DNA from: Dysgonamonadaceae bacterium
GTDB lineage: Bacteria > Bacteroidota > Bacteroidia > Bacteroidales > Dysgonomonadaceae
DNA: 37,154 nucleotides
Direction of reading: 5' to 3'
Assembly: GCA_031272205.1 (NCBI GenBank)
Contig: JAISUH010000033.1
Location: forward strand, 1 to 37,154
Shown here: one piece after another, positions 1 through 37,154 of the stretch
How positions within the stretch are numbered: position 1 is the stretch's first letter
How the letters are laid out: the number at the start of each line of letters is the position of its first letter
Made by a program: the position numbers and the translations under genes
Notes under the pieces: generated by a model
The model's input: only the letters and a program-made list of their open reading frames with translations
Databases searched by the model: none
What the model was told of the DNA's origin: nothing

Positions 1-414
1 AAAAGGCGGAGGTGTGTCTGACTTGGAGTAGTCCAAGCAATAAAACAAATAGGTTTTCTTTTCTGTTCATCATTCACACGTTAATCGGTTTGTCCAAATA
101 ACCGGCGTCAAAGATACATACAAAAAAACGAATAAACAAAGGAATTTTCGCTTTTTTTTTTTTTTATTAACTTCCATTATATTTACATTTTTTAATAAAT
201 ATGTGAAAATTTGAAAAACCTCGTCATGGCTCTGATGTTTGGCATCGAAAAGTCCTCATAAACTTGGCTGTCAGTTTCAAACAACTGTATGCTCGGCCCA
301 TCAGGTGGTGCCGCGGGGAGTTCCATCCGAAGGCGTCCGTCCGCAAATCTTTATGGCTGCTCCACCTGTTTTCCGCAATACAACTCCCATTTCGGCTAAA
401 AAATTAAAGCGCAA

Positions 415-1026
415 TTAGAAATCGAGTTTCAACTGTCTCTCGAAAAGTTGAAAACTTTTGCGGTGATGCACCGTGATTCCGTTCGAAAGGATGGCGTCGC
501 GGTGCTTTTGTGTGGGGTAGCCCTTGTTTTGTTTCCAGTCGTAGGCCGGAAATTGGTTGTGCAGACGCGACATGTATTCGTCCCGATATGTCTTGGCCAA
601 TACTGACGCGGCAGCGACGGACAGGTATTTCCCGTCGCCTTTCACTACGCAAGTGTGCGGAATGTTTTGGAAGGGGCGGAACCGATTGCCGTCCACGAGG
701 ATATGTTCCGGTTTTATCGATAATTGGCTCAATGCTTTATGCATGGCTTGTACCGATGCCCAGAGGATGTTCATTTTGTCGATTTCTTCGGGCGTGCATT
801 GTGCAACAGCAAAGCAGAGGGCTTCTTTCTCGATGAGAGGGCGCAGCGTGTCGCGTTGTTGCTCGGTCAGCTGTTTGGAGTCGGTCAGTTGATCGCACGA
901 AAAATTCGGAGGCAAAACGACTGCGGCAGCGAAAACCGGTCCCGCCAGGCAGCCGCGTCCGGCTTCGTCGCAACCTGCTTCAATGCAATCGGGCATCATG
1001 AATGCTAACAAGGGGGCGGTTTTCAT
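415..1026 (-). CDS. rnhB: Ribonuclease HII
   Basis: 203 aa; EAGCDEAGRGCLAGPVFAAAVVL and DSKQLTEQQRD motifs typical of RNase HII. Confidence 0.96.
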   Translation of the reverse strand: MKTAPLLAFMMPDCIEAGCDEAGRGCLAGPVFAAAVVLPPNFSCDQLTDSKQLTEQQRDTLRPLIEKEALCFAVAQCTPEEIDKMNILWASVQAMHKALSQLSIKPEHILVDGNRFRPFQNIPHTCVVKGDGKYLSVAAASVLAKTYRDEYMSRLHNQFPAYDWKQNKGYPTQKHRDAILSNGITVHHRKSFQLFERQLKLDF

Positions 1027-1037
1027 CGCTTACGGAT

Positions 1038-2285
1038 TCATTTCAGTTGGAGCGTCAATTGGTTGTCGGCCGGAGGGAAATCGAGCTGGAAGGATTGGGG
1101 GTCAAATTGATCTTCTCCGGCGGCAGCGGCAAATTGGCTTATCGCTTTCAAGATGTTGTCGTCCAACACTTCGTCGCCGCGGGCATGCAGCAAACTCATC
1201 TGAACAAGCACTTCGGTCAGCGCCTCCCGTGTTTCGTCGGGGATTGGCATGCCGATATTTTTCAGCTTCGATCCGATGGATCTACGGGCAAAGGCTTCCA
1301 TTCTCCGGCGGTATTTTTCCTGCAAATCGGCATTTTCGGGAATGGATTTCACGAAACGGGTGTCGATGTTAAGCGTTTTCCCGGACAGGGTCAATAGTCG
1401 GAACGGGAAAGGATATTGTGCCAAGCTCCCCGTTTCTATATCAAAAATGGGGTTCCCGTTTTCTGAAGTCAGCATTGTGATGTCGTTAGCGTGGAAATGT
1501 CCCGTAAAAACCACTTGCAGTCCGTTATCGGCAAGCATCTGAGCCTTGTTTTTCCAATCGTCAATCAAATAATCGGCGAAGAAAACCGACTGATAGGGCA
1601 AATGTTCGACTAACCCGTGGTGCATCATTCCCAGCACGGTGATCTGTTTTTCGTGCGCTTCGCGCAGAATATCGAGCGCCCATTGCAAGGTTTCCGGCAG
1701 GATGCGTCCTCCCGAAATGGATGAGTTTTTGTATTCGGCGTATCGGTTGGAGTCGAGGCACAACAGCCACAGCGAGTCGTTCAGCGCCGCCAAGTAGCTC
1801 AACGAGGATGCGTCGCGCTTTAATGCGCCGGAATACCCGAAGCGAAAATACAGTTGTTCATACTCTTCCGGCGATATACCCGGCGTGGGTATGGTTTCGT
1901 TTCCCCGATACGCTTTCGCGTTAGGGACGTTGATGTCGTGGTTGCCGGGGATGACAAAAATCTTCATTCCCGCTTTTCTCAACGGCTCTATTTTTTCGAT
2001 AAATTCCTGATGGCTGGCATGTTCTCCGTGGTTGGTCATATCGCCTGTAACGAGCAGCACGTCGGTTTTGGCTTTTGCAATGGAATGGAGTGTCAGGTCG
2101 AGCGCAGCGTGCAATTCGGGAACGTTTCGGTCGGTGGATGCCTCGTATCGGTCTAATGCCTCGCCTTGCTGTGCGAGTTCCGAGGCAAGGAGATGCACGT
2201 CGCTGATCACGGCGATGCGCAGCGAATCGGCCGCGTTGGCGATGGAGAGGATGCACAAAGAGAGCAGTAAAACAAAAATCCGCAT
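1038..2285 (-). CDS. Secreted calcineurin-like metallophosphoesterase
   Basis: 415 aa with signal peptide; ISDVHL, TGDMTNHG, PGNHD and GHFHAND metallophosphoesterase motifs. Confidence 0.9.
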   Translation of the reverse strand: MRIFVLLLSLCILSIANAADSLRIAVISDVHLLASELAQQGEALDRYEASTDRNVPELHAALDLTLHSIAKAKTDVLLVTGDMTNHGEHASHQEFIEKIEPLRKAGMKIFVIPGNHDINVPNAKAYRGNETIPTPGISPEEYEQLYFRFGYSGALKRDASSLSYLAALNDSLWLLCLDSNRYAEYKNSSISGGRILPETLQWALDILREAHEKQITVLGMMHHGLVEHLPYQSVFFADYLIDDWKNKAQMLADNGLQVVFTGHFHANDITMLTSENGNPIFDIETGSLAQYPFPFRLLTLSGKTLNIDTRFVKSIPENADLQEKYRRRMEAFARRSIGSKLKNIGMPIPDETREALTEVLVQMSLLHARGDEVLDDNILKAISQFAAAAGEDQFDPQSFQLDFPPADNQLTLQLK

Positions 2286-2372
2286 AGATCAACGATTAAA
2301 TTGCCCCAAACTCTTTTTGCGAAAGAGATTGAGGCAGGGTAAAACAGATTGCCGTGCGTACACGGCAGAACA

Positions 2373-3773
2373 TCATTTTGTCAAAAGGCGTTCGATCTCT
2401 TCAATATCGGCACGGAAATTTTTATCGACTTCCGAAAGGTCTTTTACGGTGTTACAAGCATGGAGAACCGTTGCGTGATTGCGATTTCCGACGTGCGCCC
2501 CGATTTGCGAGAGCGACAATTCGGTCAGTCTCTTCATGAAAAACATGGTAACTTGGCGTGCCTGCACGATTTCCCGCTTACGTGAAGCGGACTGTATGAG
2601 GTCGTTTTTGATATTGAAAAAATGGCACACCGTATCTTGTATTTTCTGGACGGTGATTCGTTTTTTCTCGAATTTGATGCTCTGTTCCAATACGCGGCGG
2701 GCAAGGCTCATGTCTATATCGCGGTTGTTGATGATGGAATGAGCCATCAACGAAACCACGATGCCTTCGAGGTCGCGCACGTTTTCCGTTACGTTTTCGG
2801 CAATAAAATCGATCACGTTGTCGGGGATGGACAAGCCGTCGGAAAGCACTTTCTGCTTCAATATTTTTTTGCGCAGTTCTTTGTCGGGGCGTTCCAATTT
2901 CGTGGTCAATCCCCAGCGGAAGCGTGTCAATAGCCGTTCTTCCATCCCTTGCATATCCATTGGCGCACAATCGGAGGTCATCACCAATTGCTTGTTGTTT
3001 TGGTGCAGGTGGTTGAAAATATGGAAAAACGTGTTTTGCGTTTTATCCAATCCGGACAATTCTTGAATATCGTCGATAATCAACACGTCGATTCCCTGAT
3101 AAAAGTTGATGAAATCGTTAATGGTATTGAAGCGTCGGGCGTCGGTAAACTGCACCTTAAAAAGATGCGCCGAGATATACAACACTTTTTTATCGGGGTA
3201 GAGTTCCAATATTCGGGAACCGATGGCGTGGCACAAATGGGTTTTCCCAACGCCGGAGCAGCCATATACGAAAAGCGGGTTGAAGGCTGTTTTTGCAGGG
3301 TTCTTCGCTACGGCTTCGGCCGCAGTGCGCGACAGCCGATTGCTTTCCCCTTCAAAAAAGTTATTGAAGGTATATTTGGAATTGATTTGGGAGTCAAATT
3401 CAGGAGTCTCAACCCGTTCGAATGGATTGGGAACTTTCAACGGCAATTTTTGGGGAATGCTCTTATCGGAATGGATGGGTTTGGATTCGCCTCGCATCTC
3501 GATAGCCGTATTTTTTTCCGTTTCCACCAGAATACGGTAATTCAGGATGGTGTTTTCCCCTATTTCCCGATAAAGCGTGCGTTGAATCAAGTCGAGGTAT
3601 TTATCTTCGAGGTATTCGTAGAAAAACTGACTGGGAACCTGCACGGTAAGCACATTATCCTTGTATTTCAACGGGATAATGGGGGCAAACCATGTATTGA
3701 AAGCCGCTTCGGATATATTGTCGCGGATGACAACAAGGCAATTATTCCACAAATGTTTAAAATCGGTCTTCAT
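2373..3773 (-). CDS. dnaA: Chromosomal replication initiator protein DnaA
   Basis: 466 aa; Walker A GCSGVGKTHLCHAIG, Walker B VLIIDDIQ, C-terminal signature NRNHATVLHACNTV. Confidence 0.97.
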   Translation of the reverse strand: MKTDFKHLWNNCLVVIRDNISEAAFNTWFAPIIPLKYKDNVLTVQVPSQFFYEYLEDKYLDLIQRTLYREIGENTILNYRILVETEKNTAIEMRGESKPIHSDKSIPQKLPLKVPNPFERVETPEFDSQINSKYTFNNFFEGESNRLSRTAAEAVAKNPAKTAFNPLFVYGCSGVGKTHLCHAIGSRILELYPDKKVLYISAHLFKVQFTDARRFNTINDFINFYQGIDVLIIDDIQELSGLDKTQNTFFHIFNHLHQNNKQLVMTSDCAPMDMQGMEERLLTRFRWGLTTKLERPDKELRKKILKQKVLSDGLSIPDNVIDFIAENVTENVRDLEGIVVSLMAHSIINNRDIDMSLARRVLEQSIKFEKKRITVQKIQDTVCHFFNIKNDLIQSASRKREIVQARQVTMFFMKRLTELSLSQIGAHVGNRNHATVLHACNTVKDLSEVDKNFRADIEEIERLLTK

Positions 3774-4127
3774 TAATACTTAAATATTCGACTCTTTCTG
3801 ATTAGAACTACAAAATTCAAAAAAAAAAATGAGAAAAAAAAGCCATTTTTTTTTTCGGTTTTTTTGTTAAAAATAGAACTCTAATAATCAATTAAATAGA
3901 GCTAATTAATTAAAAAATAGACACATATATTCTTATCCATAATTTTAATAAATTGATTCTCAAAGCAATGCAAAATCTCCGTATCCGACCCTTTTTTTAC
4001 TCCAAAATCAGGGAAAATTCGGTTTTGACCTCATTTAAGAGGGGGGTAGTCGGAATTATGCATCGGAACCGTTATTTAGAATAATTCTAATTAGCCAAAA
4101 ATTTTGTTATCGATAAAACGAAACTCA

Positions 4128-5024
4128 TCAGAACAGGCGCACTTTTACGCTGAGATAGCGTTTGGGGTCTTTCTTGAAGTCTTCCAGCAGTTTGGCCGCC
4201 ATGTTGAGGGTGGTGGTCAAGCTGTCGTGCAATTGCGTATCGTTCATCAATTTTCCGATGGAGCTGTTCTCGTCGCCCAATTTTTCCGACAAATTTTTCA
4301 GGTTGACGAGGGTTTGATCGACGGTCGCAAATGTTTTTGCTATATCCAATGAATTGATCTCGCTCGATATATTTTTGAGGTCTCCCGTAACGTCGTTTAA
4401 GTTTTGTGTGATTGGGGGCAGGCTGGTTTTCAGTTCTGCAAGGATGGCGGTCAGGTTTTGACTGGAGGCGTTCAATTCGGTGATTGTCCCGTCGATTCCG
4501 CCAATGGCATGTTCCCATGCGGGATTCGACATGAGTTTGTGCAGGGCGACTGTGATGGAATCCACATTGACTAAGATGGAATCGACGCCGGGGAGCATTT
4601 TCATAGCCCGGTCCATCATGTTTTCTTCCTTACTTCCGTAAATGGTGTCGCCCGGTTGTAGGTAGGAGGTGGAATTGGCATTCAGGAGAAGTTTCACGAT
4701 GGAGTTGTTGAACAAGTCGAGTCCAAATTCCATCCTGCTGCCTGAGGTCATCCTGAAGTCTTCTTCGAGATTTATTTTGACGGCAAACTGTATCGGGTTA
4801 TCGCTGATCATATCGATGGCATTGACGATACCGATTCGATAGCCGTTTATATATACCGGCGATGAAACGGTGAGCATTGTTACATCGTTGAAGATGGCGG
4901 TGTATGTATTTTTCTTTTTCAGCACGTTCATCCCTTTCAGGTAATTGATGCCGAAATAAATCATGACGAGGCTTGCGACAAACGCTATCCCGATGAGAGT
5001 GTTTTTATTTAAAATCGTTTTCAT
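4128..5024 (-). CDS. MCE/MlaD family lipid-transport substrate-binding protein
   Basis: 298 aa; N-terminal TM then MCE domain (NDVTMLTVSSPVYINGYRIGIV...), helical C-terminus. Confidence 0.85.
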   Translation of the reverse strand: MKTILNKNTLIGIAFVASLVMIYFGINYLKGMNVLKKKNTYTAIFNDVTMLTVSSPVYINGYRIGIVNAIDMISDNPIQFAVKINLEEDFRMTSGSRMEFGLDLFNNSIVKLLLNANSTSYLQPGDTIYGSKEENMMDRAMKMLPGVDSILVNVDSITVALHKLMSNPAWEHAIGGIDGTITELNASSQNLTAILAELKTSLPPITQNLNDVTGDLKNISSEINSLDIAKTFATVDQTLVNLKNLSEKLGDENSSIGKLMNDTQLHDSLTTTLNMAAKLLEDFKKDPKRYLSVKVRLF

Positions 5025-5065
5025 AATCCTGTTGTAAGTTGTGATGCCGGAATTTGAGCCGCCTC

Positions 5066-6190
5066 CTATCGGATGCGTTTTCCATCCCGAAATTCCACAA
5101 TAAATGCGTCTTTAAAATTGCGCTGTGCTTTTTTGAGCAGCCGCAACGCCTCGTTTTTGTCGGAAGTGCTCCCGTAAGTATATTTATACGTAGATCCATC
5201 TTTATAATAGTCCACCGGCGACAATCCCTTAAAGGCGGAAGCCTTGCTCCCGTATTTTCGCGGGGAGGCTAAGAACTGAATCCTGTATTCGGAGTTTCCT
5301 GCCGCAATGGATTCGGAAGTCGCCGTCGCCGGGGTTGATTCTTCCGGTGTTTCGTCCAACAAAACTTCTTCGCGTTTGTTGGCGGACACTATCAAGCCGC
5401 TTTTTTTATCGTAATCGGCTTTATAAGCGCTGAAAGCCTTGTAGATGGAGTTGGCCATCGAAGACTGTCCGCTCGCGCTCTTCAGAAAAGTTTCGTCTTC
5501 TTTATTGCTGATGTAACCCAATTCGATCAGGATACTCGGCATGGCTACTTCTCTCAAAACCAAAAAACCGGCTTGCCGCACACTGCGGTTGACCCGTTTG
5601 GAGTTCCTTACCAAACTGTGCTGAACCCATGTCGCTAATTGAACGCTTTGGTCGAGGAATTTGTTGGTCATGAACTCAAAAATAATGTACGATTCCGGCT
5701 CGTTAGGGTTAAAACCCTGATATTTTGTCGAATAATCTTTTTCGTACAAGATCACTGCGTTTTCGGCTTTTGCCACATCAAGGTTGTCCTTACTGCGGTG
5801 CAAGCCCAAAACAAACGTTTCTACGCCTTGCGGCGAGCGCTGCTTTTTCGACAAAGCGTTGCAGTGCAGTGAGATAAAGAGGTCGGCATGGGCATTGTTG
5901 GCAATCTGAGCCCGCTGGTTCAGTTCCACGAAAACGTCGCTCTTGCGTGTGTAAATCACGCGGACGTCGTCGTAATTCTCTTCGATAAGCGCTCCCAATT
6001 TTTTGGCTACCTTCAGCGTAATGTCTTTTTCTTTTGCCGTTGCGCCTAAAGCTCCGGGGTCTTTTCCGCCGTGTCCGGCATCGATAACGACCGTGAATTT
6101 GGCGTTTCGCGAAAGGGGCTCAGCGACTATCGACTGCGAAAAAAAATAAAAAAGAGGCAAAAACAGAATCAGGTATCCGTATCGACACAT
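5066..6190 (-). CDS. N-acetylmuramoyl-L-alanine amidase (Amidase_3) with C-terminal SPOR-like region
   Basis: 374 aa; VVIDAGHGGKDPGALG, ISLHCNAL, ILIELGYISN motifs; signal peptide. Confidence 0.92.
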   Translation of the reverse strand: MCRYGYLILFLPLFYFFSQSIVAEPLSRNAKFTVVIDAGHGGKDPGALGATAKEKDITLKVAKKLGALIEENYDDVRVIYTRKSDVFVELNQRAQIANNAHADLFISLHCNALSKKQRSPQGVETFVLGLHRSKDNLDVAKAENAVILYEKDYSTKYQGFNPNEPESYIIFEFMTNKFLDQSVQLATWVQHSLVRNSKRVNRSVRQAGFLVLREVAMPSILIELGYISNKEDETFLKSASGQSSMANSIYKAFSAYKADYDKKSGLIVSANKREEVLLDETPEESTPATATSESIAAGNSEYRIQFLASPRKYGSKASAFKGLSPVDYYKDGSTYKYTYGSTSDKNEALRLLKKAQRNFKDAFIVEFRDGKRIR

Positions 6191-6247
6191 ATCTATCTCA
6201 CTTTTTTTCTTGCAAAAATAACGATAAAATTTTGAATCGTTTCAATA

Positions 6248-7267
6248 TTAATCCAATATAGTTACCCATCCGTGCGTATCGGGTTCATCTCCGTATTGGA
6301 TGGCACGCAACTTGTTGTAGAGCTTTTCGCTCACAGGCCCCGCCTTGCCGTCTTTTGAAAAACCGTAGGTTTTGTTCTCATCCACATCGTCCACACGCAG
6401 AATGGGGCTGATGACGGCGGCTGTTCCGCACATTCCGGCTTCTTCAAAGGTGGATAATTCTTCCAACGGAATTTGCCGCCGTTCGACCTTCATACCCATA
6501 TCGCTTGCCAATTGCATCAGGCTTTTGTTGGTGATCGACGGTAGGATGGACGATGATTTCGGCGTAACGTAGGTGTTGTTTTTGATGCCGAAGAAATTGG
6601 CCGGGCCACACTCGTCGATGTATTTTTTTTCTTTGGCGTCTAAATAGAGGACGGCCGAATAGCCTTTCTTGTGGGCGATTTCACCGGCGACTAAGCTGGC
6701 CGCATAGTTGCCTCCAACTTTGTAAATACCTGTTCCGAGTGGCGCGGCGCGGTCGTATTCGCGGAAAATGCCCACCGGCGTCGTTTTGAATCCTTCTTTG
6801 AAATAAGGGCCGACCGGCGAAACAAACACCACAAACAGGTATTCCGATGCGGGTTTTACGCCGACCTGAGGCGAGGTGCCTACCAAAAGGGGGCGGATGT
6901 ACAGCGATGCGCCGCTTTCGTAGGGCGGCACAAACCGTTTGTTGCGTTTAACGGCTTCAACGACGGCGCGTTCAAAGAGTTCGACCGGCAGTTGCTCCAT
7001 CAAAATCCCCTGAGCCGACGACTGCATGCGCAAAGCGTTTTCGCGCATGCGGAAGATGCGCACCTTGCCGTCTTTGCCGCGAAAGGCTTTTAAGCCTTCA
7101 AAGGCTTCCTGTCCATAGTGCAGGCAGGTAGCGGCAATGTGTAAGGGGAAATATTCCGAATCGGATATTTCCAAATCACTCCATTGTCCGTTGCGGTAGT
7201 ACGCACGGACATTATAATCGGTTTTCATGTAGCCGAACGACAAGTCCGACCAATTTATTTCGTTCAT
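6248..7267 (-). CDS. ilvE: Branched-chain amino acid aminotransferase
   Basis: 339 aa; class IV aminotransferase features (YGQEAFEGLKAFRGKDGKVRIFR, YIDECGPANFFGIKN). Confidence 0.94.
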   Translation of the reverse strand: MNEINWSDLSFGYMKTDYNVRAYYRNGQWSDLEISDSEYFPLHIAATCLHYGQEAFEGLKAFRGKDGKVRIFRMRENALRMQSSAQGILMEQLPVELFERAVVEAVKRNKRFVPPYESGASLYIRPLLVGTSPQVGVKPASEYLFVVFVSPVGPYFKEGFKTTPVGIFREYDRAAPLGTGIYKVGGNYAASLVAGEIAHKKGYSAVLYLDAKEKKYIDECGPANFFGIKNNTYVTPKSSSILPSITNKSLMQLASDMGMKVERRQIPLEELSTFEEAGMCGTAAVISPILRVDDVDENKTYGFSKDGKAGPVSEKLYNKLRAIQYGDEPDTHGWVTILD

Positions 7268-7452
7268 AATATAAAGAAAATTAAACAGTTCCCTGATTTA
7301 GTTCCTTTGGGTGCGATTGTTTTTCGTAACTTCGCATCCCGAAAAGACACAGTACAATATTGATTCTCACTCTATTTTTGGCAAAATTACCATTTTATTT
7401 TGAAAAGGTGTTATTTTAACGAAGGAAATCACTAAATTCGTAGTCTGAAGTT

Positions 7453-9474
7453 ATGATCGACAAAGCAACCATAGAACGTATTAAAGATGCCGCACAGATT
7501 GTGGATGTGGTGTCCGACTTTGTTACGCTCAAGCGTGCCGGAGTAAATTATAAGGGGCTCTGTCCTTTCCACGACGACCGCACGCCGTCGTTTGTGGTGT
7601 CGCCGGTAAAAAATATCTGTAAATGCTTTGCCTGCGGCGAATACGGTTCGCCCACGGATTTCATCATGAAGCACGAGCAGCTGTCGTATTATGAAGCGCT
7701 GAAATACCTTGCCAGAAAATACAATATTGAGGTAAAAGAGCGCGAGCTGACCGATGAAGAGAAGGAAACGCAGAATACGCGCGAGAGCATGTTCATCCTG
7801 AACGAGTTTGCCCGCGATTATTTCGTAAAAACCCTGCGTGAAACAACTGAAGGACAATCCGTTGGGCTGAGCTATTTCCGCGAACGCGGTTTCCGCGACG
7901 ATATTGTTCGAAAATTCCAACTGGGTTACAGCCTCGAAAAGCGCGATGCTTTGGTTACGGAAGCGCAAGAAGCGGGATTCAACCGCGATTTCCTGCTCAA
8001 AACCGGACTTGCCACGGGCGGCGAAAACAACCAGCCCATAGTCGATCGTTTCAGGGGACGGGTCATCTTTCCCGTGCACAAATTATCGGGGAAGGTGGTA
8101 GCCTTTGGCGGACGCATCCTCAGGAAAACCGATAAGCTTGCGAAATACGTCAATTCGCCCGATAGCGAGATCTATTCCAAGCACAACGAACTTTACGGCA
8201 TCTTTTTCGCCAAAAAAGCCATTGCGAAAGAAAAACGATGTTTTTTGGTGGAAGGTTACACCGACGTCATTTCGATGCATCAGGCGGGAATCGAAAACGT
8301 GGTGGCCGCGTCGGGAACGGCGTTCAGACCGGAGCAGATAAAGATGATCCGCCCTTTGACCCAAAATATCACTGTGCTTTACGACGGCGATGCGGCGGGA
8401 ATCAAAGCGGCGCTGCGCAGCATCGATATGCTGCTGGAAGCCGGGTTTAACGTGAAAGTGGTGCTGCTGCCCGACGGCGAAGACCCCGATTCTTTTGCCC
8501 GCAAACAAAATGCCGAGAGTTTTCACCGCTTCATCACGGAACATGAGACCGATTTCATTCGTTTCAAAACACAATTGTTGCTGAAAGAGGCGGGCGACGA
8601 CCCCATCAAACGCGCCGGACTTATTTCAAACATCCTCGAAAGCATCTCCATAATTCCGGACCCTGTTACCCGATCGGAATATGTGAAGGCTTGCGCCTCC
8701 TTGCTCGACAGCAGCGAAAGCATGTTGACAAACGAGGTCAAAAAGATGAGGCTGAAGCAATTCGAGAAAAAAGAGCAGGCCGACAAAAAACAATCGGAGA
8801 AGAATCCCGTTTCAACTGAAGAAGGATTTTCTTCGCAACAGTCCGGTTCGGTGGCGGCAAAAAATCCTTTGGACCAATTCGAGAGGGAAATCCTGCGCTA
8901 CGTTATCCGATACGGTATGCAACCCTTGTACATGCGGTATCGGGAAGAGAAAAAAAAGGTTGACGGCAAGGCTGTGGTAGAAATGGTGTTGGAAGAAAAA
9001 GGTCCATCGGTTATCGAGTTTGTATTTTTTGACCTCGACCGAGACCATATATTTTTTCATAACAAACTGTATAAGAATGTGTTCGAAGAAGCCTATTCCC
9101 ATTCCGACGACGAAACATTTATGCCCGACAAATATTTCTCAAATCATGCCGATCTCGAAATCAGCAGGCTCGCCTCCGATTTGCTGAGCGACCGCTATAT
9201 ACTGAGTAAAATCCACGCCAAATCCATTGGGGAAGAAATCGACAGCAAAGATTCGCGGCTCGCAGAGGAAAACATGCTCGAAACGCTGGTTCCCCGCGCG
9301 ACTACCGAGTTGAAGAACGCCTACGTGCAACAAAAAATAAAATCGGTAAAACAGGCTATGAAGACTGCCGAGGGCGACCGGAAGAACGTGTTCCTCCAAG
9401 AGTTCCAGCAATTGCAGGAGGTGAAAAAAGAATTGGCAAAGGTATTGGGTGAACGTATTGTATTGAAATATTGA
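7453..9474 (+). CDS. dnaG: DNA primase
   Basis: 673 aa; CHC2 zinc finger CPFHDDRTPSFVVSPVKNICKCFACGE and TOPRIM VEGYTDVISMHQAG. Confidence 0.96.
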   Translation: MIDKATIERIKDAAQIVDVVSDFVTLKRAGVNYKGLCPFHDDRTPSFVVSPVKNICKCFACGEYGSPTDFIMKHEQLSYYEALKYLARKYNIEVKERELTDEEKETQNTRESMFILNEFARDYFVKTLRETTEGQSVGLSYFRERGFRDDIVRKFQLGYSLEKRDALVTEAQEAGFNRDFLLKTGLATGGENNQPIVDRFRGRVIFPVHKLSGKVVAFGGRILRKTDKLAKYVNSPDSEIYSKHNELYGIFFAKKAIAKEKRCFLVEGYTDVISMHQAGIENVVAASGTAFRPEQIKMIRPLTQNITVLYDGDAAGIKAALRSIDMLLEAGFNVKVVLLPDGEDPDSFARKQNAESFHRFITEHETDFIRFKTQLLLKEAGDDPIKRAGLISNILESISIIPDPVTRSEYVKACASLLDSSESMLTNEVKKMRLKQFEKKEQADKKQSEKNPVSTEEGFSSQQSGSVAAKNPLDQFEREILRYVIRYGMQPLYMRYREEKKKVDGKAVVEMVLEEKGPSVIEFVFFDLDRDHIFFHNKLYKNVFEEAYSHSDDETFMPDKYFSNHADLEISRLASDLLSDRYILSKIHAKSIGEEIDSKDSRLAEENMLETLVPRATTELKNAYVQQKIKSVKQAMKTAEGDRKNVFLQEFQQLQEVKKELAKVLGERIVLKY

Positions 9475-9483
9475 CAGAAAACC

Positions 9484-10401
9484 ATGTATTACCTGCAAAC
9501 GAAAGACATCGTGAAACAATATGCCGCCCACCGTGCGTTGGACGGCGTAAGTATCGATGTGCCGAAAGCTTCCGTTTTTGGGCTGCTTGGCCCTAATGGG
9601 GCGGGAAAAACCACACTCATCCGTATCATCACGCGCATCACCGCCCCCGATAGCGGTTGCGTGATTCTTGACGGACGGACGATGGACAAAAACGACGTGT
9701 ATAAAATAGGCTACCTGCCCGAAGAACGTGGCTTGTACAAGAAAATGAAAGTGGGGGAACATGCGCTTTTCTTTGCCCGATTGAGGGGGATGGACAGGGC
9801 GCAGGCACAGGCCGAGATCGATAAATGGTTTCAAAAATTTGAAATGACCGACTGGTACGGCAAAAAAGTGGAGGAACTCTCGAAAGGTATGCAGCAAAAA
9901 GTGCAGTTTATCGCGACCGTCATCCACAATCCCGACCTGTTGATTTTTGACGAGCCCTTCAGCGGTTTCGACCCTGTGAACTCCGAACTGCTGAAAACCG
10001 AAATCCTCAAACTGAAAGCGGAAGGGAAAACCATCATCCTTTCTACGCACAACATGGAGTCGGTGGAAAGCATTTGCGACAATATCACGCTCATCAACCG
10101 TTCCAAAGCTGTGCTGCAAGGCAGCGTGGCGGAAATTCGCAACAGCCACAAATCGGGGATCTTCCGCCTCAAATTGCAGGCCGATACCTTCATCCCTCCC
10201 GCCGATGCACCCTTTGTCTTGCTGTCGTCCGCGCCGTTCGGCGACGGCTTGGATGTGCGCATCAGAAAAAATGTGGACATCAGTCCGGCGGAACTGATCC
10301 GTTGCGTGTTGCAAACGACAGAGATTTTATCGTTCGAAGAAGAAATGCCTTCGATGAACGATATTTTTATAGAAACTGTAAAAACCCCTTTGCCGGTATG
10401 A
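9484..10401 (+). CDS. ABC transporter ATP-binding protein (NatA-like)
   Basis: 305 aa; Walker A GPNGAGKTT, LSKGMQQK signature, LLIFDEPFSGFDP Walker B. Confidence 0.94.
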   Translation: MYYLQTKDIVKQYAAHRALDGVSIDVPKASVFGLLGPNGAGKTTLIRIITRITAPDSGCVILDGRTMDKNDVYKIGYLPEERGLYKKMKVGEHALFFARLRGMDRAQAQAEIDKWFQKFEMTDWYGKKVEELSKGMQQKVQFIATVIHNPDLLIFDEPFSGFDPVNSELLKTEILKLKAEGKTIILSTHNMESVESICDNITLINRSKAVLQGSVAEIRNSHKSGIFRLKLQADTFIPPADAPFVLLSSAPFGDGLDVRIRKNVDISPAELIRCVLQTTEILSFEEEMPSMNDIFIETVKTPLPV

Positions 10402-11723
10402 CGCCTTTACAACTCATCATAGAGCGCGAATACCTTGCGCGTGTGAAAAAGAAATCCTTCATTCTGCTCACCATCCTCATGCCTTTCCTGTTTGTGGGCA
10501 TTGCGTTGGTACCGGCTTTCTTGTCGATGGTGAAAGATTCCGGCGAGAAGACCATTGCCGTAATCGACAAAACGGGTTTATATACGACGGAATTGCAATC
10601 GTCGCAAAACTACCGTTTTATCTCTGTAGATCCCGATTCGCCGCTTGTATCGTATATGATGAAGCTCGATACCGATTATTTCGGTATCCTTGATATCAGC
10701 GGCGATTTGAGCCAAGAACCCAAAGCCGTTTCCTTCCTTTCGGAGAAACAGCCGCCTTTGGACTTGCTGTCGATGATTGAGAACCGGCTTTCGGAGAAAG
10801 TAAAAAACCAAAAATTGGAAGGGCTTGCCCATTCGGGAAGCGCCGACAGCGCCGCTATTGCGCAGGTATTGGCGGTAATCGACAGCAAAAGCAACAACAT
10901 CTCGGTTTCTACGCTCCGCAAGGATAAGGAGGGCGAAATGAAAGAATCGTCCACCATTGTGGCGTCGATTGTGGGCGGTGTGTTCACCTTCCTGATTTAC
11001 ATGTTCATCATGGCGTATGGCGCTATGGTGATGCAGGCGGTGGTGGAGGAAAAGAAAAATCGCATTGTGGAAGTGATGGTTTCCACGGTGCGCCCCGTTA
11101 ATTTGCTTGTCGGCAAGATTATCGGGGTGGGCTTGGTCGGTATGACTCAATTGATTATCTGGGGCATTCTGATCGGCGGCCTGATGAGCGTGGCGACTGT
11201 TTTCACGGCCGCGCCGGTATTGCCGGCAAGCGGAGCCGAAGCGATGATAGGCGGAGCCGATTCTTTCGACCCCGCACAGACAATCGCCATTTTGTCGGGC
11301 ATCAACTGGTTAGAAATCATCCTGTTGTTTTTTGTCTATTTTATCGGCGGATATATGATGTATGCTTCGCTGTTTGCCGCGATTGGCGCGGCCGTGGATA
11401 ACGATCAGGATACGCAGCAGTTTATGATGCCGATAACCTTCATCATTCTTTTCGCTTTTTATGCCGGACTTTACAGCATACAAAACCCCGACGGGCCTTT
11501 GGCTTTCTGGTGCTCGCTCTTTCCGCTCTCATCACCCATTGTGATGATGGTGCGGCTTCCGTTTGGCGTGCCGTTGTGGGAAAAATTGCTGTCCCTTGCC
11601 CTGCTTTTCGCTGCGTTTTTGCTGATGGCATGGTTGGCCGCCAAGATCTACCGTGTGGGAATCCTCATGTACGGCAAGAAACCTACTCTGAAAGAAATGA
11701 TACGATGGATAAAATACAAATAA
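10398..11723 (+). CDS. ABC transporter permease (NatB/ABC-2 type)
   Basis: In-frame start MTPLQLIIEREYLARVKKKSF inside the 10074..11723 ORF; ATGA overlap with the upstream ATPase stop; several TM segments. Confidence 0.9.
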   Translation: MTPLQLIIEREYLARVKKKSFILLTILMPFLFVGIALVPAFLSMVKDSGEKTIAVIDKTGLYTTELQSSQNYRFISVDPDSPLVSYMMKLDTDYFGILDISGDLSQEPKAVSFLSEKQPPLDLLSMIENRLSEKVKNQKLEGLAHSGSADSAAIAQVLAVIDSKSNNISVSTLRKDKEGEMKESSTIVASIVGGVFTFLIYMFIMAYGAMVMQAVVEEKKNRIVEVMVSTVRPVNLLVGKIIGVGLVGMTQLIIWGILIGGLMSVATVFTAAPVLPASGAEAMIGGADSFDPAQTIAILSGINWLEIILLFFVYFIGGYMMYASLFAAIGAAVDNDQDTQQFMMPITFIILFAFYAGLYSIQNPDGPLAFWCSLFPLSSPIVMMVRLPFGVPLWEKLLSLALLFAAFLLMAWLAAKIYRVGILMYGKKPTLKEMIRWIKYK

Positions 11724-11737
11724 CCCATTTAAATAAT

Positions 11738-12970
11738 ATGAAATACAAACTATTGGCTTTAGACTTGGATGGTACTTTATTGCGAAGCAATAATACCATT
11801 TCGCCTGCAACCTTGAATGCGTTGATTAAAATTCAACACGCAGGGGTTAAGATTGCGATTGTGTCCGGACGTCCTACTTTCGGGTTGAAATATGCGGAGG
11901 ATAAATTGGAAATCGCCAATTACGGCGGTTATTCCATTTCCTATAACGGCAGCCGGATAAAAGATTTGAAGGAAGACGAGCTGATTTTCGACAAAAGGAT
12001 AGATCCGGGTTTGTTCCCCCTGTTGCAAAAGGAAGCCGATAAGCGGGGGCTGACGCTGTTTACTTACGACAGAAACAACATTTACACCAATCATCCCGAT
12101 AACCGGCACGTGCTGAAAGAGGCTGAGATCTGCAATATGGAAGTGGTGAAAATCCGTGATTTTGCCGACGAAATCACTTTTTCGCCTTGCAAATGTATTA
12201 TCGTGAGCGACGATGCCGACGTGATCACCGAAATGGAACGGAAATGGAAAAAACGCTTGGACGGCGTGAGCAACGTGTTCAGTTCCGAACCCTTCTTCCT
12301 CGAATTTGTGCCTCAGCACGTGGACAAAGCCAATACCCTCTCCTTTTTATTGGACCGACTGTCGATAACCCGCGAAGAAGTGGTGGCCATCGGCGACGGG
12401 AACCTCGATTTCAGTATGATTCAATTGGCCGGTTTCGGTATCGCAATGGGCAACGCGAAAGATTCCATCAAATCCTGCGCCGATTGGGTTACCGATACCA
12501 ACGACAACGACGGCGTGGCCAAGGCGATCGCCAAATTGGCGGAGGCCGAGGCGCAACCCTCCCAAATCCCCTTGGAAGTGATGAACGCACAAGCTCAAAA
12601 CACCTTGATGGGCAATCTGGGCATTCGCTACACGTATATCTCCGACAAACAAATTGTGGCGACCATGCCGGTGGACAAACGCACGCGCCAACCCTTCGGG
12701 ATTCTTCACGGAGGCGCTTCGCTCGCGCTGGCCGAAACTATCGCAGGACTGGGGTCGATGGTGCTTTGCGAACCGGGCGATCACGTAGTGGGAATGCAGG
12801 TGAGCGGCAACCACATCTCGTCGGCGCACGAAGGCGATACGGTGCGCGGCGTGGGAACCTTGGTGCATAAAGGACGCTCATCGCACGTCTGGAACGTGGA
12901 TATCTTCACCTCGACCGACAAATTGATTTCTTCAGTCAGGGTTACAAACGGGGTGATAAAAAAGGGATAA
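11738..12970 (+). CDS. HAD-family (Cof-type) phosphatase fused to hotdog-fold PaaI-like thioesterase (menaquinone-pathway type)
   Basis: N-terminal MKYKLLALDLDGTLLRSN and GDGNLDFSMIQLAGFGIAMGNA; C-terminal hotdog domain GILHGGASLALAETIAG; start reassigned from 11510. Confidence 0.9.
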   Translation: MKYKLLALDLDGTLLRSNNTISPATLNALIKIQHAGVKIAIVSGRPTFGLKYAEDKLEIANYGGYSISYNGSRIKDLKEDELIFDKRIDPGLFPLLQKEADKRGLTLFTYDRNNIYTNHPDNRHVLKEAEICNMEVVKIRDFADEITFSPCKCIIVSDDADVITEMERKWKKRLDGVSNVFSSEPFFLEFVPQHVDKANTLSFLLDRLSITREEVVAIGDGNLDFSMIQLAGFGIAMGNAKDSIKSCADWVTDTNDNDGVAKAIAKLAEAEAQPSQIPLEVMNAQAQNTLMGNLGIRYTYISDKQIVATMPVDKRTRQPFGILHGGASLALAETIAGLGSMVLCEPGDHVVGMQVSGNHISSAHEGDTVRGVGTLVHKGRSSHVWNVDIFTSTDKLISSVRVTNGVIKKG

Positions 12971-12990
12971 ACGACAAAATATGTCGTTTT
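12969..12990 (+). terminator. Putative intrinsic terminator downstream of the HAD-hotdog gene
   Basis: AAACGACA-aaata-TGTCGTTT hairpin followed by T-rich sequence, directly after stop codon. Confidence 0.55.
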
Positions 12991-13189
12991 ATACTTGAAG
13001 ATAGAAACAATCAGGAGGAAAATAAGGCTGTTTTTCCTTCTGATTGATTTTACTCCCCCCTGCTTGGCACAGGCTCCCCCCTTGCAGCAGCGCATCGTTA
13101 TCCCTGCTAAGGGATGCATATCAACAGGAAAACCAACGCCCACCCGACACCCAACCGCGTAGCGGGTGCACATTTCTTTATCGGGTGCA

Positions 13190-13259
13190 ACCCCGAACGG
13201 GGTTGAAAGGTCGTTGTTATTCCTTGGTTTCTATTGATATGGATGGCCTGCGGCCAAAT
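13190..13259. repeat. REP-like palindromic repeat (variant: CAACCCCGAACGGGGTTG plus TTTCTATTGATATGGATGGCCTGCGGCCAA)
   Basis: Same module order as the copies near 15690-15765 and 30510-30580. Confidence 0.7.
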
Positions 13260-13277
13260 TCTTAATACCTGCATCTT

Positions 13278-13310
13278 CAACCTGTTAGGTTTTCAAAACC
13301 TAACAGGTTT
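13278..13310. repeat. 33-bp palindrome, variant 1
   Basis: CAACCTGTTAGGTTTTCAAAACCTAACAGGTTT; near-perfect inverted repeat. Confidence 0.8.
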
Positions 13311-13336
13311 GATTGGGGCGCTTACACATACATTTC

Positions 13337-13369
13337 AAACATTCCAAATTTTCGAAATTTGGAATGTTT
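13337..13369. repeat. 33-bp palindrome, variant 2, abutting AGCTGCCCCCC junction and a short AACTATA block
   Basis: AAACATTCCAAATTTTCGAAATTTGGAATGTTT; 15-bp arms. Confidence 0.8.
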
Positions 13370-13473
13370 AGCTGCCCCCCTAAGAACTATAAACTACCCA
13401 CTAAAACCCCCTCCTTCGCGCCTTCGTGGCAAAACCATCCGGTTGAGGATAGAAACAAAAATTTTAAGATGTT

Positions 13474-13512
13474 AAAAAAAAACTGTCCGGAAACGTATAG
13501 CGTCCGGACAGT
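13474..13512 (-). terminator. Intrinsic terminator of the minus-strand GH18 cluster
   Basis: Minus strand: ACTGTCCGGA...TCCGGACAGT stem followed by T9. Confidence 0.75.
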
Positions 13513-13534
13513 TATTTCAACACATATTAAAAAA

Positions 13535-13966
13535 TTAATTTCCCAATTCGGTATTGATTTTTTTCATCAGCGACTTTGTTTCGTCGCGACTGTCGCTATC
13601 AACCGACCACAGCGCCATTCCGGCGAGGTTGTTGTTCTTCACAAAGGCTGCTTTTTCCGTTATCGCGGGGAACCCGTCGTAATACAGCCCGTTGTCCGTC
13701 GCCTGAGTATTGACGTTTGGCGCATCCGGATAGGTTGAGCAGATTGTCCTGTACGGGATGTATTCGGTATATTCCCAAAGGTTGCCCCATGTATAATCGG
13801 TAACTACACTGTTCTGAGCGTTTTTTACACTGACAAATGCACTATAAACGGGACTGCCGTCTTCTGCATCGGTAACGGTGCCGCTTATCTGTATATTCTG
13901 CGCAAAAAGCGCATCGACAGCGGTAAACAGCACACAAATCAAACAAACTAATTTTTTCTTGCTCAT
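13535..13966 (-). pseudogene. Chimeric remnant: SusC-like signal peptide and CarboxypepD_reg-like N-terminus joined to a GH18 C-terminus
   Basis: N-terminus MSKKKLVCLICVLFTAVDALFAQNIQISGTVTDAEDGSPVYSAFVSVK; C-terminus GLYYDGFPAITEKAAFVKNNNLAGMALWSVDSDS resembles the end of the adjacent GH18 (LTYYDGTVTMARKATYIREHGLGGIMIWELTQDT); no catalytic motif. Confidence 0.65.
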
Positions 13967-13990
13967 ACATTGTCGGTTTATATAATTAAT

Positions 13991-15022
13991 TTATCTCCAC
14001 AGTTCGCTGTGAATCACATTCAGAAGGCTTTTCTCCTGATCGTCGGTGTCTTGGGTCAGTTCCCAAATCATGATGCCGCCCAATCCGTGTTCTCTGATGT
14101 ATGTCGCTTTTCGAGCCATTGTTACTGTTCCGTCGTAATACGTAAGCCCGACTTGGTCTTTTTTATAGGCTTCCAAATCGGACGACAGAACGATGATGTC
14201 CTTAAAAGCGATGCTTGTTGCGCCCGTGGCATCGCCTTCTTTCAGAAAGGTATATCCGTAAAACGGAACGCCGGCAACCAATTTTTCAAGAGGCAACTTC
14301 CTGTTGTTCAGCCAATGGTCGATCGCTTTTTCGAAAAACGACCATGAAGAATGAGCCCCGGTAGTATTGCCCGACCAGGGGCCTGTCTCGTCATAAATCA
14401 TGATGCTGATAAAATCGAGGTATTGGTGCATGGAGTTGGTGTAGCAGTTGTAAAAACCCCATCCCCCGTCATCGTAGCTGCCGCTTACGGCCGCCGTGAT
14501 GAGTTTATCGGCGCCCAGCGCCGTGCGCAAATCCTTGTACAATTCTTCCAATGCCGCTCGTTTGGGAATGTCTTCTGCGCCAATGCCGCCCTGGCCGCCC
14601 GTCCATTCCTCGTAGTCGAGGTCAATACCGTCCAAATCGTAGTCGCTAACGCATTTTTGAAGGTCATCCCTGAGTTTTTTCCGAAGATCCGGATCGAGCA
14701 GAGCCGTAGTAAAATACTTGGCTTCGCCTCCTCCTCCTACCGATAACAACACCTTGACCCCATGCCCGTGAGCCTGCCCGATGGTGTTGCGAAAACCATC
14801 GAGAATGCTGGCGTTTAATGTCCCCTCCTGCGTTATTGTCCCAAATGCAAGATTCAAATGGGTGATTTTATCCCATTGCGGCGTAAACCCGCTTTTCCAC
14901 GAAGGCAGATATCCTACAACAAACGCTTTTCTACCCGAAGGTTCCAAAGTTTTTAATTTTTCCGTTCCGCATGACGTTAGTAAACAAACTACACAAATTA
15001 GAAAAAAACTCTTTTTTTTCAT
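13991..15022 (-). CDS. GH18 family glycoside hydrolase lipoprotein (chitinase / endo-beta-N-acetylglucosaminidase-like)
   Basis: 343 aa; lipobox LLTSCG; catalytic DLDGIDLDYEEW (DxxDxDxE). Confidence 0.92.
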   Translation of the reverse strand: MKKKSFFLICVVCLLTSCGTEKLKTLEPSGRKAFVVGYLPSWKSGFTPQWDKITHLNLAFGTITQEGTLNASILDGFRNTIGQAHGHGVKVLLSVGGGGEAKYFTTALLDPDLRKKLRDDLQKCVSDYDLDGIDLDYEEWTGGQGGIGAEDIPKRAALEELYKDLRTALGADKLITAAVSGSYDDGGWGFYNCYTNSMHQYLDFISIMIYDETGPWSGNTTGAHSSWSFFEKAIDHWLNNRKLPLEKLVAGVPFYGYTFLKEGDATGATSIAFKDIIVLSSDLEAYKKDQVGLTYYDGTVTMARKATYIREHGLGGIMIWELTQDTDDQEKSLLNVIHSELWR

Positions 15023-15459
15023 CGCTCTAAATGCTAAAAATTTTTACAAATTTAATTACTTTTTTATATGAAATGCAACGAATGGGATATTATTTTATGA
15101 TTTATTGTTTTTTAACTATTCAAACATCTTCTTTGTGTTGTTTGCAAGCCGCCACAAGCGGCGAAGCAATCCGGCATGGAAGCACGAAAGTGCGGCTTAG
15201 TTGGTAGTTTATAGTTCTTAGTTCTTAGTTCTTAGTCTTTAGTTCTTCGGGGTGAAGCAACCCGGAAAAAAAATGAGGTTTTCCCTTTCATGCCTTTGTG
15301 GTTCATATTTCGCTTTTTGGCGCGAAGGCGCAAAGCCCCAAAGAAATCGATGGATTTAGACCCTTATCTATCAAAATCACCCTTAGTAGCCCAAGGCCAC
15401 ACACCCCCGCTCAGCTTATTTTTCTGATAAATAATGGAATAAGGGAGAAAATGGGGGGG

Positions 15460-15623
15460 AGTTGAGAATTGAGAATTAAGAATTAAGAATTAAGAATTAA
15501 GAATTAAGAATTAAGAGTTGGGAAGGTAGAAGGAGCGAAAGAGGGTGTCTTAGTGGGTAGTTTATAGTTTATAGTTCTTGGGGGCAGCTAAAACTTTCAA
15601 AGTTTTGAAAACTTGGAAAGTTT
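15460..15623 (+). repeat. Composite repeat: (GAGAATT/AAGAATT)n, spacer, GTGGGTAG(TTTATAG)n, GGGGGCAGCT, 33-bp palindrome variant 3
   Basis: Heptamers visible 15460-15520; TTTATAG block 15553-15580; palindrome AAACTTTCAAAGTTTTGAAAACTTGGAAAGTTT at 15591-15623. Confidence 0.85.
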
Positions 15624-15656
15624 TTTTAAAAAAAGTGATGCAAGTGTCGTCGATTG

Positions 15657-15682
15657 TAGAGACGCGGCATGCCACGTCTCTA
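15657..15682. repeat. 26-bp palindrome TAGAGACGCGGCATGCCACGTCTCTA
   Basis: Inverted repeat with one mismatched symmetric pair; the CGTCTCTACTGCCAATGCAACCCC right flank recurs near 30492. Confidence 0.75.
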
Positions 15683-15688
15683 CTGCCA

Positions 15689-15766
15689 ATGCAACCCCAT
15701 ACGGGGTTGAACGGCATTTATACGCTTGTTTTCTATTGATATGGATGACCTGCGGCCAAGAACCTT
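15689..15766. repeat. REP-like repeat (CAACCCCATACGGGGTTG...TTTCTATTGATATGGATGACCTGCGGCCAAG)
   Basis: Near-identical to 30510-30583; inverted related copy 22470-22570. Confidence 0.75.
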
Positions 15767-15829
15767 CCTCAAAATTCCCTTAGTAGCCCAAGGCGCCACC
15801 CACCGCCCATACCTTATTTTTATGTCATT

Positions 15830-15862
15830 AAACCTGTTAGGTTTTTTAAATCTAACAGGTTT
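15830..15862. repeat. 33-bp palindrome, variant 1b
   Basis: AAACCTGTTAGGTTTTTTAAATCTAACAGGTTT; related to 13278-13310. Confidence 0.75.
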
Positions 15863-15903
15863 AATAACAGGTTATTGACATGTTGTCTGTCCGCAGGTAA
15901 CGC

Positions 15904-18195
15904 CTAATACGGCGTGATTTCGCCGAAGTAACACCATGGATAGCTCCGGTAATGGGAACCTATCTCTACTTTCAGGTAACGTCCGCCGGCTTGCCGGGTG
16001 GTCGGATAGTCTAATTCGGTTTCCCACGATTGCGACATTTCGGGGATTTCGAGAACGGTAGTCCAGTCGTTGTTGTTGCTGCTGACAGAGAAACGAACAT
16101 GCCGGGGTTCGTTGCCGTGGTCGTCCTGACGGTTCCATATTTTGAACCCCTTGATAGCCGGACGTTCTTTGCGCATGTCCATGACGAAGGTTATCGGCAT
16201 CATTACGCCGATCTTGCTGTGCCAGCAGGTGTTTTTATTGTCGTCGAAGGCGTTCCGTAACGATGCGTCGTGCCCGTCTCCCCAGACGCCGCCGCTGTTT
16301 GAAACCTCTATCCATGACGATTTCTCCCAGATCGTTTCAAGCGTCGGAACATCGGTCATCCATGTGCATAGGTACGTATCGTTCCAGTTGTTGACCGAGG
16401 CGTAATCGATCATGCGGATGCTGCCCGTCGTCGATGGAACCACAAACTCCATGCGGGTAGAGGCAAGGGTCGGCTTCGTTTTCACCGCCTTAACGATATG
16501 GTTGATGTCGGCCTTTATTTTTACGGGCTGATTGTAATGTTCATCCGTATTCTCGTCGCGCGAAAGGACGATAGGGCCGTAAACGACGGCCTGACGGTTA
16601 TTGCCCTGTGGATTAGAACATTGCGACGAAAGCAAAAGGCGGCACCGCATCTCAAGGACTATTTCAATCGTATCACCCGCTTTCCATTGCCGCTTTATCG
16701 AGGCATAAGTTCCTGCCGTTACAGGCTGTGCGGCGCCGTTCACTTTTACGGAGGTGCGGGCGCTCCACGACGGGATACGCAGTTTTACATCGAACGATTC
16801 CGGCTTTTCGGGATTGACCTTGACAGACACTTTGCCCGATTGCGGGAAATCGGTTTCTATCGACAGGTTCAACGGATTGCCGGAAGGGGTTGTCATACCG
16901 ACCGTTGCCGCATTGTACAGGTTGATGACCGGCCCGTTTTTCGTTGTTGTTACGGCAACAAAAGGGATATAGGCCAAGCCCATCGGCCCGTTGAGGTTGC
17001 AGCAAGTAACGCGCAAATCGCCGAAATCCCAGCCCCATCCGGTATTATTCGTCTTATGCCCGTTCAGCAGGTTGCAGTAGCTGAACCCGTCGCCGTGGGG
17101 TTTCATAGCGCCGATAAGTCCGTTATAGACATAACGTTCGATCTCATCCATTGCGGCGGGGTCGCCGGTCAACCGCATCATCTGGCTGCAAAATTTCATC
17201 CATGTAACGCCCACGCAAGTTTCCATCATGCGTACAATATCGGGATCCGACTGTTCAAAAGCCATATTGTTCCAGCCTTCGCCGCCGATGCCGTGCCCCC
17301 CGCCGTTTCCCACAATCGTTATTTCTCTGTTTTTCACGTTGTTGAAATAATTTTGTATGGCCTGTTTGTATTTCGGGTCGCCCGTAGCACGGTAATACTC
17401 CACCAATCCTTCAAAAACGGAAGTCATCTCGTAGGCTTTGGGATACGGCAGTCCCATTTTTGCAGGCTCGACGTTGTTGATCGCCTGTTGAAAAATATTG
17501 CTTCCCTTCGATGCGCCGTTGTCAACGATGTATGTGGCAAATTCAAGGTAGCGTTTTTCGCCCGTCCGGTTGTAAAGTCGCATAAACGGTTCGAGCAAGC
17601 TACTCGATTCTATGCCCGTTTCGCTCCATCCCTGCTCCGTTATAGGCGCTTTGGGAGCGTCGCCTATTTGCGAGATGATGCAATCGGCCTGCCGTTTGAG
17701 ACTTTCAAGCACGCGCGGGTCGGGGTTTACCCATTGGTAATACTCTTCCAATCCGAGCATAGCGTATTTGCGTTCCCATAGGTCGCCGTTCGGGTCGTCG
17801 GGTTGCTGGTTGATGCGCACGCAACTGATGCTGCCGTTTTTTTGCTGCGTAGAGAGCAGGTCGTTAACGGTTGCATCGATCATCCGCTTCAATTCGGGAT
17901 CCTGTGTATAGCGGTAGAACATACAGGCCGAGCGCACCGCTTTTCCCCACATCTCGCCGAGCGCAAACTGTCGTCGGCCGTTGCGGAAGAAATCGGCCAT
18001 TTCGGCGTAGGGCACAACGCCTTTGTTCCAGTGTTCAATGAAATTTTGGATGTCGTTTTCGAGGAAGCCCGACAGCCGGATTGAGCCGGGCGGCAAAGGA
18101 AACTGTTGATCTTCAACCTTTAACGTTGCCTGCGCCAACAAACGGTTCGGCATCATAGCCAGAACAATAACAAGGAGTAAATAAATGTTTTTCAT
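15904..18195 (-). CDS. GH127-like (DUF1680) glycoside hydrolase with C-terminal F5/8 type C-like domain
   Basis: 763 aa; signal peptide; GH127-like core (LSGFLENDIQNFIEHWNKGVVPY..., GGHGIGGEGWNN, CVGVTWMKF) and discoidin-like tail GFKIWNRQDDHGNEPRHVRFSVSSNNNDWT. Confidence 0.8.
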   Translation of the reverse strand: MKNIYLLLVIVLAMMPNRLLAQATLKVEDQQFPLPPGSIRLSGFLENDIQNFIEHWNKGVVPYAEMADFFRNGRRQFALGEMWGKAVRSACMFYRYTQDPELKRMIDATVNDLLSTQQKNGSISCVRINQQPDDPNGDLWERKYAMLGLEEYYQWVNPDPRVLESLKRQADCIISQIGDAPKAPITEQGWSETGIESSSLLEPFMRLYNRTGEKRYLEFATYIVDNGASKGSNIFQQAINNVEPAKMGLPYPKAYEMTSVFEGLVEYYRATGDPKYKQAIQNYFNNVKNREITIVGNGGGHGIGGEGWNNMAFEQSDPDIVRMMETCVGVTWMKFCSQMMRLTGDPAAMDEIERYVYNGLIGAMKPHGDGFSYCNLLNGHKTNNTGWGWDFGDLRVTCCNLNGPMGLAYIPFVAVTTTKNGPVINLYNAATVGMTTPSGNPLNLSIETDFPQSGKVSVKVNPEKPESFDVKLRIPSWSARTSVKVNGAAQPVTAGTYASIKRQWKAGDTIEIVLEMRCRLLLSSQCSNPQGNNRQAVVYGPIVLSRDENTDEHYNQPVKIKADINHIVKAVKTKPTLASTRMEFVVPSTTGSIRMIDYASVNNWNDTYLCTWMTDVPTLETIWEKSSWIEVSNSGGVWGDGHDASLRNAFDDNKNTCWHSKIGVMMPITFVMDMRKERPAIKGFKIWNRQDDHGNEPRHVRFSVSSNNNDWTTVLEIPEMSQSWETELDYPTTRQAGGRYLKVEIGSHYRSYPWCYFGEITPY

Positions 18196-18208
18196 ACGGT
18201 TCGTTTTT

Positions 18209-20338
18209 TTATATCATACTCAATTGAATCCGTTTCCGGTTCAGATCCACCGAAAGCACGGTTACCTGCACGTGCTGGTGCAGCGAAACCACGTCCGTGG
18301 GGTTCGACACAAAGCGGTTGGCCAATTTCGAGATGTGTACCATCCCGTTTTCCTTGATGCCGATATCCACAAAGCAACCGAAATCGGTGATATTGGTAAC
18401 GATTCCGGGCAAAATCATGCCCTCTTTCAAATCGGTGATGTTGTGCACGTTGGCATCAAATTCCAAGACTTGCACTTTCGTGCGCGGGTCGCGGCCGGGT
18501 TTTTCGAGTTCCTGAAGAATATCCGAAAGGGTTTCCTGACCCACGGCTCCGCCGATGTATTTTTTGATGTTTATTTGCCTAATCAGCGCTTTGTTCCGGA
18601 TCAGCTCTTTCACCGAGCATTGCAGATCTTTGGCCATCTGTTCCACCACGGGATAGCTTTCGGGGTGCACAGCCGAGTTGTCGAGCGGGTTCTCGGCATC
18701 GGAGATGCGGAGGAATCCCGCACATTGCTCGAAAGCCTTTTCGCCCAATCGCGGCACTTTTTTCAGTTCTTTCCGCGAAGCGAAAGGCCCGTGTTCGGCG
18801 CGGTAATCCACGATATGTTGCGCCAGAGACTCGCCCAATCCCGAAACATAAGTCAGCAGGTGCTTGCTCGCCGTGTTGAGGTTCACGCCGACGAGGTTTA
18901 CGCAGCTTTCCACCGTTTGGTCGAGCGAGCGTTTCAACTTCGATTGATCCACATCGTGCTGGTATTGCCCCACGCCGATAGCTTTGGGGTCTATTTTCAC
19001 GAGTTCCGCCAACGGATCGCCCAGCCGACGGCCGATGGAAACCGCTCCGCGTACCGTTACGTCGTACTGGGGAAACTCTTCGCGTGCCGTTTTTGACGCC
19101 GAATAGACCGAAGCGCCGTTCTCGCTGACCACAAACACATCCACCTTGCGGTTGTAATGCAGGTTGGCGATGAAATACTCTGTTTCGCGACTGGCTGTGC
19201 CGTTGCCTATCGCGATGGCTTCGATGCGGTAGGTCGATACTAAGGCGCTGATTTTCGAAGCCGCTTTGCTTCGCTCGTTCTGCGGCGGATGCGGATAGAT
19301 GGTCTCGTTGTGCAACAGAGTTCCCTGCTCGTCAAGGCAAACCACCTTGCAGCCGGTGCGGTAGCCGGGGTCGATACCCAAAATGCGTTTTTGTCCCAAT
19401 GGCGGAGCCAGCAACAGTTGACGCAGGTTTTCCGAAAAGATGGCGATAGCCGATTCGTCGGCTTTTTCTTTCGATAAATGGGCAAATTCGGTTTCTATGG
19501 AAGGTTTCAACAGTCGTTTATAGGCGTCTTCCACTGCTTCGGCGACATATTTTGTCGTTTTGCCATTGTTTTTCAGGAATCTTTTCGAGAGGTGTTCGAT
19601 GCATGTTTCATCGTCGGGCGAAATGGAAACGCGCAGAAAACCTTCGTTTTCACCCCGCCGCACGGCCAAAATGCGGTGCGAGGGACAGCGCGACAGGGGT
19701 GCGGAAAAATCGAAATAATCGGCGTATTTCTCGCCCTCTTGCTCTTTGCCTTTCACCACTTTAGAAGTTAACAGGGCTTCGTGAGCGAAGCGGGTGCGTA
19801 CAATTTGTCGCGCCACAACATCTTCGTTCACCCATTCGGCAATGATGTCGCAGGCTCCTTTCAAGGCCTCGCCGGCGTCGGCTACCTCGCCTTTCACAAA
19901 AGACTGCGCTTTTGTTTCGGGCGAGCCGGACTGTTGTGTCATCAGCCATTTTGCCAAGCCCTCCAACCCGCGTTTGCGGGCAATCTCGGCGCGGGTTTGG
20001 CGTTTGGGTTTATAGGGAAGGTAAATGTCTTCCAATTCTGTTGAGTCCCAACAATCCGCAATCTTTTTTTCGAGTTCGGGCGTGAGTTTTTCCTGTTCGC
20101 CAATCGATTTCAGGACAAACTCTTTCCGTTTGTTTAACTCCATGAATTTCTCATTCCATTCTTTGATGTTGCCGACCGCCACTTCATCCAATCCGCCCGT
20201 GGCTTCTTTCCGGTAACGGCTGATGAAGGGTATGCTAGCTCCATCAGACAACAACGCGACGGTGTTTTCTACATTTCTTGCATTGATGCCGAGCGAGTTG
20301 GCTATCAACGATACGATAACAGACCTATTTATTTCCAT
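18209..20338 (-). CDS. tex: Tex family RNA-binding transcriptional accessory protein with S1 domain
   Basis: 709 aa; SIPFISRYRKEATGGLDE, GIDPGYRTGCK, C-terminal S1 GIVTNITDFGCFVDIGIKENGMVHISKLA. Confidence 0.95.
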   Translation of the reverse strand: MEINRSVIVSLIANSLGINARNVENTVALLSDGASIPFISRYRKEATGGLDEVAVGNIKEWNEKFMELNKRKEFVLKSIGEQEKLTPELEKKIADCWDSTELEDIYLPYKPKRQTRAEIARKRGLEGLAKWLMTQQSGSPETKAQSFVKGEVADAGEALKGACDIIAEWVNEDVVARQIVRTRFAHEALLTSKVVKGKEQEGEKYADYFDFSAPLSRCPSHRILAVRRGENEGFLRVSISPDDETCIEHLSKRFLKNNGKTTKYVAEAVEDAYKRLLKPSIETEFAHLSKEKADESAIAIFSENLRQLLLAPPLGQKRILGIDPGYRTGCKVVCLDEQGTLLHNETIYPHPPQNERSKAASKISALVSTYRIEAIAIGNGTASRETEYFIANLHYNRKVDVFVVSENGASVYSASKTAREEFPQYDVTVRGAVSIGRRLGDPLAELVKIDPKAIGVGQYQHDVDQSKLKRSLDQTVESCVNLVGVNLNTASKHLLTYVSGLGESLAQHIVDYRAEHGPFASRKELKKVPRLGEKAFEQCAGFLRISDAENPLDNSAVHPESYPVVEQMAKDLQCSVKELIRNKALIRQINIKKYIGGAVGQETLSDILQELEKPGRDPRTKVQVLEFDANVHNITDLKEGMILPGIVTNITDFGCFVDIGIKENGMVHISKLANRFVSNPTDVVSLHQHVQVTVLSVDLNRKRIQLSMI

Positions 20339-20439
20339 TTTCCGTTTCAGTCATCTCATGACCTTTAATATTTCCTTTGATCAGAAAACACAAAAATACA
20401 AGAATAATCCGTATCTTTACTCATCAAAACAAGTTAAAT

Positions 20440-21807
20440 ATGGCAAAGTTGAAATCGGTCTATTTTTGCAACAATTGCGGTTACGAATCGCCCAAATGGA
20501 TGGGTAAATGCCCTTCGTGCGGTGAATGGGGGTCGTTTTCCGAAGAGTTGGTGGGGAATAAAGCCTCATCGAAACACGAAGATACGCGCTCGTTTACCGG
20601 CATTAAGAGCGATCCGCTCCCGCTGATAAATGTCCGCGCCGACGAAGAACCCCGCATCGATTTGCACGACGCCGAACTGAACCGCGTGCTCGGCGGCGGA
20701 TTGGTTCCTGCCTCTTTGGTATTGATTGGAGGCGAGCCCGGCATCGGGAAATCGACCTTGGTACTGCAAACCATATTGAAGTCAGGCAACATCAAAACCC
20801 TTTACGTTTCGGGCGAAGAGAGCGCCCGTCAATTGAAACTCCGTGCCGACCGCATCGGCATCGAAAACGATCATTGCCTGATTGTCTGCGAAACGAACCT
20901 CGACGAGATTTTCAAGCACATCAAAAACACGCTCCCGCAATTGGTCATCGTCGATTCCATACAAACCCTGTTTATGGACTCGCTCGAATCGTCGCCGGGC
21001 AGCATCTCGCAAATCCGCGAATGTTCGTCGGCTATTCTGAAATTCGCCAAACAGTCGGGCATCCCGGTCATCCTTATCGGGCACATCACGAAAGAAGGCA
21101 GCATTGCCGGCCCAAAAGTCTTGGAACATATTGTTGATGTCGTCTTGCAGTTCGAAGGCGACCAGCATTACATGTACCGCATCTTGCGCAGCATCAAAAA
21201 CCGTTTCGGCAGTACGGCCGAACTGGGGATTTATGAAATGTGCCAATCGGGGCTGCGCGAAGTGAACAATCCTTCGGAACTGCTGCTCGCTCAAAACCAC
21301 GACGGATTGAGCGGCGTCGCCATTGCTGCGGCTATCGAAGGCATCCGCCCCTTCCTCATCGAAACGCAATCGCTCGTCAGTACTGCGGCTTACGGCACGC
21401 CGCAACGCTCGTCAACGGGATTCGATATCCGCCGCATGAACATGTTGCTGGCCGTGCTCGAAAAACGCGCCGGATTTAAATTAGCTCAAAAAGACGTCTT
21501 TTTGAATATCGCCGGGGGCTTGCGCATCAACGATCCGGCCATAGACCTGTCGGTCATCAGCGCCGTGTTATCGTCGAATCTCGATATCGCTATCGACCGC
21601 GAGACCTGCCTCGCCGGAGAAGTGGGTCTGTCGGGCGAAATTCGTCCCGTGAACCGTGTGGAACAGCGCATATTGGAAGCCGAGAAACTGGGCTTCTCGC
21701 GCATCCTCATTCCGGCGAACAACCTGAAAGGCTTTACTTCGAAGGTGAAAATAAAAATCGAAACGGTGAAGAAAGTGGAAGAAGCCTTCCGGTTGTTGTT
21801 TTCGTAA
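20440..21807 (+). CDS. radA: DNA repair protein RadA
   Basis: Start MAKLKSVYFCNNCGYESPKWMGKCPSCGEW (zinc finger), Walker A GGEPGIGKSTL, KNRFGSTAELGIYEM motif; start reassigned from 20377. Confidence 0.95.
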   Translation: MAKLKSVYFCNNCGYESPKWMGKCPSCGEWGSFSEELVGNKASSKHEDTRSFTGIKSDPLPLINVRADEEPRIDLHDAELNRVLGGGLVPASLVLIGGEPGIGKSTLVLQTILKSGNIKTLYVSGEESARQLKLRADRIGIENDHCLIVCETNLDEIFKHIKNTLPQLVIVDSIQTLFMDSLESSPGSISQIRECSSAILKFAKQSGIPVILIGHITKEGSIAGPKVLEHIVDVVLQFEGDQHYMYRILRSIKNRFGSTAELGIYEMCQSGLREVNNPSELLLAQNHDGLSGVAIAAAIEGIRPFLIETQSLVSTAAYGTPQRSSTGFDIRRMNMLLAVLEKRAGFKLAQKDVFLNIAGGLRINDPAIDLSVISAVLSSNLDIAIDRETCLAGEVGLSGEIRPVNRVEQRILEAEKLGFSRILIPANNLKGFTSKVKIKIETVKKVEEAFRLLFS

Positions 21808-21837
21808 GTGCGCGCGTAAAAAAAACGAAGGCGCTCT

Positions 21838-21867
21838 TTTGCAACTCAAAAAAATATACTATCTTTG
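21838..21867 (+). promoter_or_regulatory. Bacteroidetes-type promoter for tRNA-Cys
   Basis: TTTG (21838-21841) then 18 nt then TATCTTTG (21860-21867), matching the TTTG / TAnnTTTG consensus. Confidence 0.6.
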
Positions 21868-21887
21868 CATCCACTTCCGTCAAAAAT

Positions 21888-21958
21888 GGTACCTTGACCG
21901 AGTGGTTAGGTAACGGTCTGCAAAACCGCTTACGGCGGTTCGAATCCGCCAGGTACCT
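21888..21958 (+). tRNA. tRNA-Cys (GCA)
   Basis: Acceptor GGTACCT/AGGTACC, anticodon loop CTGCAAA, T-arm GGCGGTTCGAATCCGCC, U73 discriminator; no encoded CCA. Confidence 0.95.
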
Positions 21959-22067
21959 CTTAACCGGTGTCTTGTTTCATTCGGATACTTTCTCCCTTAT
22001 TCCCTTATTTTTCTGATAAATAAGTTTACAAGTCCCGCCGAGGGGTGGCGCTTGGTTCGGGATAAGA

Positions 22068-22253
22068 GGCTGTCTCAAAAGCCCCGTCATTGCGTCCCGT
22101 GCTACGACACGGGATCTCACCCGCAATCTCATAAAATCTGTAATACTAAATAATTGTATATTAATCTTTAACAATTAGAAGGGGATTCCTGCTTTGGCTC
22201 CGCCGATTTTGCAATTCGCAGGAATGACGCAGTTTTCTACTTTTGAGACAGCC
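22068..22253. mobile_element. MITE-like element, copy 1 (~186 bp, 14-bp TIRs GGCTGTCTCAAAAG/CTTTTGAGACAGCC)
   Basis: Terminal inverted repeats and near-identical copy at 23388-23574; no transposase ORF. Confidence 0.75.
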
Positions 22254-22261
22254 CCTTTAGC

Positions 22262-22371
22262 TGCCCCCGAAGAACTAAAAACTAAGAACTAAGAACTATA
22301 AACTATAAACTATAAACTATAAACTACCCACTCTTAATTCTCAATTCTCAATTCTCAATTCTCAATTCTCA
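22262..22371 (-). repeat. Composite heptamer repeat in inverse orientation (AACTAAG/AACTATA array then AATTCTC array)
   Basis: AACTA(AG/TA) 22270-22331 and AATTCTC 22332-22371, flanked by AGCTGCCCCC and CCCCCCCATTTTCTCCC. Confidence 0.9.
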
Positions 22372-22616
22372 CCCCCCCATTTTCTCCCTTATTCCATTAT
22401 TTATCAGAAAAATAAGCTGAGCGGGGGTGTATAGCCTTGGGCTACTAAGGGAATTTTGAGGAAGGTTCTTGGCCGCAGGCCATCCATATCCATAGAAAGC
22501 ACGGGGTTAAACACCGTTCAACCCCGTACGGGGGTGCATTGGTGGGGCGCCTTGCTTTCTATTGATATGAAAATCCCACGGATTTTATGAACTTGATTAA
22601 AAGGGATAAGCAATGA

Positions 22617-22922
22617 TCAAAATATCATTGAGTATTCAATACGGCAGCCTAAAGCATTCATAATTCGATAGAATGTTGAAATTTTAGGTTCTGTCTGACC
22701 ATGTTCCACTTTTGATATGTAAGAACGGTCAGAACCTATTCTCCTTGCTAATTCCGCTTGAGTGATTTTAGCCCTTTTTCTAGCATCTTCAATAATTTGA
22801 CCGGTATAGAACGCATAAGCCTTTTCTTCTGCATCCATCCGGCTTTCTGTTCCTTTTGCTCCGAAGCGTTCTTCAATGAGTGCACTTACATTGAAATAAT
22901 CATTATTTTCCTTTGCTATCAT
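22617..22922 (-). CDS. XRE-family HTH antitoxin (HigA-like)
   Basis: 101 aa; HTH ITQAELARRIGSDRSYISKVEHGQTEPKISTFYRIMNALG; overlaps the upstream toxin ORF by 20 bp. Confidence 0.88.
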   Translation of the reverse strand: MIAKENNDYFNVSALIEERFGAKGTESRMDAEEKAYAFYTGQIIEDARKRAKITQAELARRIGSDRSYISKVEHGQTEPKISTFYRIMNALGCRIEYSMIF

Positions 22923-23235
22923 AATATTCTTTTTTTAATTTTTTTGCTTTTTCTATTTCCGAAACGGGCGTTTTCTGTGTTTTTTTTTGAAATCCATTGA
23001 ATAGTATAACGATATATCCCTTATCAAAACAGAAAAAAATACGATATATATTACCCTCATATTCAATTCTCAATTCATATAAACCATCCTCTATTATCCG
23101 CATAAATTTTAAAGGCATTCGATCTTGTGTTTCCAATAACATAAGTATGTACAAAATTTTATTTTGTACTCCTTCATCCAAGCTGTCGAAAAACTCTTTA
23201 AAGTAATTTTTATATGAAATAATAGTCCTCTCCAT
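22903..23235 (-). CDS. RelE/HigB-type (Gp49-like) toxin
   Basis: 110 aa; GLYELRIEYEGNIYRIFFCFDKGYIVILFNGFQKKTQKTP core. Confidence 0.88.
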   Translation of the reverse strand: MERTIISYKNYFKEFFDSLDEGVQNKILYILMLLETQDRMPLKFMRIIEDGLYELRIEYEGNIYRIFFCFDKGYIVILFNGFQKKTQKTPVSEIEKAKKLKKEYYDSKGK

Positions 23236-23387
23236 CGCACAAAGATATAAAATGTTGTCAAACTATACAACAAAATGATCTGTTTTTTTAATTGTTCCTC
23301 ATTTATCCCGGTTATCCGAGTATCGTCGCCTTATTTTGACAGGGAAAAATAAGGGGAGAGGGTGGTGGCGTTTGGTTCGGGATAAGA

Positions 23388-23574
23388 GGCTGTCTCAAAA
23401 GCCCCGTCATTGCGCCCCGTGCTACGACACGGGATCTCACCCGCAATCTCATAAAATCTGTAATACTAAATAATTGTATATTAATCTTTAACAATCAGAA
23501 GGGGATTCCTGCTTTGGCTCCGCCGATTTTGCAATTCGCAGGAATGACGCGGCTTTTCTACTTTTGAGACAGCC
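23388..23574. mobile_element. MITE-like element, copy 2
   Basis: ~187 bp, near-identical to copy 1, same orientation, same TIRs. Confidence 0.75.
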
Positions 23575-23589
23575 CCTTTAGCAGCCCCC

Positions 23590-23663
23590 GAAGAACTAAA
23601 GACTATAAACTAAAGACTATAAACTATAAACTATAAACTATAAACTATAAACTATAAACTACC
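23590..23663 (-). repeat. AACTATA-type heptamer array
   Basis: Repeated AACTATA with AACTAAA/GACTATA variants ending in CTACCCAC. Confidence 0.88.
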
Positions 23664-23711
23664 CACTAAAACACCCTCTTTTGCACTTTCTACCTTCTAA
23701 TTTCTTAATTG

Positions 23712-23746
23712 AAAAAAAAGCCCCGCTGGTTTCACAACCTGCGGGG
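23712..23746 (-). terminator. Intrinsic terminator of the fimbrillin-like gene
   Basis: Minus strand CCCCGCAGGTTGTGAAACCAGCGGGGC followed by T8. Confidence 0.8.
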
Positions 23747-23834
23747 ACTTGTAGCTTTGAAATAAACTTTAACGCCAGCTAAAAACTATATAAACTCTAT
23801 TAAACATCTTATTCTTTTATGTATTCTCTTTTTT

Positions 23835-26252
23835 TTACTTGTTGCGGGCATCCCAGGCGGTGGACTGCTCGAGCACGTAGTACAGCGCATTCATCTCCAT
23901 CTTGGCATTGTCGCTCAGTGGAACGCCTGTGTTGCTGTATCGAGCCGGGTCGCTGCTGGAGTGGCTTGCCGATGCGTTTTTGGCAATCACAAGGATACCG
24001 CCTTTCGATACCGGATTTTGGCAGGAGAAAATCACCGGTTTGCTCCCCCCGCTCCCGTTCCCGTAGGATGCGATGGTTTCGCAGACCAAAGGCAGGTTAT
24101 TAACGCCTACTAAATAATGGCGCGATGTTATTATTGCAGGCCCATTTCCGGTGTAAGTGATGCTCGAAATCGTTCCGAAAGGCCCGCTCTTTAGAGCAGT
24201 GGCTGCAGTGCCTGTGCCGGTCAACGATATCGACGATGGGTTTCTATCATTAGCACTGCCGTCGAGTTGATTGGATGTTATTGTTCCCCAAGTCGTGCTC
24301 CAGCCTGAAGCTGTGCCCACAGCGGTCATCACCTTTCCCAAATCCTCTTCTCGGTTACCCAAGGCTGAAGAATATTTGGTGGTATAGAGAATCCAGCTGC
24401 CGCCGTTTATCAACGCTTTCAGCGCCGGAGCAATATTAGCGTTGTAATCCTCGGTAGCATACACCATTACGTTGGGGTTGGGGGTGCCGGGATTGGTACA
24501 CACCGCCGAAATTTGCGCTGCATCGCTACCGTTATTGGCCCGCAAGTCGAAGCCGCCGTTATAGATCTGTCCTTCGGTATAGGGTATCCACCGGGTTTTT
24601 ACCGTGCCCGAAGGCCCGAAGTTGACCGAACCGGTAACGCTTGATCCGCTAAATCCACCGATAATGGCTTCTGAACGGGTACTCTGGACGGGCGTGCCTA
24701 AGAAACCGTTGGGCCCCCACGCCTGTTCGTCAACCGGGCCGCTGTTGTCGGCAAAGAGGATGCGCACGGCGCCCAAGCCGTATGGTATGGCCACGCACTG
24801 CGTCAAGTCCGTTGGAGTTGTAATCGAAAATCCGCTAGCGCTCAGCGTAAGAGGTATATCGTTCCCGTTTTCGCTCACGGAGGTAGAGATCTCGTCGCCA
24901 GCAGTGTGATGGAGGACTATAGTAGTGGTGTTGGAATGGCCGGCAGCAATCGAACCGGTTGTGCCCGTAAAGGTAACCGTGCCATGCGCCGCGTTTGTGA
25001 GGGTTGCCGTAATAGTGCCGCTGATAGCGCTACTACCACCATTGTAAAGTCCGCCGGGTTCTATCTCAACGGTTTGGCCGTTGAGGGTGCGTGCCGTGCT
25101 GCGGAGTATCTTTCCGTTGTTCCAGAACTTAACCAAATCGCAGTCTAATATAACTGAGCCCGCTGCTCTGAATTTTACGGTTAGCGTATATTTTGTACCG
25201 GTCAACAGCGGCCCTTGGAAACGTATGGTGCCAAGGGAAACGTCTTTATGTGCGCCGGTACCGCTATGTCTAACTGTTATCGGAGCGCTGAACGTTACGT
25301 CTATATTCGAAGCGCCGCCCGTAAATATGGGGCGTCCGCCATATTCGCTTTCGGTTGCTATCTGATCACTGCTGCTCATTGTCCATTGCCGAGCTACCGC
25401 ATTTGCGTTAATGGTTGTTATAGTGGGAGGCCCGTTAACCGCAAAGGTTTGCATCCCGGCCTTATTGGGGTCAACCGTATAGGTAAACCCTGAGGGTATA
25501 GTTAATGTATAACCCGGTATGCTGGTTATATCGATGATGTTTTGTACGTGCGTAAACTGATGATGGAAAGTGAGAGTCAGCGCCTTCGCATCCGGATAGA
25601 CGGACTGATGACCGTACCCCCAGATCTGTACGGTATCGGTAACAGCATAGAGAAAATCCCAGCCGGGATCGAGCGTATAGGTGTTGGGGGACGTATCTAA
25701 CTCGCGTCCGTCGGGATCCTGAGAGTCGCTGGTGGAATAGGCTACTGCCCTGACATAATAGTCGGCACTCGTCGGATCGTTGCTCCACCATGGTACCATC
25801 AACCGCACATCACTATCACCGACTGTCCTCAGAAAAGACTGATTAGTCCCGGAGGTGCCTGTTACATTGCCGGCATTTGTCCGTTTGCTGAAATCCGCAT
25901 TAAAAAGGATAGCTCGGTATTTCAAGTCGCTGCCCATTGGATGAACGGCGGCGCGTGTAGCCGCCGCGGGTTCGGGGGCTAAGGTACACTCAACAACGAA
26001 GCCCTCGTCTGTTGTTACGGCAACGGTTTGGGGTTCTATCTGTGCGCGGGTTATACCCTCGTAAAAGTCAGATACACCGGCCACCTTAAGCACTAATCCG
26101 ACGCCCGACGAGTTTTCGTCGCTGTCGCCGTTATTCAGCTTGTCGTCGCAGGCGGGAAACGAAGTTGCCATCGAGCCGATAAGGCAGTATGCCAATAAGC
26201 GACCGGTGCAGTGCCGGAAGCTTTTTCTTTTTATTATCGTTTTGACGTCCAT
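23835..26252 (-). CDS. Large fimbrillin-like surface lipoprotein
   Basis: 805 aa; Cys-containing N-terminus (SFPACDDKLN), fimbrillin-like N-terminal features (KYRAILFNAD, TFHHQFTHVQNII), unassigned alpha/beta-looking C-terminal region. Confidence 0.6.
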   Translation of the reverse strand: MDVKTIIKRKSFRHCTGRLLAYCLIGSMATSFPACDDKLNNGDSDENSSGVGLVLKVAGVSDFYEGITRAQIEPQTVAVTTDEGFVVECTLAPEPAAATRAAVHPMGSDLKYRAILFNADFSKRTNAGNVTGTSGTNQSFLRTVGDSDVRLMVPWWSNDPTSADYYVRAVAYSTSDSQDPDGRELDTSPNTYTLDPGWDFLYAVTDTVQIWGYGHQSVYPDAKALTLTFHHQFTHVQNIIDITSIPGYTLTIPSGFTYTVDPNKAGMQTFAVNGPPTITTINANAVARQWTMSSSDQIATESEYGGRPIFTGGASNIDVTFSAPITVRHSGTGAHKDVSLGTIRFQGPLLTGTKYTLTVKFRAAGSVILDCDLVKFWNNGKILRSTARTLNGQTVEIEPGGLYNGGSSAISGTITATLTNAAHGTVTFTGTTGSIAAGHSNTTTIVLHHTAGDEISTSVSENGNDIPLTLSASGFSITTPTDLTQCVAIPYGLGAVRILFADNSGPVDEQAWGPNGFLGTPVQSTRSEAIIGGFSGSSVTGSVNFGPSGTVKTRWIPYTEGQIYNGGFDLRANNGSDAAQISAVCTNPGTPNPNVMVYATEDYNANIAPALKALINGGSWILYTTKYSSALGNREEDLGKVMTAVGTASGWSTTWGTITSNQLDGSANDRNPSSISLTGTGTAATALKSGPFGTISSITYTGNGPAIITSRHYLVGVNNLPLVCETIASYGNGSGGSKPVIFSCQNPVSKGGILVIAKNASASHSSSDPARYSNTGVPLSDNAKMEMNALYYVLEQSTAWDARNK

Positions 26253-26359
26253 AATTTTTTGTATTTTGGTTTGTTGTTTTTTTATTGTTGATTCATTGAG
26301 ATTTGTTGAGCCAAGCTGTTGCGGGTTTCAGCCTTTTACGCATCGCTTGCCAACCAAAT

Positions 26360-26566
26360 TTAGTAACTAAAGCCGCCCAGATCAAGATCGATATACTCGG
26401 TTAAGTCGCCACCGTCTTCCCAATCTTCCAAATCAGCGCCGGATTTCAGTTTTACCGAAGCCGTCCCCATCAGATTGCCTTCCAATTCAATGTAGTTTAC
26501 CCCTATGGCGGTTGGTGTGTAGGGCAGCCGACCGGCGGGAAGTTTGTCTTTTCTCTTCTTGTCCAT
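26360..26566 (-). CDS. Small acidic-tailed hypothetical protein upstream of the fimbrillin-like gene
   Basis: 68 aa ORF, same strand, acidic C-terminus DLEDWEDGGDLTEYIDLDLGG. Confidence 0.5.
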   Translation of the reverse strand: MDKKRKDKLPAGRLPYTPTAIGVNYIELEGNLMGTASVKLKSGADLEDWEDGGDLTEYIDLDLGGFSY

Positions 26567-26796
26567 AGTCCTTTTTATTATTGGTTTTTAATCATGTTTT
26601 TATTTCCGTTGTTTATGGCGCGGATACTGTTTTGTTTTTATCTTTGCCTTTTTGTTTCGCATCTCTTGAAAACCGATGTCCATACAGGTTGCGGCCTTTG
26701 GATAAAAATATCCGCGAAACAAAGCTGCTGCGCCGCCGTTCATTCAAACAGATTGCAAAAGTCCGCATAAAAAATTCCTGCAACAAATTTAGTGTC

Positions 26797-26925
26797 GATA
26801 CAAATTGGGTTACTCTTGCAAAAATCGGGGGTACAAATTGGGATACAGGCGCAAAATCAATAGGTACAAAATTGGGTATTCCGAAAAAAATTATGGGTAC
26901 AAATTTGGGTACTCCGATTTATTAA
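26797..26925. repeat. Four degenerate 33-bp tandem repeats (consensus GGTACAAATTGGGTAC...)
   Basis: TACAAA(A)TTGGG starts at 26799, 26832, 26865, 26898: exact 33-bp spacing. Confidence 0.85.
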
Positions 26926-27040
26926 AACAGTGTAAATCAATATATTGTAAAAACATCTGTTCAACAACATGTTTTTACTCCCCATTTTTGCTTGGGGAAA
27001 ATGAGTATCTTTGTGAGAACGAAGGGAATGGAGAACGAAG

Positions 27041-27142
27041 GGAATTGAGAATTGAGAATTGAGAATTAAGAATTGAGAATTAAGAGTGGGTAGTTTATAG
27101 TTTATAGTTCTTAGTTCTTAGTTTTTCGAGGGCAGCTAAAGG
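27041..27142 (+). repeat. Composite heptamer repeat, forward orientation, ending GGGCAGCTAAAGG
   Basis: GAGAATT array 27041-27085, TTTATAG/TTCTTAG array 27088-27127, junction GAGGGCAGCT. Confidence 0.88.
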
Positions 27143-27176
27143 GGCTGTCTCAAAAGTAGAAAAGCCGCGTCATTGC
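27143..27176. mobile_element. Truncated end of the MITE-like element
   Basis: GGCTGTCTCAAAAGTAGAAAAGCCGCGTCATT is the reverse complement of the right end of copy 2; diverges afterwards. Confidence 0.7.
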
Positions 27177-27231
27177 GAAAGTTTAGCTTGAAGCAATTCG
27201 GAAAACAGCCCTTATCTGTTATTGCGCAACC

Positions 27232-27512
27232 CTTAGTAGCCCAAGAACGCCACACCTATCATGCCCTTATTTTCTTGATAAATAATGGAATAAGGGAGAA
27301 AATGGGGGGGTGAGAATTGAGAATTGAGAATTGAGAATTGAGAATTGAGAATTGAGAATTAAGAATTAAGAATTAAGAATTGAGAATTGAGAATTGAGAA
27401 TTGAGAGTGGGGAGGGTAGAAGGCGCGAAAGGAAAGTCTCGCAGGAGACGACACTTGCATCACCTTTTTTTAAATTCATCAATTCCTTTGTGTCATAGTG
27501 GCAAAAAAACTA
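27232..27512 (+). repeat. Long composite direct repeat, left copy
   Basis: CCCTTAGTAGCCCAAG...AATAATGGAATAAGGGAGAAAATGGGGGGG-(GAGAATT/AAGAATT)n-GTGGGGAGGGTAGAAGGCGCGAAAGG...GGCAAAAAAACTAA; matches 30599-30825. Confidence 0.85.
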
Positions 27513-27778
27513 AAAAACTAAAAAACTGAACAACTAAAAACTGAAGAATTACGAACCGTTAGCGGTCGGCTTGGACAGAAAAAAAATTATGGATATCAAA
27601 AACGACGGGGAGGACATGGAGTTCCGCTTCGTGTCGGCCTCGTTTTTATTCATCTCCACATCCACCACTTTAACGATCCGCCATTCTGTAAGCCTTTTTT
27701 TATGGATTGTCAGGCTTAAAATACTTAAAATACGATTTTTAACGAAAAATAAACAGCACGAAATTAACCAATAACACA

Positions 27779-29575
27779 ATGAGTACGCTATTTAAAACTA
27801 TCGTCCTGCTTGCGATTTTTACGCGCATCAGCTCTGCTTCGGCTCAGTTCCGCGAACAGCAAGAGATTGATTCGCTCTTGCAGATTGTCGAATCCGGCGT
27901 TGACGAAAGCGCTAAAACAGGGCCGATGGCGCGGCTTTCGTTTCTGTATTTCGCCGGCGGCGACAGCCTTACGTCCGAAAAATACCTGCGGGAAGCGACA
28001 ACCCTTGCGCAGGCACAGAACGACGGCAAGTATAAAATCCGCGTCCTGATTCAGGAACTCAAGACCTGCACCGCCGCCCGCCCGCGTCGGATAAAACGCG
28101 CCTACGAGATAGTGGGCGAGCTTTACCGCCTGATCGGATCGACCGGCGATCGGCTCTCAAAAGCGCAGGCTTACGACTGTATCGCCGCAGCCAAACAGGT
28201 GCTGGAGCAGGATTACGACAACAAGGACTATTATCAGGCCGTCGGCATAGCCGAGAAACTGTCGTCCAATGACCGTGAAGCGCGGCAAATCATCTTCAAC
28301 ATGCAGTATGCGCGAATACAGCGGATTATCGCTTCGGAGGGCTACGGCAGCAAGGCCTTGGACTATCAGGTGAAGCTCGCTACCGAAACCGCAAGGGATA
28401 CGGGCGACAAGACCAATATCTGCTGCATGATGACCGTTCACTTAGAACAGATGCTCAATGCCGACTATCCCGACGGGAAAGCCATCGAGACAGAAGCGGG
28501 CCGGCTCTTGGATTTTATCGGCAACAACGTGATTGCTACCGCTCCCTACAATGCGGCGATAGAACGATTGATTCTCTGCAGCCTGTCCTTCCCCGAAAGC
28601 GTCGATATGACCAAAATAGAAGAAGCAGCGGAGAAACTGCAATACGCCAGCACGGGCGACAAGATTTTGCAGCGCGACATCTCGAAAACCCTTATGACGC
28701 TCGCTTACGCACAGGGACAATGTGGTGAGGCCATCAACCGTACATGGGATCTGATCCGCGTTGATTCGCTGAGCGAGAATCCGGCAAAGCTGCTGGCCGT
28801 CGATTATTCGGCTTTGGCGGTATTGTATGACGAAGTGAAGGATCAGGGCCGGCGTGCCGATGCGCTCGATAAAAGCCTGAAATACTACCGGCAGGCCTAT
28901 AACGAGCGGGCGCAGGAACAGCGGCTGATCTCCGAAATACGCTACAATACCCAAAAAGAAGCGGCGCAGAGACGGCAAATGGGCTATATCCTGACCGGCG
29001 TGATGGTGATTACGGTGGTTATCGGCTTTGCCGTTATCATGTATCAGCGGAAAGCCGCAGCGGAAAAGGCGCTTCTCGAACTCGCCTTGGAAAATGCCGA
29101 ACAAAAAGAAAAAATCATGGAGATGGAAATCCAAAGTATCCAAAAAGAAAATATGGCCGCCAAATTGCGCATCGAACAGAAAAATAAGCTGATAGAAACT
29201 ATTGTGCAGATAGTCAGCGAGATAGACAACAGCGAGTTGCGGAGGCTGATCGAAAAAGAGAAGATTATGGATAGAAATTTCAATAATAACTCGCGGATTT
29301 TTATCGAATCGGATCCCGAATTTTTCAGGAAATTGCAGGAGCGAGCCGCACCGGAGGTCCTTACCCCGCTCAACCTGCGCTATTGCGCGTATCTGCTGAC
29401 GGGGATGGGCAGCAAGGAGATTATGGAGCTCCTCAACGTGAGCGAAAACACGTTTTGGATCAACAAAAAACGGCTGCGCCAGAAACTGAAACTTCCCAAA
29501 GGCGAAAGCCTCGAATCGTTTCTGCACAACCTGAGTTTGCCGCCTCATGCGAATAATGGGGGAGTTGAGAGTTGA
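27779..29575 (+). CDS. TPR-containing membrane-anchored transcriptional regulator with C-terminal LuxR/HTH-like domain
   Basis: 598 aa; signal peptide, helical repeat region, TM GYILTGVMVITVVIGFAVIMY, coiled coil, C-terminal LTGMGSKEIMELLNVSENTFWINKKRLRQKL HTH. Confidence 0.82.
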   Translation: MSTLFKTIVLLAIFTRISSASAQFREQQEIDSLLQIVESGVDESAKTGPMARLSFLYFAGGDSLTSEKYLREATTLAQAQNDGKYKIRVLIQELKTCTAARPRRIKRAYEIVGELYRLIGSTGDRLSKAQAYDCIAAAKQVLEQDYDNKDYYQAVGIAEKLSSNDREARQIIFNMQYARIQRIIASEGYGSKALDYQVKLATETARDTGDKTNICCMMTVHLEQMLNADYPDGKAIETEAGRLLDFIGNNVIATAPYNAAIERLILCSLSFPESVDMTKIEEAAEKLQYASTGDKILQRDISKTLMTLAYAQGQCGEAINRTWDLIRVDSLSENPAKLLAVDYSALAVLYDEVKDQGRRADALDKSLKYYRQAYNERAQEQRLISEIRYNTQKEAAQRRQMGYILTGVMVITVVIGFAVIMYQRKAAAEKALLELALENAEQKEKIMEMEIQSIQKENMAAKLRIEQKNKLIETIVQIVSEIDNSELRRLIEKEKIMDRNFNNNSRIFIESDPEFFRKLQERAAPEVLTPLNLRYCAYLLTGMGSKEIMELLNVSENTFWINKKRLRQKLKLPKGESLESFLHNLSLPPHANNGGVES

Positions 29576-29697
29576 GAATGAAGAGTGGGTAGTTTATAGT
29601 TTATAGTTTATAGTTTATAGTTTATAGTTTATAGTTTATAGTTTATAGTTCTTAGTCTTTAGCTGCCCCCGAAAAACTAAGAACTAAGAACTACCCA
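29563..29697. repeat. Composite heptamer repeat in inverted-pair arrangement around AGCTGCCCCC
   Basis: GTGGGTAG(TTTATAG)x8 TTCTTAGTCTTT AGCTGCCCCC GAAAAACTAAGAACTAAGAACTACCCAC. Confidence 0.9.
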
Positions 29698-29931
29698 CTA
29701 AAACACCCTCTTTTGCACTTTCTAACTTCTAATTTCTAATTTTTGCCTTCTTCATTCTTAATTGGCTACCGCCGAACGTTGTTTCTCCATTCTCAACTGT
29801 CGGGCGATGGTTTGTTTTGGGCGACGAACTCGTTCTGTATGAAGAAAAATAGGATACTTTTCACAAGTTAAAAAAATAGTTGAATTGAAAAATAAATTGT
29901 ACCTTTACAGCGATATTAATGGAGAAAAATT

Positions 29932-30153
29932 ATGACTGCTTATCAAGAACTTATTCGGATCAATCCGGCCAAGAGGTTTGGGAGACCTTGTGTCAGAGAT
30001 ACGCGCATCACAGTTTACGATGTGCTGGGATGGTTGTCGGCAGGAATGAGTTACGAGGAAATCATTAACGACTTCCCTGAACTGACCAAACAAGACATCC
30101 TTGCTTGCCTTGCGTTTGCTTCGCAAAGGGAACGAACGGTTCAATACGTTTAA
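29932..30153 (+). CDS. DUF433 family protein (VapB-like antitoxin)
   Basis: 73 aa; NPAKRFGRPCVRDTRITVYDVLGWLSAGMSYEEIINDFPELTKQDILACLAFA. Confidence 0.92.
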   Translation: MTAYQELIRINPAKRFGRPCVRDTRITVYDVLGWLSAGMSYEEIINDFPELTKQDILACLAFASQRERTVQYV

Positions 30154-30154
30154 A

Positions 30155-30489
30155 ATGAAACTGCTGTTTGACCAGAACATTTCGATCGTATAGAACGATT
30201 GTTGCCGGAACAGACTTTCGGGGGAAGTCGGCATGTTAAGTCGGTAGGTTTATACAACAAAGACGATGCCGATATTTGGCAATAAGCACAACGAAACGGG
30301 TTTACAATAGTAACGTTTGACGCTGATTTTTTTGATATTCTGGTTGTAAAAGGATTCCCCCCGAAAATTATTTGGTTACGCACCGGAAATTTGACTACAT
30401 CGGCCATTTCCGAATACTTCATAAATAACTTTCTTAAAATCAATACTTTTATTGATGATCCGGACAAAGGGCGTTTGGAATTGTTCTGA
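30155..30489 (+). pseudogene. Degraded DUF5615-like (PIN-like) toxin
   Basis: MKLLFDQNIS then stop/frameshift at ~30190; downstream frame ERLLPEQTFGGSRHVKSVGLYNKDDADIWQ*AQRNGFTIVTFDADFFDILVVKGFPPKIIWLRTGN... Confidence 0.85.
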
Positions 30490-30493
30490 ATCC

Positions 30494-30590
30494 TCGTCTC
30501 TACTGCCAATGCAACCCCGTACGGGGTTGAACGGCATTTATACGCTTGCTTTCTATTGATATGGATGGACTGCGGCCAAGGAACCTTCCT
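30494..30590. repeat. REP-like repeat with perfect 18-bp palindrome CAACCCCGTACGGGGTTG
   Basis: CGTCTCTACTGCCAATGCAACCCCGTACGGGGTTGAACGGCATTTATACGCTTGCTTTCTATTGATATGGATGGACTGCGGCCAAGG; near-identical to 15675-15765. Confidence 0.8.
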
Positions 30591-30598
30591 CAAAATTC

Positions 30599-30825
30599 CC
30601 TTAATGGCCCACGGCGCCACCCACCGATCATGCCCTTATTTTTCTGGTTAAGAATGGAATAAGGGCAAAATGGGGGGGTGAGAATTGAGAATTAAGAATT
30701 AAGAATTAAGAATTAAGAGTGGGGAGGGTAGAAGGCGCGAAAGGAAAGTCTCGCAGGAGACGACACTTGCATCACCTTTTTTTAAATTCATCGATTCCTT
30801 TGTGTCATAGTGGCAAAAAAACTAA
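30599..30825 (+). repeat. Long composite direct repeat, right copy (shorter heptamer array)
   Basis: Same modules as 27232-27512; ~105-bp tail near-identical. Confidence 0.85.
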
Positions 30826-30919
30826 GAACTAAAAACTAAAAACTATAAACTAAGAACTATAAACTACCCACTCTTAATTCTCAATTCTCAAGTCCCTTCG
30901 TTCTCCATTCTCAACTCTT

Positions 30920-32281
30920 TCAGGGTAATTCTTTGATTTTTATATTTTGAAACCAGACTTCGTCGCCGTGATCCTGCAAGAGGATATTGCCTTCGGCCGC
31001 ATTGCCGAAGTTGGGCCAGTCTTTGTATTTGCTGTAAGCCACGAGCGCATTCCACTCTTGATTATTTCGCTCATACTCAATTATTTTCACTCCGTTCAGC
31101 CAATGTTCTACATGATTGTCTTTCACGACAATCATCGCCGTATTGAAAAAACCGGGGCGGAAAGGTTTGTTGTCCGGCGCGGGGATCAGGTCGTACAGCG
31201 AGCCGAGGGTGCGGTTGCCCTTAACCCCCAGTTTTGCGTCGGGATGCCGCCAGTCGTCCAATAGTTGAAATTCGCAGCCGATAGCCGAGCCCTCGCCTTT
31301 GTTGAGCGCGGGATCCACAAAATATTTGACGCCGCTGTTGGCGCCGTCGGTGATTTTGAAATCGACCTTGAGGATAAAATTCCGGTAAGGTTTCACAGTA
31401 ACGATATCGCCGCCGTTGGCCGATTCTCCGCCGCCGCTTTTCATCACTTTCAGCATCCCGTTTTCGATAGACCATCCTTTCGAGGGGAAGGCCTCTAATT
31501 TTGCTCCACGCCATCCGGCGGTGGTTTTGCCGTCCCAGAGCAACCGCCATCCGTCGCGCCGTTCCCGTTCGGAGATGCTGTTGGGGATGGTGTTGATTTG
31601 GGCAATTGCCGTGTCGTCGGGTGTTTTAAAACGCTCTAAGTGTTCTGTCAGGATGCGAATATTCCGCCACGAGACTGTTTTACCGGCCATGGCTTCGTTG
31701 TTGCCAATGTCGTGCACCTGCAAGGCGATAAATCCCGAAAGGGTGGTATCGTCTAACAGATCGACGCAAGGGACACCGTTGACCCAGGTGCGGATAGAGC
31801 TTCCGATCGCTTCGATGCGAGCCTTGTTCCATTCGCCTTTTTTGAAGGCCTTAACGCCGGTTGGATTATCGTTCATCGGATAGAGCCAGCCGCGGCGTTC
31901 CTCGTCATAGATACCGCCCGTCCAAGCCCCTTCTGCGGGGTCGATCTCGAACTGGTAGCCATATACGTGCCCGTTGTGGTAATTTTTGTCGCTCAGGCTG
32001 CGGAACTGCACGCCCGAATTCATTCCCTGATCTACTTTGAAGTCAAATTCGAGGATGAAATCGCCGTAATATTTGTCGGTAGCCAAAAAGGAGTTGGGCG
32101 AATTGGTTTTCGCTATGCCGACGATGGTTTTGTCCACCACTTTGTATTCGGCCGACCCGTTGACTTTTGTCCAGCCTTTCAGGTTTTTCCCGTTAAAGAG
32201 GTTCTGCCATGCGGCATCCTGAGCCGAAGCGGAGAGCGTGAAAACCGCAGCCATCATAAGAAAGATATTTTTTGTCATCAT
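30920..32281 (-). CDS. Secreted protein with two tandem DUF1080 (3-keto-disaccharide hydrolase-like) domains
   Basis: 453 aa; [18 protein letters not shown]... and second copy [23 protein letters not shown]...; signal peptide. Confidence 0.9.
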
Positions 32282-32304
32282 TTTTTTTCGGATTTTTTCG
32301 GAAT

Positions 32305-33726
32305 TTATAAGTTATAAAATTGTTCCCATCCTTTGCGGGGCGGAAGACCGGTAAGGAAAGCATTGGCGAAAGCGTCGTTTTTCACGCATTTTTTGTCGCG
32401 GTCGAAAACGATTTTCCGGTTCAGGCGTTGCGCCATGACCCCAAGGCAGAAGACCTGACTCAATGGGCCGGATATGGCGAAGGGAGAGCGCGTTTTTTCT
32501 TTGCCTTGGCAGGCCAGCAGGAAATTTGCGAAGTGATTTGAAGGGCTTTTGGGCACTTCGGGCAGTTTTTTTGCCATTTCGCGGGCTTTCTCTTCGGGGA
32601 TGATGCTCAGGGTACTTCCGTGCGAACCGCCTTTGAAGGTCAGTTCTTTGCCGTAGAGCTCTTTTCCGGGGTTCAGCTGGGCGGGCTGTATCTTGCCGCC
32701 GCCGACGGAGGGTATATTGGGGTCGATTTCCGAAACGCCGTATCCGTCGGGCACAGCGGGGATATTGTTGAGTCCGTCGTACCACGTGATGGTTAGCGGG
32801 GGCATCTTTCCCCGTTTAGGGAACTTAAATTCGATGGTGCTCGACATCGGGTAGAAATAGTCATTGTGCCCTTCCAGTTTGACGGGATTCACTTCTTCGG
32901 GCAGCCCCAGATCGAGAAATTCGTGGGCGGTGTCGAGAATGTGAGCGCCCCAATCGCCCAGAGCGCCCATGCCGAAATCGTACCAGCAGCGCCACTGTCC
33001 GTTGTGGTAGTCGTGGTTGTATTCGTGGTAGAACTGCGCCATCGTCCACGTGTCCCAGTCGAGGGTTTCGGGAATCGGCTCTGCGGCGGGATATTTTTTG
33101 ATATGGGGATCCCAGCCGTGCCAACGCCGCGAACTGTTCATGTGGGCGGTGATGGCGGTGATGTCTTTGATGATGCCGGCCTCTTTCCAAGCTTTAAATT
33201 GGAAGTAGTTGGCTTCGGAATGGCCTTGGTTTCCCATTTGAGTTACGATATGGGGATGCCTTTTGGCCATGCCGATCAGCAGTTCGGATTCGTGGAAGGT
33301 GCGTGTGAGCGGTTTTTCCACATAAACGTGTTTGCCGAGATGAATGGCGAGCATGCAGATGGGGAAGTGCGAAAAATCGGGAGTTGCGACCACGACGGCT
33401 TCGATTTCGTTTCCTGCCTTGTCAAACATTTCCCGGAAATCCTTAAATCGTTTGGCGTTGGGGAATTTTTTCAATGCGTTTTGGGTGTGTTCGGCGCCCA
33501 AATCGACATCGCAGAGCGCCACAAAATTGGCCAATCCGGTTTTGTCGAACTCGCTGAGTACTTCCCAACCCCGGTTGCCGATGCCGATCATAGCAACGTT
33601 CACTTTTTGGTTTGCACCGACAACACGGCTGTAGCTTGCCGCGTTGAGTTTCGAAGAAACGCCTCCGAAAGCGATTCCTGCGGAAGCTAAGGCCGCGTTT
33701 TTGATAAATTCTCTTCTTGTAGTCAT
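32305..33726 (-). CDS. Tat-exported Gfo/Idh/MocA family oxidoreductase
   Basis: Start [22 protein letters not shown] (twin-arginine), [36 protein letters not shown]. Confidence 0.92.
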
Positions 33727-33815
33727 GATGAGATTATTTTGAATTTGAATATTTTTCAATCTGTCGTATCAAAAATAGAATTAAATCGGCGAATTAGAAA
33801 ATCATTTTTGTTTTT

Positions 33816-35984
33816 TTACAAAAATCCTTCTTTTTCGAGCAAGGCAGCCGCTTCGATGAGCATGCAGCCGCTAATCTGTCCGCGGAGGAAGGAATCGTGA
33901 GGTTTGAAATACCATCCGTAATTGTAGATCAGAATGTTGCTGTCGGTTGTTGCGCTCGCATAAGTGATCAGCGCCTTGGCATTGTACTCGATAAATTTCC
34001 TGAACGTTTCTTTTTTATCCGGCGGCAGATCGGGGTGCATGGCCAATCGGGCGAAATATCGGATAAAGATGCCTTTAAAGAGGTTCACATCGTGATCCTG
34101 CTGTTCGGCCCAGTCGCTCAATATCCGGTTGTTTTCGGCTTTGACCGACAGATTTTCCAGCGTCCAGTCGGCCGTTCGTATGGCATCTTCCAAATAGTGG
34201 TTTTCGCCCGTTACGTCGTACAATTCCATGGCTGCGCCAAGAAAGGTGCCGGTATTGTATGTCCACGCGCCCGATTTGTTTGCGAAATCATCATAAACGG
34301 CTCCGGTTGCGGGGTCGTGCCTCTTTTCCCTCATCCATTCGTACATTTTTTTTGCCCAGTCCAAGTCGTTCAGTCCTCCGTTTGTTTCGGTATTCCCGTA
34401 TTTAACCCATCGACGAACGGCAATGATGGTTGCCGGGCCGGTAGAGGGCACGCCGGGGGTGCTGTTGGCATCGGTATTCCATTTGATACCCCCGTTCACG
34501 TTGTCCCATCCTTCTAATATCCAGTTCCATAAATCGCGGGCAGAGTTTTCGTAACGCGAATCGTTGGTGGCTTCGAAAGCCCGCAGATGAGCCAAGCCGT
34601 GCCAGGCCATATCATCGTAATAAGCGTTTTTGAATGTGCCGCCGTTTTTCGCTTTTACGCCTTCGTAGAAGTCGTAAATAACCTGCTGATACTTGCTGTC
34701 GTTGGTTCTCAAATAGGCGTCGATAACGACGTCGAGCGCGTGCGCTTCGGGCCAGTAATCATAAGGGTTGACTGTTCCGGTGAGGCTGTTATTGAAGTGT
34801 TTTTTGCTCGTATTCCAATAGCCGACGACAAAATCGGACGAGCTTTGGTTTGCGATATTCGCCCACGATGAGCCTGCAGCGCTAAAATCTTCGGTAGTAA
34901 CCTTAAAATCATGCGAATACTTCGACATGTCCACCGAAACTTCCACCCATCGGTCTTTCAAATTGTCGGCATAACCCCACACCCCGTTCCACAGCTGGTC
35001 GCCTTGATTGGTGATCACGCTTTCTTTCATCGAAAAGGATCCTCCGTCGGATTTTTCCAAAAACTTGTCCACACCCCCTTCGGTCATTTTAAATTTATAG
35101 CGTTTCTCGTCCCCCCACGATTCTTTCGAAAAAGAGATGAGACAGACGTCTTTCCATATTCCCCGACCTTCGTATTCGAGCTTCATCGCTCTCGATCGGA
35201 TGGCGTAAAACAGCGAAATATCGGTAACTTCTTTCATCACGACCGAGCCGGAAGAGAAATTGACGCGAATGCTGTAAACGCCGCTTTTTGTAACTTGAGC
35301 TTCCGAGCCGTCTTCAACCAATTTGCCGTCTTTTACCGAGAAAGAGCGTATATTACTCCCTTCGATATTGTTTGTAAACTTGAAAGGCTGTCCGGCCGTC
35401 AGTTTTGAATAGATGACAAATTCGGCGTCCGAAATTTTTGTAAATCCCATAGCGTCCGAAAGATTCTCTCCAAACTCGCTCCCCCGGCCGGTTAAAAACA
35501 ATTTGGCAATGTCTTCTTGCGCGAAAGGACGTTTAATGACCAATCGGAACGTTTCCTTCGACATGACCTTGGTCGCTTCGTGGTAGGCCTGCACAGCCCA
35601 GCACAATACGCCGGTACTGCCGGTGCTGATACCCGCCTTGGCGGCGATTTCGTTCAGCAGGTTGTAGGTGATGTAGGCGCTGTTTTTCGTGGTTTCGACC
35701 GTATATGCCGGATTGGAGGCAGACCCGTTTTCTCCAAAAAACTTGATTTCGTACTTCGGGGTTATGCCGTTATTGGCCGTGGCTTTCTCCCATTCGAAAA
35801 GAAGGTTGAGTTGCATATTTTCCGAAAATTCGATCTCCTTGTTGTTGGCCGGAGAAATCAGTCGTGCCACAGCATTGATGACGAGAAGATCCTCTGTCTG
35901 GGTCGGGTTTTCAACCGGGTCGGAACACGACGAAAGGATGCCCGTTATAGCAAATGAAAACAGGAAATAAACAATTTTTTTCAT
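33816..35984 (-). CDS. SusE-like N-terminal region fused to GH76 (alpha-1,6-mannanase-like) catalytic domain, lipoprotein
   Basis: MKKIVYFLFSFAITGILSSCSD lipobox; SusE-like LISPANNKEIEFSENMQLNLLFEWEKA; GH76-like NAYYDDMAWHGLAHLRAFE; start reassigned from 36017. Confidence 0.78.
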   Translation of the reverse strand: MKKIVYFLFSFAITGILSSCSDPVENPTQTEDLLVINAVARLISPANNKEIEFSENMQLNLLFEWEKATANNGITPKYEIKFFGENGSASNPAYTVETTKNSAYITYNLLNEIAAKAGISTGSTGVLCWAVQAYHEATKVMSKETFRLVIKRPFAQEDIAKLFLTGRGSEFGENLSDAMGFTKISDAEFVIYSKLTAGQPFKFTNNIEGSNIRSFSVKDGKLVEDGSEAQVTKSGVYSIRVNFSSGSVVMKEVTDISLFYAIRSRAMKLEYEGRGIWKDVCLISFSKESWGDEKRYKFKMTEGGVDKFLEKSDGGSFSMKESVITNQGDQLWNGVWGYADNLKDRWVEVSVDMSKYSHDFKVTTEDFSAAGSSWANIANQSSSDFVVGYWNTSKKHFNNSLTGTVNPYDYWPEAHALDVVIDAYLRTNDSKYQQVIYDFYEGVKAKNGGTFKNAYYDDMAWHGLAHLRAFEATNDSRYENSARDLWNWILEGWDNVNGGIKWNTDANSTPGVPSTGPATIIAVRRWVKYGNTETNGGLNDLDWAKKMYEWMREKRHDPATGAVYDDFANKSGAWTYNTGTFLGAAMELYDVTGENHYLEDAIRTADWTLENLSVKAENNRILSDWAEQQDHDVNLFKGIFIRYFARLAMHPDLPPDKKETFRKFIEYNAKALITYASATTDSNILIYNYGWYFKPHDSFLRGQISGCMLIEAAALLEKEGFL

Positions 35985-36175
35985 GACGTTCAATTTTTCA
36001 GTTCGTAAAAGTAGCAATTATTTTTCAGAAAGACCGAATGTTCCGTGAAAAACAGATGCTTTTCTTTTTCAGCATGTTCAGGCTGTTTGCGAAATTTTGA
36101 TTTTTCGTAATTCATGTATTTATTTTTATCTTTGCATCTGTAACAAAAAACCAAGTATTAAAACCGGATAACAAG

Positions 36176-37154
36176 ATGAACCTTTTTCAACTTTTCCAAA
36201 AAATCCTCCCCTACGTCAAGCCCTACAAATGGCTCGTCGTCCTCGCACTGGGGCTGACTTTCATCGGCGCTCTCACGGCGCAGGTCAATGCTTATGTGCT
36301 GCAATATACCGTCAATTCGATTACCGAACTGCTTGAACAGCACAAGGCGCTGAAAGACGGATTGCATATCGTAGGCATTATCGCTATTGTACTTCTTTCC
36401 AAAGAGTCAGTCAATATTTTTATCTCTTTCGGACAAAAGTTTTTCGGCGAGAAAATACGGATTATGATTTCGCAAGACCTTGCGCAAAAAGTTATAGAAA
36501 AGGTTTTGACCTACCGAATGGCGTTTTTTACGTCCGACGAAAGCGGTTCGGGCAAACTGCAAACCCGCATCGACCAAGGGGTCTCGAGTTTGACGCGCAC
36601 GGTGCAGAGTTTCTTTATCGACATCTTTCCGCTGTTCACGTCGGCAATCGTGGCGCTGATAGGAATGTTTCACGCCAATTTCTACGTCGGACTTGTTGGG
36701 CTGTGCATCGTGCCGATTTATTTTGTCATCAGTCAGCGGCAGGCGCAAAAATTGAAGGGCTGGCGGCGGAATATCCGCCAATATCGCGAAAACAAGTCGG
36801 GCGGAATCATCAATATCATCGAGTCGATAAATGTCATCAAATCCTTTAACAGAGAGGAAATCGAGGCACAAAAACAACTCGAACTGCAAACCGCGCTGAC
36901 CGACACGCAGATGCGCACCCGCTCGACCAATTTCAAGTTCGACGGACTGAAAACGTTTACCGAACAGTTCGGCGTGGTGATTATCATTATCCTGACGGCT
37001 TACTTAGTTCTGACCGGACAAATGCAAATCGGCGCAATTATGCTGCACATAATGCTTTTCAACAACGTTACCGCCCCGATTCGCCAACTTCACCGCATTT
37101 ACGACGACGTGAACGACGCCCTGATTTATGCCGAAGGATTTTTCGATATTATGC
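36176..37154 (+). CDS. ABC transporter, TM domain plus presumed ATP-binding domain (3' truncated by window)
   Basis: Open from ATG 36176 to window end: MNLFQLFQKILPYVKPYKWLVVLALGLTFIGALTAQVNAYVLQ...; type-I exporter TM domain; not in the supplied ORF track because it has no stop in the window. Confidence 0.85.
   Translation, partial: MNLFQLFQKILPYVKPYKWLVVLALGLTFIGALTAQVNAYVLQYTVNSITELLEQHKALKDGLHIVGIIAIVLLSKESVNIFISFGQKFFGEKIRIMISQDLAQKVIEKVLTYRMAFFTSDESGSGKLQTRIDQGVSSLTRTVQSFFIDIFPLFTSAIVALIGMFHANFYVGLVGLCIVPIYFVISQRQAQKLKGWRRNIRQYRENKSGGIINIIESINVIKSFNREEIEAQKQLELQTALTDTQMRTRSTNFKFDGLKTFTEQFGVVIIIILTAYLVLTGQMQIGAIMLHIMLFNNVTAPIRQLHRIYDDVNDALIYAEGFFDIM

Follow-up and report, generated by a model that had tools for sequence, protein, structure and literature searches.

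Short hairpin repeats on both sides of a Y1 HUH transposase gene, with dispersed copies elsewhere in the genome, are found in the REP/RAYT (TnpA-REP) systems, or REPtrons, of subclasses 2.2, 2.4 and 2.5 (PMC6006769; PMC2817692; PDB entry 4ER8). RAYTs of subclass 2.6, from Bacteroidetes, are accompanied by 'atypical secondary structures' (PMC6006769), and subclass 2.1, or TIRYT, is described with TIRs instead of REP-like sequences nearby and with longer proteins that carry an extra C-terminal domain (PMC6006769; PMC3733652). Double-foot REPs are known as well (PMC6006769), and in-frame palindromes in protein-coding genes are represented by the Rickettsia palindromic elements (cited in PMC3733652). 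REPINs and BIMEs consist of two hairpin units in inverted orientation that together make up a larger hairpin, which is the unit of dispersal. A family of 33 bp palindromes in a Dysgonamonadaceae genome is a little-described version of these bacterial REP repeats: very probably, its members are REP-like non-coding repeats whose cognate transposases form a clade of Bacteroidota RAYTs (TnpA-REP, Y1 HUH). The palindromes have a common geometry and covary at two levels, they lie in or beside the RAYT genes of the clade and diverge in parallel with the transposase, and the transposase has the predicted fold of a RAYT.

As in the REPtrons of subclasses 2.2, 2.4 and 2.5, the repeats stand on both sides of the transposase gene and recur elsewhere, the repeat diverges with the transposase and the best structural match is 4ER8. 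Unlike those repeats, the palindromes have no GTAG or GTGG foot and are perfect 15+3+15 structures of fixed 33 bp length with nested 6-3-6 arms, and the clade transposase has F[EQ] in the position of the W[EQ] found in most REP-bearing subclasses (published table, PMC6006769). With subclass 2.6 they share the Bacteroidetes hosts, the absence of GTAG and structures found on either side of the gene and again elsewhere in the genome; in a comparison limited to published motifs, the weaker structures and the NH[LIV]H, WQ and YIH[QN]NP of subclass 2.6 (PMC6006769) are set apart from NH[FL]H, F[EQ] in place of WQ, and YIHxNPVxHG in the clade. The motifs of subclass 2.1 (F[Q], with phenylalanine in place of W, NH[YF]H and Y[IV]HLNP) resemble those of the clade, a likeness that holds at the level of motifs; that subclass has longer proteins and is reported without REPs, whereas the clade has cognate palindromes. 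Like REPINs and BIMEs the palindromes are inverted doublets, unlike them with units just 3 nt apart and 33 bp in total. The Rickettsia elements, similar in lying in frame in protein-coding genes, are longer than 33 bp, and the palindromes described here differ from them in being linked to a RAYT clade.

The window is the whole stretch of DNA that was analysed, 37 154 nucleotides of contig JAISUH010000033.1 (assembly GCA_031272205.1); palindromes and repeat modules are given without strand. The initial annotation placed four 33 bp palindromes at 13278, 13337, 15591 and 15830, and all are present there, which confirms the observation. Two of the four have perfect arms (at 13278 after omission of the outermost pair); the other two each carry one mismatched pair. 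The palindrome at 13278–13310 (AACCTGTTAGGTTTT-C-AAAACCTAACAGGTT) belongs to class A, which has at least 11 exact genomic sites; its first base, C, is unpaired and the perfect palindrome is 13279–13309. The class C palindrome at 13337–13369 (AAACATTCCAAATTT-TCG-AAATTTGGAATGTTT) is a perfect 15+3+15 structure with further copies in the source genome at C16:32863, C28:7941, C39:1453 and C98:12225. The class B palindrome at 15591–15623 (AAACTTTCAAAGTTT-TGA-AAACTTGGAAAGTTT) has an A/G mismatch at arm position 9, common to two other copies with similar flanks, and the class A palindrome at 15830–15862 (AAACCTGTTAGGTTT-TTT-AAATCTAACAGGTTT) has a G/T mismatch at arm position 12. Calculated as single-stranded DNA, each of the four folds into a single hairpin of −9.5 to −13.4 kcal/mol, with z scores of −3.8 to −7.3 relative to shuffled sequence.

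All four are intergenic, in stretches rich in interspersed repeats. Those at 13278 and 13337 lie between a convergent HAD–thioesterase fusion gene and a short GH18-related ORF, and those at 15591 and 15830 between the GH18 gene and a GH127 gene. The fusion gene (11702–12967, + strand) encodes a HAD hydrolase joined to a 4HBT thioesterase domain and has 91% identity in a congener (G001). The short ORF (13535–13966, − strand) combines a CarboxypepD_reg-like N-terminus with a C-terminal GH18 fragment, adjoins the full GH18 gene and is possibly a remnant or chimera. No clean pair of filled and empty sites was found at the nucleotide level; the alignment to the congener extends no further than the end of the gene, and the congener contig ends soon afterwards.

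A genome-wide pattern search, as proposed in the initial annotation, was performed in the source genome (2.33 Mb, 82.8% complete), which was examined by pattern searches and in stretches. The generic pattern AAACNTNNNANNTTTNNNAAANNTNNNANGTTT is gapless, fixes 18 bases and imposes no pairing on the free positions. It matched 29 sites, and the reversed control matched none; the family is not a product of chance. The sites fall into class A (AAACCTGTTAGGTTT), class B (AAACTTTCCAAGTTT) and class C (AAACATTCCAAATTT), with a single site (C62:9012) in which the class B triplets are exchanged. Palindromes are often paired about 26 bp apart, as are those at 13278 and 13337, which form part of a mosaic of interspersed repeats. 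The 26 bp spacer module between them (13311–13336, gattggggcgcttacacatacatttc) recurs between A/B pairs elsewhere in the genome (L002, L019, L021, L026 and L028). Many of the palindromes are close to contig ends, as expected because repeats break assemblies. Beside the palindrome slot at 15591 lies a flank module of the mosaic (15624–15655, ttttaaaaaaagtgatgcaagtgtcgtcgat). Within a common flank context, three copies have a class B palindrome in the slot beside the module 'ttttaaaaaaagtgatgcaa', each with the identical mismatch, and several more copies have class C there; beside the C40 copy of the flank module there is no 33 bp palindrome of the window family. On visual reading of the flanks, class B copies that share a flank had either TCA or TGA as the central triplet and class A copies either TTT or AAA, as if the triplets had been flipped in place.

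The same mosaic repeat contains a second palindrome type at 15656–15683, a 28 bp GTAG...CTAC double-foot REP-like element (GTAGAGACGCGGCATGCCACGTCTCTAC) that resembles the double-foot REPs of RAYT subclass 2.4. Similar double-foot elements occur within split-profile RAYT genes of related genomes (L160, L163 and L166). In subclass 2.4 tnpA-REP genes such REPs lie in frame between the HUH and Y motifs of their own transposase (PMC6006769), a position in which the 33 bp palindromes are like them; the GTAG...CTAC ends distinguish the two types.

Across the phylum, the generic pattern matched 49 of the 396 Bacteroidota genomes sampled, that of the window included, and the reversed control again matched none. 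Genomes of other families have the same geometry with other arms, such as AAACGTGTTAGGTTT (22 sites in genome G046), AAACCTATAAGGTTT and AAACTTCCGAAGTTT. Plasmid and phage collections contained no match to two further class variants, distinct from A, B and C, and searches of the open-access literature for the palindrome sequence returned nothing but unrelated work on other organisms. The compensated arm changes that had been claimed from four copies were borne out when 39 palindromes, 38 of them distinct and most of them the sole representative of their genome, were aligned. Pairing was present in 98.8% of the paired cells, compared with 85.6% after shuffling, and 72 cells were changed on both sides, compared with 19.1 in shuffles (a value reached in 0 of 500). 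Two-sided changes were found at all six variable pairs, the only six to provide covariation evidence since the pattern fixes nine of the 15.

The proposed excess of compensated over uncompensated changes is thus present between genomes but not within one. Among 14 sister copies of G046 chosen by their flanks, there were four one-sided arm changes and one two-sided change; two-sided differences prevail when families or genomes are compared, but not among sister copies. Repair that rewrites the partner of a mutated arm from the mutated arm, by template switching at the quasi-palindrome, was among the mechanisms first suggested, and would account for the mostly two-sided changes between genomes, for the occurrence of classes B and C, two compensated pairs apart, in slots with similar flanks and for a double change from C4–G30 to G4–C30 in one G046 copy beside a sister copy with the first step alone. 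The presence of one-sided and two-sided states at the same position is what stepwise compensation would give. The four-to-one ratio within G046 implies that fast repair of each copy is not the source of the matched changes, the palindromes at 15591 and 15830 retain their mismatches, the former in three copies, and repair leaves both the fixed 33 bp length and the link to RAYT genes unexplained. We therefore consider palindrome-correcting repair unlikely.

In the same 14 copies, the arms differed at 0.028 per site and the central triplet at 0.56. These values replace a first estimate, for which copies had been selected on intact arms. The near flanks differed at about 0.12 per site, an approximate comparison as it comes from 11 partly overlapping copies chosen by intact arms. 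A hypervariable central triplet between nearly constant arms was also seen at locus L073.

The second level of covariation lies within each arm. In palindromes adjacent to RAYT genes, each 15 bp arm is a 6-3-6 dyad in which positions 1–6 are complementary to positions 10–15, with a mean of 5.0 of six matches compared with 1.7 for shuffled arms (50 non-redundant loci). The inner pairs 3–13, 4–12 and 5–11 covary strongly (0 of 1000 shuffles for each; 54 distinct RAYT-adjacent arms). A two-hairpin fold had no visible support in the first alignment, in which those columns hardly vary, and is supported by the more varied RAYT-adjacent arms. Each arm is thus a potential hairpin with a 6 bp stem and a 3 nt loop, which makes the whole an inverted doublet with a 3 nt spacer; the symmetry of the doublet makes its two loop triplets complements of one another. 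Judged by its base pairing, the 33 bp element is a nested, REPIN-like doublet, with movement as a unit putative.

The link to transposases emerged in G046, in which copies of its 33 bp palindrome lie on either side of and within an ORF with a match to the REP-associated tyrosine transposase model. There a palindrome also interrupts the adjacent type I restriction gene (HsdR) in frame; the protein has an extra segment, NVLGFENLTH, that is absent from the three homologues aligned. Some of the RAYT genes in further genomes rich in palindromes have a 33 bp palindrome on both sides. As PF01797 missed these RAYTs, we used NF047646 and a profile of our own (A1), built from seven seed RAYTs that were mostly picked for having palindromes and of which a few are in the tree. 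The first RAYT loci, the best matches to NF047646, had almost no 33 bp palindromes, an indication that the link is specific to a clade. For loci added later, similarity of the protein was the sole criterion. The best 30 A1 loci in the phylum sample all have a palindrome, mostly of 33 bp, beside or inside the gene, and the 80 named A1 loci are mainly from Bacteroidota, including Chryseobacterium, Algoriphagus, Cytophaga, Gracilimonas and Reichenbachiella. The length of the palindromic span has a sharp peak at 33 bp (110 loci), and a 33 bp palindrome lies within 150 bp of the RAYT gene in 49 of 70 named loci, on both sides in 26.

In a tree of 110 RAYTs, the 33 bp palindrome label is present in 59 of 72 rows of the clade (SH-aLRT support 99) and in two of 38 others; 13 clade rows have no 33 bp palindrome nearby. 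Palindrome difference grows with RAYT difference (Mantel r = 0.22, 0 of 2000 permutations; 50 non-redundant loci). The AAAC pattern is present in 27 of 81 genomes with a strong clade member and in 22 of 315 without (p = 7e-9, uncorrected for phylogeny), a comparison in which palindromes of other classes are missed by the pattern; 22 of the 49 palindrome-positive sampled genomes lack a strong clade member. The initial annotation had suggested a check of gene proximity for hairpin-specific transposition by a Y1/RAYT enzyme. This mechanism has strong support from related genomes, where the clade genes are flanked or interrupted by palindromes of the same geometry. No clade RAYT was found in the window's own genome, 82.8% complete, and mobilisation there is therefore inferred from the relatives. 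Other Bacteroidota RAYT types (L112, L118, L119 and others) have their own, different flanking palindromes (e.g. TTGGTCACCCAAACTGGAGTTTGGGTGAC).

The clade proteins have the HUH motif, the catalytic tyrosine and the NP motif in a Y1 fold, with NH[FL]H and YxxNP conserved in 34 proteins. The NF047646 match (E = 3.6e-15) is below the cut-off of that model, and the HMM match to 4ER8 has an E value of 6.6e-7. An AlphaFold model of a clade transposase (pLDDT 93) has 4ER8, the E. coli TnpA-REP bound to a REP hairpin, as its best PDB match (E = 7.7e-9). The flanks of 36 independent sites show A+T richness only, without a GT[AG]G foot or any other conserved tetranucleotide, so that the guide sequence used by E. 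coli TnpA-REP has no visible counterpart here.

The unit is the 33 bp element, with two inverted 15 bp hairpin-forming arms (6 bp stem, 3 nt loop) and a 3 nt spacer, like a minimal REPIN. The RAYT would bind the hairpin in single-stranded DNA, nick at its foot and then move or copy the element. Drift in enzyme specificity would yield a new master palindrome, changed in both arms, that replaces the old one, which would explain the matched changes between families; individual copies would afterwards accumulate ordinary mutations, most of them one-sided. Within the window's genome, copies are dispersed in a mosaic of intergenic repeats, and their RAYT would be either lost or located in the unassembled part. 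Somewhat speculatively, the clade may move a fixed-length nested palindrome without a guide tetranucleotide by recognising two inverted mini-hairpins, the central triplet being rebuilt or flipped at each event.

The family is a short palindromic repeat with many dispersed, mostly extragenic copies: in other genomes, eight of 58 copies lie in long ORFs, compared with 63% of random positions. This avoidance of genes, together with the position of the window palindromes between or downstream of genes, would suit bidirectional intrinsic terminators or 3'-end mRNA-stability hairpins, with stems kept by selection on RNA structure. However, a terminator scan found no terminator at any of the four window sites, palindromes also lie in frame within coding genes, with seven of the eight copies inside genes in one dominant reading phase, and the common length and arm consensus, the near-identical dispersed copies and the RAYT linkage would be unexpected. 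A role of this kind is very unlikely as the origin of the family, and some copies may affect transcription. If the palindromes are REP-like repeats, some insertions in genes, that in the transposase's own gene included, would survive because a length of 33 bp keeps the reading frame. Least probable of all is that the palindromes serve a dimeric DNA-binding protein with no part in transposition, as operators or nucleoid sites. The perfect dyads, the AT-rich centre and a half-site that is itself dyadic suggest such a role, but it is at odds with copies within coding and RAYT genes, class turnover that follows RAYT divergence and the clustering of palindromes at a single transposase clade; the data do not require an ordinary dimeric repressor, and other proteins may bind.

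To the RAYT/REP field the palindromes add a distinct and easily searched repeat architecture. A large Bacteroidota clade without the W motif, similar by motif to a subclass reported without REPs, has cognate palindromes that are constant in length and covary at two levels. A system without a GTAG guide makes RAYT recognition and the spread of REPs testable, and it provides a counterpart to the palindromes in protein-coding genes known from Rickettsia, one for which a candidate enzyme is available.

Runs of the mosaic modules caaccccgtacggggttg, tgatatggatggcctgcggccaa and tagtttatagttctt occupy 13040–13500, 15140–15900, 22380–22600 and 23300–23450 of the window, with palindromes embedded, and similar modules are present in other contigs of the source genome. 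The same repeats border adjacent HTH_3 antitoxin-like and Gp49/HigB-like genes (22617–23235, − strand), a probable toxin–antitoxin pair.
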